From: Nitrosomonas sp.
GTDB lineage: Bacteria > Pseudomonadota > Gammaproteobacteria > Burkholderiales > Nitrosomonadaceae
Direction of reading: 5' to 3'
NCBI GenBank assembly: GCA_024281995.1
Contig: JAMWZW010000006.1
Span: forward strand, 95,654-159,653
Length of the DNA: 64,000 nucleotides
Below are positions 1 to 64,000 of the stretch, in pieces; within the stretch, counting starts at the first letter, position 1; every line of letters begins with the position of its first letter. The position numbers and the translations under genes were made by a program. Under the pieces are notes generated by a model. That model made no database searches and had not been told where the DNA came from. It saw only the letters and a list, made by a program, of their open reading frames with translations.

Positions 1-8
1 TTCCTTCC

Positions 9-794
9 TCAATTAAATGCAATTGCAGCATAACCGACTACTTGGTCCCGCGAACCGGCAGTATCCCCGGAATTTCTCAAATCCAACAAATGCGGCGTCA
101 AATGATACTTCCGGGCAGCTTTGATCAAGCCATTGATAGGGATACTTCCACACGCCCGATAGCCGTCGCTCAATTGCCTTAATTGCACGATCGATTGAAC
201 TGTTTCATCATCGATACGTTGCGCAGTCGCATACGGTAAATAATGCGAAAGATCGGAGCTGATTACGATTAACGTTTCGTCGCCACCCCATACACAATCC
301 AAAACTTCTGCAACCGCGTCGGCTGATACCATACCTACCGCCAATGGCAATAAAGTAAATTCACCCAACACGCTCTGCAAAAATGGCAATTGCACTTCTA
401 AAGAATGTTCCAGCGCATGCGCTTCGTTACTGACTATTATTTGTGGCAAATGCACAATTGCATTCACAAGACCAACATCCAACTTAATGTTTCCAAGTGG
501 TGTAGCAAAAGCATCCGCTTTGGGCAAAGCCAAGCCGTGGACAGCGGCGCGATGGGCAGGGCCGAGCAAAACAACACGCTTGATCATGGCTGCAACGGAT
601 TTCAAATTAGCGTATGCCGATGCAGCGATCGCTCCGGAGTAGATGTATCCGGCATGTGGTACGATTAATGCCTTCGGCATGAAATCACATAATTTCGCTT
701 TTGCAAGCAAATCTTGTATGTTCCGCTGTAATTGCCTTGCGTCTGCAGGATAAAATATACCTGCTACTGCAGCAGAACGAGTCACTGTCATCAT
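9..794 (-). CDS. MEMO1-family protein (AmmeMemoRadiSam system protein B)
   Basis: About 261 residues, matching the usual MEMO/AmmeMemoRadiSam B length. Visible family motifs, in order, are VPHAGYIYSG near residue 45, LGPAH near 80, EHSLEVQLPF near 130, SSDLSHY near 190 and an ACG motif near 225. The His and Cys residues in these blocks correspond to the metal-site region of the MEMO fold, which resembles extradiol dioxygenases. The biochemical role in bacteria is not settled; the family usually neighbours an AMMECR1-domain protein and a radical SAM protein, and such partners may lie beyond the left edge. An upstream in-frame start at 824 exists, but an AAGAGGGG Shine-Dalgarno sits just before the two consecutive ATGs at 794 and 791, so I place the start there. 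Cytoplasmic; no signal peptide. Confidence 0.85.
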   Translation of the reverse strand: MMTVTRSAAVAGIFYPADARQLQRNIQDLLAKAKLCDFMPKALIVPHAGYIYSGAIAASAYANLKSVAAMIKRVVLLGPAHRAAVHGLALPKADAFATPLGNIKLDVGLVNAIVHLPQIIVSNEAHALEHSLEVQLPFLQSVLGEFTLLPLAVGMVSADAVAEVLDCVWGGDETLIVISSDLSHYLPYATAQRIDDETVQSIVQLRQLSDGYRACGSIPINGLIKAARKYHLTPHLLDLRNSGDTAGSRDQVVGYAAIAFN

Positions 795-1042
795 ATCCCC
801 TCTTATACCAATCTTTAATTTCACACTATATAAGACACATAATTAGGAAAAAGATTGCAGCATTTAAATCATATTCTTTATCGTAGATAGCCGAATTTAT
901 TACTGTAATTCATATAGATAAACCAGCTTTGACATATTGGATTCCGCTATCCAGCCAATACCCTTAAAACACATCACTTTCAAATAAAGAGACTGAGCAA
1001 GCAGTCTTAAATTTTTCTCTACTCGCTCAATTTAATAAGCAA

Positions 1043-1096
1043 GCGCATGCGCATTATTTTGCAATTTTGCGTCACGTGAATATAAATATGTATTAT
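1043..1096 (+). promoter_or_regulatory. Candidate promoter with adjacent palindrome upstream of the first glycosidase-like gene
   Basis: Within the gene-free stretch 795-1216 there is a perfect 10-base palindrome GCGCATGCGC at 1043-1052. It is directly followed by a sigma70-like pair: TTGCGT at 1067-1072 and TATTAT at 1091-1096, spaced by 18 bases. The palindrome would sit just upstream of the -35, a position compatible with an activator or repressor site. No known operator consensus is recognised. The rest of 795-1216 is AT-rich with nothing else evident. Confidence 0.35.
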
Positions 1097-1216
1097 CCTT
1101 GAAAATAACCTTTACTTTGATTGTGTTTTTGCATTTATTTCTGTGGCTATCCTATTAATTTCACGGAAAAATTGAAGTTAATCGGCCTAATCATCACACC
1201 ACAAAAGGATTATGAT

Positions 1217-2380
1217 ATGAGAATCAATGCTAACTACCGAATGGCCAGTACTTGCGATTCAACTAAAATTAAGCAAAATTCTGCAACGTCATTAATATTA
1301 TTATTTCTTGTGATGTGCATGGCTTGGTTATCGACTGGAGTAACCTATGCATCGGATAAAAGCACGCCTATAAACAATGCGGTCAAATGGCATCCCGGGC
1401 ATTACTACACGCTGATGGGTCAAAGTAAAAATAATCCCAAGCAAATGGCGCAAATATATCGAGAGCTTAAAAACACACCGCTATTGCGTGGCATTCAAAT
1501 TCGTTATGACTGGGCAGAGCTGGAACCGGAAGAAAATGTATACAATTTTTCATCGATTGAAAATCATCTTATTCAGCTTGCTACACAAAAAAAACGTCTA
1601 ATCATTTTGTTGCAATTGAAGTCATTTGATCCATCAATTCCTAACGTTCCTGAATATTTAAAAGGAGAAAAGTACGAAGGCGGTGTTTTTCCTTTTAGCC
1701 TTTTTGGAAAAAAAACCGTCGCTGGATATAATCTTAAGTTATGGAACCCATTCGTTCATGATCGGCTCGCTGCACTGATTGGTGCATTGGGAAAACGTTT
1801 TAACACTCACCCTTACTTTGAAGGCATAGGATTGACTGAAACTGCATTTGGACAACCGCTTGTAGAAATAACGGACAATCAGTTAGATAATTACTTTACA
1901 AGTTTACTAAGTGTGAACAAACACTTGCGTAAATATTTCCAAAATACAATGACCTATCAATATACAAACTTTCCTCGCCAAAAACTCCATACATTTATCA
2001 GTAAACTGAAAGAAATTGGTACGGGTTTGGGTGGGCCGGATATTTTTATGGAGGATCCGGGTTTAAACTTCAAGCAAGCCAATTCTGCAAAAGGTGTTTA
2101 CCATTATTATCCGGAATTATCGGGTATCGTGCCTTTGGCACCCGCAGTGATGCAAACAAATTATGTCAATACACGGCACGATAAGAAAGGTAAAACACCT
2201 ACTGTGACTGAGTTGTTTGCATTTGCTCGAGATAATTTAAAAGCCAATTATATTTTCTGGACCAGAGCGCCGAACTATTTTCCCCAAGTTCTTCAAATGT
2301 TGAATGAGCTTGGCCCAGTTGGTGATGCTGGGGGATTGAATTCTACGTGCCCCAAGGCATATCCAGCATGTAGTAACTAG
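1217..2380 (+). CDS. Secreted glycosidase-like TIM-barrel protein, paralogue A
   Basis: About 387 residues with an N-terminal hydrophobic export segment ending in a TYAS-type signal cleavage site near residue 50. The mature part starts with a KWHPGHY block, followed by IRYDWAELEPEE and YNFSSIE, a pattern typical of retaining (beta/alpha)8 glycoside hydrolases (W.eLEP..G.Y.Fs.id). Acidic residues in GIGLTETAFG and in DIFMEDPG are candidate acid/base and nucleophile, but the canonical NEP motif is absent. Two cysteines close to the C-terminus could form a disulfide. A clear paralogue lies at 45868-47016. The start at 1217 is chosen because AAAAGGAT lies six bases upstream; an in-frame start at 1121 would add residues that do not resemble a signal sequence. 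Substrate unknown; family assignment is inference from motif pattern. Confidence 0.7.
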   Translation: MRINANYRMASTCDSTKIKQNSATSLILLFLVMCMAWLSTGVTYASDKSTPINNAVKWHPGHYYTLMGQSKNNPKQMAQIYRELKNTPLLRGIQIRYDWAELEPEENVYNFSSIENHLIQLATQKKRLIILLQLKSFDPSIPNVPEYLKGEKYEGGVFPFSLFGKKTVAGYNLKLWNPFVHDRLAALIGALGKRFNTHPYFEGIGLTETAFGQPLVEITDNQLDNYFTSLLSVNKHLRKYFQNTMTYQYTNFPRQKLHTFISKLKEIGTGLGGPDIFMEDPGLNFKQANSAKGVYHYYPELSGIVPLAPAVMQTNYVNTRHDKKGKTPTVTELFAFARDNLKANYIFWTRAPNYFPQVLQMLNELGPVGDAGGLNSTCPKAYPACSN

Positions 2381-2478
2381 CTTTCCAAGTGTGACATCTA
2401 TCCTTTTGAATAATTAATGATTCACAGATCAGAACGGATTAAAACCGATAGTTAACGTAACCTAAGCAAGAAATCATT

Positions 2479-3009
2479 ATGGTATTTATTGCAGAATCCA
2501 TAACTACTTTTTACGATAAAGAGCAAGATAGATTGAGTCTAATTTTTTGTGGTAAAGACAAAAAACAGCTATTAGGTCTCATGACGCGTCAGTTTTTAAA
2601 AAACATACTGAAACAACTTCCTCGCTGGCTTTCACAGCAATATCCCAATTTCAAAATAAGAACAGCGGAACAGGAATGGGAAATCAATTGCTTAGAGCAT
2701 CAGATATCCCAACAAAAAATAACTGTTACTTATAGCAAAATACAACCCAACAATGAAATTGAGTCATTTCTAATCAATACCATCAATTTATCTAAAAAGC
2801 ATTCCGGTAACTATAATCCGAAAATTAAACTCGAATTCCTGGATGCCAGCAATACAGTAAAAATTTTCTTAATGCTCGAGTTGGCACAATTGCATAAATT
2901 AATAGGAGAAATTCTTAAGCAAGTTAAAGTTTGGGATATTGATAATCCCTGGCAGAATAAAAATATAGCTTCTTTTTTATCGGATGCTAATGAAAAAACT
3001 ATTCACTGA
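2479..3009 (+). CDS. Conserved-looking hypothetical protein
   Basis: 176 residues, no signal peptide or membrane segment. I do not recognise a named domain. The sequence is predicted soluble, lysine-rich, with alternating beta-type and helical stretches; a block MTRQFLKNILKQLPRWL near residues 35-55 looks amphipathic and helical. It lies about 100 bases after the glycosidase-like gene on the same strand and could share its transcript, but no overlap or tight coupling supports a common role. The ribosome binding site is weak (AAGCAAGAA). Base composition resembles its neighbours. Confidence 0.6.
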   Translation: MVFIAESITTFYDKEQDRLSLIFCGKDKKQLLGLMTRQFLKNILKQLPRWLSQQYPNFKIRTAEQEWEINCLEHQISQQKITVTYSKIQPNNEIESFLINTINLSKKHSGNYNPKIKLEFLDASNTVKIFLMLELAQLHKLIGEILKQVKVWDIDNPWQNKNIASFLSDANEKTIH

Positions 3010-3236
3010 AACCATTTGCATTGCAAAATGGCTTTCACTTCCATCGTTTAAGTTTAATTGAAATTAAAAATATCTTTTATATTATTTTTTTGATAATTTG
3101 TGATATAACTAAACCATGTACTGATAAAAGGGAAGAAACTACTAAGGATTTTACCTTTTTTGATAATGTAATAAGATCAGTACGGTTTGCTAGGTAATTA
3201 CATTTTTAATATCTCAGAATAAAAGGAGTAATAGTT

Positions 3237-3581
3237 ATGCGAGCTATAACAACAACGATTGCAGCTGGAACTTTAGTTTTATTAATGGGTACCGCCGCTT
3301 GGGCATCTGATGCCGGACATACGTCAGAAGCAATGGAACATGCAGGAAAAGCTCAAGCGCATGGAGAAATGGGGCATGCCAAAGAAGCATTACAACATGC
3401 GAAAGATAGCTTGACGCACGCAAAAGCGGCGGGTAAGGAGCATGCTGATGCACACAAGCATATGGATGAAGCGATTAAACACCTCGAAGAAGCCATTAAG
3501 CATGCTGAGATGGGGCATGGAAATGAATCTGCCAAGCATTCCGAAGAAGCTATGAAACATATGCGTCAATCTGGTCATTAA
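3237..3581 (+). CDS. smbP: Small metal-binding protein, SmbP-like
   Basis: 114 residues with a signal peptide (cleavage after the AWA near residue 23) and a mature helical protein full of repeated His-containing heptad-like units such as EAMEHAGKA, HAKDSLTHAKAA and AIKHLEEAIKHAE. This strongly resembles SmbP of Nitrosomonas europaea, a periplasmic four-helix-bundle protein known to bind several divalent metals including copper; the role proposed there is metal buffering. Here the His spacing and number are similar, so metal binding is a safe inference. Shine-Dalgarno AAAAGGAG at 3221-3228 supports the ATG at 3237. An AT-rich segment upstream (TTGAAA at 3058-3063, TATTAT at 3080-3085) could be its promoter. 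A hairpin follows at 3595-3613. Confidence 0.85.
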   Translation: MRAITTTIAAGTLVLLMGTAAWASDAGHTSEAMEHAGKAQAHGEMGHAKEALQHAKDSLTHAKAAGKEHADAHKHMDEAIKHLEEAIKHAEMGHGNESAKHSEEAMKHMRQSGH

Positions 3582-3594
3582 TTGCCAAACAAAA

Positions 3595-3613
3595 CCCTCG
3601 GCTTCGCCGAGGG
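3595..3613. terminator. Bidirectional hairpin terminator between convergent genes
   Basis: Perfect eight-pair stem CCCTCGGC / GCCGAGGG with loop TTC, between the end of smbP and the end of the minus-strand EEP-family gene. On the minus strand it is followed by TTTTGTTT, a good U-tract, so it should end the minus-strand transcript; in the plus direction the tail is only mildly T-rich. Confidence 0.75.
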
Positions 3614-3675
3614 GAAATAATTATCAACATATCTCTTATCCCTTCAGACAGTTAATTACCGATCCTGAATTAAAT

Positions 3676-4458
3676 TCATGCTTTATGGAATGAAATGGCA
3701 GGTTTATGCAACCTAAATTCGGCTAATAATGGAATATGATCAGACAAGCGGCGCCATGGTTTGCCCTGTAAATAAATACAATCGACAACATCAAGACCAC
3801 GGAAATAGATACGATCCATTGATAATAAGGGCAGCCACGAAGGAAATGTACGCGCATAAGAGCCATGAATATTTTTAAAAACTTCCTTAACACCAAGGTC
3901 TTGATGTAAATAACGTTCAACACGACCGCGCCAATCATTAAAATCACCAGCAATAATCAGCGGCTCGTCACCTGGAACATGAGATGCAATTCTTTTTGCC
4001 AACATTGAAAGTTGACGCTCTCTTTCAAGTTCAAATAATCCTAAATGAACACAAATAATATGGATTTTTTGATTAAACCCAGGAATTTGTATCGCTCCAT
4101 GTAGTAGGCTGCGACTAGCGGAACGCAACATCGAAACATTTATATTTTCCCATTCGACAAACGGATATTTGCTCAAGATAGCATTCCCATGATGTCCTGA
4201 TTTATAAATCGCATTTTTTCCATAGGCATGGTGATGCCATACCTGATCCGCCAGAAATTCAAATTGCCGATTATTAGGCCAATCAGCAAAACGGTTTTTG
4301 GATATATTGCACTCTCCATGCACTTCTTGTAAGAGAACGATATCAGCATTTATATGCCGTAATAAGTTTCTGATTTCATGCAAAACAAAGCGCAAATTAG
4401 TTGCGCTAAATCCTTTATGAATATTGTAAGTTAAAACTTTTATTGATTTGTTAGGCAT
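3676..4458 (-). CDS. Endonuclease/exonuclease/phosphatase (EEP) family protein, YbhP-like
   Basis: 260 residues. EEP-fold signatures are present in order: YNIHKG near residue 12, LLQEVHG near 43 (metal-binding Glu), AGDFNDWRG near 170 (Asp/Asn) and SDHIPLLAEF near 240 (catalytic Asp-His). The overall form and length resemble E. coli YbhP, which is encoded beside cardiolipin synthase ClsB. Here the divergent neighbour (4568-5186) is also a phospholipid-type enzyme, a CDP-alcohol phosphatidyltransferase, so a link to lipid metabolism is plausible. The substrate (nucleic acid, phosphodiester lipid or inositol phosphate type) cannot be read from the sequence. No signal peptide. Confidence 0.8.
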   Translation of the reverse strand: MPNKSIKVLTYNIHKGFSATNLRFVLHEIRNLLRHINADIVLLQEVHGECNISKNRFADWPNNRQFEFLADQVWHHHAYGKNAIYKSGHHGNAILSKYPFVEWENINVSMLRSASRSLLHGAIQIPGFNQKIHIICVHLGLFELERERQLSMLAKRIASHVPGDEPLIIAGDFNDWRGRVERYLHQDLGVKEVFKNIHGSYARTFPSWLPLLSMDRIYFRGLDVVDCIYLQGKPWRRLSDHIPLLAEFRLHKPAISFHKA

Positions 4459-4567
4459 AGAATCTCAGAATTTTTTGCATTGCTTACCAGTCATAATGCT
4501 AGTAAAAGTCTTATTATCTAGTTCACAACTTCTTCGTAGTCAATAATTTATATTGTGTTACTCAATT

Positions 4568-5186
4568 ATGAAGAATTATGCCAAAAGCCATGTCATCAAT
4601 TTACCGAATTTAGTTAGTCTAATTCGGATATTTCGCAGCACCTGCACTGTTTTACTTTGCATTTACGCAGCAACCCAATTGGTTTATCGGAACATTGCTA
4701 TTTGCCGTATTTACCGATGTTCTGGATGGTTTTCTCGCGAGAATATTGCATCAAATAACTCCGCTGGGTTCACGTCTTGATAGTTGGGGTGATTTCATTA
4801 TCTATGCAACAATGGCAATCTGCGCTTGGGTATTGTGGCCAGACATCATATTACGCGAAAAGCTTTATTTCATAATCATCGTTCTGAGTTTCACGTTACC
4901 CGTATTCATCAGTTTGATCAAATTTCACAGCATCAGCAGTTATCATACCTGGAGCGTAAAACTTGCCGTAGCAATTACTGTAATCAGTTACGTTTTATTG
5001 TTTACGGATTTGATGACTTGGCCTTTCCGAATCGCTGCTTTATTTTGCCTATATGCCGCCATTGAAGAAATCGCGATTACCTTACTTATTCAACAAAAAA
5101 TGGTGGATATTAGAACAGTATGGCAAGCATTACGTTATAAAAAAGACCAATCACTAAATAATATTGCAGAAAAAACTGAAAAATAA
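4568..5186 (+). pseudogene. CDP-alcohol phosphatidyltransferase, single-base frameshift
   Basis: The first part, from ATG 4568, reads NLPNLVSLIRI, the normal start of this membrane enzyme family. It then leaves frame: the family sequence continues one frame over with FAAPALFYFAF at 4632 onward. A single extra T in the TTT at 4631-4633 accounts for the shift. The downstream frame carries the complete CDP-OH-P signature, DG-x2-AR-x8-G-x3-D-x3-D, around 4725-4800, followed by several transmembrane helices and a normal end. The repaired protein is about 205 residues. These enzymes transfer a phosphatidyl group from CDP-diacylglycerol to an alcohol acceptor in the inner membrane; the acceptor here is unknown. 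Either a recent mutation or an assembly error; an internal TTG start at 4695 would lose the first two helices and is unlikely to give a working enzyme. Confidence 0.75.
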
Positions 5187-5275
5187 ATTCATTGCGTAAA
5201 GTTTAAAAACACAGTGTATGATCCTGACTGTACAAATCGATTAATTATTTTTTCCACCTACAATAATAAGAAATT

Positions 5276-6505
5276 ATGGATAGCGCATCCAATCCGAAGA
5301 TTCTGATTCTTGATGACGATACCTTCATACTCAAGCTCTTGACTCGAATGCTTGCCAAGCAAGGTTTTACTGCCGTCATTTCCTGTGACAATGGACATGA
5401 TGCCCTTAAAAAAATCGACACTGCTGAAACCTGCCCTGATTTAATTCTACTCGATCTGAATATGCCGGATATGGATGGTATTGAGTTTGTTCGCTACTTG
5501 GTTGATCGGCACTACCACGGTGAACTGATTTTGGTGAGCGGTGAAGACGAGCGTATGCTAAAAACTGCCGAGAAATTAGTTCATGCGCATCAGATACCCA
5601 TGCTCGGTTATCTGCATAAACCCGTTACACCAGAGAAACTAGCGGAAATACTGAATACCTGGAAATCTCACTCGACAAACAATTCATTAAAAACTGACAA
5701 GAAAAGTTATAGCGCGGAAGAATTGCGCACTGCAATTTCCAATCATGAATTGGTGAACTACTACCAGCCAAAGGTGTCTGTGGAAACAGGCGAAGTTATT
5801 GGTGTAGAAACGCTGGTGCGCTGGCACCACCCAGCCGATGGTTTAGTATTTCCTGACCGGTTCATCGCGATTGCAGAGCAGTATCATTTGATCAATGAGT
5901 TGACTACCTGTGTTCTGACTAATGCATTAAATCAAGCCAAATTATGGCAGCAAAACGGACTCTCGTTGCGCGTAGCGATCAATGTTTCAATGGATAATCT
6001 AGCCTCATTGGATTTTCAAGATTTGGTAGTCAATTTAGTAACACAAGCGGGCGTATCGCCACAAAAAATCGTGCTGGAAGTCACAGAAAGCCAAGTCATG
6101 GGGGCTGATGCTCGTGTTCCACTTGAAATTCTGACACGATTACGCCTTAAACGTTTCCATTTATCAATCGACGATTTTGGTACCGGACACTCATCTTTAG
6201 CACAGTTGCGCGATATTCCCTTTGATGAGCTCAAGATCGATCAAGGATTTGTTCATCGGGCTTGGACTGACGATACCTTGCGCGCGATATACGACGCCAG
6301 CTTGTCGATGGCAAAACAACTGAATATGGAAACGGTGGCCGAAGGTGTTGAAGATCAAAATGATTGGGAATTACTCCGCCAAACCGGATGTGATTTAGCG
6401 CAAGGCAATTTTGTATCAAAACCATTGCAAGCAGCTGATTTTCCCGCATGGCTTGAAGCATGGCAAAACAGGTTGCGTAATGGATTAATCGCTGATCCGG
6501 CTTAG
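5276..6505 (+). CDS. Response regulator with EAL domain (c-di-GMP phosphodiesterase)
   Basis: 409 residues: receiver domain about 1-125 and EAL domain about 150-400. The receiver has acidic pocket residues in LILDDDTF, the phospho-acceptor Asp in LLDLNMPDMDG near residue 62 and a Lys in LHKPVTP. The EAL domain keeps catalytic and metal ligands: ETLVRW (variant of EAL), INVSMDN, LEVTES, IDDFGTG, ELKID and AEGVED. All key residues are present, so active hydrolysis of cyclic di-GMP is expected, controlled by phosphorylation. It ends 25 bases from the end of a convergent hybrid kinase (6531-10295), a plausible but unproven partner. Confidence 0.9.
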   Translation: MDSASNPKILILDDDTFILKLLTRMLAKQGFTAVISCDNGHDALKKIDTAETCPDLILLDLNMPDMDGIEFVRYLVDRHYHGELILVSGEDERMLKTAEKLVHAHQIPMLGYLHKPVTPEKLAEILNTWKSHSTNNSLKTDKKSYSAEELRTAISNHELVNYYQPKVSVETGEVIGVETLVRWHHPADGLVFPDRFIAIAEQYHLINELTTCVLTNALNQAKLWQQNGLSLRVAINVSMDNLASLDFQDLVVNLVTQAGVSPQKIVLEVTESQVMGADARVPLEILTRLRLKRFHLSIDDFGTGHSSLAQLRDIPFDELKIDQGFVHRAWTDDTLRAIYDASLSMAKQLNMETVAEGVEDQNDWELLRQTGCDLAQGNFVSKPLQAADFPAWLEAWQNRLRNGLIADPA

Positions 6506-6530
6506 CTGGATTGCATTTTCGCATCGTTTT

Positions 6531-9500
6531 TTAGGCACCTTTCTTACTGAGCGCATCCAAGTACGCTTCAACTTTATTCATCTCTGCATCAAAGCTTGGC
6601 AATAATACCGCCAATGTTTGCGCATCATTCCCCTTGCCTGCTTGTTCCATTTGCGCGCACAAATCACCGAGTGCAAGCGCACCTACTGAACGTGATGATG
6701 ATTTAAGCTTATGCGCGATCGAACCAACGGTTGCCAATTGCCCGGCCTGATACGCAATTTGTAATTCGGTAACGGTTTTTTTTGCGCTGACACGATAATC
6801 CTGCAACATTTCTTGAATGGTTTCCGGATCATCACCCACTAATTCTTCAAGCACATGAATATCCACTGGAATGTGCGCCGATTCGGGTGCCGGCTCAGCT
6901 TTAACGATAGGCGCGGAAGATCGAGACGCTGATTCTGTATTGGCAACGGATTTGCCGGCGGTTAGATATTTCTCCAAAACCAGCCGCAAATCCTCAAGTT
7001 GCGCAGGTTTACTCAAATAATCATCCATGCCGATGTTGAGACAGTGTTCTCTTTCTCCTTTCAGGGCATTGGCAGTTAGTGCCACGATGGGAATATGCTT
7101 TTTTCCTCCCTCTTGCGTACGAATTTCTTTCGTCAATTCAAAACCATCCATCTCTGGCATATGCAAATCAGAAAGCAGTAAGGCATAATCACCACTCTGC
7201 CAGCGTTTTAATGCTTCGCTACCATCACTCGCGATGTCGGCAGCATAGCCAAGCAAAGTAAGTTGTTGTCGAATAACTTTCTGATTGATATCGTTATCTT
7301 CAGCTACTAATATCAATTTACCTTCTTGCAGTGCCTGCTCACGTGAAACTGCAACGGGTGGTGATCTTGTTTCAATGATGGGTATTTTTTCTTCAACCGT
7401 ATCAATTCTACCTGCAGCAAGTGCCATAGCTCGCAGCAAAGATTGACGGTACATCACGTCCCCATCAATCGTAACAATATCGATATCTTCAATCCGTGCC
7501 TGGCGGCGCCGGCCACGCTTGATAATAACAAAATGAGGCTCGATATCGGTTTGTAAGGTATTCGGTCCTGCTTTCACACTGACGCTGCGCTTCAATACAT
7601 TGGAACGAGTGGCAAATACCGCACGCAATTCCTCAATGGTTGGCGCTCGCTGACCAGCATCAATTACCACTAACCACAAACCGGGAACAAGGCTTTGAAC
7701 GAGTTGACGTAATGAATCAAGATCAGATACGTATTCGACCGTGGCACCGGCGCTTTTCAAATAAACAGCCAAATCATCACTTAACCCGCCGTTATCGCCA
7801 AGTATGAGACAATTCAATCCACTGAGATCATCCAATTGAGCGCCAGGAATTGCGGTATCAGGCAACGGTTTGAATGGCATCTGGATGGAAAATGTTGAGC
7901 CTTGTTGTGGCTCGCTTTGCACCGCGATTTCTGCATCCATCAATTCTGCAAGATGATGCGAGATAGCCAATCCGAGTCCGGTTCCTCCAAACCGCCGTGT
8001 TGTTGAAGCATCGCCTTGTGAAAAAGATTTAAAGAGTTTTTCCTGTGTTTCCTTATTCATACCGATACCGTTGTCTGTTACCTGAAATGTAACGACGATT
8101 CGATCCGGATTGAATTCAGTCAACAGCACCCTTACCGATACCTTGCCGCCTTTTAGAGATTTGCTGGAGAATTTAATTGCATTGTTGACGATATTGACGA
8201 TGATCTGACGCAGGCGCAACGGATCGCCGAGTACGTTTCCGGGAATCGCAGGATCAATAAACAAAGTCAGTTCCACATTTTTACTGAGCGCCACATGTGC
8301 CAGCATGCCGCAGGCATTTTCGACGACACTAGCCAAACGCATTGGAATTTTTTCTATTTCCAGTTTGCCTGCTTCAATTTTGGAAAAATCGAGAATATCT
8401 TCAATAATGGCAAGTAACGCGTATGCTGAATCGCGGATCAAATTAGCCATTTCCATTTGATAGCCGCTAAGACTAGTTTGCCTCAATACATCGATCATAC
8501 CGATTACACCATTCATCGGCGTGCGGATTTCATGACTCATTGCTGCAAGAAAAGCCGATTTGGCTTTACTTGCTTGCTCAGCTTCGATTCTGGCTTGCTT
8601 CAAATCTTTCATGATGCGCACATGTTCACGGATGTCGCGCATTACACCGGTAAAATGCCGCTTGCTACCAACAAAATATTCACTGACAGCCAAATATAAC
8701 TCAATATGCTTACCATCTTTACATTCACCAACGACTTCACGGCCAAGCCCAATGCCGTGCGAACCCGATAAATAAGGGCGGCCGACATACTCCTGACCAT
8801 GCCCGGTACGGCAATAATTCTCCATATAACCCACATGCCTGCTGCGATCTGGTTCCGGCACGATTATCGCAATATTTTGCCCCAGCATTTCATCTCGATC
8901 ATAACCGAATAATTTCTCCATGACCGGATTGGCCGAAAGAATCGTACCGATTTCATCGGTTGTAACCACACAATCCACCATATGCTCAACTACTGAACGT
9001 ACTTCTTCCTCTTTAATAGTTAAAGCTTCATTCGCACGTTGCAAGTCAGCGGTACGCTCTACCACTCTATGTTCCAGTTGCTGGTTAAGTTGCCGCAGAT
9101 TTTCTTCTGCTTCATTACGCTGCAGATTACTGGCATTTAATCGCTCGACCATGACATTGAAGGTTTGTGCCAATTGACTCATTTCATCCCAACCTGCAAT
9201 TGCGACACGCTGATGCAAATTTCCTGTCGAGATTTGCAAAGCGCTTTGATTTAATTGTTTTAATGGATTGACTACACGGCGGTTAAACAATATGGCGCCC
9301 ACCAAAGCGGCCAGCAATGTCAAAACCAGCAGCGCCAAACCGACAAAATGTAATGTATATACCGAAGCGAAGGCTTCATCCAAATCAACATGTACCACGA
9401 TACCCCACTTCATACGTGGTAAGTAACGCCATGCGGCTACCACTTCTTTTTGGTGATGACCAACCGTAATCCCATCCCCGGAATGGCCACTCAGCGCATG

Positions 9501-10295
9501 TTGTATGGCTTCAGAAAAAGGCAGTTGATTGAGAGGAATTCTACGTTCTAACGCAGCTTCAGGATCAAACTTCAAAGGCGCCATAACCAACGCAGTGTGT
9601 TCGTCTTCAAGGCGTGCCACCAGTGTTTCGCCGCTGTCCATAAGCCCAACGTTATTGGCTATCACAGCAAATACCCGTTCACTATAGATTTGCAGTGCTA
9701 GTACCCCTTTAATTTCATCGCTAATTATTATTGGAACCGCTACAAATGCAGCAATCGCACCTTTCGATGGCCCATAATGCTCAAAATCGGAAATTGCGCT
9801 TTTTGAGTGTTCCAATGCATAGCGGGCGGCAATTCCCAGACCTGAGTTACTATAGGGACCGGTAAATAAATTTGTTGCAAAATCAGCTTCGTGTGCATCT
9901 GAGTAAACGATGTCTCCTTTCAGAGAAATCAAAAACAGATCGTAATAGCCGGCTTCTTCCACAAAACGCCGGAAATTTTCACGATAACTCGCATCCAGTT
10001 GACGATATTCAGATGAATTTACACCACTTTCTTCAAAAATCCGAGAAAACTCCACGATGGCATCGTAAGTAGTACTGGCATCGCGCAGCAAACTTGCATC
10101 AAGTAAGCGTTCCTTGAGATAGCTATCGATCTGTTCGACCTTCTTATCAGCAATTGCTGAGACATTGCGAATGGCGGATTTTTTTATTTCGTTTTCAAAC
10201 GTATGGAGTAAGCTATTGCCAATCAGTAATATGGGCAAAAGAGAAACTAATGTAAACCAAACGGCGAATCGTTGTGTAAGCGACGTAAATTTCAT
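6531..10295 (-). CDS. Hybrid sensor histidine kinase with HPt (BarA-like architecture)
   Basis: 1254 residues. Order: transmembrane helix about 11-33, large periplasmic Cache-type sensor to about 305, second helix about 312-337, HAMP about 335-390, coiled coil, PAS about 430-555, HisKA with MSHEIRTPMNG near 590, HATPase with DNGIGM and GGTGLGLA, a degenerate receiver about 820-935 (no clear phospho-acceptor), an intact receiver with LVAEDNDINQ and LLSDLHMPEMDG about 1010-1125, and a C-terminal HPt with AHKLKSSSRSVGA. The layout indicates an inner-membrane phosphorelay kinase that senses an extracytoplasmic ligand. A separate output regulator is needed; the convergent REC-EAL protein is the nearest candidate. 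Start ATG at 10295. Confidence 0.9.
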   Translation of the reverse strand: MKFTSLTQRFAVWFTLVSLLPILLIGNSLLHTFENEIKKSAIRNVSAIADKKVEQIDSYLKERLLDASLLRDASTTYDAIVEFSRIFEESGVNSSEYRQLDASYRENFRRFVEEAGYYDLFLISLKGDIVYSDAHEADFATNLFTGPYSNSGLGIAARYALEHSKSAISDFEHYGPSKGAIAAFVAVPIIISDEIKGVLALQIYSERVFAVIANNVGLMDSGETLVARLEDEHTALVMAPLKFDPEAALERRIPLNQLPFSEAIQHALSGHSGDGITVGHHQKEVVAAWRYLPRMKWGIVVHVDLDEAFASVYTLHFVGLALLVLTLLAALVGAILFNRRVVNPLKQLNQSALQISTGNLHQRVAIAGWDEMSQLAQTFNVMVERLNASNLQRNEAEENLRQLNQQLEHRVVERTADLQRANEALTIKEEEVRSVVEHMVDCVVTTDEIGTILSANPVMEKLFGYDRDEMLGQNIAIIVPEPDRSRHVGYMENYCRTGHGQEYVGRPYLSGSHGIGLGREVVGECKDGKHIELYLAVSEYFVGSKRHFTGVMRDIREHVRIMKDLKQARIEAEQASKAKSAFLAAMSHEIRTPMNGVIGMIDVLRQTSLSGYQMEMANLIRDSAYALLAIIEDILDFSKIEAGKLEIEKIPMRLASVVENACGMLAHVALSKNVELTLFIDPAIPGNVLGDPLRLRQIIVNIVNNAIKFSSKSLKGGKVSVRVLLTEFNPDRIVVTFQVTDNGIGMNKETQEKLFKSFSQGDASTTRRFGGTGLGLAISHHLAELMDAEIAVQSEPQQGSTFSIQMPFKPLPDTAIPGAQLDDLSGLNCLILGDNGGLSDDLAVYLKSAGATVEYVSDLDSLRQLVQSLVPGLWLVVIDAGQRAPTIEELRAVFATRSNVLKRSVSVKAGPNTLQTDIEPHFVIIKRGRRRQARIEDIDIVTIDGDVMYRQSLLRAMALAAGRIDTVEEKIPIIETRSPPVAVSREQALQEGKLILVAEDNDINQKVIRQQLTLLGYAADIASDGSEALKRWQSGDYALLLSDLHMPEMDGFELTKEIRTQEGGKKHIPIVALTANALKGEREHCLNIGMDDYLSKPAQLEDLRLVLEKYLTAGKSVANTESASRSSAPIVKAEPAPESAHIPVDIHVLEELVGDDPETIQEMLQDYRVSAKKTVTELQIAYQAGQLATVGSIAHKLKSSSRSVGALALGDLCAQMEQAGKGNDAQTLAVLLPSFDAEMNKVEAYLDALSKKGA

Positions 10296-10387
10296 CGGTC
10301 CCTCTCATTCGATAATTTTAAACATGCACGACGAACATATAGTGGACGGTAATTTCGATCACATCGTTGCATGTTAACATTAAAAAT

Positions 10388-11296
10388 CTATTGACTGGAT
10401 TGCGCCATCTGAATTACCGGTTGCGCCCCATTTTCCGATAATAATACGGTCATCATATTGGTTACGAGAACCGCCCGTTGATCAGGAGTGAGTGAAACAA
10501 TTTTCTTGTCTTCGAGGTTTTTTAATGCCACCTCGACCATCCCGACAGCACCATCAACCAGCTTCTGCCGAGCCATTACAACCGCTTCCGCCTGTTGGCG
10601 TCGTAACATTGCATTGGCGATTTCTGGTGCATAGGCAAGATGTGCGATTTTTGCTTCTTCAACGACGACACCTGCAACGTCGACATGCTGCTGAATGGAT
10701 TCGCGTAACAATCCGGCGATCGCATCCAGATCAGTGCGCAGGCTTTTCTTGCCCCCGCCTGCGGTTGCTTCGGTATCATCGTATGCATGACTACTGGCAA
10801 CTTGACGAATAGCCGATTCACTCTGGATTTGAAGATAATTCAGCGCACTTTCCACATCAAAAATTGCCCTTGCAGTATCTTGAATACGCCAAGCAATCAC
10901 TGCCGCAATTTCGATTGGACTGCCGCGTTCATCATTTACTTTAAGTACCGGTGTATTCCAATTGTTAATGCGCAGCGATACGCGTATTTTGTTATAAAAT
11001 GGATTAACCCAAAAAAAACCACTTTCACATACCGTTCCAGCGTAACTGCCGAAAAAAATCATTACTGCAGCTTGATTGGGTTCAAGCGTAAATAGACCTT
11101 TACAACAAAATAACGTTACTGTAAGTAATAATACACCGCCAATTAATTTGATTGGGCCACCTGGCGTAGCAATCAAAAAAACTGCCAATAATAGGATTGG
11201 TAATAGCACCATCAACACTAGCCAGCCATTGCTAGCGGAAATGATCTGCTCGTCTGTTCCAATGGCATTGCTACCCGATCTACTATTCACAATCAT
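10388..11296 (-). CDS. SPFH/Band 7 domain membrane protein
   Basis: 302 residues with two closely spaced hydrophobic segments (about 24-45 and 50-68) followed by an SPFH/Band 7 domain to about residue 260, including LEPNQAAVMIFFG, an INNWNTPVLKVND stretch and a helical LRREQAE-like region (RRQQAEAVVMARQ). These proteins form membrane-bound scaffolds related to stomatin and HflK/C; function in this organism is unknown. The start is uncertain: the ATG at 11296 is only one or two bases from AAGGAG, so the GTG two codons later (11290), with better spacing, may be used. It lies 92 bases upstream of the hybrid kinase on the same strand. Confidence 0.85.
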   Translation of the reverse strand: MIVNSRSGSNAIGTDEQIISASNGWLVLMVLLPILLLAVFLIATPGGPIKLIGGVLLLTVTLFCCKGLFTLEPNQAAVMIFFGSYAGTVCESGFFWVNPFYNKIRVSLRINNWNTPVLKVNDERGSPIEIAAVIAWRIQDTARAIFDVESALNYLQIQSESAIRQVASSHAYDDTEATAGGGKKSLRTDLDAIAGLLRESIQQHVDVAGVVVEEAKIAHLAYAPEIANAMLRRQQAEAVVMARQKLVDGAVGMVEVALKNLEDKKIVSLTPDQRAVLVTNMMTVLLSENGAQPVIQMAQSSQ

Positions 11297-11489
11297 TCTC
11301 CTTTTTAATTGGCAATATCAATATTAATCACTAAGAAAATAATTACACTTCATTTTTAAAATTATTAGTCATTTATAAGTTGCTTTATCCCAATCACTTC
11401 ATATAGAACGCTATAGATACAAGGCTGACAGGGTCCTGCTATACTTTCTGCAAATAAAAAATAATAATTACAAATTGGAGGAAATAATA

Positions 11490-13595
11490 ATGCAAAATTT
11501 CATAATCCGACGAATTATCGGTATTTATATGCTAGTCATGCTAGCAGTTATCATCTGTGGCACTCATGCATTTGCTCACAATCCCCATGATCCCGTATAT
11601 GCAATGGGGGTTTCACCCAATTTTGCGAATGACCGTACTCTCTTTGTATCCACTGACGGAGAGATAACGGGCTGGCGTTATCCTGAAGTTCTGAGATCCA
11701 CCGACGGTGGTACAACTTGGACTTTGCTGCCATGGGGTATGGATAATAGATCCTCTATTTTTGCCATTCGCGTTTCTCCCGGTTATAACGTTGATCGCAC
11801 AGTATTCGTTGCAACCGGCAATGGTGTTTATAAATCCTCGACTCGCGGAGACTTTTGGGAACCCTTTAATACAGGGCTAATTGCCAGTAGATATGCCACC
11901 AAATTAGAAATTGGCGGATTACAAAACAACTATACCCTTTTCTTAGCTATTGAAAACGACGGAGTTTATCGGCGCACTCATTTACAAACCGAATGGACAA
12001 AAGTATTGGATCGGTCCGCCGGGGTAAATATAATCGCAACTTCTTCCAACTTCGCACAAGATAAAACTGTTGTAGTTGCAAATAGTAACGGGACTATAAA
12101 AATATCCACCGATGGAGGTATTAGCTGGGTTGATAAAGGAAATCCAACGGGTGCAATAATTTATGATATTGCGATAGCGCCAGGAAGTGCGCGAGAAATT
12201 TTCTTGGCTACCGATGATGGAATCTTTGTCAGCAACAACTTGGGCAACTCATTTACGGCCAAACCAAGTAATCTGCCTGCTGAGGCTGTTAACAACATCG
12301 TTTTTTCACCTAATTACCAAACCGATCGCACGGTCTTCTGTACTACGTTTACAAAAGCCATATATAAATCAACGAATAATGGCAATAGTTGGGTGTTCCA
12401 TGATTCAACCGCCCATATCACAGGTCAAACAGTCGCCGCAAAGGAATTCAGTGAATTACAAGTTTCCAAAACTTTTGCATCCGATCAAGCCCTATTTCTC
12501 TCTACATTTGATGGCGTATTTATCGCAACAAATGGCGGTAATGTATGGTCACAAAAGCAAACTCGCGAAAACTTAATTACCGGTTTGGCATTATCACCGA
12601 ATTTTGTTAACGATCAAACAATTATGGCAACAACTTATTTTGGAGGAGGTTTTTATACTTCCACAGATAAAGGTGCAACGTGGTTCTCTAAAGTAGCCGG
12701 ATGGCCAAATCAAGCAGTACTCAGTCCCTTTGATATCGATTTTGTTAAAAATCACACGGGTCCGCCACTCGCAATAGCTACTGACAATAAGTCTTTTTTA
12801 GGATTTTCTGATGATTTTGGTGAAAACTGGGATACATTACCGATTCCACTGCTTCCCGATATTGGAGAAGGCGATATCTATCCTACTGTAATTGCATTAT
12901 CCCCGATCTTTGACACTGACCAAGAAATCTATATTGGAACAAGAACGCACGGAGTTCTTCAAACACTAGACGGAGGTATTAACTGGCATAGAGCAGTAGA
13001 TGTTCCGCATGCAGAAAAAATTACAAGCATTGTCACTTCACCAAATTATGCTAACGATAAAACGGTTTTTGCGGCTAATAAATCAGGAGAAGTTTGGCGT
13101 ACACAAAACGGCGGCAGCAACTGGACTCGTATCGGGATAGATTCTATTGTTACTCAGGGAAAACTAAGTTATATGTGGATAGCTATTTCTCCACAATTTG
13201 CCACCGATCATTTGGTGCTTATTGGTACAAACAATGGGATATATCGCTCAGCCAATGGCGGTAATAGCTGGAAACCATTTCTTCACAAGCACGTTGGCCC
13301 AGCAACCGTAATCCAGCAAATTGAATTCTCCCCGACTTTTGCTCAAGATCGAACTGTCTTTGCAACAGTCCGTGGCAAAGGATTATATCGCCTGATACTG
13401 GGCACTACAGGGTGGATTATATCGGCACAAAATTTAGGTACTTCGCTACTCAAAAAGAACATTCAGTTTACCGAATTCCATCTATCGCCAAATTTTAGCG
13501 AAGACACGACGATTCTAGGAGCATCCAGAAGAAATATCTACATATCAACAGATGGTGGCCTCAACTGGATTCTTATAGGATCACCAGGATCCTAA
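11490..13595 (+). CDS. Secreted BNR/sortilin-type beta-propeller protein
   Basis: 701 residues: signal peptide (cleavage near the HAFA at about residue 26), then many repeats of about 45-60 residues alternating a SPNFA.D.T(V/L)F block with an Asp-box STDGG..W block, for example STDGGTTW, STDGGISW, TQNGGSNW and STDGGLNW. This is the pattern of BNR/Vps10-like beta-propellers, as found in exo-sialidases and in many proteins of unknown function. No catalytic Arg triad or FRIP motif of sialidases is apparent, so an enzymatic label is not justified. Likely periplasmic or extracellular binding protein. GGAGG at 11477-11481 sets the ATG at 11490; an in-frame TTG at 11475 overlaps that ribosome site and is rejected. 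Confidence 0.85.
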   Translation: MQNFIIRRIIGIYMLVMLAVIICGTHAFAHNPHDPVYAMGVSPNFANDRTLFVSTDGEITGWRYPEVLRSTDGGTTWTLLPWGMDNRSSIFAIRVSPGYNVDRTVFVATGNGVYKSSTRGDFWEPFNTGLIASRYATKLEIGGLQNNYTLFLAIENDGVYRRTHLQTEWTKVLDRSAGVNIIATSSNFAQDKTVVVANSNGTIKISTDGGISWVDKGNPTGAIIYDIAIAPGSAREIFLATDDGIFVSNNLGNSFTAKPSNLPAEAVNNIVFSPNYQTDRTVFCTTFTKAIYKSTNNGNSWVFHDSTAHITGQTVAAKEFSELQVSKTFASDQALFLSTFDGVFIATNGGNVWSQKQTRENLITGLALSPNFVNDQTIMATTYFGGGFYTSTDKGATWFSKVAGWPNQAVLSPFDIDFVKNHTGPPLAIATDNKSFLGFSDDFGENWDTLPIPLLPDIGEGDIYPTVIALSPIFDTDQEIYIGTRTHGVLQTLDGGINWHRAVDVPHAEKITSIVTSPNYANDKTVFAANKSGEVWRTQNGGSNWTRIGIDSIVTQGKLSYMWIAISPQFATDHLVLIGTNNGIYRSANGGNSWKPFLHKHVGPATVIQQIEFSPTFAQDRTVFATVRGKGLYRLILGTTGWIISAQNLGTSLLKKNIQFTEFHLSPNFSEDTTILGASRRNIYISTDGGLNWILIGSPGS

Positions 13596-13640
13596 TAATT
13601 TGTCACCCCTGAAATGCACGCAAGCATATGATAGTAAAAG

Positions 13641-13823
13641 TTATATAACCATCTTATCGGCGAGAAATGTTGAAATAGGCGTATATTCTGGATCGGCTAT
13701 ATAATTCACTGCTAGCCCCTTCTCATCGGATGAAATGGTATTACCCGCCGAGTTATCCACAATTTTTGCCGCATTATCTATAATAGATCGTATACCCATC
13801 AAACATTCCATCAAATCTTGCAT
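13641..13823 (-). CDS. Small hypothetical protein downstream of pyrE
   Basis: 60 residues, ten bases after the pyrE stop on the same strand, so it would be co-transcribed. No recognised domain, no membrane segment; mildly acidic. Ribosome binding site is poor. Reported because of its position and because nothing else occupies the stretch; it may be spurious. Confidence 0.35.
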   Translation of the reverse strand: MQDLMECLMGIRSIIDNAAKIVDNSAGNTISSDEKGLAVNYIADPEYTPISTFLADKMVI

Positions 13824-13833
13824 AACTCAAGGG

Positions 13834-14487
13834 CTATTTGATTCCATATTGTGCACGATAGCGCTCTACTGCCAATAAACGGTGTTCAAGTCCGTGATGA
13901 CCCTGTAAATATTCAACCAAATCATCCAAAGTAATAATCGAAGTTACCGAAATGCCGTGCAATCGTCGCACTTCCTGAACAGCAGATAGTTGATCGATAC
14001 CGCGTTCCATGCGATCAAGCGCGATGACCACGCCGCTGGGCGCCGCACCTGCAGCCTTAATCAAGTCGACTGATTCGCGTATCGACGTGCCGGCAGAAAT
14101 GACGTCATCGACTATCAGCACACGGCCTTGCAACGGCGCACCAACAAGCATCCCACCTTCGCCGTGATCCTTTGCCTCCTTGCGGTTAAAACAGAATGGA
14201 TAGTTATGTCCCATTTCTGCCAAAGCAATGGCAATCGCACTCACCAGCGGAATGCCTTTGTACGCAGGGCCAAACAGCATATCAAACGGAAGCGCTGCAG
14301 CAATGATCGCTTTGGCGTAAAATTGGCCCAGCCTGCGCAATGAGTCGCCATCATTAAACAGGCCAGCGTTAAAAAAATAGGGTGACACGCGCCCTGCTTT
14401 GGTTACGAATTCGCCAAAGCAAAGTACTTTACGTTCAATGGCTAACTCAATAAATGCTTGCCGGAAATCTGACTTCACTGTGATCAA
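13834..14487 (-). CDS. pyrE: Orotate phosphoribosyltransferase
   Basis: 217 residues, the usual length. Transfers phosphoribose from PRPP to orotate to give OMP in pyrimidine synthesis. The PRPP-binding motif [13 protein letters not shown] is at about 123-135, and the catalytic loop Lys lies in the [10 protein letters not shown] segment at about 102-111. FNAGLFNDG and AYKGIPL are also typical PyrE blocks. The gene diverges from xthA with only 11 bases between the start codons, so each promoter must lie inside the other gene or nearly so. Confidence 0.95.
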
Positions 14488-14498
14488 TCCTGAAAAAT

Positions 14499-15272
14499 AT
14501 GCAAATTATAACGCTTAACCTCAACGGCATCCGCGCAGCGGCAAAAAAAGGCTTCTTTACATGGTTAGCCGCGCAATCGGCTGAAATTGTATGCGTGCAA
14601 GAGTTAAAGGCACAGTTGCCCGATTTCTCCGAAGAAATGCTTTCACCGGACCCATACCAAGGCTACTTTCATTGTGCAGCACAAAAAGGTTATAGCGGTG
14701 TCGGCATATATTGCCGCAAACAGCCTGACAAAATCATTGAAGGTATCGGCATCGCTGAAATCGATGCGGAAGGCCGTTTTATCCAAGCAGACTTTGGCAA
14801 TCTGAGCATTATTTCCATTTATTTGCCTTCCGGATCGAGCGGCGAACACCGTCAAGCCGCAAAGTTCTTTTTTATGGAACAATTCTTTCCGGTGCTGAAA
14901 ACATTGATAGCTTGTGGCCGCGAGATTATTTTGTGCGGCGACTGGAATATTGCGCATAAGGAAATTGATCTAAAAAACTGGCGCTCGAACCAAAAAAACT
15001 CCGGCTTCCTACCGGAAGAACGCACTTGGTTATCGAATGTATTCGACGACATTGGTTTTGTCGATGTTTTTCGCCGTCTCAATTTCGAGCCTGAGCAATA
15101 CACCTGGTGGTCCAATCGTGGCCAAGCCTGGGCCAAAAATGTTGGTTGGCGTATCGATTATCAAATTGCCACACCGGTCATCGCGCAAACTGCGTCTGGC
15201 GCATCGATTTATAAATCTGAGCGCTTCTCTGATCACGCGCCATTGATTATCGATTACGACTATACCTTATGA
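14499..15272 (+). CDS. xthA: Exodeoxyribonuclease III
   Basis: 257 residues. EEP-fold AP endonuclease / 3'-5' exonuclease for base-excision repair. Motifs: NLNGIRAA at the N-terminus, QELKA with metal-binding Glu near 34, [12 protein letters not shown] near 147, the WWSNRGQAW and WRIDYQIA blocks, and final SDHAPL. All catalytic residues are in place. Its last four bases overlap the start of ampG (ATGA at 15269-15272), indicating translational coupling in an xthA-ampG-zapE operon. Confidence 0.95.
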
Positions 15273-16648
15273 AATTCAGCGGCTCTTCCGGTTGGTTGCA
15301 AGCTTGGCAAGTCTATACGCACCCGCGTGTGCTGGGGATGCTGTCATTGGGGTTTTCCGCCGGATTACCTTTGTTGCTGATTTTAGGCACATTGTCGTTT
15401 TGGCTGCGCGAAGCGGGCATCGACCGCGCAACCATCGGTCATCTAAGCTGGATTGGCTTAGCCTATAGCTTCAAGTGGTTATGGTCACCGCTCGTTGATC
15501 GCCTTTCACTTCCGCTGCTGACCCGGCTGCTAGGGCGCCGCCGGGCGTGGCTATTACTATCGCAAATAATTATCACGGTTGCACTAGTCGGCATGGCATT
15601 GACCGATCCTGTCGTGGATTTAGCGCAATTGGTATTTTTCGCGCTTGCAGTCGCTTTTGCTTCGGCCACGCAAGACATTGCACTCGACGCCTATCGCATC
15701 GAAGCGGTTGCGGTCGAATTGCAAGGTGCCATGGCTGCTACCTATCAGGCCGGATACCGCATCGCCATGATTCTCGCGTCGGCAGGCGTATTATGGATTG
15801 CTGCGGCAGTCGATCCTTCTGCGTCGGCCTACGAGCATCTGCCCTGGCGCATCGCTTATTTAGTCATGGCCGCGAGCATGGCTGTAGGCATCATCACCAC
15901 GCTGATCATCCGCGAACCGGATGTTCCCTACAATCATCTGATTTCCGATAACGAACGCATTGCACAGCATGCTCTCGCAACGTGGAACCTCCATCCGCGC
16001 ATCAAGAACTTGCTAGTTTGGCTGTATGGTGCACTCATCGCTCCTTTCAGGGATTTTATTGTACGCCACGGACAGCAAGCACTGTTAATCCTGTCACTCA
16101 TCGCAATCTATCGCATTTCCGATGTCGTCATGGGCGTAATGAGCAATCCTTTTTATGTAGACATGGGTTATAGTAAAGATGAAGTTGCCACCATTTCAAA
16201 AGTATATGGCGTTATCATGACGATCGCCGGCGCTGCGATCGGTGGTGTCCTGACGGTAAAACTCGGCATCATGCGCACGTTGTTTCTAGGCGCCGTATTA
16301 TCGGCTGCCACCAATTTGCTATTTGTCTGGCTGGCAGGCCGTGGCCATGATGTCAGTGGATTGATCTTTACCATATCTGCCGATAATCTTTCAGCAGGTA
16401 TTGCTTCCAGTGCATTTATCGCCTATTTATCCGGCTTAACCAATTCCGCCTATTCGGCTACCCAATACGCATTATTCAGCTCGGTCATGCTGCTGCTGCC
16501 AAAATTCATTGCCGGTTTTAGCGGTCAATTTGTCGATGCCTATGGTTATGAAAACTTCTTTATCACTACCGCATTATTAGGATTACCCGTTTTAGTATTA
16601 GTCTGGCTGGCCGGTCAAGCGAAATTTGCAATATCTGACAGAAAGTAA
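15269..16648 (+). CDS. ampG: AmpG-like muropeptide MFS permease
   Basis: 459 residues with a dozen hydrophobic helices. The N-terminal segment with LGFSAGLPLLLILGTL and the following WLREAGI, plus FKWLWSPLVDR and the ASATQDIALDAYRIE block, are characteristic of AmpG permeases, which import anhydromuropeptides for cell-wall recycling. Start overlaps the xthA stop; the following zapE start is four bases after this stop. Operon partners are not functionally related in an obvious way. Confidence 0.9.
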   Translation: MKFSGSSGWLQAWQVYTHPRVLGMLSLGFSAGLPLLLILGTLSFWLREAGIDRATIGHLSWIGLAYSFKWLWSPLVDRLSLPLLTRLLGRRRAWLLLSQIIITVALVGMALTDPVVDLAQLVFFALAVAFASATQDIALDAYRIEAVAVELQGAMAATYQAGYRIAMILASAGVLWIAAAVDPSASAYEHLPWRIAYLVMAASMAVGIITTLIIREPDVPYNHLISDNERIAQHALATWNLHPRIKNLLVWLYGALIAPFRDFIVRHGQQALLILSLIAIYRISDVVMGVMSNPFYVDMGYSKDEVATISKVYGVIMTIAGAAIGGVLTVKLGIMRTLFLGAVLSAATNLLFVWLAGRGHDVSGLIFTISADNLSAGIASSAFIAYLSGLTNSAYSATQYALFSSVMLLLPKFIAGFSGQFVDAYGYENFFITTALLGLPVLVLVWLAGQAKFAISDRK

Positions 16649-16652
16649 CCCC

Positions 16653-17855
16653 ATGTCACAACCATTACAAAAAACCGGCCCTAAAGACGAGTACCAGGCT
16701 CTGATACAAGCCGAAGAACTGAAGCCGGATATTGATCAGGCAAAAGCGGTTGCCGCACTGGAGCGCTTACACCGCGAATTAATCGATTACCCTGTAATAA
16801 AAAATATTCACGATGGTTTTCATTTCAGGTGGCCCGCCGGCTTATTCCGCTGGCTGAGCAGCCGTAAATCGATCCCGCGAGGCATCTATCTTTATGGCGG
16901 CGTAGGACGCGGCAAGTCGATGCTGATGGATCTGTTTTATGCCACCGCCACCATTACATCGAAACGGCGTGTTCATTTCCACGAATTCATGCTGGATATT
17001 CATACCCGGCTCAAACAGTGGCATGATTTCTCAAAGCAGGAGCGGGCACAGCATGGCGGACGCACCAGTGACGAGGATCCTATCCCCTCTGTCGCACGGA
17101 AAATAGCCAATGAAGCAACGTTACTATGCTTCGATGAACTACAAGTCACCGATATCGCCGATGCGATGGTGTTAACCCGGTTGTTCAAGGAATTGTTTGC
17201 GCAAGGCGTGATTGTCGTGGCCACATCCAATCGGCCACCGGATGATCTCTATAAGAATGGCTTAAATCGCCAGAGATTCTTGCCTTTTATCGAGCAAATC
17301 AAGGAAAAACTCGAAATCATTCCACTCGAAGGCCCAGTGGATTACCGCTATAACCGCTTGAAAGGCGCACAAACCTATTATTTTCCAGTGAATGAAGAAA
17401 CAACTGCACAATTATCGACAACCTTCTTCCGCCTGACCGATCGCAGTATCGCAGACCGTGCTAAAGTCCCCAGTGAAGAATTGACTGTACAAGGCCGCAC
17501 GCTGTTTGTACCCAAAGCAGCGCGCGGTGTTGCGGTATTTTCGTTTAAACGCTTGTGCGCAAATCCATTGGGTTCAGCAGATTATCTAACCATCGCCAGA
17601 ACCTATCACACCATCATCATGGTCGCAATTCCGCAATTTGGTAATGAAAACAACGATGAAGCCAAACGCTTCATCACCCTTATCGATGCCCTCTATGAGC
17701 ATGGCGTCAAATTCCTCTGCTCAGCCGCCGTGCCACTTCATTCACTTTACAGCGGCGGGGATGTCAGTTTTGAATTTGAGCGCACAGTCTCACGATTGAT
17801 GGAAATGCAATCTGAAGATTATTTAACCAGAGGCCATGGCAGGAACTTGCGTTAA
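16653..17855 (+). CDS. zapE: Cell division ATPase ZapE (AFG1-like)
   Basis: About 400 residues. P-loop YLYGGVGRGKSMLMD near residue 85, Walker B LLCFDELQV near 150, sensor-type TSNRPP near 190, and the FGSADYL-like NPLGSADYLTIA block near 310, all typical of ZapE/AFG1-family ATPases. E. coli ZapE is a Z-ring-associated ATPase that influences FtsZ bundles. The ATG at 16653 follows the ampG stop by four bases, whereas an in-frame upstream start would run inside ampG; I use 16653. Confidence 0.92.
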   Translation: MSQPLQKTGPKDEYQALIQAEELKPDIDQAKAVAALERLHRELIDYPVIKNIHDGFHFRWPAGLFRWLSSRKSIPRGIYLYGGVGRGKSMLMDLFYATATITSKRRVHFHEFMLDIHTRLKQWHDFSKQERAQHGGRTSDEDPIPSVARKIANEATLLCFDELQVTDIADAMVLTRLFKELFAQGVIVVATSNRPPDDLYKNGLNRQRFLPFIEQIKEKLEIIPLEGPVDYRYNRLKGAQTYYFPVNEETTAQLSTTFFRLTDRSIADRAKVPSEELTVQGRTLFVPKAARGVAVFSFKRLCANPLGSADYLTIARTYHTIIMVAIPQFGNENNDEAKRFITLIDALYEHGVKFLCSAAVPLHSLYSGGDVSFEFERTVSRLMEMQSEDYLTRGHGRNLR

Positions 17856-17994
17856 TCAATTCTCATCGGGAATTTGTCGGACTTAACCGCTATTTGCGAT
17901 AATTAGCATTAATAAAGTAGCTATTTTGGCACTGCGATGCTTTTCTGATAGGAGCACTCACTTCATTACCACATCGATGCTTAATTCCGAAATC

Positions 17995-18849
17995 TCAAGC
18001 TGTCTTCAGATTTGATGAATTGTCCAAGTTAGGAATAATGAGTTTCTTACAGAAAAACATGGCTTCAACGCTTTTGTAACGATCTCGCGCGTTTTTATAG
18101 ATCATGAATGGGTAACTTTTATACACCTCCATAGTTTGGGGAGTATAGTCAAAGGAAGCTATCCAATACTGCGTAATATGCGTCTTGATCAGATTGGCAA
18201 TGTTCAAATGGGCAGTATGCAAAACCTGCTTTTCTTGATGCCATTGCTTCTCATCGCAGGAAGAAAAATCAAGATATATGAGTGTCTTATCGGGTAGTGA
18301 AGGCAATACGGTTTTAATTACGTCTGTCGTCTCTAAATTATAGAGGCGAATGTGTGAGCGATGCAGCGCAATCCACTCAATCCTGCGTACCAAGTCAATC
18401 TTGTTAAAACGTGCATCCGCTCTCCAGCGTCCGCTCTGGCTTTTTCCATCATCAGTGATACCCCACAGGATGCCTGAAGGATTAATTCGATTTAAGAAAA
18501 AGATTGAAAACCCCACTTCAAGTAAACTGTGGTTCTCAGGAGAATTTAAGATATTGTTTTGCCGCTGCCATTCCTCCCGTGTTATTTCCACATCGTAAAT
18601 AGCCTTGCACAGTGCTTCAGGCTGATTGATGACGCTGCTCCAGAAAGCATATACCGCAGGATTTGCATCGTTCAAATGAATGCAGGATACGTAACCTTGA
18701 GTCAGTAAATTAAGCGCTATTGCCGCGCTACCTGCGGATGAGTCAACATAATGTCCGCCTAATAGATTATTCTGCTCAAAAATCATCTTCATGAAGCCCG
18801 CTAATTTGTCTCTTCCTCCGTGGTAGCGCAAAGGGGTATTGAATTTCAT
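17995..18849 (-). CDS. D12-class adenine methyltransferase homologue with altered catalytic motifs
   Basis: 284 residues. Overall similarity to D12 (Dam-like) N6-adenine methyltransferases is clear: LRYHGGRDKL at 7-16, HLNDANPAVYAFW at 58-70, ITREEWQRQ near 90, NRINPSGILWG at 120-130 and SGRWRADARFNK near 140-150. But the SAM-binding motif I, usually EPFAGGG, reads DSSAGSA at 36-42, and the catalytic motif IV, usually DPPY, reads DFSS at 194-197. Loss of DPPY normally abolishes adenine methylation, so this is probably a catalytically dead homologue, perhaps a DNA-binding or phage/retron-derived remnant protein. Reading frame is intact, with GGAG six bases before the ATG. Isolated gene; no restriction enzyme nearby. 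Confidence 0.8.
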   Translation of the reverse strand: MKFNTPLRYHGGRDKLAGFMKMIFEQNNLLGGHYVDSSAGSAAIALNLLTQGYVSCIHLNDANPAVYAFWSSVINQPEALCKAIYDVEITREEWQRQNNILNSPENHSLLEVGFSIFFLNRINPSGILWGITDDGKSQSGRWRADARFNKIDLVRRIEWIALHRSHIRLYNLETTDVIKTVLPSLPDKTLIYLDFSSCDEKQWHQEKQVLHTAHLNIANLIKTHITQYWIASFDYTPQTMEVYKSYPFMIYKNARDRYKSVEAMFFCKKLIIPNLDNSSNLKTA

Positions 18850-19152
18850 TGGAACTCCATTAGGGTGAATTTGACGCGATATTCATAACTCGATGCTCAC
18901 ATAAAACTGACATCAGGGTCTTCATTATACATAGGATACGAACAGTCTATACGAAAACCAAGGCTTCATTTCAAGCAGAGGTTAGAATAACTCTAATTGA
19001 AATTGTCGCTTAGCTGTTTATAACTTCTCGAGCGAAAATTTTCCAATCAATAAAATTATTATAAATTGTCATATTTGTGCAATCGCACTCAAGTAAGCTA
19101 ATTTTTCATCATTTATTCGGTCTATTTCCAAATCCCCAAGCTTATTAGGATT
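18850..19152. other. Intergenic region
   Basis: About 300 AT-rich bases between the divergent methyltransferase homologue and pyruvate kinase genes. It must hold both promoters. I see no gene, RNA or strong repeat. Confidence 0.5.
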
Positions 19153-21027
19153 ATGTTCAAACATCATCCCGGTTCATGCAGATCAGAAGCAATGCACCCT
19201 TACGCCCGTTTGCTGCATGAACTCGTGGAACTGCGCAACGATTTGTTGGCGTTCGAGCATGCCTCTTCAAATATATTACAGCATATTAATCCTTCTCATC
19301 TATCCAGCACTATAAATTTGATTCATTACCTCGCTTTGAGACGGCAGGATATCCGGCCCCTGCAAGAAAGGCTGGCGGCCGTGGGTCTTTCATCGCTAGG
19401 CCGTATGGAATCGCACGTCTTCTCAAATCTCAATGCCATCATCGATCTTCTAAGTTGCGCGCTGGGTAAAAAATCACCGGAAGAAATATCACCCCCTCCA
19501 GATACGACAGGAATGCCCCTGCTTGAAAGCCATACCAATCATTTATTCGGCAGACCGCCCACGCATCGCCGGGTGCGAATCATGGTCACGATACCAAGTG
19601 AAGCGGTGGATGATTACTCGTTGATCAAAAGTATGCTTATTCACGGGATGGATTGCGCTCGAATTAACTGCGCACATGATACACCCCAAGTATGGATGCG
19701 CATGATCGAGCAAATTAATTTGGCGCGCCGTGAGACCGGCAGGAGTTGCCGTATCATGATGGATCTGGGCGGCCCCAAATTGCGTACGGGTGAAATTGCT
19801 CCGGGTCCAGCTGTACTTAAATGGAAACCACAGCGGGATTTCTACGGCAATGTGATTGCACCCGCCCGAATATGGTTACATTCCGCAAGTGACACTTCTC
19901 CCAGTCCGGCACCTGCAGATGCTTGCCTTCCGATACAGGGAGATTGGCTGGCAAAAGTGAAACCGCACGATACGATTGAATTGGTTGATGCGAGAGGCTC
20001 CCCACGCACCTTACGGCTGACCGGTCAAGCCGGAGCAGGTTTTTGGGCTGAATCCAGCCAGACCACATATATTACCCGCGCTATAAAACTCAATCTCTTG
20101 CGCACATCCTTGTCCGGGCATCCACGCCGGATAGGTTCTGCCGGAATTGTTGATACATTGCCTTCTGCACCTGAGTTGATTCGCCTGCACATTGGGGACA
20201 ACCTGATTATCACGCGCGATCCTTTACCGGGTAAACCGGCACAATTCGACACCAATGGACGATTATTGCACGCAGCCATTATTTCCTGTTCGTTGCCGGA
20301 AATATTTGAAAATGTGCAGCCTGGTGAACGCATGCTAATCGACGACGGCAGAATCGGCGGCGTGATCCGCAGTGTCAACAAAAACAATATAACCGTTGAA
20401 ATAACCCAAGCTCGTGAAGGCGGCGAGAAATTATTAGCGAATAAGGGTATTAACCTGCCAGATAGCCGACTTCAATTGAACGGCCTTACGGCGCAAGATA
20501 TCAAGCACCTTGAATTTATTGCGCAGCATGCTGATATGGTGGGACTTTCATTCGTTCGCAATCCTGCCGACATCGAGTTATTGCAGCACTATCTGAAACG
20601 ACTTGATGCCGAAAAAATCGGTATTATTTTAAAAATTGAAACACGCGCCGCATTCGAAAAATTGCCAGAGTTATTGTTCTCTTTGCTGCACTCTCCAAAC
20701 GTGGGCATCATGATTGCGCGCGGTGATCTGGCGGTGGAATGCGGTTACGAAAGACTGGCAGAATTACAGGAAGAAATTCTGTGGCTAGCCGAGGCAGCAC
20801 GTCTACCTGTGATATGGGCTACCCAGGTACTGGAAGGATTATCTAAACGTGGCAAGCCAAGCCGTGCTGAAATTACCGATGCGGCGATGGGGGTGCGCGC
20901 GGAATGTGTCATGCTGAATAAAGGATCGCATATCATCGAAGCCATCCAGTCCTTAAACGACATCCTCCATCGCATGCAGTCTCACCAGAAAAAGAAAATA
21001 TCGTTGCTACGGCGCCTTCATTGGTAA
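19153..21027 (+). CDS. pyk: Atypical pyruvate kinase with N-terminal extension
   Basis: 624 residues. The first 140 or so form a helical extension of unknown role. The pyruvate kinase core follows: RVRIMVTIPS, ARINCAHDT (cf. RLNFSHG), DLGGPKLRTG, KIETRAAFEKL with the catalytic Lys, IMIARGDLAVECG and IWATQVLEGL with the Thr. The B-domain region (about 215-380) is enlarged. The usual MLSGETA block is replaced by MLNKGSH, and the C-terminal allosteric domain is missing: the protein ends right after the barrel. Expected reaction is PEP + ADP to pyruvate + ATP, without fructose-1,6-bisphosphate-type control. Alternative: a paralogue with a modified function; other pyruvate kinases may exist elsewhere. 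Confidence 0.8.
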   Translation: MFKHHPGSCRSEAMHPYARLLHELVELRNDLLAFEHASSNILQHINPSHLSSTINLIHYLALRRQDIRPLQERLAAVGLSSLGRMESHVFSNLNAIIDLLSCALGKKSPEEISPPPDTTGMPLLESHTNHLFGRPPTHRRVRIMVTIPSEAVDDYSLIKSMLIHGMDCARINCAHDTPQVWMRMIEQINLARRETGRSCRIMMDLGGPKLRTGEIAPGPAVLKWKPQRDFYGNVIAPARIWLHSASDTSPSPAPADACLPIQGDWLAKVKPHDTIELVDARGSPRTLRLTGQAGAGFWAESSQTTYITRAIKLNLLRTSLSGHPRRIGSAGIVDTLPSAPELIRLHIGDNLIITRDPLPGKPAQFDTNGRLLHAAIISCSLPEIFENVQPGERMLIDDGRIGGVIRSVNKNNITVEITQAREGGEKLLANKGINLPDSRLQLNGLTAQDIKHLEFIAQHADMVGLSFVRNPADIELLQHYLKRLDAEKIGIILKIETRAAFEKLPELLFSLLHSPNVGIMIARGDLAVECGYERLAELQEEILWLAEAARLPVIWATQVLEGLSKRGKPSRAEITDAAMGVRAECVMLNKGSHIIEAIQSLNDILHRMQSHQKKKISLLRRLHW

Positions 21028-21227
21028 ACGATAGTTCTCGGAACAAGTAAATTCTCATCCGCATTCAGATAACCGACAAAAACTCAGAATGCAACTATAG
21101 TTGAGAATTCGGCAGTCCTAGCCATTTTCTGGTCTGCGAACAAGCTTTATTATCATCGGATTTTCTAGAATGCACGATTTGGTGGCATCACCACTTTCTC
21201 TTACAAATTGGAATTTCTTATTTCCAT

Positions 21228-21968
21228 TCATTTAATTTTTGAAACTTCTTCCCAAAGCTGCTGATAGGCGTAGTTAGCTTGCTTTGATTTAGCAAAAACA
21301 TCGACAGGCGCCTTGTGTATACCCATTTTTTCGATGTCTGATGAGTAAGGAATGACTGTATTCAAAAATATTTTATATCGTGCAGACATTGCACGCATGG
21401 TTTCCTTGTGCAGCGACTTTTGACTTTGAGCCATAGAAAAAAAAGGAACAATCTTATTTGGTGGATAGTCATTTTCTTTGAAAAAAATCATCAGTTGCTC
21501 AAAAGTACGTTCTGAAAGCGTGGTTGGTATGACGGGTACCAGTACCACATCGGATGCAATAAATATGGATTCCGATAGATGGCTAATCGATGGCGGACAA
21601 TCCAATACCACCAAGTCATATTCCTTATCAAAACCTTTCAATACGCGCTTCAACCGATTTTTACGTTGCTTAAAGCCCGCCAGTAATGAATCGAAGTTAC
21701 GGAAACTCAAATGTGCCGGAATGACATCCAGATTCTCAAAGTCACTTGCCTTAATATGTGTTACCAAATTTTCATAGGCTTTAAAAAAACGCTTAGCCCA
21801 TTTCTTCGTAGATGGCTTAACTCTGAAGTAATAGGATGAAGCACCTTGAGGATCCAGATCAATGAGTAATGTTTTTGATCCGGATTGGGCAGCCCAATAG
21901 GCAAGATTGACCGATGTAGCCGTTTTTCCGACACCACCTTTCATGCTATAAGAAGCAATCACTCTCAT
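21228..21968 (-). CDS. ParA/McdA-type ATPase
   Basis: 246 residues. Deviant Walker A SMKGGVGKTATS with signature Lys near residue 10, LIDLDPQGASS near 37-47, and Walker B VVLDCPPSIS near 117. This is the soluble ParA/Soj type that binds DNA non-specifically and positions chromosomes, plasmids or cell cargo. No ParB gene or parS-like repeats are adjacent. Instead it overlaps the CHAD gene by four bases and is downstream in the same transcript, suggesting that the cargo is recognised by the CHAD protein. That makes it an orphan ParA of the type known to place carboxysomes or chemoreceptors. Confidence 0.88.
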   Translation of the reverse strand: MRVIASYSMKGGVGKTATSVNLAYWAAQSGSKTLLIDLDPQGASSYYFRVKPSTKKWAKRFFKAYENLVTHIKASDFENLDVIPAHLSFRNFDSLLAGFKQRKNRLKRVLKGFDKEYDLVVLDCPPSISHLSESIFIASDVVLVPVIPTTLSERTFEQLMIFFKENDYPPNKIVPFFSMAQSQKSLHKETMRAMSARYKIFLNTVIPYSSDIEKMGIHKAPVDVFAKSKQANYAYQQLWEEVSKIK

Positions 21969-22870
21969 CGCAAATCCTCTGTTTTTGCAGTTTCAAATAC
22001 CAAATCAAATTCATTGGTCATATTTTCTGTAAAAAAATCAGCGATCGCGCCCTCAACTTTCGAGCGCTTTTCTATTTTCTTTTGGTGCAAAATGGCAATT
22101 AAGCCACTCAAAGACTTGGACATTTCAACCAGGGTGTCGTCAACGTAACCGTTTAAGAATGCAATTTGGATACAATAATCATTATAGTCACCCAATACTG
22201 TTTGTATCTTTTTAATTTCACGAACGATTTTTCCAGTACTTCTTTTTGGTAGCAAATCCATAAAAAATTCGATCAAGTAACGCAGTTTTTTAAACTCAAT
22301 ACGTAATGCATGAATATTTTCATCGGGTGACTGACAGCTAGTTCCCCGGCTCATCATCAGCATTTTATGGTAACGCTTTAATATTAATTTCTTTACAACG
22401 CGTGCTATTGATTGTAATGCCATAGAGGTTTCAAAAACAGAATTCAGCGATAATTCTGCGGCACAACTGGCAATAGTGGCTTTATAATCTTTAGAAGACA
22501 AATACCTCGTCACTTTATTTTTTTCTTGCTGACGCTGTTTCGCTATTAAGCCATATAACTCATTTAAACCACTTTCAAAATTTGCTGGGAGCATCGCACG
22601 ATAGCTTTCTTGAGCCAGTATAAATACATCCAAATCGCGTAACTTGTTTGTTTTACTAGCAATCAAGGATAATTTAGGTCGCAGTGTATCAATCAATGGT
22701 GTTGGCAGCACTTTTTTTACCAAACTGATTAAAGATCTTAGTTTGCGTATATTCACTCGAAATTGATGCAAAAATTCAGTATCAGTGTCTGCAATAACAC
22801 CATTTACATGACGTTCTACCTTATCAAGCATCGCAATTGCTATGGCCCGCACCGCCGGTTCCGCTTGCAT
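21965..22870 (-). CDS. CHAD domain protein
   Basis: About 301 residues from the ATG at 22870. CHAD domains are helical bundles with conserved His and basic residues that bind polyphosphate. Two characteristic repeats are visible: LHQFRVNIRKLRSL near residue 30 and IHALRIEFKKLRYLIE near 185, followed by QTVLGDYNDYC. Very rich in Lys/Arg. Known CHAD proteins localise to polyphosphate granules. The coding frame extends upstream to a TTG at 22918, overlapping the CYTH-like gene. Because the upstream gene runs out of frame exactly where the two would join, the two may be one gene split by a frameshift. Downstream overlap with parA is four bases. Confidence 0.85.
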   Translation of the reverse strand: MQAEPAVRAIAIAMLDKVERHVNGVIADTDTEFLHQFRVNIRKLRSLISLVKKVLPTPLIDTLRPKLSLIASKTNKLRDLDVFILAQESYRAMLPANFESGLNELYGLIAKQRQQEKNKVTRYLSSKDYKATIASCAAELSLNSVFETSMALQSIARVVKKLILKRYHKMLMMSRGTSCQSPDENIHALRIEFKKLRYLIEFFMDLLPKRSTGKIVREIKKIQTVLGDYNDYCIQIAFLNGYVDDTLVEMSKSLSGLIAILHQKKIEKRSKVEGAIADFFTENMTNEFDLVFETAKTEDLR

Positions 22871-23336
22871 AGCCGCGCAGCGCCTGGAGCGTACAATAAT
22901 AAGTTGGTTCTTCGCCAACCATCGATTGGGTTAGGCAGCCTTTCACGACTATTTTTTGGTCGCTGTTGCGCAGCGAAAAGTCAGTCTCAAGCAAGCTTAA
23001 GGATGCGACTGGTAATATTGCACGCAAACCGATTAATTTTTGTAATTTGACTTTAACTTCACTCTCCCGAAATTCCCACCAAAATCTGACATCGCCTGAT
23101 GCACTCACTGTATCAATACAACCGGAATGGCCGATAAGTTGAAATTTCTGCTTATCCACATTACAAAGCAAATAATTCGCCTCCCAAAGATGCGTATCAA
23201 AATCATCGTAAAATCGCAGTGTAGATGATAGGGCTGGCTTGATTTCAATCTCAAAATCGGATGACAATCCTGAGAAAATATTGGTGTACTGGGCTGCCTC
23301 GCTTAATTCCCAAGTAATGACTGGCAAAGAATCCAT
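22824..23336 (-). CDS. CYTH-like N-terminal partner of the CHAD protein
   Basis: 170 residues. The block RFYDDFDTHLWEANYLL near 40-57 resembles the (Y)DTFDxxLxxxxxxL signature of CYTH/triphosphate-tunnel domains, and the two following beta-rich stretches fit a partial CYTH fold, though the usual ExExK is not evident. In many bacteria CYTH and CHAD are fused. Here the last recognisable block, TLQALRGY, is followed by a Gly-rich tail that looks out of frame, while the CHAD frame takes over about 10 bases later. Either a real gene overlapping by about 47 bases with translational coupling, or the first half of a frameshifted CYTH-CHAD fusion. Ribosome site at 23336 is weak. Confidence 0.55.
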   Translation of the reverse strand: MDSLPVITWELSEAAQYTNIFSGLSSDFEIEIKPALSSTLRFYDDFDTHLWEANYLLCNVDKQKFQLIGHSGCIDTVSASGDVRFWWEFRESEVKVKLQKLIGLRAILPVASLSLLETDFSLRNSDQKIVVKGCLTQSMVGEEPTYYCTLQALRGYASGTGGAGHSNCDA

Positions 23337-23741
23337 TGATCGATTTTAATTTGATACTGTTAGTTGGTTATTTGCATATTTGATTTTCTTTAATGAAAAT
23401 ATACCGGCAAAACCTATAAACAAAGCGCTTTGCTCATATCAAAAATGCAGGACATAGTGATCCTCTAGCAGGCCACTGGAAAATGCAGGTAATATTGCCG
23501 CAACCGTTTAATTATAAAAATATAGGAATCCGCTTAACCCGGCGCGTAACTGACCGCGCAAATCTCACTTCCGCATTAGTCGATTCCTGTATTCTGCTGC
23601 CCCATCAATCAACCGCTTAATGATTTCAATTATCACATTTCGTGTATGACTGCTATGATCACGCCGCAACTTAACTGAAAACAATTAAGCAAATAACAAA
23701 AGTGCGCCAGCTTTATTTCCAATCACACCCGAGGACATGAC
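23337..23741. other. Intergenic region
   Basis: About 400 bases between two divergent genes. No ORF with coding character, RNA signature or clear repeat was recognised. Promoters for both genes must lie here. Confidence 0.5.
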
Positions 23742-24818
23742 TTGCAATATCAAAATTCTCAACACGAATGGTCAATAGAACTGCTTCGCGGCATAGCAGC
23801 GCTGATGGTCGTATTTGCGCATTATTATCCATTAACAGGTATCGAGCCCGGCGTGCTGAAATTTTTCTTCTCCGGCGTCGATTTGTTTTTTGTGATCAGT
23901 GGATTTGTATTCGCACCTTATCTCTTTGGCAAGCAATTCGCCGTCGTACCTTTTATGATACGCCGCATATTCCGCATTTATCCGCTTTACTTGGCTGCGT
24001 TATTCACTTACATCGCTTTGCATCTCTATCAGAATCATGAAATCGAGCATGTCGTGGCACATTTATTTTTTTTGCATACCTTGGAATCTAAAGAAATCGC
24101 TTTTTATTACAACCCCGCTTTCTGGAGCTTGCCTCCTGAAGTTGAGTTTTACCTCTTCCTGCCTTTATGGCTGCTCATCGTCAATCGAATCCGACACTGT
24201 GCAATCATTTTCCCCATTGCACTGATCGCACATTTAGTCATTGCGTTCATGTCCCCGGCCAACGCAGGAGCAATTAATTTCTGGACAATACTGGCCATCC
24301 ACTTGCCCGGAATGCTCATCGAATTTTTGTTGGGAGCCATTGTTTGGCGCGTCATTACACAATCGCCACACATGTCCTTCCGTTTAATCACGTTGTTGAT
24401 TGGATTTATGTTCTGGTGGGTACTTGCACAGATTTTCTCATCGCAGGGGGACGATGCAATCGCTTCCGATTCCATACTCCGCGGCAATATGGGTCTATTC
24501 GCCGCTCTGGCCTACGGCATGATGATGTGCGGATGGATAGGGCTGATCAAATATCCTCCCCGATGGATACGTCAATGTGCGATCATGCTTGGCAATCTGA
24601 GTTATGGCATCTACCTGTTTCACAATGCTATGCCTATCGCTCTCCAAAAATTATCAAGCCACATTTCAGATACCTCCTTTGCACTAATCTGCTTCTCATG
24701 CACCCTGCTGATAGCGGCCCTAGCGCATGTTATCGTTGAAGCGCCCTTACGAAAATTGGGACGTCAGTGGGCTGCAAATATTCAGTTTGAAGATAGCAGT
24801 GATGTGTCAGGGCGTTAA
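23742..24818 (+). CDS. Acyltransferase 3 family (OafA/YrhL-like) membrane protein
   Basis: 358 residues with about ten transmembrane segments. Typical start LLRGIAALMVVFAHY, with the catalytic-region His near residue 27; then GVDLFFVISGFV and RRIFRIYPLY, classic acyltransferase-3 blocks. C-terminal YGIYLFHN and HVIVEAPLRKL also fit. These proteins transfer acetyl or other acyl groups to sugars of exopolysaccharide, O-antigen or peptidoglycan at the inner membrane. TTG start at 23742 has GAGG seven bases before it. Single gene. Confidence 0.88.
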   Translation: MQYQNSQHEWSIELLRGIAALMVVFAHYYPLTGIEPGVLKFFFSGVDLFFVISGFVFAPYLFGKQFAVVPFMIRRIFRIYPLYLAALFTYIALHLYQNHEIEHVVAHLFFLHTLESKEIAFYYNPAFWSLPPEVEFYLFLPLWLLIVNRIRHCAIIFPIALIAHLVIAFMSPANAGAINFWTILAIHLPGMLIEFLLGAIVWRVITQSPHMSFRLITLLIGFMFWWVLAQIFSSQGDDAIASDSILRGNMGLFAALAYGMMMCGWIGLIKYPPRWIRQCAIMLGNLSYGIYLFHNAMPIALQKLSSHISDTSFALICFSCTLLIAALAHVIVEAPLRKLGRQWAANIQFEDSSDVSGR

Positions 24819-24977
24819 TGTGGAAGGGTTGGAGGCTTACGATCAACCACCAACCTAGAAAAGTACTGGGATTTAGAATCTCTCATGAAGATAGGCAACT
24901 TGCACTTTTCTAACTTTCCACATCTCACAGTTCTGATGCCTCGCCCCTTGGGGCGGGGTCATTCATTAACGGAATAG

Positions 24978-25850
24978 CTATAATAAATTGGAAGTTTTTC
25001 TGCGACGACTAATTATTGTGCTTAACAGCAAAAGTCCTGCCAGCATCATGATATAGGTCTCTGGCTCAGGTACAGGTGCTGCATATATAAAATCATCCAT
25101 AACAACCAGGTCAGCAACACTATCAGAGCCAATAATGCTGCCATCATTAATGCCTGCTCCAAGTGCGGTATTTCCGCTAGTGATTTGGACATGTGAAATG
25201 ATAGATCCTTCGGTGAAGGATACGCCGAGGAATGACAAACTTTCCGAGCCAACCGTGCCCACAGGCACAACGAAAACCCCTAGTGAATCATTGTTGGCAT
25301 CAAAAAACTCCATTTTTGTAGAGCCTGATTGATCAACATCTGTAAATATCGAACCAAAGCCAGAAACAAGTGCAGGTGTTGTAGTGCCGGGTAAAAAGAA
25401 CGAAACATCTACGATATTGCTATCCAAGCTTGTAAAGAGACGTTGCGAACTGAAAACACCAAACGTTGAGGAGTAGGTGGAATTGATATTATCGAATTCA
25501 ATAGGGCCTATTCCGCTATTTGCACTTACCTGAACCCCTGTTCCAAGTGTCGAAAACTCCGCGCCGCGCGGTGAAGTAGTGTTAAAAAAATCGGGGGGAA
25601 GGTTATTCGGCGCTGCAAAGGAATCCGGTACTCCATCCCAATTTATTTCAAAGCGCTCGCTACCGAACGAACCGTTTGGGCCAGGCACTATACCACCTCC
25701 CAAATCGATACGAAATTGATCGCGTTCACCGGTTATCGATTCAGGTGTTGAATCGCCACCGACTGAACGGACAACGGATGTGGCACCCACAAATGAAGAC
25801 AGTCCCAACAATATTATCGATAAAAAAACTACAATAAGTTTGATTTTCAT
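24978..25850 (-). CDS. PEP-CTERM sorting domain protein
   Basis: About 290 residues with a signal peptide (cleavage near a VGA at about residue 24) and a C-terminal sorting tag: VPEPETY, hydrophobic helix, then SRRRK. PEP-CTERM proteins are processed by exosortase (EpsH/XrtA/XrtB type) and often end up in extracellular matrix. The middle region is beta-rich, Ser/Gly/Thr-rich, low in Lys, with no recognised catalytic domain. GGAGG with 8-base spacing supports the ATG at 25850. No exosortase gene is in the window; it must be elsewhere. The EPS genes epsL-epsB at 55.6-58.3 kb belong to the same general system. Confidence 0.9.
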   Translation of the reverse strand: MKIKLIVVFLSIILLGLSSFVGATSVVRSVGGDSTPESITGERDQFRIDLGGGIVPGPNGSFGSERFEINWDGVPDSFAAPNNLPPDFFNTTSPRGAEFSTLGTGVQVSANSGIGPIEFDNINSTYSSTFGVFSSQRLFTSLDSNIVDVSFFLPGTTTPALVSGFGSIFTDVDQSGSTKMEFFDANNDSLGVFVVPVGTVGSESLSFLGVSFTEGSIISHVQITSGNTALGAGINDGSIIGSDSVADLVVMDDFIYAAPVPEPETYIMMLAGLLLLSTIISRRRKTSNLL

Positions 25851-26033
25851 CTTTATATCCTCCAATAATTTTCAGGATATTGCTGTAGCACGCCAAGCAA
25901 AATCATTAATACTCAAGCTACTTGACCAGCCATAGAATGGATACCAAAGAAATGTATATAATTCAAAGATATCCTTTCCATTCAACAACAAGAATCAATC
26001 TACTGCAAATAAGAATCAGTGTCAATCAATAAT

Positions 26034-26935
26034 TCATTTCCAATATCCTTGCTTACTAATATTTTTCCAGATCATTTCATGATGTTCCGTTAAGTGCTGA
26101 CCAGACTGCAAAAAGAAGGTTTGTTACCGATGGCGTCTTGATCGCTATAGCCAGTTATACGAGTAAACGCCTTATTGATTTTTACAATTTTCTTATCGGC
26201 ATCCGTGATAATGATGCCTTCTTTTGTTTCGAATGCAATTGCAGCAATCCGAAGCGCTTCTTCTGCTTGTTTACATTTTGTGACGTCGGTCATCGCTATT
26301 CGCATCAAGCTATGCCCAGTGCCATCATGCCAACGCCGACAATCAAGGCGAATAAAATCGACTTTTCCATGCCGACGATAAAATGGCAGCTCGCAACCGT
26401 GAATCTGACTGACGATTTTCGCTTGCTTAAAATGACGATTCCACAAGGGCTGGCATTCCGGGTCAAGAAATTCCATGAATGAATGACCGGTCAGGTCCTT
26501 ATGCTTTACGTCTAAAAAATTAAGCGCACTTTGGTTTATTTCGGTAATCTCACCTTCCATGGACAAGGTTAAATAGCCGACAGGCGCGAAATGGTAAAGA
26601 CTTTGATAATGCTTGAATAACGCTTCCAAACATAACATGTTCTCGCGTAGCGCTTGTTTTTGTTGTAATAACCCGGCATATCTGGCTTGTAATTGGTGAT
26701 CGACAGGATTCTCAGGTAGCGTTTCACAATTAATGGAGTCCCCTCTGCTTTCCCGAGAAATTGCACCATCGACATGCTGAAAGAATAATCTATTGTTCTT
26801 ACTATGATATTTCAGGGGATTATTCGGAAGAGTAGCTGCTGACAGTGATAGTTTCTTCTCCGGGTGGATTACCGGCTTTTTGAGTCTTAATTGCGGCAAA
26901 ATATTATTTATTTCAGTAATATCTTTCTTTTTCAT
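26034..26935 (-). pseudogene. PAS-domain sensory protein, frameshifted and truncated
   Basis: The readable frame gives 281 residues: an N-terminal linker, a coiled region, a first PAS about 110-225 (PVGYLTLSMEGEITEIN and a WHDGTGHSLMRIAMTDVT ending), and the start of a second PAS (GIIITDADKKIVKINKAFTRITGYS). It then drifts into CSLVST and stops. Adding one base to the A5 run at 26110-26114 (T5 in the gene's sense) restores the family continuation (FLQSGQH, then an EMIWKNISKQGYW block), but a stop comes after that at 26034. So at least one indel and a further 3' truncation. Intact relatives usually continue with GGDEF/EAL or kinase domains. Probably non-functional or reduced to a sensing fragment. 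Confidence 0.7.
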
Positions 26936-27351
26936 AGTAACTATGCAGCCTCAGATCTCTGGATCATCATTTTCTAAGCAACCTGATTAAACCATCCAGA
27001 AACAGTCGATAAAATACTCAATCTTGATCCTGCAAAACAACCTCAATCGATATTCAGTCGCGATGCTTTCTTCATTGCGGTATTATTTGAAAAACATGTT
27101 GTTTTATAACTGCGGTTTTACATGCATTCAATGAATAAACTGATGAACACATCCATCACCTTCAGAACGGTCGCACCATTATTTGTAGGGGAAAAATTAA
27201 AAATTGGTTTTACTAAACTGAAAGGATTTTCAATGATTTGGTTTTGCCTGACAATGCGGCAAATTGCCGCACTTAATGTTACGTAGAACAACCGGGATCC
27301 CTGCGCAGCATCTTAGTTACCGCTGCGCTAGTCTGAATTCATTGAGTCGCT
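26936..27351. other. Intergenic region
   Basis: About 415 bases with no supported gene. Mixed composition; short inverted motif around tgcggcaaattgccgca near 27254-27270 is a small perfect dyad but without a T-tract. Nothing else seen. Confidence 0.45.
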
Positions 27352-30147
27352 TTAGAATCCAAAAATATCGTTAACAGTGACTGAAAGCGCTTGAGTATCG
27401 AAACCACCCTGTCCATCGCTGACTTCGATAGATAATTCATAGATATTGTCAGTGCCGGCATCGATTGGCGTTTCAAAATCCGGAGCGCTTGCAAAGCTTA
27501 AAACACCGCTAACAGAATCAATATCGAATAAGGCTTGATCGTTTCCACCGCTAATACTATAAGAGAGTGTATCGCCAGTGTCTGAATCGGTAGCGGTTAC
27601 CGTAGTCACCGATGTAGAATTTTCGTTTATAGCAAGATTTGCCGTATGAGAACCGCCATCAGAAGAGATTATCGGGTCATCGTTTACATTCGTAATAGTA
27701 ATAGTGACGATATCAAAATTTCCATTCCTGATCCCGTCGTTGGCTTTATAGGTAAAGCTATCGATCCCGGCGAAATTTGCATCTGGCACGTAAGTAAACG
27801 AGCCATCTGAATTCAGGTTGAGCGCGCCATGCTTAGTCCCAGACAATAAAACTGTTGTCAAAGTATGTCCAATATCATCAGAATCATTACGTAATATTCC
27901 CAAAAAAGCAGGCACTGAAAGACTGCCATCCTCTAATACCGAATACTCGTCCCAGCTTGGCTGTTGCGCTGTTACGCCGCCACCCCGCGTTCCATCGTTA
28001 CCCAATGATGACATGTCATTAACCACAGAACCTGTTCCTTCGGATAATCTCCAATTACCTACTAAACCGCTTTCTGTACCTAATAACTTTTGATCATAAT
28101 TTGCAGCAATTTCCGCTCCGGTTCGAGCTATGTTCCATATTCTCACTTCCGCAATCGCACCATCGAAATATTTTCCCGGGGGATTATTCGAGCGCCCGCC
28201 AATTCGCAAATCATCAAGTGCCGCATGGGCATCACCGATAAGACCGGAACCATTATAGGTATGTACCAGCACGCCATCGATGTAGGTTTTGACAATACCG
28301 TTGTCATACGAAACGGCTACATGGGTCCATTCATCGATCGCAACTACATGGCCGGTATTGTGCCAATCCCATCCTGGGTTAGTATTTTTAAATGCCCATC
28401 GAACCGTTCCATCCGGAAATAAGCCAACTTCATATTCCCCCTCTTTATTAATAATCATTTGATTTGCATTGCTCGAACTATCCGGCTTGATCCATGCTTC
28501 CATCGTCATCGTTGCAGACATTTCAAGATTGGAATCGTTACCGATTTGAATATAATCGTCCGTGCCATCAAAATTAAGGAAAAACTCACTGAAGGCTTTA
28601 GGCGCGTGACCGCTTCCCGAGGAAACAACAGGATTGGTCAATGCCGATCCGTCGTTAACCGGAGTTTGTTTATCGAGAAAACCTGTTTCTATTTTATCCA
28701 GCGAAGCCAGCAATTGATTGCTGGTATATTGTTTAACAATGGATTGCAAATCGCCACCGGATACATCGGTCATAATCGCCGTAATCACACTCGATTGTAT
28801 CAATGACTGCACTTTAACCATATTCGAGAAAGCAGTAACTGCAGACTGAATGTGGCCATTTGCAAATTGATCGGCTGATTGTTGAATTAGCAAGTTCATG
28901 CCATGCAATAACTCAGCCGCCTGTTCAGAAACTAAATCAACTATCGCTTTTTGTTCTACCGTGCTTTTTTCATCGATGATTCCAAGCAAGATTGCAGTAT
29001 CTTTTATGAGCGTTGCAAGCGTATGTTCATTGCTTAAATCCAGCCTCTCACCGCTTTCCACCGAATCGATGACATGTACAAGCAGCGTATTAAAAGTAAA
29101 TTGGTCGATTTTAAAGTACCGGGGCACAAAACCACTCACCAAAGACCGGGTAATAGTGAGTAAATTAGCTATTTGAGCAATCGCAGCTTGGATTTTGACT
29201 GCAGTCACTTGCTGTTCTTTCGACTGTCCATACAAACCCGTTGCAACAGGATCAAACACCGACATATCGACACGAGGAATATCAAATGCTTTAAATAACC
29301 ATTCTTCAGCGGTATCTATATTTGGCGCCTGATCGTTATGCAACATCATCTTTATCAGTGCAGTCAACGGCGTCATGACTATGGCGCCTTCAGGCGCCAT
29401 GAGTGTTTCAGCAAAAGGTTTTCCCGTTGCGCTATCGATACCCCCGGCAGCAATATAATGCCTATCGGAAACATCCCTGATCAATGAAAACCCTCCGAAT
29501 TCATCAGTAAGCGTATAGTGCTCATCCGTATCCCAAACGCCATTATCATTTTTATCGATAAAAACTGTAGCGCCACTGACATAAGGACTCATTGCTGTGC
29601 CATGAACCGTGCCATCGGCAAAACGGGCAATCAGTGCATCAATACTTTGTTGAGCCACTACCATTGAAATATTCGACTGACCTACACCCTGTATCCATTC
29701 CCGCACTGCATTGAATATCGCCGAACTATGATAATCATTGTCCTTACCAAGGTGAGCCAATGAATTGGTAAAACTTTCTGCTGCGATAGAACGTTGTTCT
29801 AGAACGTGCTGCTTTTCAACATCTAATTCGCCGATTACAAACATAAATAATTTGGACCACGTATCAATACCATGATCCAATAAATCCTGTACTGCCTGGG
29901 CAGCTTCACTATCCGTTAGTTTTAATCCCAGAGCATTCGATGCTACCTTTTGCAGCAAACCGCTAACACCGGTAGGTATTAATGGTAATTGCGCATTCAT
30001 ATAGTCATCGATATGAGTTGCCACAGCCTGCCAATTGCCAGTACTCGCATAATCGTTCAATATTTCGGCCCGTAATTTAACCGATGCGGGTACCCCTGTT
30101 GCAAGTAAAAATATTTTTTGCACGATATTGGCAGGAGTATTTGGCAT
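27352..30147 (-). CDS. Large LamG/cadherin-like surface or secreted protein
   Basis: 931 residues. No Sec signal peptide. N-terminal 500 residues are mostly helical, with an EF-hand-like stretch (FIDKNDNGVWD near 175). A LamG/concanavalin-type jellyroll lies about 535-695 (FDGTDDYIQIG ... MTMEAWIKPD ... VAVSYDNGIVKTYIDG ... LDDLRIGG). A cadherin-like tandem repeat follows (DSFTYKANDG), then a cadherin domain (INENSTSVTTVTATDSDTGDTLSYSISGG ... FDIDSVSGVLSF) to the end. The short C-terminus NDIFGF resembles the acidic-hydrophobic ends of some type I secretion substrates, which would fit the lack of a Sec signal; this is inference. GTG/TTG alternatives upstream (30168) are rejected because AGAAGGA lies between them and the ATG at 30147. 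Confidence 0.8.
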   Translation of the reverse strand: MPNTPANIVQKIFLLATGVPASVKLRAEILNDYASTGNWQAVATHIDDYMNAQLPLIPTGVSGLLQKVASNALGLKLTDSEAAQAVQDLLDHGIDTWSKLFMFVIGELDVEKQHVLEQRSIAAESFTNSLAHLGKDNDYHSSAIFNAVREWIQGVGQSNISMVVAQQSIDALIARFADGTVHGTAMSPYVSGATVFIDKNDNGVWDTDEHYTLTDEFGGFSLIRDVSDRHYIAAGGIDSATGKPFAETLMAPEGAIVMTPLTALIKMMLHNDQAPNIDTAEEWLFKAFDIPRVDMSVFDPVATGLYGQSKEQQVTAVKIQAAIAQIANLLTITRSLVSGFVPRYFKIDQFTFNTLLVHVIDSVESGERLDLSNEHTLATLIKDTAILLGIIDEKSTVEQKAIVDLVSEQAAELLHGMNLLIQQSADQFANGHIQSAVTAFSNMVKVQSLIQSSVITAIMTDVSGGDLQSIVKQYTSNQLLASLDKIETGFLDKQTPVNDGSALTNPVVSSGSGHAPKAFSEFFLNFDGTDDYIQIGNDSNLEMSATMTMEAWIKPDSSSNANQMIINKEGEYEVGLFPDGTVRWAFKNTNPGWDWHNTGHVVAIDEWTHVAVSYDNGIVKTYIDGVLVHTYNGSGLIGDAHAALDDLRIGGRSNNPPGKYFDGAIAEVRIWNIARTGAEIAANYDQKLLGTESGLVGNWRLSEGTGSVVNDMSSLGNDGTRGGGVTAQQPSWDEYSVLEDGSLSVPAFLGILRNDSDDIGHTLTTVLLSGTKHGALNLNSDGSFTYVPDANFAGIDSFTYKANDGIRNGNFDIVTITITNVNDDPIISSDGGSHTANLAINENSTSVTTVTATDSDTGDTLSYSISGGNDQALFDIDSVSGVLSFASAPDFETPIDAGTDNIYELSIEVSDGQGGFDTQALSVTVNDIFGF

Positions 30148-30494
30148 TCGCGATGTCCTTCTAATCAAAAAAAGTGAATTTTCCGATCATTATGGATCAT
30201 TTGCAGAACTTCTCTTGTCAGAAAAAAAGAAGTTTTAAAGCTTAATTCCCAGGTTTATTTGGATTTTATAAGAAACATGAAATGCGCATTCGATCTACTA
30301 GCAATCATAAACTTAGCAAGAATTGTGTATGGATGGAATTTCTTTTTCATCCTCATCGCCACGCGACAGTTAGCACAGAAACTTATCACCGGAAGTGCAA
30401 AGGCAATCACTTGATCCATATCAGCGTTCAACTGAAAAAAATCAGAAATGGGTGTATCCTGGAACGATATTTAACCTGTCATGGGCCTACTAAA
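30148..30494. other. Intergenic region between divergent genes
   Basis: About 350 bases. The reading frame of the downstream epimerase is open back to 30282 but that extension has no homology to the family. No other feature seen. Confidence 0.45.
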
Positions 30495-31409
30495 ATGAAC
30501 ATACTCATAACCGGTGCAACGGGATTTATTGGCCGCCATCTGGTACAACGCTTACAACAAAATCAGCACGCTATCAAAGTACTGAGTCGCAACGCCGCGC
30601 GCGCTAGTCAGATGCTTGGTGTAGCGGCATTTAATTGGGATTATGCTACGCAAGATGTTCCTACTGAAGCACTGCATGAATGCGAGGTTATCATCAATCT
30701 GATGGGTGAAAGTTTAGGTGAAGGCCGATGGACGAAAGCACGTAAGCATGAAATTTACGCATCGCGTATCCTCAGCACGCGTAAATTGGTCGCAGCCGCA
30801 CCATCAAGCTTACGAACTTTCGTTTGCGGTTCCGCAATCGGTATTTATCCGGGAAAAGGCGATGAATCTTATGATGAATCCTACCTGATTCCCGATCAAC
30901 TTAGTTTTATGCAAACCATTTGTCATGACTGGGAACAAGAAGCTGCCCGCATTGAGCATACCGGTATTCGCCGAGTCAGCATTCGTACGGGAATCGTACT
31001 GGGCGATGGCGGTATGCTGAAGAAAATCTTACCGGTATTCAAACTGGGATTAGGAGGATCTGTAGGAGATGGCCGTCAGTGGCTGCCGTGGATACATATC
31101 GACGATTTGGTTTCGGTTTACGCTGAAGCTGTGCAGAATACACACTATTATGGATCGATCAATGCCGTATCACCCAATCCAGTGCGATACCGTGAATTCG
31201 CAACCGCGCTTGGCAAGGTGCTCAATCGCCCCGCTTTCTTTCCAGTTCCGGCATTTATTTTGAAACTTGCATTAGGTGAAGCCGCTGCACTGGCTTTAAA
31301 CAGCTACCACGTCACACCCAAGCGATTACTGGAAGAATATGGCTTTAAATTTAAATTTGATCATTTAACAGCAGCATTGGACGATTTATTTGCCAAAACA
31401 GTGCACTAA
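30495..31409 (+). CDS. TIGR01777-type NAD(P)-dependent epimerase (YfcH/SDR39U1-like)
   Basis: About 304 residues. Rossmann start MNILITGATGFIGRHLV, then VINLMGESLGEGRWTKARKHEI, FVCGSAIGIYPGKGDE and VSIRTGIVLGDGGMLKK, all typical of the TIGR01777 family of atypical extended SDRs. Biochemical substrate unknown. The family C-terminal domain starts around 250 (RPAFFPVPAFILKLALGE). The open frame extends upstream to 30282, but the ATG at 30495 starts exactly at the Rossmann strand. Followed 11 bases later by the photolyase gene. Confidence 0.9.
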   Translation: MNILITGATGFIGRHLVQRLQQNQHAIKVLSRNAARASQMLGVAAFNWDYATQDVPTEALHECEVIINLMGESLGEGRWTKARKHEIYASRILSTRKLVAAAPSSLRTFVCGSAIGIYPGKGDESYDESYLIPDQLSFMQTICHDWEQEAARIEHTGIRRVSIRTGIVLGDGGMLKKILPVFKLGLGGSVGDGRQWLPWIHIDDLVSVYAEAVQNTHYYGSINAVSPNPVRYREFATALGKVLNRPAFFPVPAFILKLALGEAAALALNSYHVTPKRLLEEYGFKFKFDHLTAALDDLFAKTVH

Positions 31410-31420
31410 TCAGTAATAAA

Positions 31421-32722
31421 ATGTCTACCCCGCTTTCTATTTTCTGGTTCAGACGCGATTTACGCCTGGATGACAATGCCGGACTATTGCATGCTTTATC
31501 ATCAGGCCTGCCGGTTTTACCCATTTTCATTTTTGACCCTGCCATTTTGTCCGGATTGCCTCCGAACGACGCACGCGTAACGTTTATCTACGATACCCTG
31601 CAATCCTTGCGTGCCGAACTTGAATGTAAACACGCCACCTCACTTGCACTTTATTTTGGCAACCCATTACAAGTATTTGATCAAATTCTGCATTCATATC
31701 CTGTTGCTGCAGTCTACTGCAATCATGACTATGAACCAGATGCACGAAAACGGGATGAAACCGTATGCAAATGGCTACAAGTGCGGTCGGTAGCTTTTCA
31801 TAGCTACAAGGATCATGTCATTTTTGAAAAAAACGAAATTGTCAAAGAGAATGGTAGCGTATACGAGGTCTATACACCATACATGCATAAATGGCGCAAG
31901 ATCCAAAATCAAACTACGTTAATGACCTATTCAATCGCGCCGAAACTGAACAATATGATCAAACAGATGCCGCTACCGAATCTGACATTGACTAACATCG
32001 GCTTTGACCGCTCCACGATTACTATTCCTTTTTGCCGGTTAAATGCTGAATTGCTGCAACATTATGCGCGTGACAGAGATTTCCCAGCACTGTCACGCAC
32101 ATCACTACTTGGACCCCATTTGCGCTTTGGCACTGTCAGTATTCGCCAAATATTCAAGCAAGCGCTCGATTCTAGCGATACCTTTGCGAATGAGCTTATC
32201 TGGCGCGAATTCTTCAGTCAAATTTTGTGGCATTTTCCACGAACACAACACAGCTGCTTCAAGATGCGATATGACCGCATACCATGGCGCAATGATGAGA
32301 CTGAATTTAAACGCTGGTGTGAGGGAACAACGGGTTACCCACTGGTCGACGCGGGCATGCGCCAGCTCAACGCAACAGGGTTCATGCATAACCGCTTACG
32401 AATGATTACCGCCAGCTTTTTATGCAAACACTTGCTGATCGACTGGCGCTGGGGTGAAGCTTATTTCGCCGAAAAACTATTGGACTATGACATGGCAAGC
32501 AACATTGGCAACTGGCAATGGGTGGCAGGTTGTGGTGTGGATGCAGTACCTTATTTCAGGATTTTCAATCCAACCCTGCAAATTAAAAAATTTGATAGAA
32601 ATTTTGATTATATTCAAACTTGGGTAAACGAATGGCAAACTCCCGCTTATTCAAAGCCGATCGTTGATCATGTCTTAGCGCGTGAACGCTGCCTGAACGT
32701 ATACCGGCAAGCGGTTGGCTAA
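31421..32722 (+). CDS. phr: Deoxyribodipyrimidine photolyase (CPD class I type)
   Basis: 433 residues. N-terminal antenna Rossmann domain: FWFRRDLRLDDNAGL; C-terminal FAD domain: LGPHLRFGTVSIRQ, ELIWREFFSQILWHFP, WCEGTTGYPLVDAGMRQL, GFMHNRLRMITASFL, DWRWGEAYFAEKLLDYDMASNIGNWQWVAGCG (in pieces). These are the substrate- and FAD-binding blocks of class I CPD photolyases, which repair cyclobutane dimers with blue light. Co-transcribed with the epimerase gene, a common pairing in proteobacteria. Confidence 0.93.
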   Translation: MSTPLSIFWFRRDLRLDDNAGLLHALSSGLPVLPIFIFDPAILSGLPPNDARVTFIYDTLQSLRAELECKHATSLALYFGNPLQVFDQILHSYPVAAVYCNHDYEPDARKRDETVCKWLQVRSVAFHSYKDHVIFEKNEIVKENGSVYEVYTPYMHKWRKIQNQTTLMTYSIAPKLNNMIKQMPLPNLTLTNIGFDRSTITIPFCRLNAELLQHYARDRDFPALSRTSLLGPHLRFGTVSIRQIFKQALDSSDTFANELIWREFFSQILWHFPRTQHSCFKMRYDRIPWRNDETEFKRWCEGTTGYPLVDAGMRQLNATGFMHNRLRMITASFLCKHLLIDWRWGEAYFAEKLLDYDMASNIGNWQWVAGCGVDAVPYFRIFNPTLQIKKFDRNFDYIQTWVNEWQTPAYSKPIVDHVLARERCLNVYRQAVG

Positions 32723-32928
32723 CAGTCGAACGGTCATCTCTTACGGTCTATCAATATAGGAATCACAGCAAATGTAAAAATTCCTCTTCGCTTATGATTG
32801 AAAATTTTACAGCATAGCTCCTTTAATATATGGCTGGATTACCCTACCTGCCTAGTTTTTCGATACCACTTCACAGACTAAGAAAATCCCAAGATTTGAT
32901 ACCATTTTCCAGATATATTTTTGAATAA

Positions 32929-33597
32929 TCAATGTGATGTCGATACTAAATCATCTGGAAAATGAAAATCTGACTTTTGCATCTTTAATCGTAATGCAAA
33001 ATTAATCAAGCTATTGGGACCGCTAAGATTAAGCTTCCGAGAAATATTAACACGATGATTTTCTATAGTTTTCTTACTAACAAAAAGCTTTTGTGCAATT
33101 TGTGGCGTAGTTAGGCCTTCTGATATTTTTTTGAGTACCTTACGTTCCGCTTTCGTAAGACTTGCGACTCTATCTAAAGTCGCTTCCATCCATTCATTTT
33201 CATTCGATTGATGCTTAATTTTTGCAATCTTTTCAAGCCGTGCTCTTATACTGTTGATCAATTCTTCTTTACTAAATGGCTTTGTAAGATAGTCATCAGC
33301 TCCCATATCCATACCCGTACGTACATCTGAGCGGGTTGATTTTGCGGTAAGAAAGATAAATGCTGTGGCGAATAGTTGCGGCAGTTCTTTGATTGTAGTG
33401 AAAATCTCAAATCCATCCTTCCCTGGAAGCATGATATCGCAAATAATGATGTCCGGTAAAAACTCTACCGCCATCTTTATTCCTTCCTCACCGCTAGGAG
33501 CACTGATTACATGAAAATCATAGTGCGCGATAATTTCACAAATATTCTGGCACAATACTTTTTCGTCTTCGATGACAAGAATTCGTGGACTATTCAT
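32929..33597 (-). CDS. Response regulator with LuxR-type HTH
   Basis: 222 residues. Receiver domain about 1-125 (IEDEKVLC, phospho-acceptor in IIICDIMLPGKDG, FLTAK, DDYLTKPF) and a LuxR/GerE HTH about 145-205 (LTKAERKVLKKISEGLTTPQIAQKL, with SKKTIENHRVNISRKL). Transcription factor working with the upstream kinase. Located nine bases after the kinase stop; same strand. Confidence 0.92.
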   Translation of the reverse strand: MNSPRILVIEDEKVLCQNICEIIAHYDFHVISAPSGEEGIKMAVEFLPDIIICDIMLPGKDGFEIFTTIKELPQLFATAFIFLTAKSTRSDVRTGMDMGADDYLTKPFSKEELINSIRARLEKIAKIKHQSNENEWMEATLDRVASLTKAERKVLKKISEGLTTPQIAQKLFVSKKTIENHRVNISRKLNLSGPNSLINFALRLKMQKSDFHFPDDLVSTSH

Positions 33598-33606
33598 TAC
33601 TGTGGT

Positions 33607-35523
33607 TTAGACCGGTAATTGAATGGTGACTGTACAGCCTCTACCAGCTTGACTTTCAAAACCAATATCTCCGCCATGTATAAGAATTAGCTTTTTAGCT
33701 ATCATAAGTCCAAGCCCACTACCAGGAAATACCTTAGCATTGGATGCCCTGAAAAATGATTGAAACAGTAACGGCTGATCTTTTTCCGGAATACCAATGC
33801 CATAGTCTTTTATCGCAATAAAGTAGATACCGTCATGAAAGGTTACAGTCAATTCTGGCGGTTGTTTACCTTCCGAATATTTAAAAGCATTAGATACAAC
33901 ATTGCGTAAAACATTCCTTATCAAGATTGCATCCATACTAATCATTCGTTCTTCAGGTGCATCAAAATAATAATCGAGTTTTCTTTGCTGCCCATTCGGT
34001 TCTGAATTTGAATGGACAAATTCATCCATAAATTTTTTAAATGAAATATTCTTCTTGGATATTTCTATTTTGCCTTCATCTATTCGTCCGATATCCAGAA
34101 CATTCTCCATGAGTTCTGTCATGCGCATAGTTTCTTCCGCCATAATAGCTTTATGTTTCCGGAAAAATTCAACAAATAAAGAGTTAAAGTTAGCTGATTC
34201 CATTTTTAGATCTAATAGATCGATGCTGGAACGAATTGTGGCAAGCGGCGTGCGAAATTGATGTGAAGCTAAGCTAACAAATTGAGTTTTAAAACGGTTG
34301 AGCTCACGTTCTTTTTCCATAGCTTTTTGTAGCCGCTGTTCTGCCATTTTAATCAGTGTAATATCATTTTCTACAGCCACATAGTTGATCAACTTGCCAG
34401 TATTATCATGTACTGCTGCAATATTGAGATAAAGCCAAATTTTCTCTCCATTTTTAGTGTAATTCAAAATTTCACCGGAAAATGTTCCTGTATTCTTTAA
34501 CGAATATGCAATTTCGTGAATTGTCTCGAGGGATGTTTCTGGCCCTTGGAGAAAATCAGCCGGATCAATTCCCATTACCTCCTCAAATCCGTATCCCAAG
34601 ATTTTTTCAAAGCTATTGTTTACCCAAATAATTTTTTTATCAGGATCGGTAATCATGACAATGCCATTTGTCTTTTCTGCAACATAAGCCATACGTTGTA
34701 ATTCCAGCTCACTTTTCTTTCGGGCTGTAATATCTATACTATGACCCATTAGAAATTCCGCATTGCCATTTTCATCAAGAAGGGGATACATGCTTCGTAG
34801 ATACGTGCGTTCAATCCCATTTACACCATTGAGCTTTTCTTCAAAAGTTACTACTTTTTTGGTTGCCATACATTCTTTTATTACTTTTTGACACCATGAT
34901 CCTTCAATAGCAGGAACCAGATTTCCGAATTCGGGATGATTTTCATCACCGCTTTTGCGCATAGGAGTATCTCGGCATTCTGTACTATTTAAAACTGCAT
35001 CATTAGCATAAATATAATTCCCGTTGTTATTCAAAACAACGAGCTCAATAGGCAGTCTATTCAGTATGAGGTTATAAAGAAGATGTTGTTTCTTCTTATT
35101 TTCTTCTTCTTGTTTTTTCTGGGAAATATTTTGTAGAACGCCATACAAGCCGGTTAAATTACCGCAATCATCTAACATCGGATAGATCGTTATAGTATGC
35201 CATTTAAACCTACCATCACCCATAACGATCATAAATTCATCAGTACACGCGGATTTAGTCGATTGAATACGTTCAATCATCGCCTGCAGCTTTTCTTTTT
35301 CATGCCCTCTGTAAAATTGCTCACTTTCAAGTAGCTTTGAACAATTAAAACTTTTATCCACTTCATAAAAATCGTAAAGATACTCCGACCACGTCATTGT
35401 AAGTGTGTTAAAAATGTAAGACCAATCGCCAACTTCGGCTATTATACCGAGAAGGGAAAGCCGTCTTTGCTGAGACTCCGTCGAATTAAAATTCGTTAAA
35501 TTAATAGCAGATTCAACAGTCAT
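33607..35523 (-). CDS. Soluble multi-PAS sensor histidine kinase
   Basis: 638 residues, no transmembrane segment. About three PAS/PAC modules (residues about 30-140, 150-275 and 280-395, including ETSLETIHEIAYSL and NGEKIWLYLNIAAVHD), a HisKA domain with LASHQFRTPLATIRS and the phospho-acceptor His near 420, and HATPase about 520-638 with IRNVLRNVVSNAFKYS, DYGIGIPEKD and GSGLGLMIAKKL. Forms a two-component pair with the LuxR-type regulator downstream. PAS domains of this type often bind small ligands or cofactors; which is unknown. Confidence 0.92.
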   Translation of the reverse strand: MTVESAINLTNFNSTESQQRRLSLLGIIAEVGDWSYIFNTLTMTWSEYLYDFYEVDKSFNCSKLLESEQFYRGHEKEKLQAMIERIQSTKSACTDEFMIVMGDGRFKWHTITIYPMLDDCGNLTGLYGVLQNISQKKQEEENKKKQHLLYNLILNRLPIELVVLNNNGNYIYANDAVLNSTECRDTPMRKSGDENHPEFGNLVPAIEGSWCQKVIKECMATKKVVTFEEKLNGVNGIERTYLRSMYPLLDENGNAEFLMGHSIDITARKKSELELQRMAYVAEKTNGIVMITDPDKKIIWVNNSFEKILGYGFEEVMGIDPADFLQGPETSLETIHEIAYSLKNTGTFSGEILNYTKNGEKIWLYLNIAAVHDNTGKLINYVAVENDITLIKMAEQRLQKAMEKERELNRFKTQFVSLASHQFRTPLATIRSSIDLLDLKMESANFNSLFVEFFRKHKAIMAEETMRMTELMENVLDIGRIDEGKIEISKKNISFKKFMDEFVHSNSEPNGQQRKLDYYFDAPEERMISMDAILIRNVLRNVVSNAFKYSEGKQPPELTVTFHDGIYFIAIKDYGIGIPEKDQPLLFQSFFRASNAKVFPGSGLGLMIAKKLILIHGGDIGFESQAGRGCTVTIQLPV

Positions 35524-36092
35524 AAAAGTTAGCCATATAAAATCCTAAAAACGCAAAAAGAAAAATACTATCACTTGTGATAGAAATTATGCTCCCATAT
35601 TATTTTTTAGGAATAAGAGTAAAGCATAGAAAAGTTCGGTGGAATTGCCTGATAAAACGCCATTTAAAGTTTTAATCTTTTACACAATATATCAAACTTA
35701 AATTAGCTCATAAGCATAATCGAAATAGTTAATTTTTTACGAGGTCATGCTAGGTTCTATTTACAATTGAAATTAAATATAAAATAGAAAAAAGCAAACT
35801 CGTAATAATGAGGTTCCCATAACAGCAATGAATCGAGCGTGCGATACCTCGCGCGATACGTAGTGGACAAGTCATAGTCGAAACTATGAGAAAATTCTGC
35901 TTCAAAATGCGATTTATGTTAAGGCACACTTACATAGGTGTAGGTGTAGGTGTAGGTGTAGGTGTAGGTGTAGGTGTAGGTGTAGGTGTAGGTGCAGTAA
36001 ATTAAGAAACGCAAACTAAGGAGGAAAAGCCGCGCGGAGGGATACCACGAAGATTCGACACTATGAATTGAAGCTGAGGCATCGATGAAGTT
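35524..36092. other. Intergenic region containing a hexanucleotide repeat
   Basis: About 570 bases between two minus-strand genes. Carries the kinase promoter at its left end and a TAGGTG array at 35935-35994. Flanking bits at 35815-35930 and 36000-36085 have higher GC and purine-rich runs (GGAGGAAAAG, GCGGAGGG) but no ORF or family I can name. Confidence 0.5.
35935..35994. repeat. Ten perfect copies of the hexamer TAGGTG
   Basis: Uninterrupted 60-base array of a six-base unit, with no point mutations. It lies about 410 bases upstream of the kinase start at 35523 and about 100 bases after the end of the next minus-strand gene. Non-coding as far as I can tell, since one forward frame is full of TAG stops. 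Perfect identity of all copies suggests recent expansion by slippage. Confidence 0.95.
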
Positions 36093-36491
36093 TTATTGAG
36101 AGGAATTGTTATTCTGCATGGATTTCAATTGATTATCTAATGAACCTTTTGCCAAAAAGTAACCCAAAATCACACCCAACAACCACCCTGTCACAATAAG
36201 AATCGGCATCAAATGTGAATCGTTGTTATCGCGAAATTGAGTGATTAAAATTCCAAGTGGTGCAGCACCTACCAATATAAAAATGCATAATCCTATATTT
36301 CCTTTACTCCAACGTGTAACCACGTATGATAGCAATGCAAATGGTATTACCATAATCAGCTGTACATGCCACAACATGCCACTCCATAGCAAACCGAAAC
36401 CCAGAAATGACAACAAAAACCCACCAATCAGCACACTGAAAAGAATAGCCAAATCTCTCCATTGGCTACGTTGATTTGCTTGTTCTTTCAT
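36093..36491 (-). CDS. Small integral membrane protein
   Basis: 132 residues with about four transmembrane helices (near 14-36, 40-60, 65-85 and 92-115). No recognised domain. Ends with a polar Asn/Ser-rich tail. Function unknown; 132 bases downstream of aroC on the same strand. Confidence 0.65.
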   Translation of the reverse strand: MKEQANQRSQWRDLAILFSVLIGGFLLSFLGFGLLWSGMLWHVQLIMVIPFALLSYVVTRWSKGNIGLCIFILVGAAPLGILITQFRDNNDSHLMPILIVTGWLLGVILGYFLAKGSLDNQLKSMQNNNSSQ

Positions 36492-36623
36492 ATCGATTTT
36501 TCCAGAATTTTTAAAAAAATCAAATAATATATTTAAATTGATAAATTACAGAATTATGAAAAATCAGAATATTTATTATTGCCAATCTTACAATAAAAAT
36601 TGCATAGGTACTTACTCTGCAAA

Positions 36624-37805
36624 TTATAGGTCTTCTTCAGGTTCCGGGTCTGTGCGCAGTGACATGTTAGTTTTCTGCTGCTCGGCAACAGGAAGTGAAG
36701 TAGCAATACTTACACTACCTGGTATCCGTGGCGTTTTACAATTCACATCTGCATTTTGTGCCCGATGCCGCAGAGCATGATCTATTAATACCAATGAGAG
36801 CATAGATTCCACGATTGGCGTGGCCCGGATACCAACGCAAGGGTCATGCCGCCCATGCGTTTCGACAATGATCGGATTACCTTCTTTGTCAATAGAACGC
36901 CGCCCCAAGCGGATACTGGAGGTCGGCTTGATTGCCACGTTGGCGACAATATCCTGCCCTGTAGAAATACCTCCCAAAATTCCTCCCGCATTATTACTTA
37001 AAAAACCATTCGGTGTCATTTCATCGGAATGTTCTGTACCTTTTTGCGTAACACTTGCAAAACCAGCACCAATTTCTACACCTTTTACCGCATTAATGTT
37101 CATCATCGCGTAGGCGATTTCGGCATCCAGACGATCATATACCGGCTCACCCCAGCCGACCGGCACACCTTGCGCCACAACGCTGATCTTGGCACCAACG
37201 GAATCACCGGATTTGCGTAACTGATCCATAAATGCTTCCAATTGCTCGACATAATCGTTATTTGCAACAAAGAAAGGATTGCTATCGACATCATCCCATT
37301 CTCGAAACGGAATTTGAATAGGACCTAGCTGCGCCATATAACCGCGAATCACGATGCCATACCGCTGAAACAGCCATTTTTTCGCAATCGCCCCAGCGGC
37401 AACCCTGACAGCTGTTTCCCGTGCAGAAGCACGGCCTCCACCGCGATAGTCGCGAACGCCATATTTCTGCCAATATGTGTAATCCGCATGGCCTGGACGA
37501 AAAGAATCCATAATCTTGCTGTAATCTTTACTGCGCTGATCGATATTACGGATTAACAAAGCAATTGGTGTGCCGGTTGTCTGTCCTTCAAATACACCTG
37601 ACAGAATCTCAACTTCGTCTGTTTCACGTCGCTGCGTGACATGACGCGACGTCCCCGGTTTGCGGCGATCTAATTCACGTTGAATATCATCTGCGGTGAT
37701 TGCTAGTCCAGGTGGACATCCATCGACTACGCAACCAATCGCGGGACCATGTGATTCACCAAAAGAAGTGACACAAAAAAGCTTACCAAATGTATTACCA
37801 GACAT
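36624..37805 (-). CDS. aroC: Chorismate synthase
   Basis: 393 residues. Converts EPSP to chorismate using reduced FMN; last step of the shikimate pathway. Signatures: [20 protein letters not shown] near the N-terminus, [20 protein letters not shown] near 55-75, [22 protein letters not shown] near 125 and [15 protein letters not shown] near 325. All FMN- and substrate-binding blocks intact. The C-terminal tail is about 30 residues longer than usual, rich in Pro/Glu, likely a disordered extension. Confidence 0.95.
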
Positions 37806-37914
37806 TCTAAATTATGTTCTCTTAAGACAAAAATGAGGGTTTATTATACGTCTTCTAATTTTATGAAACGAACAGGGAAGAAACATTAAGCTATTGACCG
37901 GCAATTGTGATGAT

Positions 37915-39030
37915 TTATGCCAATGCATCCGTGGCAGGCCTGTACGGTAACTGCAAATCACGCGCTACCGCTTCATGCGTCAATTGCCCGCGAAACACAT
38001 TCAAACCATTACGCAAATGCTGATCATCCGACAATGCTTTAAGACAGCCTTTATTGGCAAGTGCCAGAACAAAGGGCAGTGTTGCATTATTTAAAGCAAA
38101 AGTTGAAGTGCGTGCGACTGCGCCTGGCATGTTGGATACGCAATAATGCACCACGCCATCGACTGTAAAAATAGGATCAGCCAATGTAGTAGGTTTGGAG
38201 GTAGAAAAGCAGCCGCCTTGATCAATCGCGACATCAACCAGCACAGCGCCACGGTTCATACGGCTGACCAGTTCGCGGCTTACCAGTTTGGGTGCCGCGC
38301 CGCCCGGAACCAATACCGCACCAATGACCAGATCGGCGCTAGAAACATGCTCTTCCAGGGCATCAACCGTCGAGAAAACGGTATTTATTTTTGAACCATA
38401 TTGCGAATCCAATTGCTGCAAGCGATGAATCGATTTATCGAGCACCGTCACATGTGCTTCTACACCCATCGCAATCCGTGCGGCATTGGTACCCACGACA
38501 CCACCGCCGATCACCACAACCCTCGCCGCCGGTACACCCGATACGCCGCCCAGCAACATGCCACGGCCACCCTGATCGAGTTCCAATGCATGTGCACCAG
38601 CCTGAATTGCCATACGGCCTGCTACTTCACTCATCGGAGCCAATAACGGCAATCCGCCGTAGCGGTCTGTAACCGTTTCATAGGCTATTGCGATACAACC
38701 GGAATTCATTAAGCCTTTCGCTTGCATGGGATCGGGAGCAAGATGCAAATAAGTAAATAATACTTGTCCGTCGCGCAACAGTGGGATTTCTGAAGCTTGT
38801 GGTTCCTTGACTTTAACGATCAGATCGGCGTTTGCATAAATCTCTTGCGGTTCATCAATTATTTCCGCCCCGGCGGTGCGATACTTATCATCACTCAGAT
38901 CAATCTGGAATCCTGCGTTTTTCTGTACCATAACACGGTGACCATTAGCGACCAGTTCACGCACTGCCGCTGGTGTCAAGCCCACACGCGATTCATGAGT
39001 TTTAATTTCCTTGGGCACCCCGATACGCAT
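37915..39030 (-). CDS. ald: Alanine dehydrogenase
   Basis: About 371 residues, the family norm. Interconverts L-alanine and pyruvate + ammonia with NAD. Signatures: [20 protein letters not shown] (split), [21 protein letters not shown] with catalytic His, and the NAD-binding [14 protein letters not shown] near 170. A longer frame opens upstream to 39096, but GGAG with correct spacing is just before the ATG at 39030, and that protein start matches the family. In a possible ammonia oxidiser this gene could serve ammonium assimilation. About 20 bases after the SDR gene stop. Confidence 0.93.
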
Positions 39031-39050
39031 CCGCTTCTCCATTCTATTCG

Positions 39051-39794
39051 TTAAATAATTCCACCATTCGCACCAATATTCTGTCCCGTCACCCAACGGG
39101 CTTCTTCACTGACCAGAAATAGCACGACTTGTGCGATATCGTTTGTGCAGCCAATTCGTCCCAGTGCAGCCATTTCCGCCATGCGTTCAATATCCGCTGC
39201 GGTTTTTCCCGCACGAAACAGCTCCGTATCGACCGGACCAGGTAAAATGTTATTGGCAGTTATGCCGCGTTTCCCCATTTCGCGCGCAAAAATTCGTGTC
39301 AGTTGTTCTACAGCAGCTTTCGTCGCTGCATAAACGCCATATTTGGGTAACATTAAGCGTGTTACAGTACTGGAAATAGTCACTACCCGCCCATGATCCG
39401 TAAGTTTTATAGCGGCTTCCCGCAACATATAAAACACGCTTTTGAAATTTACATCAATGATACGATCGAATTCATCATCTTGAATTTCTGCTATTTCCTT
39501 AAAAAGAAGAATTCCGGCATTGTTTACCAGGATATCGATTTGTTTGAATTGTTCGCTAACTACTGTAAAAAGCTTATCGACTTCGGCAGGCTTACTGACA
39601 TCAGCCTGCACTGCCAAGCACTGGCCACCGGATTCAATAATGGTTGCACACATTTTATCTGCTGCCGGCTTATCCTTGGCATAATTGATAACAACTGTTG
39701 CCCCGGCTTGCGCTAAAGTTAACGCAATTTGCGCACCGATTCCCCGTGAAGACCCGGTAACGATGGCAATTTTTCCATGTAACGTTTGTATCAT
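39051..39794 (-). CDS. Short-chain dehydrogenase/reductase
   Basis: About 247 residues. Classical SDR: cofactor motif VTGSSRGIGA near residue 10, NNAGI near 90, catalytic Ser in ISSTVTR near 140, YGVYAATKAA with Tyr and Lys near 152-156, PG motif LPGPVDTE. NADP(H) preference is suggested by the SSR loop. Substrate unknown; similar to FabG-like and glucose-dehydrogenase-like enzymes. ATG at 39794 precedes the Rossmann strand at the usual distance; the TTG at 39812 is an alternative. Confidence 0.88.
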   Translation of the reverse strand: MIQTLHGKIAIVTGSSRGIGAQIALTLAQAGATVVINYAKDKPAADKMCATIIESGGQCLAVQADVSKPAEVDKLFTVVSEQFKQIDILVNNAGILLFKEIAEIQDDEFDRIIDVNFKSVFYMLREAAIKLTDHGRVVTISSTVTRLMLPKYGVYAATKAAVEQLTRIFAREMGKRGITANNILPGPVDTELFRAGKTAADIERMAEMAALGRIGCTNDIAQVVLFLVSEEARWVTGQNIGANGGII

Positions 39795-39827
39795 TAAAAT
39801 TTTTGCGGACAAAAAAATAAGACTGAA

Positions 39828-40478
39828 TTATTGGGATATGCCATAGTCTTTAAGCAATCTTAAGATCTTTTGGTGGTCTTTCTTCTCCGCCCAGTTTAAT
39901 GCATTATCGCCATGCTCATTTTTAATGCTGGGGTCCGCGCCGTTGGCAAGCAATAGTGTGACTGCATCAAGGTGATTGCCTCTAACCGCCATCATTAAAG
40001 GCGTAGTACCGTTATCGGAAAGTGAATTGACATCGGCATCAGCGGTCAAAAGTAGTCGGATGGTTTCGGAATGTCCATTTGAAGCGGCATAAAGTAGTGG
40101 ATTCCACCCACTATGATTAATTTTCGCTCCTTTTGTATAAAATAACCGCACCATCTCCGTTTGGCCATGATAGCTGGCAAGCATGATTGCCGTTTCGCCA
40201 TATCGATTACGAACGTGCAGATTTGCTCCCGCATCAATCAATAATTCGGCAAGCTTCAGATTCATTATCTGAGCGGCAATCATCAAGGGTGTATAACCTT
40301 CCCTGCTTGGAATATCGGGGTTAGCGCCTTTTTTAAGTAATTTTGACACATCCGTTAAATTACCTTTTTCCACGGCCCAAACAAAATCCTCCTGAATACC
40401 GGCAGAAGCAGTAAGCGACGACAACAAAAATACGGCAGTAAATACAAATAGAGCATGCGATTTAAGCAGGTAAATCAT
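39828..40478 (-). CDS. Periplasmic ankyrin-repeat protein
   Basis: 216 residues with signal peptide (cleavage near TASA at about residue 26) followed by four to five ankyrin repeats, e.g. GYTPLMIAAQ, GETAIMLASYHG, WNPLLYAASNG, GTTPLMMAVRGN and GDNALNWAEKKD. Likely a periplasmic protein-interaction module. Its first 17 bases overlap the end of tatD, so translation is coupled; the 15-base gap to the SDR gene suggests one transcript. Confidence 0.9.
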   Translation of the reverse strand: MIYLLKSHALFVFTAVFLLSSLTASAGIQEDFVWAVEKGNLTDVSKLLKKGANPDIPSREGYTPLMIAAQIMNLKLAELLIDAGANLHVRNRYGETAIMLASYHGQTEMVRLFYTKGAKINHSGWNPLLYAASNGHSETIRLLLTADADVNSLSDNGTTPLMMAVRGNHLDAVTLLLANGADPSIKNEHGDNALNWAEKKDHQKILRLLKDYGISQ

Positions 40479-41244
40479 TTCTTATGATCTTAAATAAATT
40501 AAAAAAATTACTTGTAGTTGCTGCTGCAATATCTTCTACTGAAACTGCACGTAATCGCGCGATCTCCTCAGCCACGTAACGGACAAATGCCGGTTGATTT
40601 AATTTACCGCGGAAGGGTACAGGCGCAAGATAAGGAGAGTCTGTCTCGATAAGCATCCGGTCCAAGCGGACATTTTTGGCCACTTCTTTTAAAGCCACTG
40701 CATTTTTGAATGTTACGATACCGGAAAATGAGATATAAAAATTCATTGCAATCGCTTGCTGCGCAACTTCCCAACTTTCGGTAAAGCAGTGCATTACGCC
40801 GCCAACCTCAGCAGCACCTTCTTCTTGCATGATTTGCAACGTATCCGCTGCAGCCGATCGGGTGTGAATGATCAAAGGTTTATTTACTTTCCGAGCGGCC
40901 CGAATGTGCTGGCGGAAACGTTCCCGTTGCCATTCCAAATCACCTTGCAAGCGATAGTAATCTAAACCCGTTTCACCAATGGCGATAACTTTGGGATGAT
41001 CTGCCAGTTCTGCAAGTTGCTCGGCTTGCGGTTCAAGTTGATCTTCGTAATCCGGATGCACACCCACGGAAGCAAATAAATTCTGATGCGACTCAACGAG
41101 CGCCCGAATACGCGGAAAGTCCGGCAAATTGACACTTACACATAAAGCATGCGTTACTTGGTTTTCCTGCATTTTGTGTAATACTTCCTGAAGGTCTTTG
41201 GCAAGCTCAGGAAAATCAAGATGGCAATGTGAATCGATGAACAT
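40462..41244 (-). CDS. TatD-family metal-dependent hydrolase (YcfH-like)
   Basis: 260 residues. TIM-barrel hydrolase with metal ligands in FIDSHCHLDF at the start, GETGLDYYR near 90, IIHTRSA near 127, MHCFTES near 150 and ETDSPYLAP near 205. TatD enzymes act as DNases with roles in repair or quality control; YcfH-type is less well defined. First gene of a set with the ankyrin protein; 25 bases after queD. Confidence 0.92.
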   Translation of the reverse strand: MFIDSHCHLDFPELAKDLQEVLHKMQENQVTHALCVSVNLPDFPRIRALVESHQNLFASVGVHPDYEDQLEPQAEQLAELADHPKVIAIGETGLDYYRLQGDLEWQRERFRQHIRAARKVNKPLIIHTRSAAADTLQIMQEEGAAEVGGVMHCFTESWEVAQQAIAMNFYISFSGIVTFKNAVALKEVAKNVRLDRMLIETDSPYLAPVPFRGKLNQPAFVRYVAEEIARLRAVSVEDIAAATTSNFFNLFKIIRNDLPA

Positions 41245-41269
41245 ATTTAAATTTGTCTATAAAAATTAT

Positions 41270-41713
41270 CTACCTACGCACGGCATCCGCCCAACAGTTA
41301 GGAGTCTCAAATAAACGCACTCGCTCTAGCTGTAAATGATTGCCATAAATATCTTGATACGCATCATCTAGCATGGCAAAGGCAATTTCAGCCAGATTTT
41401 CTGCTGTGGGTTGAACATCTAACACCACTGTTTTATGACCTTCAATCGATTGCAAGAATTGCAAGACTTTGGTATCACCGGAATAAACCAGAAATGCATG
41501 ATCCCATCGATCAACCAATGCTGATTTCGCAATTCTTTTCACTTCTGAGAAATCCATCACCATGCCTTGCAGCGTACCGCCTTCGTCAGTGATAATATTA
41601 CCAGAGAGTGTTATCTCAATGCTGTAGCGATGGCCGTGTAAATGACGGCATTGACTGTTATGCGTAGAAATACGGTGGCCCGCATCAAATTCCAGCTTGC
41701 GTGTAATAAACAT
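41270..41713 (-). CDS. queD: 6-carboxy-5,6,7,8-tetrahydropterin synthase
   Basis: 147 residues. Makes 6-carboxytetrahydropterin from dihydroneopterin triphosphate in the queuosine/7-deazaguanine pathway. Zinc ligands: His in FDAGHR near 13 and HLHGHRY near 25-30; catalytic Cys in QCRHLHGH. Metal-binding and Glu region at the end (RVRLFETPNCWADA) is also typical of QueD. Divergent from a radical SAM gene with 46 bases between starts. Confidence 0.92.
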   Translation of the reverse strand: MFITRKLEFDAGHRISTHNSQCRHLHGHRYSIEITLSGNIITDEGGTLQGMVMDFSEVKRIAKSALVDRWDHAFLVYSGDTKVLQFLQSIEGHKTVVLDVQPTAENLAEIAFAMLDDAYQDIYGNHLQLERVRLFETPNCWADAVRR

Positions 41714-41759
41714 ATGTACTAATTCTTTTTATTAAGTACCCAAATATAGGATTGTAACA

Positions 41760-42620
41760 TTGCAATCAGATTCTAAACGATTGAATACCACTGATCACAG
41801 CCGTGATAGTGCTGGACTTACTTATGTTTATCCAGTCGTTTCACGCCGTTCCGGCGGAGTTTCAATTGGTATCAATCTTAATCCTAATAATGCCTGTAAC
41901 TGGCGATGTATCTATTGCCAGGTGCCCGATCTTAGGCGAGGTTCTGCTCCGCAAATTGATTTAATAAAACTGGAAGCGGAATTGCGTTTTTTTCTTGATG
42001 ACTTGATTAATGGTAATTTCATGCATCAACATGTACCTCCGGGAGCAAGGAAAATTCATGACATTGCTTTATCCGGCAATGGCGAGCCAACCAGCGCGAA
42101 AGAATTTGAACAGATCATCGAATTGATCAGTAATATCATCAAAGACTTTGCTACTCTAAAGAATTTAAAATTGGTACTTATCACTAATGGCAGCTTGATC
42201 CATCGATCATCTGTACAGGCCGGACTTGAGCGAATGGCGCAACTGAATGGTGAAGTATGGTTCAAGTTTGACCGTGCGTTGGCTGAAGAAAGGCAACGCA
42301 TCAATAACACGACAATCAGTTTGAATAAAATCCGCCAACATTTGCGTATCGCTACCTCACTTTGTCCGACATGGTTACAAACCTGTGTATTCCAGCTCGA
42401 CGGCAAGCCACCAGAAGAAACCGCTATCAACGCTTATCTAAATTTCATCAAGACTCTGCAAGACGAGGATATACCACTCGAGGGAGTGTTGTTATATGGA
42501 ATTGCACGGCCTTCTTTGCAACCTGAAGCAGTTCGAATTTCGCCCGTCAGTGAGTCATGGCTAGTCGCTTATGGCGAAAAAATTAAAGCACTCGGTTTAC
42601 CCGTTAAAGTTCACTGTTAA
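41760..42620 (+). CDS. Radical SAM protein, COG0731-like
   Basis: 286 residues. N-terminal SIGINLNPNNACNWRCIYC with a CxxxCxxC cluster motif near 47-54, then SGNGEPT near 105 (SAM-binding glycine-rich block) and LITNGSLI near 145. This pattern resembles the COG0731 group (TYW1-like Fe-S oxidoreductases). The substrate is unknown. TTG start with AGGA eight bases upstream. Divergent position next to queD invites a tRNA or deazapurine role, but QueE-type motifs (CNxWCxxCD) are different, so it is not simply QueE. Confidence 0.8.
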   Translation: MQSDSKRLNTTDHSRDSAGLTYVYPVVSRRSGGVSIGINLNPNNACNWRCIYCQVPDLRRGSAPQIDLIKLEAELRFFLDDLINGNFMHQHVPPGARKIHDIALSGNGEPTSAKEFEQIIELISNIIKDFATLKNLKLVLITNGSLIHRSSVQAGLERMAQLNGEVWFKFDRALAEERQRINNTTISLNKIRQHLRIATSLCPTWLQTCVFQLDGKPPEETAINAYLNFIKTLQDEDIPLEGVLLYGIARPSLQPEAVRISPVSESWLVAYGEKIKALGLPVKVHC

Positions 42621-42928
42621 TTGCTCCAATTAAGTTTTTTCTAACGTGCTATATCGTTGTGTAACAAATTTACAACAAAGTGCATTTTCTTGATATTTAT
42701 CAACAGGCATTCTTTATATAATTGATATTAAATACATTTGATTTTCAACATTTTAGAGAATAGGCGTTGAGCCAAAATATTCCCCGATAAAAACAAAGAT
42801 CAACACTTTATGAAATATGATTATCACATATAATAGCGGCCTAGATCAGCTAGAAAAAACAATACCATACAATCAGAAATGTTTTTGCTTTGCGATACTG
42901 TATTAATCCAGATAACAGGAGTTTTCTA
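42621..42928. other. Upstream region of the porin gene
   Basis: About 300 AT-rich bases. Holds the promoter for the following porin, perhaps using TATAAT at 42716-42721 with a weak -35. No other feature seen. Confidence 0.4.
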
Positions 42929-44635
42929 ATGAATTCATCAAGCATTTTTTCTTTTTTAGTGAAGTTTTTCACTGAATTAAAAGTGCATTGCAATAAAAAA
43001 ATTAAAAATGGGCTACTACCCATAGGTAGTGCTATAGGAATCATGTGCTTTGCTTTTCAGGTGCATGCAACCAAACCTGCAGACACAAATACCCCTATTC
43101 CGACATCTGCACCAGTAACGACACCGCCTCCAGTTGCTTCGACAGCTACGGCTAGTGGAGAATTCGACAAATCAAAGGTGCCTGCAGTGTCTGTTCCTTC
43201 ACGGCCTGGCTTATTTTTGCTGCCTCCTGCTGGACCTGGGTATTATTCACTGTGGGACATGATCACGAGTAATAAACGTGAAAAGCCTCCAGTTGCACCG
43301 TATGCACCTTTTGCACTACTCACAACACCAGCTTATGATATTGATTTTCGCTATTTAGCCACTCCTGGACATGAGAAAGATGTTTTCGATCCTGTAAAAA
43401 GAATAGATCTAGGTAGCGATTGGTTACTGTCATTTGGCGGTAACTTTTGGTATCGCTATACGCATGAAACTGATAGCCGACTAAATACAGCCGATATTAA
43501 CAACGATTTTCACTTATTACGGACACGATTTCATGCTGATTTATGGTATCGCGACAAGGTGCGCTTATTTGCAGAATTACTTGATGCTCGTTCATTCGGT
43601 TCCGAGTTACCACCTTTAGTAACTGATCGTAATCATGCTGACATACTCAATATGTTTACCGACATAAAACTGGCCAACATCAATAACGGTCCGGTATATA
43701 TTCGGGTAGGCCGCCAAGAATTGATGTATGGCTCACAACGACTGATTTCCACTCTGGACTGGGTTAACACACGGAGAACTTTCCAGGGTGTCAAAGCGTT
43801 CTGGCGTACACCTGAATGGGATGTTGATGCCTTCTGGACACGTCCGATGATTACCGAAAAAGGCAATGTTGATAATTGGGACACACAACAAAACTTTTTT
43901 GGCTTATGGGCTACCAATAAACCAAAACCCGGTCATACGATTGATCTCTATTTTCTGAGCCTTATCAATGATCGTAATATAACCCCAGCCAACCTTTTAG
44001 CTGGAAATATCCTTCAAGCCAATGCCGATACGCATACACTAGGCGGTCGTCTTGTGGGTAATTTTGATAATCTCTTGTATGAATTGGAAGGCATGTATCA
44101 GTTCGGTCGTCGATCAGGCCTTGATGTATCTGCTTTTGCAGTAGCAACGGGTGTCGGTTATCGCTTACCGTTACCAATGAATCCACAAGGATGGATACGT
44201 TATGATTTTGCTTCTGGCGATGGCAAAAATACCGATGGCAGAAGCAATACATTCAACCAACTATTCCCATTTGGTCATTATTACATGGGCTTTCTTGATC
44301 GTGTGGGCCGTCAAAACGTTCACGACTTTAATGCACAATTTACCATGCACCCAATGCCATGGATCACATTTATTACTCAATATCATCGTTTCTATCTAGC
44401 AAACGAACGTGATTTTTTGTATAACGCGGCAGGCTTGGCTACATTCAGAGACATCACCGGTCAATCAGGCAGTCATATCGGTGATGAAGTCGATTTCCGG
44501 CTCAATTTGCATGTCAGCCGTCATCAGGATGTATTGGTCGGATACTCAAAAATGTGGAGTGGTGACTTTTTGAAAGCGCAAGCACCTGGAGTATCTCCAG
44601 ATCTTTTCTATGTTCAATACAATTTTCGTTTCTAA
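42929..44635 (+). CDS. Alginate-export-family outer-membrane porin
   Basis: About 568 residues. Long signal region (cleavage near VHA at about residue 47), then a Pro/Thr-rich linker, and a beta-barrel with many aromatic strand ends such as DWLLSFGGNFWYRYTH, RTRFHADLWYRD, VYIRVGRQELMYGSQRL and final QYNFRF with C-terminal Phe, the hallmark of outer-membrane porins. The RVGRQELMYG block is typical of the Alginate_exp family (PF13372). Substrate is unlikely to be alginate here; no alginate biosynthesis genes are visible. CAGGAG upstream supports 42929. A strong hairpin follows the stop. Confidence 0.85.
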   Translation: MNSSSIFSFLVKFFTELKVHCNKKIKNGLLPIGSAIGIMCFAFQVHATKPADTNTPIPTSAPVTTPPPVASTATASGEFDKSKVPAVSVPSRPGLFLLPPAGPGYYSLWDMITSNKREKPPVAPYAPFALLTTPAYDIDFRYLATPGHEKDVFDPVKRIDLGSDWLLSFGGNFWYRYTHETDSRLNTADINNDFHLLRTRFHADLWYRDKVRLFAELLDARSFGSELPPLVTDRNHADILNMFTDIKLANINNGPVYIRVGRQELMYGSQRLISTLDWVNTRRTFQGVKAFWRTPEWDVDAFWTRPMITEKGNVDNWDTQQNFFGLWATNKPKPGHTIDLYFLSLINDRNITPANLLAGNILQANADTHTLGGRLVGNFDNLLYELEGMYQFGRRSGLDVSAFAVATGVGYRLPLPMNPQGWIRYDFASGDGKNTDGRSNTFNQLFPFGHYYMGFLDRVGRQNVHDFNAQFTMHPMPWITFITQYHRFYLANERDFLYNAAGLATFRDITGQSGSHIGDEVDFRLNLHVSRHQDVLVGYSKMWSGDFLKAQAPGVSPDLFYVQYNFRF

Positions 44636-44647
44636 GGACAAAAATAA

Positions 44648-44680
44648 CTGTTGCCTCGTATAAAAAATACGAGGCAACAG
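44648..44680 (+). terminator. Strong hairpin after the porin gene
   Basis: Perfect 14-pair stem (CTGTTGCCTCGTAT with its complement) and AAAAA loop, starting 12 bases after the stop codon. Downstream T-tract is weak on the plus strand, though the hairpin is stable enough to end or protect the transcript. Confidence 0.65.
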
Positions 44681-44716
44681 GAATTAATAGCGACAAAATG
44701 TAGTTCCCCCCCCGAA

Positions 44717-45437
44717 CTGAACAACCTGAGAAAATATTAAGCTTTGTTATATGTTGCTGTCATGCTCAAGTGATTTGTTGATGGGATTGTTTTTGATAAT
44801 AAACTTCATTAACTGTCCGGTTAGCGAGACTCTGATGAAAACACTCTTGATTGTACCTGTTAAACCAATGAGTTAGACTTCTTTGCACCCCCTTTAAGTT
44901 GCCGAATGCTTGAATATAGAGATGGTGCGCCACAGTCGCTCGACAAAAATATCGTTATGGTAGCAGCTTTTGCCATCCCTTCTGATTTGAACTCAATGTC
45001 GCTGATAATAGGAGGCCTTTGCAAAACCCTATTACCAGGAAAAAATCAATAAAGACAATGAATTAAAATTCATAAAAGGACCTTTGCAAAGATCTCAATA
45101 GATCGATCGCAACAAATCCAGTAACGGACACCAACGGAAAAGCCTCAAAGGCTTATTGGGCTCAATCATCATATTGCATTTTTGCACACTCATTGATTGA
45201 GTTTTCTGGCTAAAAAATCCCGTTCTACCGTCAATTGCTCGATGACTCGGTGCAAATTTTCTGATACTGCGTTCTTGGTTCCTCCCTGCCTCATCATTGC
45301 TGCCAGCCAACAACTGCGCAGCTTATTTCATTATGTGTCGTACCTTGGCTTTGAACTGACTAGAATATTGTTTTCGTTGATTGCTCATGAATATGATCCT
45401 CTTGAGTATCCATGACAGAACCTAACAATTTGTCCAG
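44717..45437 (-). mobile_element. Degraded IS3-family element
   Basis: Minus-strand remnant. An orfA piece spans 45388 to 45190, starting MSNQRKQYSSQFKAK, frameshifted inside, ending VIEQLTVERDFLARKLNQ. An orfB N-terminal fragment follows (MIEPNKPLRLFR). Then the central orfB is missing; its C-terminus resumes about 45000 to 44766 with HNDIFVERLWRT (last Glu of the DDE triad) and, after another frameshift, SLTHWFNRYNQECFHQSLANR (abbreviated by one residue at each side is typical of IS3 OrfB). Terminal repeats CTGGACAA (minus, 45437) and CTGAACAA (plus, 44717) are similar. About 85 bases of other sequence lie in the gap, with two TTTGCAAA-containing motifs. Not functional. Confidence 0.85.
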
Positions 45438-45618
45438 TTTTGCGGCAATATTTCATTACTCAACAAAAAATTACTGTCTAAAGTTTCGTCGATCGGCAGC
45501 AAAAAAGCGCCGTATCATTCTTTAATAAGAGATTATATAACTCTATGAATCAAAGAAATTAATATGCAAATGAAACTCTAACGGGAAAAACACAGTCTTA
45601 ATTTTTCGCCCAAATTTG

Positions 45619-45647
45619 TTGACATGTAATTATTTCCCACGTATATT
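45619..45647 (+). promoter_or_regulatory. Sigma70-type promoter upstream of glycosidase-like paralogue B
   Basis: TTGACA at 45619-45624 and TATATT at 45642-45647 with an ideal 17-base spacer. It points at the gene starting at 45868, implying a 5' untranslated leader of about 215 bases. The leader contains small stem candidates (CTCAT/ATGAG near 45675) but no known riboswitch. Confidence 0.6.
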
Positions 45648-45867
45648 CCTGCCTCGTTCGCAGGGAATAATTCTCATTTGATATGAGTATCCTAGAGAAG
45701 TCCTGAATATAAGTATCAAGACTAGCGTTTAGCTGTAGTCTGTGTTAGGTAGTAGTTGTAGTCCATCTTTTTTTCTTTTTTCCTGCGTTCCATTTACCTT
45801 TCGCTTTACATTTATTCGCTTAAAAAGCTATTCAGGAATTCCTTAAATTAAAAGGGAGTTTTTATAT

Positions 45868-47016
45868 ATGCAAATTGAAAATACTATTCAATCGAAAAGT
45901 AGCGCCGTTTTTTTTCCCATAATTAAACAAATTGGCGTATCACTAACAACTTTATTAGTTGCTTTAGCTGTGATTTTAATTAGTTGGGGTGCATATACCG
46001 CCCCAGCAGAAGCAGCGCCAGTTAAATGGCATCCAGGACACTATGTTCAATTTTTAAGTGGTGGAAAAGATAGCGATTGGTACATGCAGCAAATCTATGC
46101 CGAGCTAAAAAGTACACCGGCACTACGCGGAGTTGTGATCCGCTACTCATGGGATGAATTAGAAAAAAGTAAAGGCGTATATGATTTTAGTTCTATCGAT
46201 CATCATCTGGCTCAACTTGCAAAACGCAACAAAAGGCTTATCATTTTTCTGGAATTCAAGTCATTTAGTGCAGATGAAATTCGTGTGCCGAAATATTTAC
46301 GGACTCCCGAGTATGATGGAGGGGTATGGGCGTTTGCTGCTTCCGGAACTAACGTAATCAAAGGATACAATATCAAGTTATGGAACCCGAAGGTGCGTGA
46401 CCGTTTGGCTGCTCTTGTAAAAGCATTGGGAAATCGATATAACGCAAAACCCAATTTTGAAGGTATTGGTTTTCAGGAAACCGCAATGGGTGATGGGATA
46501 AAACCCCTCACCGATGCGCAAGTCAATGGTTATTATAATAATTTACTCAATATTAACCAAGTAGCGCGGAACAGTTTTCCCAATACTATGACATTTCAAT
46601 ACACAAACTTTCCACGTTCTATCCTTAGCACATTCATTGGTAAGCTAAAATCAATGGGCGCCGCTTTAGGTAGTCCGGATATTTTTCTTCAAGAACCATC
46701 ATTATTCTATAAGGGAACACCTCAAGGTATTTATAACTATTATCCAAAAAACTCCGGCATTATGCCTTTGGTAGTACAAATTGAGAAATCAAACTATCTT
46801 GATACCAAACATAGCGGTACTGGATATAAACCTACTATTGGCGAATTGTTAGAGTTCGGACGTGACACCTTGAAAGTTAATTATATTTTCTGGACAAGGA
46901 TTCCGGGTATTCACAATAAGGTGTTAGAAACGCTCAACATGAATGCGCAAAACCGCAGTCCTTCAGGCGGATTGAAAGCAGCTTGTCCAAGTGTTTATGA
47001 TTCTTGTACCAATTAA
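45868..47016 (+). CDS. Secreted glycosidase-like TIM-barrel protein, paralogue B
   Basis: 382 residues, homologous along its length to the protein at 1217-2380. Signal region with long hydrophobic helix (about 22-44) and cleavage near AEAA; mature start VKWHPGHYVQF. Shared blocks: RGVVIRYSWDELEKSKG, YDFSSIDHHLAQLAK, RLIIFLEFKSF, IKLWNPKVRDRLAAL, FEGIGFQETAMG, TMTFQYTNFPR, LGSPDIFLQEPS, NYIFWTRIPG and two C-terminal cysteines. In paralogue B the acid in the DIF block sits one position later (QEP versus MED in A), which may mean different catalytic geometry or that this residue is not catalytic. AAAGGGAG precedes the ATG; a strong promoter and a clear terminator bracket the gene, so it is a single-gene unit. 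Confidence 0.75.
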   Translation: MQIENTIQSKSSAVFFPIIKQIGVSLTTLLVALAVILISWGAYTAPAEAAPVKWHPGHYVQFLSGGKDSDWYMQQIYAELKSTPALRGVVIRYSWDELEKSKGVYDFSSIDHHLAQLAKRNKRLIIFLEFKSFSADEIRVPKYLRTPEYDGGVWAFAASGTNVIKGYNIKLWNPKVRDRLAALVKALGNRYNAKPNFEGIGFQETAMGDGIKPLTDAQVNGYYNNLLNINQVARNSFPNTMTFQYTNFPRSILSTFIGKLKSMGAALGSPDIFLQEPSLFYKGTPQGIYNYYPKNSGIMPLVVQIEKSNYLDTKHSGTGYKPTIGELLEFGRDTLKVNYIFWTRIPGIHNKVLETLNMNAQNRSPSGGLKAACPSVYDSCTN

Positions 47017-47038
47017 TTTTTAATAAACCTTGTTTTTT

Positions 47039-47061
47039 GAAGCCTCCATATAGGAGGCTTC
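47039..47061 (+). terminator. Rho-independent terminator after paralogue B
   Basis: Nine-pair stem GAAGCCTCC / GGAGGCTTC with loop ATATA, followed by GTTGTTT. It lies 23 bases after the stop of the glycosidase-like gene. Confidence 0.85.
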
Positions 47062-47379
47062 GTTGTTTCCAGGCTTGTATTTTTTGCAATCCTTCTGCAC
47101 TTAATCATGTCTTTAGTACTTCTCAATGTATTTCCTTATAATTAATCAAATCGTTATCAGAAAACAGTAATCGCATAGAAAATTCTTGAAACGTTAAGGT
47201 AAAGAATTGCTAGAATCCTTAGCATGAAGGGGCAATGTCGCAGTCTTAATTTTATGAGATACGAAATGTATAGTGGCATCAGCACCCATTCTTTATCTTA
47301 GTATTTGATTTTAAACAATTGTTATGCCTCAATGCATCTCTCATTATTGGTGTAGAGATTTTTTGAGTGTAGGAAAGTT
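47062..47379. other. Intergenic region
   Basis: About 320 AT-rich bases before the DUF4126 gene. No gene or repeat seen; must contain its promoter. Confidence 0.45.
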
Positions 47380-48162
47380 ATGGAAACTTATGAAGCCTTA
47401 TTAGCAACTCTTGCCTTACTCATGGGCGTTTCCTGGGCAAGCGGCATTAATCTTTACGCTGCTTTGTTAGTGCTAGGTTGGGGAGGATCGACGGGACACA
47501 TTGTGTTACCTGACGAATTATCAGTTTTGCAGGATCCGTTGGTAATCGGCGCAGCGGGACTTATGTATGTGATCGAATTTTTTATCGATAAGATACCTGG
47601 AATGGATTCCTTATGGGATTCTATCCATACATTTATTCGCATCCCGGCTGGTGCTATGCTGGCGGCTGGTGCGGTAGGTGATGTAACGCCTGCTTTAGAG
47701 ATCGCTGCCGGGATTTTAGGTGGTGGAATTGCTGCAGCGAGCCATGTCACAAAATCAGGTACTCGATTGCTGATAAATGCATCGCCTGAACCAGTTACTA
47801 ATTGGTCAGCGTCATTGAGTGGAGATCTTTTAGTTTTTTCTGGATTATGGACAGCATTGAAATATCCGGAAATTTTCCTTGTACTATTTGTAATTTTTAT
47901 TGTAGCGGTAGCTTGGTTTCTACCTAAATTATGGCGTTTCATCAAAATAATGTTGTCGCGAATAGCAAAATTCTTTGGCTTAGCACAAACCCATTCCAAT
48001 TCGACTCAGGATACTACTGCTGTTACCGCCGCCGAAATGCAAGAAAATTACCCAGTTACCGCTCTTGAGCGATTGCAACAACTACGGGATAAAGGCATGC
48101 TCACAGAGCATGAGTTTGAGCAACAAAAAAAACAAATTTTAAAGAATAATTCTTTTCAATAA
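47380..48162 (+). CDS. DUF4126 membrane protein with C-terminal SHOCT domain
   Basis: 260 residues. Several hydrophobic helices in the first 190 residues with WASGINLYAALLVLGW, typical of DUF4126, and SHVTKSGTRLLINASPEP. The last 30 residues, LERLQQLRDKGMLTEHEFEQ, form a SHOCT (short C-terminal) module. Function unknown. Convergent with the lpxK-like gene, 13 bases between stops. GTAGGAAAG before the ATG. Confidence 0.85.
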   Translation: METYEALLATLALLMGVSWASGINLYAALLVLGWGGSTGHIVLPDELSVLQDPLVIGAAGLMYVIEFFIDKIPGMDSLWDSIHTFIRIPAGAMLAAGAVGDVTPALEIAAGILGGGIAAASHVTKSGTRLLINASPEPVTNWSASLSGDLLVFSGLWTALKYPEIFLVLFVIFIVAVAWFLPKLWRFIKIMLSRIAKFFGLAQTHSNSTQDTTAVTAAEMQENYPVTALERLQQLRDKGMLTEHEFEQQKKQILKNNSFQ

Positions 48163-48175
48163 TGCTATCTTGAAT

Positions 48176-49189
48176 TTAATTGAGTGTTTTGCTCAGTTTT
48201 TTCAATATAATAGCTTGTAATTCATCACTTATCCACGCTTCTTTAGATAGTGCCCAGAGCGTGTCTTTAGCAAAGTGTTTGCATTGTAGTGCATTTTCTT
48301 CCGGCATAAGAATAACTTCAGTATCAGCAGCTTGAATATCATTCTCAAGGAATTGATGGTTATCAGAGAAAGTATGTATCTCAGCCGTTAGTCCCGATTT
48401 TTGTATAACATCAAAACACCAGCGGGCATTTTCTTCATCTGTAATGATATGTAAGCGCTTATTTTTGAAATCTGTAATAGAGCAACGAATTTTAGGATTA
48501 AGTACGTTATACGCCGTTTCATTGACTAGCAATATTTTATAGGTTTTAACCCATTTGCTGGTATCGATATAGTCACTCTGCATACCATTGGTTACAATAA
48601 AATCAATCTTTTTTAAATGTTGTGTGGGTGTACGGAGTGGACCGGCAGGTAATAGCAATCCATTACCGAAGCTTTGCCCATTAAAATCGGCAACAGCGAT
48701 TTCTAGATTACGTTCAAGGCGGTAAAATTGCATACCATCATTACAGAGGATGATATTACAGGTTGGATTTGAATCTAATAGTGCGTTAGCAACAGCGACT
48801 CTATCGCTTCCTGCCCAAACAGGACAAGTTTCTCTACAGCGTTGAGCGAGCAGGAATGTTTTCCCTCCAACCGAATTAGGGTTAGTAGTGGGTGTTATTT
48901 CAGCAGGTAATCCAGGATTATCATAGGCGCTACAAGTAATAATTCCGGGACGGTATCCGTTTTTAAGCAGGCAATTAATCAGAGAAATCAGGAAAGGAGT
49001 TTTACCGCCATCATCAACACTGATACTATCAATGACGATTACAGGAACTGATAGCTTAACTGAAGGCAAAATATCCAGCCAGTAACATAGTTTCTTAAGC
49101 GTTAAGTAACATCCATAAATAATACTTAACGGCCATAAGAGAAGATGAAGCGGAGTAATGCGATGCCAGTAAAGTTCAGACAATTTCAT
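48176..49189 (-). CDS. Divergent LpxK-like protein
   Basis: 337 residues with the LpxK (tetraacyldisaccharide 4'-kinase) layout: N-terminal membrane-associated helix with ITPLHLLLWPLSIIYG, then VPVIVIDSISVDDGGKTP, ITCSAYDNPG, VWAGSDRVAVANALL, CNDGMQFYRLERNLEIAVAD and LLLPAGPLRTP. But functional motifs differ from the norm: GGTGKTP reads DGGKTP, the SRGYGG block reads CSAYDN, the GDEP block reads GGKT and DDGxQH reads NDGMQF. These residues bind ATP and Mg in true LpxK, so activity is doubtful. Could be a paralogue with new function while a canonical LpxK sits elsewhere, or a highly diverged active version. Confidence 0.75.
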   Translation of the reverse strand: MKLSELYWHRITPLHLLLWPLSIIYGCYLTLKKLCYWLDILPSVKLSVPVIVIDSISVDDGGKTPFLISLINCLLKNGYRPGIITCSAYDNPGLPAEITPTTNPNSVGGKTFLLAQRCRETCPVWAGSDRVAVANALLDSNPTCNIILCNDGMQFYRLERNLEIAVADFNGQSFGNGLLLPAGPLRTPTQHLKKIDFIVTNGMQSDYIDTSKWVKTYKILLVNETAYNVLNPKIRCSITDFKNKRLHIITDEENARWCFDVIQKSGLTAEIHTFSDNHQFLENDIQAADTEVILMPEENALQCKHFAKDTLWALSKEAWISDELQAIILKKLSKTLN

Positions 49190-49385
49190 ATTTCATAGAT
49201 ATTCAAGATATAGTTATGAAACTTTACACGTAATTTCAGCAATGATTATTTTTTGTTGAGAAAATTATTATATGTCGTGTAATCCGAAATACAAAAACTT
49301 ATACAGATGTTTGTTTTTTGAATCAATATCAACATCATCACTTATACATAAATTTGATTGTAACAGGTGTAAAAACGCATAAACC

Positions 49386-50276
49386 ATGAAAATATCTATC
49401 AAACGGTTACTTGTACCAACTCCATCCGGTGATAGTCAGCAGAAAAAACCGCGCTATATTGCATATACCGATTGGGGGGATCTGCATAATTCGCATGTTG
49501 TGGTATGTGCTCACGGATTAACACGTAATTGCCGCGATTTTGATTATTTGGCACGCGCACTACAATCATATTGCCGAGTGATTTCAGTCGATATTGTGGG
49601 ACGAGGTCAAAGTGATTGGCTAGATCATGCCAACGACTATGATTATTACCCTCTATATCTCTCGGATGCAGTATCTTTGATTACCCATATTCAATCGCAA
49701 TACCAAACGGCGATAACACTGGATTGGATTGGTGTTTCGCTAGGTGGTTTGATTGGAATGATTTTGGCAATACAACCCAACCTCCCTGTACCAATTAATA
49801 AGTTGGTCATGAGTGATATTGGGCCACTAATTCCAGAAGCTGCCTTAAAGAGGATTGCCGATTATGTTGGCAAAGATATTCGGTTCAATAGCTTTAAAGA
49901 ATTCAAGCAGTACATGAAAACTATTTCTACTTCTTTTGGCCCGCTGACCGAAGAGCAATGGGAACATATGGCGATTCACAGTGCGCGAGAATATGAAGAT
50001 GGCTCCTATGGTTTCCGTTATGACCCAAGAATTTCCATTAGTTTCAAAACCCATGAAATAAAAGACATTGATTTATGGCAACAATGGGATCAATTAGCTA
50101 TACCGACATTAATATTACGAGGTACCGACTCGGATGTGTTATCGATAAGTACAGCTCGGCAAATGCAAATTCGTGGCGCAAAAGCGAAAGTTGTTGAATT
50201 ACCTGGTGTTGGACATTCACCGATGTTAATGGATGAGCATCAGATAAAAATTGTGCAAGATTTTATTTTGAGTTAA
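49386..50276 (+). CDS. Alpha/beta hydrolase
   Basis: 296 residues. Alpha/beta-hydrolase fold: CAHGLTRNCRDFDYLA oxyanion region near 42-57, nucleophile elbow GVSLGGLIG near 118, acid in RGTDSDVL near 240 and catalytic His in GVGHSPML near 275. Substrate unknown. Divergent from the LpxK-like gene. Confidence 0.88.
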   Translation: MKISIKRLLVPTPSGDSQQKKPRYIAYTDWGDLHNSHVVVCAHGLTRNCRDFDYLARALQSYCRVISVDIVGRGQSDWLDHANDYDYYPLYLSDAVSLITHIQSQYQTAITLDWIGVSLGGLIGMILAIQPNLPVPINKLVMSDIGPLIPEAALKRIADYVGKDIRFNSFKEFKQYMKTISTSFGPLTEEQWEHMAIHSAREYEDGSYGFRYDPRISISFKTHEIKDIDLWQQWDQLAIPTLILRGTDSDVLSISTARQMQIRGAKAKVVELPGVGHSPMLMDEHQIKIVQDFILS

Positions 50277-50368
50277 CTGCCGTACGTTGGCGGTATTGGC
50301 AAATAGATAAATAGATTGCTGTGGCGACAGTAGGCAGCTCTGCCACACTGCCCTGGTGAGTCTGGCGT

Positions 50369-50919
50369 GAAAAAGCTATTGAAAGTAACGAAAGAATTGG
50401 AACGAGCTAGGTTGAGTCGCAGGCAGCAGCTAAAGGACAAAAACAAGCGGTATGTACTGCACGTGTCTCCGAGTCAAATGCATCGGCAAAGGCAAGGCTC
50501 GCAAGCACTACAAATTCGCGGTTAAAGCCAGTCATCGCTGTTATGCACAAAAGTAACCTGATTGGGGCGCCAAACCTTCTCCGGCAATCCTTACGACAGT
50601 CACACTCTTTGTGTAAGCAGATCGAGCAAACCCGGATGCTATTCGAATACACCGGATCAACACCGCGCAGATCACTATCGATGTCAGGTTCCGGAGTATA
50701 AATACGGATAACACAAGTGCAGAAATCAACCACCGCGGCACTGACAAAGCCGCAGCGGCGGTGGTTCAAATGCTGCCAAGTCATAGAGCCTCAAGCGGAC
50801 ATCTGAAGTCAGATCAACGTAAGGATTGCTGGTAATTGCTAGGCAAGTCGAGCGATGTAATGTATACAGTGCTGGATACAGCAGGTTACAACGCTCTCTG
50901 GTTGGTTAACAGGTTGTGA
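50369..50919 (+). mobile_element. Degraded IS5-family transposase, C-terminal half
   Basis: Across several frames one reads family blocks in order: KELERARLSRRQQLKDKNK, RYVLH, IGKGKARKHYKF (next frame), then PYDSHTLC-like and QIEQTRMLFEYTGSTPR, and finally AGYNALWLVNRL with stop at 50919. Multiple frameshifts. No terminal repeats identified. Non-functional fossil. Confidence 0.75.
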
Positions 50920-51257
50920 TGAAAGCAATACACCTTTAAATCTAAAGAATGCTTTATTGCAGCTCGCGCTACTACAGTTAACCAATAGCTTTCGCCCCAA
51001 AATAACCTATGTTACTGTGATGGCATAAATTTTACCGAGGCGACTAATTAATGTTTTTGCTACAAATCAATTTTTTTTGGCACTGAGGTTATCATTATGG
51101 ATTTACAAGGCATATACATTATGACTTAGCGAACCTTTGTAGTTCGGATAAAATGAATAGCAACCTGTACCAGTGCCGAATGCCCCATGCGATAGTTTTG
51201 CAAAGCTGTAGACCAAAAAGAAAAAGGTCATTTTATTGGCACTCACCACTCACAATA
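50920..51257. other. Region between IS fossil and YjfB-like gene
   Basis: About 340 bases without a supported gene; probably further decayed mobile-element or intergenic sequence. Nothing recognisable. Confidence 0.4.
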
Positions 51258-51458
51258 CTAAGCTGTAGTATCAATATTTTGTCCGAGATGGGGCGGCAGA
51301 TTTTGTATAGATTGACTATCTGGAATCGCTTCAATTAAAGCAAGTGCATTTTCAGCGCTCAAATTTATTGCTTTTTTAAGTACGGCAATACTGACCGCCT
51401 GACTAGTGCTAGTTTCTGCCATTGTTGTGGCTAAATTAGCAATACCTGTTACATCCAT
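51258..51458 (-). CDS. YjfB-family small protein (putative motility protein)
   Basis: 66 residues. The MDVTGIANLATTMAET start with the alternating Ala/Ser/Gln helix (SQAVSIAVLKKAINL) and the SAENALALIEAIP segment match the YjfB family (PF14070), labelled a putative motility protein; real function unsettled. AGGAG eight bases before the ATG at 51458 favours this start over the one at 51476. Alone between IS debris and the SpoT/Rel gene. Confidence 0.75.
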   Translation of the reverse strand: MDVTGIANLATTMAETSTSQAVSIAVLKKAINLSAENALALIEAIPDSQSIQNLPPHLGQNIDTTA

Positions 51459-51727
51459 AGTTGCTCTCCTATTCAATAGAGTTAAATAGCGGCATCTAGT
51501 GCAGAATATTTTAGCAAGAGTTTATAAAATATTATCCATACCTTCTGCAATAGTGCGGGTTACTGCAAGTTAATATTTGAGTCAAAGAAAAACAAAAGCT
51601 TGCTTGCTTTCATTCCGAGTTAATACCAGCATATAATTTATAATGAGTAATTGAGTGAAAAGTGAATGATCTATCTTTAACAGATTTGTTAATTCCATTG
51701 AAATAAACATAATTTATAGTAAAACGT

Positions 51728-53833
51728 ATGGCTGAAGCGGAACTCCTATTTTCTGAAACATCTCAATATCTAAAATCAGAGGATATTGTTCAGCTAAGAA
51801 ATGCTTATACATTTGGTCAAGGAGCGCATTCTGGGCAGTTTCGAAAATCAGGTGAACCTTATATTTCACATCCATTAGCAGTAGCCAGGATTTTAAGTAC
51901 TTTACATTTGGATGCGCCTACATTGACAGCCGCATTGTTGCATGATGTGGTAGAAGATACAGATATCTCCAAAGCCGAAATTAGTGAACGGTTTGGTGAA
52001 CCTGTGGCGGAACTGGTCGATGGCGTTTCCAAACTCACCAAAATTGAATCCCAAACACAAGAAGAAGCTCAAGCAGAGAATTTCCGAAAAATGTTGCTGG
52101 CAATGGCGCGGGATGTGCGCGTTATACTTATTAAATTGGCTGATCGATTGCATAATATGCGCACGCTCGATGTCATGAATCAAGCAAAACAACGACGCAT
52201 TGCCCGCGAGACACTTGAAATTTATGCGCCTATTGCGCATCGTTTAGGACTAAATAATATTTATCAGGAATTGCAGGAACTTGGTTTTCGCTATTGCTAT
52301 CCCACCCGTTATAAAGTACTTGTAAAAGCGACAAAAGCGGCGCGAGGTAATCGGCGCGAGGTTGTAGGTAAAATTCTTGAAGCTATTGGTCTTAAATTGA
52401 AGGAAGCAGGATTAAATGCTGAAGTAACTGGACGCGAGAAACACCTTTATAGCATTTATACTAAAATGCTTGATAAGCATTTATCATTTTCTGAGGTGCT
52501 TGATATTTATGGTTTCCGAGTTATCGTTAAAGATATACCATCATGCTACGTCGCACTAGGAATGCTGCATAGTCTATATAAGCCAATTCCTGGGAAATTC
52601 AAGGATTATATTGCCATTCCAAAAAATAACGGTTATCAATCGCTGCATAATACCTTACTAGGGCCCTTTGGACTACCGATAGAAATCCAAATTCGCACTG
52701 CTGAAATGCATCGCGTCGCTGAGAATGGCGTCGCTTCACATTGGCTCTATAAAAGCTCAGATAGTGATTTTAATGAGTTGCATTCAAAGACCAGCCAATG
52801 GATACAAAGTTTGGTTGAAGCATTAAGCGATTCGACAGATTCTTTGGAATTTCTGGAGCATCTTAAGATTGATTTGTTTCCCGGTGAGGTTTATGTTTTT
52901 ACTCCGCAAGGAAAGATTTTGGCACTGCCTAGAGGATCGACCGCGGTTGATTTTGCTTATGCGGTTCATTCCGATGTGGGAAATTGCTGCGTGGCAGCTA
53001 AAATTAATGGCGAGAATGCACCGCTACGTACACAATTGAAGAATGGTGATCGAGTGGAAATCGTTACAGCTCCTTATGCCAAACCTAATCCTGCATGGCT
53101 AAGCTATGTAGCAACTGGAAGAGCACGCTCCCATATCCGTTATTTTCTTAAAAACATTCAGTATGATGAATCGGTTAAACTGGGTGAGCGCATGCTAAAT
53201 CAAGCACTTTTATCATTTAATATTAATCCGGATTTAATTACAGAAGTGGAATGGGAAAAGTTGGTACGCGATAGCGGTGTTAAATCGAAAAATGAATTAC
53301 TAGCCGAAATGGCGCTAGGTAAACAACTCCCAGCAGTGGTAGCAAAACGATTAACAATACCCTTGGAATCAACTGTTAATGAACAAACGGCGGGGCCAAT
53401 TACAATATTGGGAACGGAAGGATTGACCGTGCAATTTGCTAAGTGCTGTCGACCTATTCCCGAAGATGTTATTGTTGGGTTAATCAAAAAAGATTACGGA
53501 TTAATTATTCATACTCATGATTGTGCAATTATTGCTCATAGCCAAAAAAACTCTGAAAATTACTTGGATGTAGCATGGGGTAAAGACATTTCCAGAACTT
53601 TCGAGGTCAGTATCAAAGTAACCGCTCTAAACAAACAAGGCGTATTGGCTCGAGTTGCTGCAGAAATAGCCAAAGCAGAATCAAATATCGATGATATTGC
53701 AATGGAAAATGACGGGGACTATATGCAGATGCGCTTTATACTACAAGTAAATAACCGGCAGCATCTCGCCCAAATTATGCGCGGCTTAAGACTTATCAAA
53801 GATGTCGCAAAAATCAGCCGCATTAAAGGTTGA
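51728..53833 (+). CDS. spoT: Bifunctional (p)ppGpp synthetase/hydrolase, SpoT/Rel type
   Basis: 701 residues: HD hydrolase domain about 35-185 (GQFRKSGEPYISHPLAVA, LLHDVVEDT with HD pair, LIKLADRLHNMRTL); synthetase domain about 230-345 (YSIYTKM, DIYGFRVIV, KDYIAIPKNNGYQSLH, EIQIRT); TGS domain about 385-445 (VYVFTPQGKILALPRGSTAVDFAYAVHS); C-terminal ACT about 630-701. The intact HD motif implies ppGpp hydrolysis, and the synthetase signatures are also present, so a bifunctional enzyme is predicted. Controls the stringent response. Upstream rpoZ/gmk, frequent partners in proteobacteria, are not adjacent. Confidence 0.94.
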   Translation: MAEAELLFSETSQYLKSEDIVQLRNAYTFGQGAHSGQFRKSGEPYISHPLAVARILSTLHLDAPTLTAALLHDVVEDTDISKAEISERFGEPVAELVDGVSKLTKIESQTQEEAQAENFRKMLLAMARDVRVILIKLADRLHNMRTLDVMNQAKQRRIARETLEIYAPIAHRLGLNNIYQELQELGFRYCYPTRYKVLVKATKAARGNRREVVGKILEAIGLKLKEAGLNAEVTGREKHLYSIYTKMLDKHLSFSEVLDIYGFRVIVKDIPSCYVALGMLHSLYKPIPGKFKDYIAIPKNNGYQSLHNTLLGPFGLPIEIQIRTAEMHRVAENGVASHWLYKSSDSDFNELHSKTSQWIQSLVEALSDSTDSLEFLEHLKIDLFPGEVYVFTPQGKILALPRGSTAVDFAYAVHSDVGNCCVAAKINGENAPLRTQLKNGDRVEIVTAPYAKPNPAWLSYVATGRARSHIRYFLKNIQYDESVKLGERMLNQALLSFNINPDLITEVEWEKLVRDSGVKSKNELLAEMALGKQLPAVVAKRLTIPLESTVNEQTAGPITILGTEGLTVQFAKCCRPIPEDVIVGLIKKDYGLIIHTHDCAIIAHSQKNSENYLDVAWGKDISRTFEVSIKVTALNKQGVLARVAAEIAKAESNIDDIAMENDGDYMQMRFILQVNNRQHLAQIMRGLRLIKDVAKISRIKG

Positions 53834-53914
53834 GTGATTCAGATGAACCATAGTACACAATCAATTTTGATGCGGTTGATTACTTACACGTGTCCACCTT
53901 GGAAAGGAATAAGA

Positions 53915-55159
53915 ATGCACCACGCATTTGCAATAGTTGTAGTAAGCCTACTGCTGGTTGGATGTGCAACAAAAACTGAGAAAAAAAAGCAGAGTAATAT
54001 ATTGGAAAAGCCAAAAGTAGCTTCACCATTTGAACAACTTTCCCTTGCGACACCTCAAAAGAAAGTTTATGAGGATGTAGACAAATTTATTCTGATTGAA
54101 GGAAGTAAATGTGTTCAACACAACAATGGTAGGGATGCTGCCACGATCTTGCATTGGATCGAAATGCCCAATTATGTTAATAGTGGAACGGTTGTACTCA
54201 ATGGTTGGGATTTGCGGTATTTACAAAAAGATCGTGAAATAAACGCTATGCGTGCTGACATTACGCACAGCAAACTGGTTAAAAATGCAGCGTCTACTTT
54301 GCTAATGTTTGAAGCACAAGGTAAGTTGGAAGATCAAGATCGTAATGATGCATATGAATTTTGTGTATTTTATACGGCATTTGGCTATCGCTCGTCCTGG
54401 TTTGATGCCACGATAGAAGGCGATTATAACGGTATCGAAGCATCCGCCGTGCTGCAAAATAAAAATCTTGGTGCAGTGGCAACATTGGAGAATACTGGCA
54501 GCAAAGGTATGTTAAAAGGCAACGATGCAATTGCAATCATGCCACGCGGATTTGATTTTCAATTTACCGATGCTTTTGAATGTGAATTCCGTTTGCTACC
54601 TTGTAAATGGGCTGATCGTACGGATTATCGTTTATTGCAAGTTGCTTATAGCCTATCTCAAGCTAATGTATCAGATAATCCATATTGGGTTACACAGACT
54701 ATTTTCAAAGATAACGACTATCGCATTCACCACGTTAAAACCCGTGCTGCCCTGATTCGTGGTAGCAGTGTCAAATTGCGGCCGGACTTTTTACCTCTAA
54801 ATCCGCGTTCAAGAAATGCAAGTGATTGCCGCAAAAATACTAGTGGTAACGTCCGTACTCAAACATTCCGTATCAATGACTTACTCTATGATTACGCCGT
54901 ACCAATGTTAACAGGATGGGATCTTTCTTACGAATGTGGTCATCAACGGGTGCAGCGGGCAGGTATCTGGATTCATGATATTCATTTTTATCCTCATTCT
55001 CGCAGTATGGAATATAAGGTATCGTCGATCCTGAATAATCAAGATGGAACACCCAGCTTTAATACTTCACATCGGATTACAGTGATGGGACTGAATCGAT
55101 TACTCCCACCCGCTGAACATAGAGTTCCTGAAATTAACATTAAAATTAGGGAGCAATGA
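53915..55159 (+). CDS. Putative outer-membrane lipoprotein
   Basis: About 414 residues. Signal with lipobox LLVGC, Cys near residue 18, followed by a charged linker (KTEKKKQ). The remainder is beta-rich with several cysteines (KCVQ, FCVFY, ECEFR, PCKW, DCRK, ECGH) and internal similarity between about 65-200 and 290-400 (VLNGWDLRYL versus LTGWDLSYECG). I do not recognise a family. GGAAAGGAA before the ATG at 53915 decides against the upstream start at 53834, which would abut spoT. Confidence 0.75.
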   Translation: MHHAFAIVVVSLLLVGCATKTEKKKQSNILEKPKVASPFEQLSLATPQKKVYEDVDKFILIEGSKCVQHNNGRDAATILHWIEMPNYVNSGTVVLNGWDLRYLQKDREINAMRADITHSKLVKNAASTLLMFEAQGKLEDQDRNDAYEFCVFYTAFGYRSSWFDATIEGDYNGIEASAVLQNKNLGAVATLENTGSKGMLKGNDAIAIMPRGFDFQFTDAFECEFRLLPCKWADRTDYRLLQVAYSLSQANVSDNPYWVTQTIFKDNDYRIHHVKTRAALIRGSSVKLRPDFLPLNPRSRNASDCRKNTSGNVRTQTFRINDLLYDYAVPMLTGWDLSYECGHQRVQRAGIWIHDIHFYPHSRSMEYKVSSILNNQDGTPSFNTSHRITVMGLNRLLPPAEHRVPEINIKIREQ

Positions 55160-55572
55160 AAGTTTCTACAGTTAATTTTTTATTATGCCATGACAACGCC
55201 AGAGTGTGGCATGATAACAACATTGCCATTTCCCATTAAATAGCTTTTATCAGCTTGCATTTTGCCCAACAACTTGTGTTAAAAGCAGCCTGCTGATGAG
55301 AAATTTCTCACCTAAAAATGTCAGATCAACGACTAATCGTGTTACGATTTTTACCCCATGATAGAGCTGCCTTGCTAACCGGGATATTAATGCAATCGTC
55401 ATTTAATTTACCGTTTCTTAACAATTTACTAAGCTAACCGATCTTTTCCGCTAGTCTAGAACCGATAATTTTATGAGAACATGCTATAAGAGAAAGGTTA
55501 AATTTGCCGAATACCATTAATATTAAAGCTAAAGAGAGTTGTTGGAATTGCAAGTTGCTGAAATATCATTAC
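55160..55572. other. Intergenic region upstream of epsL
   Basis: About 410 bases. AT-rich; an in-frame TTG extension of epsL starts at 55504. A loose dyad (ATGCCA ... TGGCAT) around 55183-55211 might act in termination of the lipoprotein gene. Nothing else evident. Confidence 0.4.
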
Positions 55573-56952
55573 ATGGAAATTACAATTAATCGTATCAATT
55601 TGTTCATTACTCATTCAGTGATTTACTCTTTACTACTCAGTCGATGCCGGCTGTATTTTCTTATACTCGCAACTTTATGGCTATTTTTTTTATGTCACAC
55701 GGCCACAGCTGCTGAATTTAGCAAGGTATTAAAGCCCTACCTTAATTACACGGTTACTGCTGACGATAATATTTTGCGTATACGCGACAATCTCACGCCG
55801 GATAGTATAACGGATGCGCACATTCGCAATTTGATTGCACAAGGCAAGCTTGCTGACGTTTCCAACCGCATGACCGGTGGGATCATGTTTGAGAAAGAAA
55901 TGAGTCGGCAGCGATTCACTGCTGATTTCAACTGGACTTACACTAAATTTGAGAGATTTAGTACAGTTGATAACGATGTGAAAAGCGCCACGGGTAACTG
56001 GAATTGGTTTCTAGGCAAGAGGCTGGAAGGCAATATGGGGGCAACCTATGTCGAATCGCTAATGCCATTTATATTCCAGCCCGGTCTAAAAATCATACGA
56101 ACAGAGCAAAGACAATTCATCAATGGCGCATGGAACTTTCATCCACGCTGGCGTTTGGTTGGTGAGTATACGCATTACAGCCTTGATACCGGTAAGAATC
56201 CCAGAGCAGATAATCTTGACCGTAGCGAGAATCGCTTTGAGGGAGGTATTGATTATGTGACACCCGGGAAAAATACCTTTGGCATAGTCTTTCGTAATAT
56301 CTTGGGAAATTTTACTAATCCTGCGCGAGATGCTAGCGGCACGATTATCATAGAAAGTGATGGCTCATTTATCGATAACGGGTTTTACCAAAAAGAGGTA
56401 TTAGCCAGAGTTAACTGGGCAGTTTCTGAAAAATCCCGATTGCAAGCAAGCGCGGGATGGGTAGAGCGTCTAAATAATGATTTAAAGCAACGTAATTTTA
56501 ATGGATTCAATGGCACCGTCACTTATCACTGGCAACCTACCGCTAAACTTGGCTTAACCGTTAATGGCTGGCGTCTGACTTCATCAATGAATAATCTTAC
56601 TGCCAACTTCAGCCTTAATACCGGTGCAAGCATTGTACCATCCTGGAACATTACCGAAAAAATACGGCTTGAAGGTGATTTTTCCTATGAAACCCGTAAC
56701 TTTAATCGCTTTACAGAAATTACTGATCAATTTCCAGTGGGCAGAAACAACACGCTTCGCAATGCTGCGTTAAAGCTTATCTATAGTCCTTATCTTGGCT
56801 TACAGCTTACTACTTCGATCTATCATTCTGATTTCAATGCTGAGCCTTTTATAAGAACAACGCCGGCAGGGACACAGGTGTTAACTAATCCGGGTGATTT
56901 CAATGCCAATGGAGTCACTGCCAGCCTACAGTATATTTACGGAAAACGATGA
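55573..56952 (+). CDS. epsL: Exopolysaccharide operon outer-membrane protein EpsL-type
   Basis: About 459 residues: signal/hydrophobic region (LYFLILATLWLFFLC) with cleavage near ATAA, then a beta-barrel-like protein beginning with KPYLNYTVTADDNILRI, a block typical of the EpsL family of XrtB/PEP-CTERM-linked EPS loci. Many strands with Arg/Asn-rich turns, ending SLQYIYGKR. Probable outer-membrane export channel or anchor for the polysaccharide. Overlaps epsB start by four bases. The upstream TTG at 55504 is an alternative start; the ATG at 55573 gives a better signal sequence. Confidence 0.8.
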   Translation: MEITINRINLFITHSVIYSLLLSRCRLYFLILATLWLFFLCHTATAAEFSKVLKPYLNYTVTADDNILRIRDNLTPDSITDAHIRNLIAQGKLADVSNRMTGGIMFEKEMSRQRFTADFNWTYTKFERFSTVDNDVKSATGNWNWFLGKRLEGNMGATYVESLMPFIFQPGLKIIRTEQRQFINGAWNFHPRWRLVGEYTHYSLDTGKNPRADNLDRSENRFEGGIDYVTPGKNTFGIVFRNILGNFTNPARDASGTIIIESDGSFIDNGFYQKEVLARVNWAVSEKSRLQASAGWVERLNNDLKQRNFNGFNGTVTYHWQPTAKLGLTVNGWRLTSSMNNLTANFSLNTGASIVPSWNITEKIRLEGDFSYETRNFNRFTEITDQFPVGRNNTLRNAALKLIYSPYLGLQLTTSIYHSDFNAEPFIRTTPAGTQVLTNPGDFNANGVTASLQYIYGKR

Positions 56953-58340
56953 CAAGTAACGATCTACCCATAGTAGCCTTTTTCAAGCACTTGCTTGATC
57001 CTTTTATCATATGGAGTATGTTGATACTGACAACATGGCTATATGATGAAGATTTTACGAGTTATTATCTCGTCTTAGTCATTATCACTTTTTTTATTTC
57101 GTCATACATTTACGAACGTACATTCATTTACCGCAATTGGCGTAAAGGCAGGTTATTAGCCCATATGCGCGATACGGTAATGGGTTGGTTAATTATTGTG
57201 GCTATTCTGATATTTCTTGGTTATGCCACAAAATTTCATCACCAATTCTCTGAGCAAGTATTACTGACTTGGTTTATTGTCACCCCCCTGATATTGATTA
57301 TAAGCCACGTTACGGCACGTAGCATTATCATCGGGTTATACAAAAAAGGACATTTACGTCCGACAATAGTAATCGGCGCCAATGAAACCAGCTTGGAATT
57401 CATCAAGCACATTGAAGAAATTCCCTTCTTGCTGATCAATTATCATGGTTTCTTTGATGAACGCAATAATTCCAGAGTATCTAATACCGTGGGTAATAGT
57501 TTTGGATCCCATCTGGGCGGTTTAAATGATGTCATTCCTTATATCCATAAGCATAATATCGAAATGGTTTTCATCAGCTTGCCAATGTCTTCGCAACCGC
57601 GTATTCAAAAACTCATGGACGAGCTGCCGGATACGACTGCTTCCATCTACTTCCTTCCTGATATTTATATCTTTGATTTAATGCAAGCCCGATTTGAATA
57701 CATCGGCGATGTTCCTGTCGTTTCAATGAATGAATCACCATTCGTCGGCATTGATGGCGTAGTTAAAAACGTCAGTGATTTCATCATCGCTTTGTTGGTG
57801 TTGATTTTACTGTCGCCCCTTATGCTATGCCTTGCTATAGCAGTCAAAGTCACCTCTCCTGGGCCAATCATCTTCAAACAGCGACGCTATGGCTTAAATG
57901 GTGAAGAAATTGTTGTCTATAAATTTCGCTCAATGACTGTTGCCGAAGATGGTACAAATGTCGTACAAGCAAAAAAAGATGATCAACGTTTTACCAAAAT
58001 CGGGGCTTTTTTACGTCGCACATCATTGGATGAATTACCTCAATTCCTTAACGTGCTGCAAGGACGTATGAGCATTGTCGGCCCACGTCCTCATGCCGTA
58101 GCCCACAATGAACTCTACCGCAAATTAATCAAAGGATACATGCTGCGCCATAAGGCTAAACCAGGTATCACCGGCTGGGCTCAAGTCAACGGGTGGCGCG
58201 GTGAAACCGAAGTGCTCGAAAAAATGAAAGCTCGTATCGAACACGATTTATATTACCTCAAAAATTGGTCTATCTGGTTCGATATCTGGATTATCTTGCG
58301 CACCATCTGGACCGTCGTCCGCAAAGATAATGCTTATTAA
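56949..58340 (+). CDS. epsB: Undecaprenyl-phosphate glucose phosphotransferase (EpsB/WcaJ-type)
   Basis: 463 residues. N-terminal five hydrophobic helices about 10-125, a CoA-binding/Rossmann-like middle domain (TIVIGANETSLEFI), and C-terminal bacterial sugar transferase domain: ITSPGPIIFKQRR-like segment, YKFRSM, RRTSLDELPQFLNVL, MSIVGPRPH and KPGITGWAQV. This enzyme starts repeat-unit synthesis by moving glucose-1-phosphate to undecaprenyl phosphate in the inner membrane. Start overlaps the epsL stop (ATGA). No further EPS genes follow, as IS remnants intervene. Confidence 0.93.
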   Translation: MTSNDLPIVAFFKHLLDPFIIWSMLILTTWLYDEDFTSYYLVLVIITFFISSYIYERTFIYRNWRKGRLLAHMRDTVMGWLIIVAILIFLGYATKFHHQFSEQVLLTWFIVTPLILIISHVTARSIIIGLYKKGHLRPTIVIGANETSLEFIKHIEEIPFLLINYHGFFDERNNSRVSNTVGNSFGSHLGGLNDVIPYIHKHNIEMVFISLPMSSQPRIQKLMDELPDTTASIYFLPDIYIFDLMQARFEYIGDVPVVSMNESPFVGIDGVVKNVSDFIIALLVLILLSPLMLCLAIAVKVTSPGPIIFKQRRYGLNGEEIVVYKFRSMTVAEDGTNVVQAKKDDQRFTKIGAFLRRTSLDELPQFLNVLQGRMSIVGPRPHAVAHNELYRKLIKGYMLRHKAKPGITGWAQVNGWRGETEVLEKMKARIEHDLYYLKNWSIWFDIWIILRTIWTVVRKDNAY

Positions 58341-58424
58341 ATACAATAATTAGTCTATAGAAGATTAATTACTGCTCTATTGGTTTTCCTGCAGGTATTA
58401 TAAAAGAAAAGTTAAATTACCTCC

Positions 58425-58665
58425 GGCAAAGTCAGAGGCTTATCGCTGGAGCCCCTCAAAGGAGCTGCTTGTGAGCCGCTAAAGCGGCACCTATATACCC
58501 AGTTTCAACTGATCATAACGTTCATCTTCCTTTTCCTGATCTCGGATATACGCTCTGACCATCTCCTCGTCCAATCCAACTGTTGACACACAATATCCAC
58601 GAGCCCAAAAACTTTCTCCCGTGTAATTCCTTCCTCTACCGTAAGTGTTCAACGCAACCATCTAG
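58425..58665 (-). mobile_element. IS200-type transposase fragment with end hairpin
   Basis: Minus-strand coding reads RNYTGESFWARGYCVSTVG and DEEMVRAYIRDQEKEDERYD, then stop at 58491: the C-terminal third of an IS200/IS605 family TnpA (Y1 transposase). Beyond the stop lies a short hairpin (GCCGCT AA AGCGGC at 58475-58488) like those at IS200 ends. The catalytic HUH and Tyr part is missing. Dead copy. Confidence 0.8.
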
Positions 58666-58748
58666 AATTATAAGACCCCTGCACAACTCCCCCATTCGTC
58701 CAATAACCGACTAAAATAGAGGCTGTTAAAAGACAGCTGATGTAAACG

Positions 58749-58880
58749 ATGCAGATGAGTTTTGGAACATTGGAATTGTCGCAACGATTGAAGCGAGACA
58801 GTGTGCTGATGAAAATTGATGCCCTGATTGAATGGGAGGCGTTGCGACCGAAGCTTACGGGTTTATACAAGGGGACTATC
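58749..58880 (+). mobile_element. IS5-family transposase N-terminal fragment
   Basis: ATG at 58749 begins QMSFGTLELSQRLKRDS, followed by KIDALIEWEALRPKL: the standard N-terminus of an IS5-family transposase. The frame ends within about 50 codons. Directly followed by a second, unrelated transposase fragment. Confidence 0.7.
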
Positions 58881-58939
58881 GGGAAATTGCACGTAAATTA
58901 GGCGATAATAAGGAACCTCATTTGTAAATGGATTAGCTG

Positions 58940-59405
58940 ATGAAGAAAAGAGAACAAAGTAGTTTATTTCTAACGCTGGATTCGCTGGTTCCATTAGATC
59001 ATCCCTATCGCAAACTGGATCAGTTGCTGCCATTTTCTGATTTAAGCCAAAGCTATCAATCACTGTATTCACCGAATGGGCGGAAAGAGAAAGGATTTGA
59101 ATTTGCACTGCGAGCATTGATCGTACAATTCATGGAAGATCTGAGTGATCGTGAGATGGAGCGTTATCTTCAGGAGAACCATTGCTTGTAAATGGTTTTG
59201 TGACATGCATTTAGGAGAAAAGGCGCCGGATCATAGTTACTTTGGAGATTTTCGCAAGCGCCTAGGCACTGGGAGATTGATGGATATTTTACGCAAGTAC
59301 GAAATAGTTTGTGTGGAATGGGGCTGATACGGGAAATATTTACTTTTATTGATGCAAGTCAGCTGATCCGCGGCAGCCAATACTATGCAAATCTACTCGC
59401 TGCTT
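58940..59405 (+). mobile_element. Degraded DDE transposase fragment (IS5/IS1182-like)
   Basis: Starts at ATG 58940 with KKREQSSLFLTLDSLVPLD and continues to a stop at 59191; the next frame resumes with KWFCDMHLGEKAPDHSYFGDF-like sequence, and after another shift reads IREIFTFIDASQLIRG to a stop at 59405. At least two frameshifts and no C-terminal catalytic half. Fossil. Confidence 0.75.
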
Positions 59406-59489
59406 AAACCTATGGACTCCATATTTGACAACACACCTCAATCTGCTTGCTGCTTAAACCGATAGACTCCATTTTTGACAACACATATC
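59390..59489. repeat. Two direct ~50-base repeats
   Basis: Copies at about 59390-59439 and 59440-59489 share the core CTGCTTAAACC.AT.GACTCCAT and TTTGACAACACA with a handful of mismatches. The first copy overlaps the end of the transposase fossil. Could be element-end duplication or spontaneous tandem duplication. Confidence 0.75.
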
Positions 59490-59618
59490 ATTCTCAATAG
59501 AGATCGATTTATTCACTTGGAATATGAATCTCTGGCAAATTCACTCTTATTTTTGATGTTCGTTCAATATTCGAGCTAATACAGTAAGACTGATTGCTGC
59601 CGCGTCTAGATATCTTAG

Positions 59619-59924
59619 TTATTTATTAATTTTTGCTTGTATTGTGCTACTCATGAATGTGTCAGATTGAGATATTTTTGTTGCAGGAAATAATCTCTCA
59701 TGTATTTCTTGTAACGTATAAATTTCCTCAATAACCTCCGCTGGAAATCCCTTCCTGTTCCGTTCTTTTTCAACAATAAGTAATTTACTTATGTACAGAT
59801 AAATTTCCTTGTAACCCCAATGTAATTTAATCATTTCAACTATGCTTGGGTAATTCTTATCCAGAAGTGATTCGCTGTCACCCAGGTAAGCTTTAAATTC
59901 TTTAATTGAATTTTTTAATGACAT
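59619..59924 (-). CDS. Small hypothetical protein
   Basis: 101 residues, soluble and helical, Lys/Glu-rich. No recognised domain. AAAAAAGGAA seven bases before the ATG supports it as a real gene. Sits in an AT-rich stretch after IS debris, suggesting horizontally acquired or accessory origin. Confidence 0.55.
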   Translation of the reverse strand: MSLKNSIKEFKAYLGDSESLLDKNYPSIVEMIKLHWGYKEIYLYISKLLIVEKERNRKGFPAEVIEEIYTLQEIHERLFPATKISQSDTFMSSTIQAKINK

Positions 59925-60227
59925 GATATATTCCTTTTTTCAACATAACTCACTTGATGTTTATATTTAGAAAATTGACTGCTAGCAACTTACTTTTATT
60001 TTTGAGTTACGGATTTATTTTTATAAAATTAAATAAATCTTAGTCTTAGAATTACTTTGCATAAAAGCACTCCACTATTAAATATGTATATTATTGATCA
60101 AGGAATTAAACGAGTACACCAAGTTTACTAGAAGCAATGTTTTATTAATTTTTACAATATCAATGTATTAGTAAATTATTTTTATGAATCAATTATCTTA
60201 CTAATTCTTTTTATACAACGAATTGCA
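59925..60227. other. Intergenic region between divergent genes
   Basis: About 300 very AT-rich bases; promoters for both flanking genes expected. Nothing else seen. Confidence 0.45.
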
Positions 60228-60719
60228 ATGGACAATAATAAAAAAACAAAAATATTATTTGTTTGTATGGGCAATATTTGCCGTTCACCCACTGCTGATG
60301 CAGTGTTTAGGCATTTTGTCAAAGCGGCGGGTGTGGATCACATCATTGAAGTAGATTCAGCTGGCACGCATGCATATCATATTGGCAACGCACCAGATCC
60401 ACGTGCTCAAAGTACTGCGCTTCAACGCGGCTATATAATGTATGATTTACGGGCTCGCGCCGTTCAATCAAGCGATTTCGAGGAATTTGACTATATTCTT
60501 GCAATGGATAAAGAAAATCTCACTTTATTACAGCAACGAAGTCCTGAACAACATATCAGAAAAATTCAATTATTTATGCAATATAGTAAAAACACCGGCA
60601 AAGATATCGAAGTTCCTGATCCTTATTTTGGCGGGCAGCAAGGTTTTGAATTGGTGTTAGATATGGTAGAAGAAGCCAGCCGAGGACTTCTGGCTCACTT
60701 ACGCAAAAATAATTTATAA
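60228..60719 (+). CDS. Low-molecular-weight protein-tyrosine phosphatase
   Basis: 163 residues. Active-site loop [10 protein letters not shown] (C-x5-R-S) at about 12-21 and general-acid loop DPYFGG near 130. All catalytic residues present. Such enzymes often dephosphorylate the tyrosine kinase of EPS assembly, but their substrate here is unproven. Stop is 14 bases before the frmA-type gene, so these may be co-transcribed. Confidence 0.92.
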
Positions 60720-60733
60720 CAAGGAAATTTTCA

Positions 60734-61840
60734 ATGAAAACAAGAGCTGCCGTTGCCTGGCAAGCCGATCAACCATTGTCTATTGAGGAAGTTGATCTAG
60801 AAGGTCCGAAATCCGGTGAAGCACTGGTCGAAATCAAAGCTACCGGCATTTGCCATACCGATTACTACACGTTGTCCGGCGCAGATCCGGAAGGCTTGTT
60901 TCCCGCCATTCTCGGTCATGAAGGCGCAGGGATCGTGGTCGATGTCGGCCCTAATGTTAAGTCGCTGCGCAAAGGCGACCATGTGATTCCGCTATACACG
61001 CCGGAATGCCGCGAATGCAAATTCTGCCTATCGAAAAAAACTAATTTGTGCCAGGCCATCCGCACCACACAAGGCAAGGGTTTAATGCCAGACAGTACAT
61101 CGCGTTTCTCCATTGACGGCAAGCCGCTGTTTCATTACATGGGTACCTCCACTTTCTCCAATTACACCGTAGTGCCGGAAATCGCACTGGCCAAAATCCG
61201 TCAAGATGCGCCGTTTGATAAAGTATGCTACATCGGTTGCGGCGTCACCACCGGACTCGGCGCGGTCATCTATACCGCTAAAGTCGAAGCCGGTGCGAAC
61301 GTGGCGGTATTCGGTCTAGGCGGTATCGGCCTGAATGTGATTCAAGGTGCACGCATGATCGGTGCCGACAAAATCATCGGCATCGATATCAATCCGCAGC
61401 GCGAAGCGATGGCACGCAAATTCGGTATGACACATTTTCTCAATCCGAATGATGTGCCGAATATCGTCGACGCCGTGGTGCAACTGACCAATGGCGGCGC
61501 GGATTACAGTTTCGAATGCATCGGCAATACCAAAGTCATGCGCCAAGCGCTGGAATGCACGCACAAAGGCTGGGGGCGCAGCATTATCATCGGCGTCGCC
61601 GAAGCCGGTGCGGAAATTAGCACGCGACCATTTCAATTGGTCACGGGACGCAAATGGGAGGGTTCCGCTTTCGGCGGCGCGCGTGGCCGTACCGATGTGC
61701 CGAAAATCGTCGATTGGTACATGGAAGGTAAAATCGACATCGATTCGCTAATCACGCATACCTTACCGCTAGACAAGATCAATGATGGTTTTCAGTTGAT
61801 GAAAAACGGAGAATCGATTCGTACCGTGGTGATTTACTGA
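60734..61840 (+). CDS. frmA: S-(hydroxymethyl)glutathione dehydrogenase / class III alcohol dehydrogenase
   Basis: 368 residues. Oxidises the formaldehyde-glutathione adduct to S-formylglutathione with NAD. Catalytic zinc Cys-His in [11 protein letters not shown] and LGHEGAG near 65; structural zinc cysteines in [15 protein letters not shown] near 95-110; NAD motif [11 protein letters not shown] near 193. The family-defining Arg and Asp residues around RTTQGKG are consistent with class III. Forms a two-gene unit with the hydrolase that follows two bases later. GC and codon choice are richer than the AT-rich neighbours. Confidence 0.94.
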
Positions 61841-61842
61841 TC

Positions 61843-62682
61843 GTGGCAACACTCGAAACCCGCAGCCTGCACAGCTGTTTTGACGGCACTCAAGGTTATT
61901 ATCAACATCAATCAACGGTAATCGGTCTACCAATGCGCTTCTCGGTGTACCAACCGCCGCAAGCCAGGCATCAGCGCGTACCGGTACTGCTCTTTTTAGC
62001 CGGGCTCACCTGCACCGAAGAAACTTTTATGATCAAAGCCGGTGCGCAGCGTTACGCCGCCGAGCTCGGCTTGATGTTGGTCACGATGGACACCAGTCCG
62101 CGCCAAACCGGTATTGTCGGCGAAAGCGACACTTGGGATTTCGGCGCAGGCGCAGGATTTTACTTGGATGCTACCCACGAGCCGTGGTCACAATACTTCC
62201 GCATGGAAAGCTATATCACGCAAGAATTGTGGAAAATCATCGTCGAACAATTTTCCGCCGATAAAGACCACATCGGCATATTCGGTCATTCGATGGGCGG
62301 TCATGGCGCACTGACACTTGCGCTACGATATCCCGAACTGTTTCGTTCAGTCTCTGCGTTCGCACCAATTTGCGCACCGATGCGTTGCCCGTGGGGACAA
62401 AAAGCTTTCCACAACTATTTAGGCGAAGATCGACAAATTTGGCGCCAGCACGACACCACAGCAATGATCGAAGACGGCCACCGCGTACCGGATTTATTAA
62501 TCGACCAAGGATTGGACGATCAATTCCTAGCGCAGCAACTGTACCCGGAAGCTTTGGAAAAAGCGTGCAGGGAAGCAGATCAGAAGCTTACGCTGCGCTT
62601 TCATAGTGGATATGATCATAGCTATTACTTTATTAGTACATTTATTGGTGAACATTTGAAATATCATTACGATGCGCTGTAA
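61843..62682 (+). CDS. fghA: S-formylglutathione hydrolase
   Basis: 279 residues. Serine esterase that hydrolyses S-formylglutathione to formate and glutathione. Esterase-D signatures: LFLAGLTCTEETFMIKAG near 50-67, SPRQTG, FGHSMGGHGA with nucleophile Ser near 148, PDLLIDQGLDDQFL with Asp near 225 and GYDHSYYF with His near 260. GTG start at 61843, two bases after the frmA stop. Completes the glutathione route for formaldehyde. Confidence 0.94.
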   Translation: MATLETRSLHSCFDGTQGYYQHQSTVIGLPMRFSVYQPPQARHQRVPVLLFLAGLTCTEETFMIKAGAQRYAAELGLMLVTMDTSPRQTGIVGESDTWDFGAGAGFYLDATHEPWSQYFRMESYITQELWKIIVEQFSADKDHIGIFGHSMGGHGALTLALRYPELFRSVSAFAPICAPMRCPWGQKAFHNYLGEDRQIWRQHDTTAMIEDGHRVPDLLIDQGLDDQFLAQQLYPEALEKACREADQKLTLRFHSGYDHSYYFISTFIGEHLKYHYDAL

Positions 62683-62773
62683 TGAGAATGAGTGATGTCA
62701 AGATCCTGTTTTCTGTTTTTATTTTTCCTGATTCGCGGCCTGATCCCGTTTTGCCACTCAGAAGATTTCTACA

Positions 62774-63673
62774 ATGCCCTACAAAGAAAATGAAATGTGT
62801 TTAGCACCTTCAGATCCTCAAATTACTATTTGGCGCTATATGGATTTGGCAAAATTTTTGTCATTGATCGATAAGTCTTCACTTTTTTTATCAGAGTTGA
62901 CAAACTAGTGAGTCAAGATCCTTGCGAAGGCTTATTCACACATTTGAATGTTCAAATTGGAAATACGAAATTCCCGCTATTCGAGCAGGTAAAGCATGAC
63001 GTCATATATCATATTGAAAAAGAAAAAAAACGCATGATTGAAGAGGAAAATAAAAGCCTTGAAGAAGCTGAATATTGGGGAAAGCAAAAGTTTCTGCAAG
63101 ATAAAATGAAGTTAGATCTCATCGCTCACGGTCATCGAGAGATTCCGAAAGGATTTAAAACTTTTCGTGAAAAAACATTCATTAATTCTTGGCATATACA
63201 AGAACATCAATCTGCAGCAATGTGGAATTTATACGCAAGAAATTCAGATGGAATTGCAATCGAAAGTACTTATAACAAACTAATTTCTTCGATTGAGGAC
63301 TATGATGAATTTGATATCAATATAGGAACTGTAAAATACATAGACTATCAAAAAAATGCTATACCGGTCAGTCATGTACTTTCACCTTTTCTGCACAAAA
63401 GAAAAAGTTTTGAGCATGAAAAAGAACTAAGAACACTTATTGATACAACACAATACGGAAAGAACTCCAGTGATCCGGAAATAAATCAATATCGCGAGGT
63501 ACATGGACTTTATGTTAATGTAAATTTAGATGAATGAATTAATTAATCGCATTTTTATATCGCCAACAGCAGAACACTGGATTACAGATTTATTAAAATC
63601 TATCATCAAGAGACATGGGATAAAAAAAGAAATTATCCAATCTGACCTCTTTTCATCAGCACCGATTTATTAA
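62774..63673 (+). pseudogene. DUF2971-family protein with two frameshifts
   Basis: Three pieces in different frames join into one family-like protein of about 299 residues. Piece 1 from ATG 62774: IWRYMDLAKFLSLIDKSSLF. A base is missing in the T7 run at 62883-62889; adding one T gives FFIRVDKLVSQDPCEG. Piece 2 continues to 63530 with SWHIQEHQSAAMWNLYARN and GIAIEST. Then GAATGAAT near 63530-63537 looks like a tandem duplication of GAAT; removing one copy gives DELINRIFISPTAEHWITD and a normal end at 63671-63673. The family often appears in defence or accessory islands; its activity is unknown. With both indels, the gene is probably dead. Confidence 0.8.
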
Positions 63674-63880
63674 TTCCCGCATGCAAAATAGCTAATACAC
63701 AAAAGCAAAAATATTCAAAATCTTTTCTGCTTAGCGGCATCGACAGGATCAAGTACAGAATAACGAATCCGACACAACTTACTCAGGAGGAGTTATCGAG
63801 TTTCATATTGAAAGAAGGTCAGCAAATCTTGATGTCACCCTGTTCAAACTCGTTTATTGAGATTCAAGCCTAATACCTTC

Positions 63881-64000
63881 TCAAAATTTCCCAGCACGTA
63901 AAATACCAGCCAATTTCGCCAGCGCTTGACCACGATGGCTGATTTGATTTTTCTGTTCCGCGGTCAATTCGGCGGAGGTTTTTCCGAATTCGGGCAAAAA
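63881..64000 (-). CDS. rdgB: RdgB/HAM1 non-canonical purine NTP pyrophosphatase, C-terminal end
   Basis: Partial gene running off the right edge. The last 39 residues include [19 protein letters not shown] and [12 protein letters not shown], the standard C-terminal block of RdgB, ending in GKF and stop at 63881-63883. RdgB removes dITP, dXTP and similar bases from the nucleotide pool. Only the C-terminus is visible, so completeness cannot be judged. Confidence 0.85.

Follow-up and report, generated by a model that had tools for sequence, protein, structure and literature searches.

A conserved gene pair encoding ParA and a TTM-CHAD protein, damaged in a Nitrosomonas genome: a candidate system for polyphosphate granule positioning

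Among described bacterial systems, the one closest in organization to the locus reported here is that of McdA and McdB, which positions carboxysomes. In both cases the gene of a ParA-type ATPase that has no ParB adjoins the gene of the expected cargo binder, and McdA structures are among the PDB matches of a profile of our ParA. The two systems differ in the partner, which here is a predicted folded polyphosphate binder composed of a TTM-like and a CHAD domain and devoid of a basic disordered N-terminus, and in the presumed cargo, a polymer granule. CHAD proteins (phosins), including the TTM-CHAD protein ygiF of Escherichia coli, share with this partner the CHAD fold, the polyphosphate-contact residues and the order of the two domains, but the partner appears to belong to a distinct CHAD subfamily, its TTM domain does not carry the ExExK motif, and a ParA gene lies immediately downstream. 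The ParABS systems of chromosome and plasmid partition resemble our locus in the sequence family and motifs of ParA, but neither a ParB nor a match to parS was found here. Spacing of polyphosphate granules on the nucleoid has been described in Pseudomonas aeruginosa, where it depends on AlgP (available sections of PMC9239181 and PMC13052382); AlgP, however, is a histone-H1-like DNA binder, and its ATP dependence is listed as unknown in the table of a 2025 review (PMC13052382). According to the available sections of the same review, the Caulobacter proteins responsible for granule spacing and inheritance have not been identified, and the use of energy in these processes remains to be seen (PMC13052382).

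The same kind of neighbourhood has been reported in one genus, Acidithiobacillus, in which folD, ppk, parA and a CHAD gene form a cluster (PMC6416229, PMC10892726). It was read there as concerned with cAMP signalling or as a background to copper resistance, and in the available parts of the two papers ParA figures only as a partitioning protein. The active-site residues of the Acidithiobacillus CYTH domain are described as conserved (PMC6416229, in its available part), unlike those of the 61 fusions analysed by us. In the searchable open-access literature parA beside CHAD is on record for this genus only, and no positioning proposal accompanies it in the available parts of the papers (PMC6416229, PMC10892726). 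The earlier note on this DNA knew of no described system of this exact kind; the adjacency as such had already been recorded. A proposal that ParA positions polyphosphate was not found in the same literature, the scope of which excludes subscription papers and bioRxiv, and priority is not certain. The main text of a survey of ParA/MinD partners (PMC10241942) mentions neither CHAD nor polyphosphate, and a search for these terms in the available text of a 2025 preprint on the tuning of McdA gave no mention of either.

The window, by which we mean the whole 64-kb stretch of DNA analysed, belongs to a Nitrosomonas genome assembly of 2.88 Mb in 21 contigs, which is 97.6% complete. On the minus strand of the window, a ParA-family deviant Walker A ATPase of 246 aa is encoded at positions 21228-21968 (Pfam AAA_31, 9.1e-38), and both NCBIfam and Pfam class it among ParA/Soj-like proteins. 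Its ATG overlaps the stop codon of a CHAD ORF (ATGA) that occupies positions 21965-22918 of the same strand (Pfam CHAD, 1.7e-49), the TTG at 22918 being merely the first possible start. A CYTH-like ORF at 22824-23336, also on the minus strand, has no match in Pfam, but corresponds to the N-terminal half of a TTM-CHAD fusion protein in genomes G081 and G082, where the CYTH-like and CHAD parts form a single open frame. DNA alignment with these two sister copies and with a third one, located on contig C19 of the window assembly, indicates that the window lacks 152 bp at 22875/22874 of the minus strand. As 152 is not divisible by 3, the two halves, CYTH-like and CHAD, have come to lie in different frames, and the CYTH-like ORF continues for 51 bp beyond the deletion junction (22874-22875) in the wrong frame. 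The window thus contains a damaged two-gene unit, in which a TTM(CYTH)-CHAD gene is followed by an overlapping ParA gene. Of the three overlapping minus-strand genes described in the earlier note, ParA and CHAD are in place, but the alignment to the sister copies rules out three separate genes, as the deletion has split a single gene into the CYTH-like and the CHAD ORF. In G082 and C19, the stretch that is missing from the window has the hexamer GGCTAT at each end.

The second copy of the ParA block, on contig C19, is 95% identical to that of the window, and its frame is also shifted, one extra base pair having been inserted in the part that encodes TTM. Contig C19 may be foreign to the window genome, as a result of contamination or very recent transfer, because its ParA gene does not differ by a single nucleotide from that of G082 over 246 codons and, in the one 4-kb stretch compared, C19:70000-70254 and one end of a G082 contig share 100% identity. 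As concerns the window strain, CHAD may suffice by itself there, or decay of the locus may have begun. That the locus is decaying and devoid of function in this strain, a reading that concerns the window only and is compatible with the other readings considered below, is a real possibility, although we lean against it. The frameshifting deletion in the fusion gene, the frameshift in the C19 copy and the fact that no PPK1 was found in the 97.6% complete window genome all speak for such a decay. On the other hand, the deletion could stem from faulty assembly, the polyphosphate-contact residues of the window CHAD are kept, and neither the ParA nor the CHAD ORF is interrupted, their dN/dS values between the window and the sister copies being 0.06-0.085 for ParA and 0.32-0.34 for CHAD, though most of the underlying divergence may be older than the deletion.

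The adjacency of ParA and CHAD genes is far beyond chance. One scan of a species-representative collection gave at least 596 stretches, at least 577 of them confirmed, of which the best 80 were kept and fetched; a contig end truncates one locus (L109), which leaves 79 assessable. Among these best 80 named relatives of at least 577, CHAD is encoded directly upstream of ParA and on the same strand in 67 of the 79 and is missing next door in 12. The 67 pairs, many of which come from metagenome bins, represent Pseudomonadota (48), Thermodesulfobacteriota (5), Actinomycetota (5), Kiritimatiellota (2) and, with one pair each, Verrucomicrobiota, Planctomycetota, Myxococcota and Dormiibacterota, three pairs being unplaced; the isolates include Pontiella, Cerasicoccus, Desulfobacter, Ruegeria, Oceanospirillum and N. 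europaea. The gap between the two genes is -4 in 44 of the 67 pairs, with ATGA in 41 of these 44. A sample of 369 genomes of the class, with a ParA-family cut-off of E 1e-40 and one split match counted once, gave 62 matches in 59 genomes, and CHAD lies upstream of 44 of them, in 42 of the 59 positive genomes. The remaining 18 matches have no adjacent CHAD; three of these are weak (near E 1e-41), and eight of the genomes concerned have no CHAD anywhere. Altogether, 136 CHAD genes were found in 120 genomes of this sample, 44 beside a ParA of this family and 92 elsewhere, and the co-occurrence of the ParA family and CHAD at the genome level has an odds ratio of 22 (Fisher p 6e-21; 369 genomes, kinship ignored). 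In the family sample (125 genomes), 23 strong ParA matches occur in 22 genomes, with CHAD upstream in 21 of 22 assessable loci (absent in L023, while L029 is cut off). At the level of the order the ParA family is rare (8 of 399 genomes at E 1e-26), and outside the genus five of six genomes with ParA have CHAD upstream, the exception being L041. The distribution of this ParA family is patchy, but the pairing is present in several phyla, and so the linkage across genera that the earlier note had proposed to look for is far from being confined to one strain. The CHAD-less locus of Nitrosomonas sp. Nm51 (L023/L092) has a gene of a SixA-like histidine phosphatase after ParA.

The two genes also appear to have been inherited together. 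ParA and CHAD distances are correlated over 68 pairs (r 0.86; none of 1000 permutations gave a value as high), and in 47 of the 68 the relative closest by ParA is also one of the three closest by CHAD. Nitrosomonas occupies the same three places in the ParA and CHAD trees. In the first, L044, which is the sister of the window, groups with Oceanococcus, Marinospirillum and L046; this is well supported in the ParA tree, while in the CHAD tree L044 forms a long branch and the fork is not among the well-supported ones. In the second, N. europaea and HPC101 group with Falsochrobactrum, with good support in both trees, and in the third, N. marina and NMNS01 belong to a well-supported clade whose 23 rows are mostly from Gammaproteobacteria and Actinomycetota. 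Such congruence would be most simply explained by repeated joint transfer of the two genes.

Residues K10, K15, D37, D39 and D123, which we take to be the signature lysine, the Walker A lysine and the Walker A' and Walker B aspartates, are invariant in all 68 aligned ParA proteins (67 relatives and that of the window), as would be expected of members of the ParA/MinD family of deviant Walker A ATPases. In L042 and L043, ParA has a C-terminal extension of about 290 aa and is still encoded downstream of the TTM-CHAD gene. This extension looks CYTH-like by eye, so that a fusion of ParA with TTM was considered, but it has no Pfam match, gave only 0.2% and 0.7% in hhalign, and its model has a pLDDT of 43.

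The CHAD domain was detected in 61 of 61 scanned relatives. A profile built from 61 of the 67 ParA-linked proteins matches nearly the whole chain of CtCHAD (3E0S, 6QV7/6QVA) with 357-358 bits and Ricinus CHAD with 133 bits. CtCHAD was crystallised with polyphosphate (6QVA), and its binding was weaker after mutation of H253, R256, R260, R296 and R418/Y419 (available part of PMC6537752). Equivalents of H253, R256, R260, R296, R418 and Y419 are kept in 59, 60, 60, 61, 61 and 60 of the 61 proteins, respectively, and all six are present in the CHAD of the window. Ralstonia CHAD proteins localise on granules, as cited in the available part of the same paper (PMC6537752). When 30 CHAD loci from the class search were fetched, 22 ParA-linked proteins scored 329-399 bits on another profile, that of the CHADs of our loci; three unlinked ones (L159, L178 and L180), with no ParA in the fetched stretch, scored 315-395 bits, and five other unlinked ones as well as a third CHAD of the window genome scored 135-155 bits. 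The gap between 315-399 and 135-155 bits arises partly by construction, as this second profile was built from our own, mostly ParA-linked, loci. Judging from these comparisons, ParA-linked CHADs seem to form a distinct subfamily, with which CtCHAD falls. A C-terminal extension unique to them was considered and rejected, since the tails of unlinked CHADs are of about the same length and merely fail to match the profile. The third CHAD of the window genome (G000:C15:14587-16719; L002, L186) has an N-terminal ExExK and adjoins the only PPK2 match of this genome.

CYTH/TTM enzymes carry the ExExK motif near their N-terminus. The AlphaFold2 model of L044, an intact relative of 507 aa (pLDDT 93.9), indicates a TTM-like fold of the N-terminal domain, which in Foldseek matches thiamine triphosphatase and other TTMs with E values of 4e-5 and weaker and a TM score by target length of about 0.4-0.57. 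The E. coli ygiF structure (5A60) is also a match of the L044 model, with a poor overall superposition (TM 0.25-0.28). At a cut-off of E 0.01, Pfam CYTH matches none of the 61 ParA-linked fusions. Two of them contain the ExExK pattern, in neither case at the expected place: in L044 it occupies residues 29-33, outside the first strand of the model, and in L082 it lies 75 residues ahead of LDxFD. The pattern is present in all four of the unlinked CHAD proteins inspected (of six generic unlinked ones seen), in four CYTH proteins and in 14 of the 25 members of a mixed CYTH/NUDIX neighbour cluster. A catalytic CYTH domain in the fusion was therefore rejected, and the fused domain is probably TTM-like in fold and non-catalytic. 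This may not hold everywhere because of the conserved CYTH residues described in Acidithiobacillus.

Partners of ParA/MinD ATPases act, or are suggested to act, via a positively charged disordered N-terminus (survey PMC10241942, in its available part). Such an N-terminus was not found in the 61 TTM-CHAD proteins as delimited by their predicted starts, most of which have short N-termini, and the linker is neutral. A methionine is present 39-54 residues upstream of the first conserved motif in 48 of the 54 proteins that have one ahead of it, and there is none in 7 of the 61. The contact with ParA would therefore involve a folded surface, of the TTM-like domain or of the C-terminal helix of CHAD, or would be absent.

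That ParA and the TTM-CHAD protein form a conserved unit of polyphosphate biology is well supported. As the motif residues of ParA are kept and its partner is a predicted polyphosphate binder, the unit fits cargo positioning of the Mcd type, and we consider it probable (roughly 0.6) that ParA positions polyphosphate granules via the TTM-CHAD protein. The CHAD domain would bind polyphosphate and so mark the granule, while ParA would bind ATP, dimerise and coat the nucleoid. By touching ParA, the granule-bound TTM-CHAD protein would stimulate its ATPase activity and cause its release, and the resulting diffusion ratchet would space the granules or share them out, as McdA does with carboxysomes. 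The suggestion of the earlier note that CHAD is the granule adaptor of a ParA system gains from the adjacency, the kept polyphosphate contacts and the polyphosphate-related neighbours, but its three-gene picture was wrong, the partner is broken in this strain, and nothing found shows positioning. Other points that weigh against positioning are the missing basic disordered N-terminus, the roughly one quarter of ParA relatives that have no adjacent CHAD, the CHAD genes that stand apart from this ParA, the occurrence of PPK1 irrespective of the pair, its absence from the window genome, where a PPK2 adjoins a different CHAD, and the rarity of the family in the order. The pair provides a candidate ATPase and a candidate adaptor for the spacing and inheritance of polyphosphate granules. 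A member of the CHAD subfamily of the adaptor has already been crystallised on polyphosphate and the unit occurs in culturable, harmless bacteria such as Paracoccus aestuarii, Ruegeria, Methylomonas lenta and N. europaea, which makes the question directly testable. If the positioning is confirmed, the cargo of ParA systems would extend to an inorganic polymer granule, and bacteria would possess an apparatus devoted to placing their phosphate reserves and dividing them up.

The genes surrounding the pair point to the metabolism of polyphosphate, on which, or on the products of which, the companion enzymes (tripolyphosphatase TTM, NUDIX, SixA and PPK) would act. Among 125 neighbour proteins hand-chosen from 216, with most CHAD-less loci and most long proteins left out, there are 16 CYTH proteins, 9 SixA-like histidine phosphatases, 8 NUDIX proteins, 3 PPK1 and 2 PPK2, two of the three PPK1s (L093 and L121) having been put in knowingly as such; other families have at most three members each among the 25 listed of 131. 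The ParA gene of N. europaea is followed by NE1496 (PDB 2FBL, 3TYP), which we take to encode a specific inorganic triphosphatase. A plasmid of Paracoccus marcusii carries, in this order, phoU, phoB, several small genes, CHAD, ParA, CYTH, NUDIX and CYTH. PPK1 is present in 38 of the 42 genomes of the class sample with the pair versus 179 of the 327 others (p 3e-6). It goes with CHAD, however, and not specifically with the pair, because 71 of the 78 genomes that have CHAD with no adjacent ParA carry it too.

These neighbours are also compatible with a reading in which ParA serves polyphosphate metabolism and not positioning, as an ATP-dependent switch or scaffold that controls TTM, PPK and NUDIX enzymes or recruits them to polyphosphate. 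We regard it as the less probable account, if one to be taken seriously. Enzyme genes are the commonest companions of ParA after CHAD, the classical partner tail is missing, and in G669, a genome with no CHAD, ParA begins some 1.2 kb downstream of the middle domain of PPK1, in the same orientation, and is probably the next gene. Against it, all five ATPase motif residues checked are invariant in the 68 proteins, and the usual companion is probably a non-catalytic polyphosphate binder, not an enzyme.

A broader version of granule positioning, in which this ParA branch would be a family for storage granules, with polyphosphate as the main cargo via TTM-CHAD and with CHAD-less members switched to other storage bodies, is speculative, and we think it improbable. 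The idea comes from three CHAD-less Methylococcales loci (L088, L097 and L098), in which relatives of ParA are encoded directly upstream of glycogen phosphorylase (assigned by Pfam in L088 and by similarity in the other two), and from Marinobacter plasmid pMAQU02 (L189), on which a relative of the window pyruvate kinase adjoins a 39%-identical ParA near an acetoacetyl-CoA reductase. In L085 and L120, the magnesium transporter MgtE takes the place of glycogen phosphorylase beside a CHAD-less ParA.

The only ParB of the window genome above the cut-off is encoded beside an ordinary ParA on contig C3, a second match being below it. In a phmmer search with that single Nitrosomonas-type ParB as a query, ParB was found in nine of nine ordinary ParA loci (L006 and L030-L037; L184, also positive, is the same place as L006) and in none of the other fetched loci, CHAD-linked included, the flanks of which were mostly 1.5-4 kb. 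The canonical parS pattern gave no match with up to three mismatches in the 64-kb window, where 0.41 would be expected by chance. As far as these searches reach, the absence of ParB and parS remarked on earlier holds, and no ParB above the cut-off elsewhere in the genome can be assigned to this ParA, the one present adjoining the ordinary ParA on C3. That we are dealing with a DNA-partition ParA, chromosomal or plasmid, whose ParB or centromere is remote or unrecognised and whose link to CHAD is incidental, is very improbable despite its Pfam and NCBIfam placement and its plasmid-borne relatives (31 records at E 1e-20, a count that includes ordinary ParAs), since ParB was not found in the fetched CHAD-linked loci, ParA adjoins a CHAD gene in all six Paracoccus plasmid matches, the two genes are paired in several phyla and their trees are congruent.

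Convergent with ParA, the window encodes on its plus strand (19153-21027) a long pyruvate kinase of 624 aa, in which the best Pfam pyruvate kinase stretch covers residues 374-589. The corresponding gene is truncated in the C19 copy of the block (L003, L005, L191). Plasmid-borne relatives of similar length adjoin pst phosphate-transport genes in Hymenobacter (L193) and Thiodictyon (L194).
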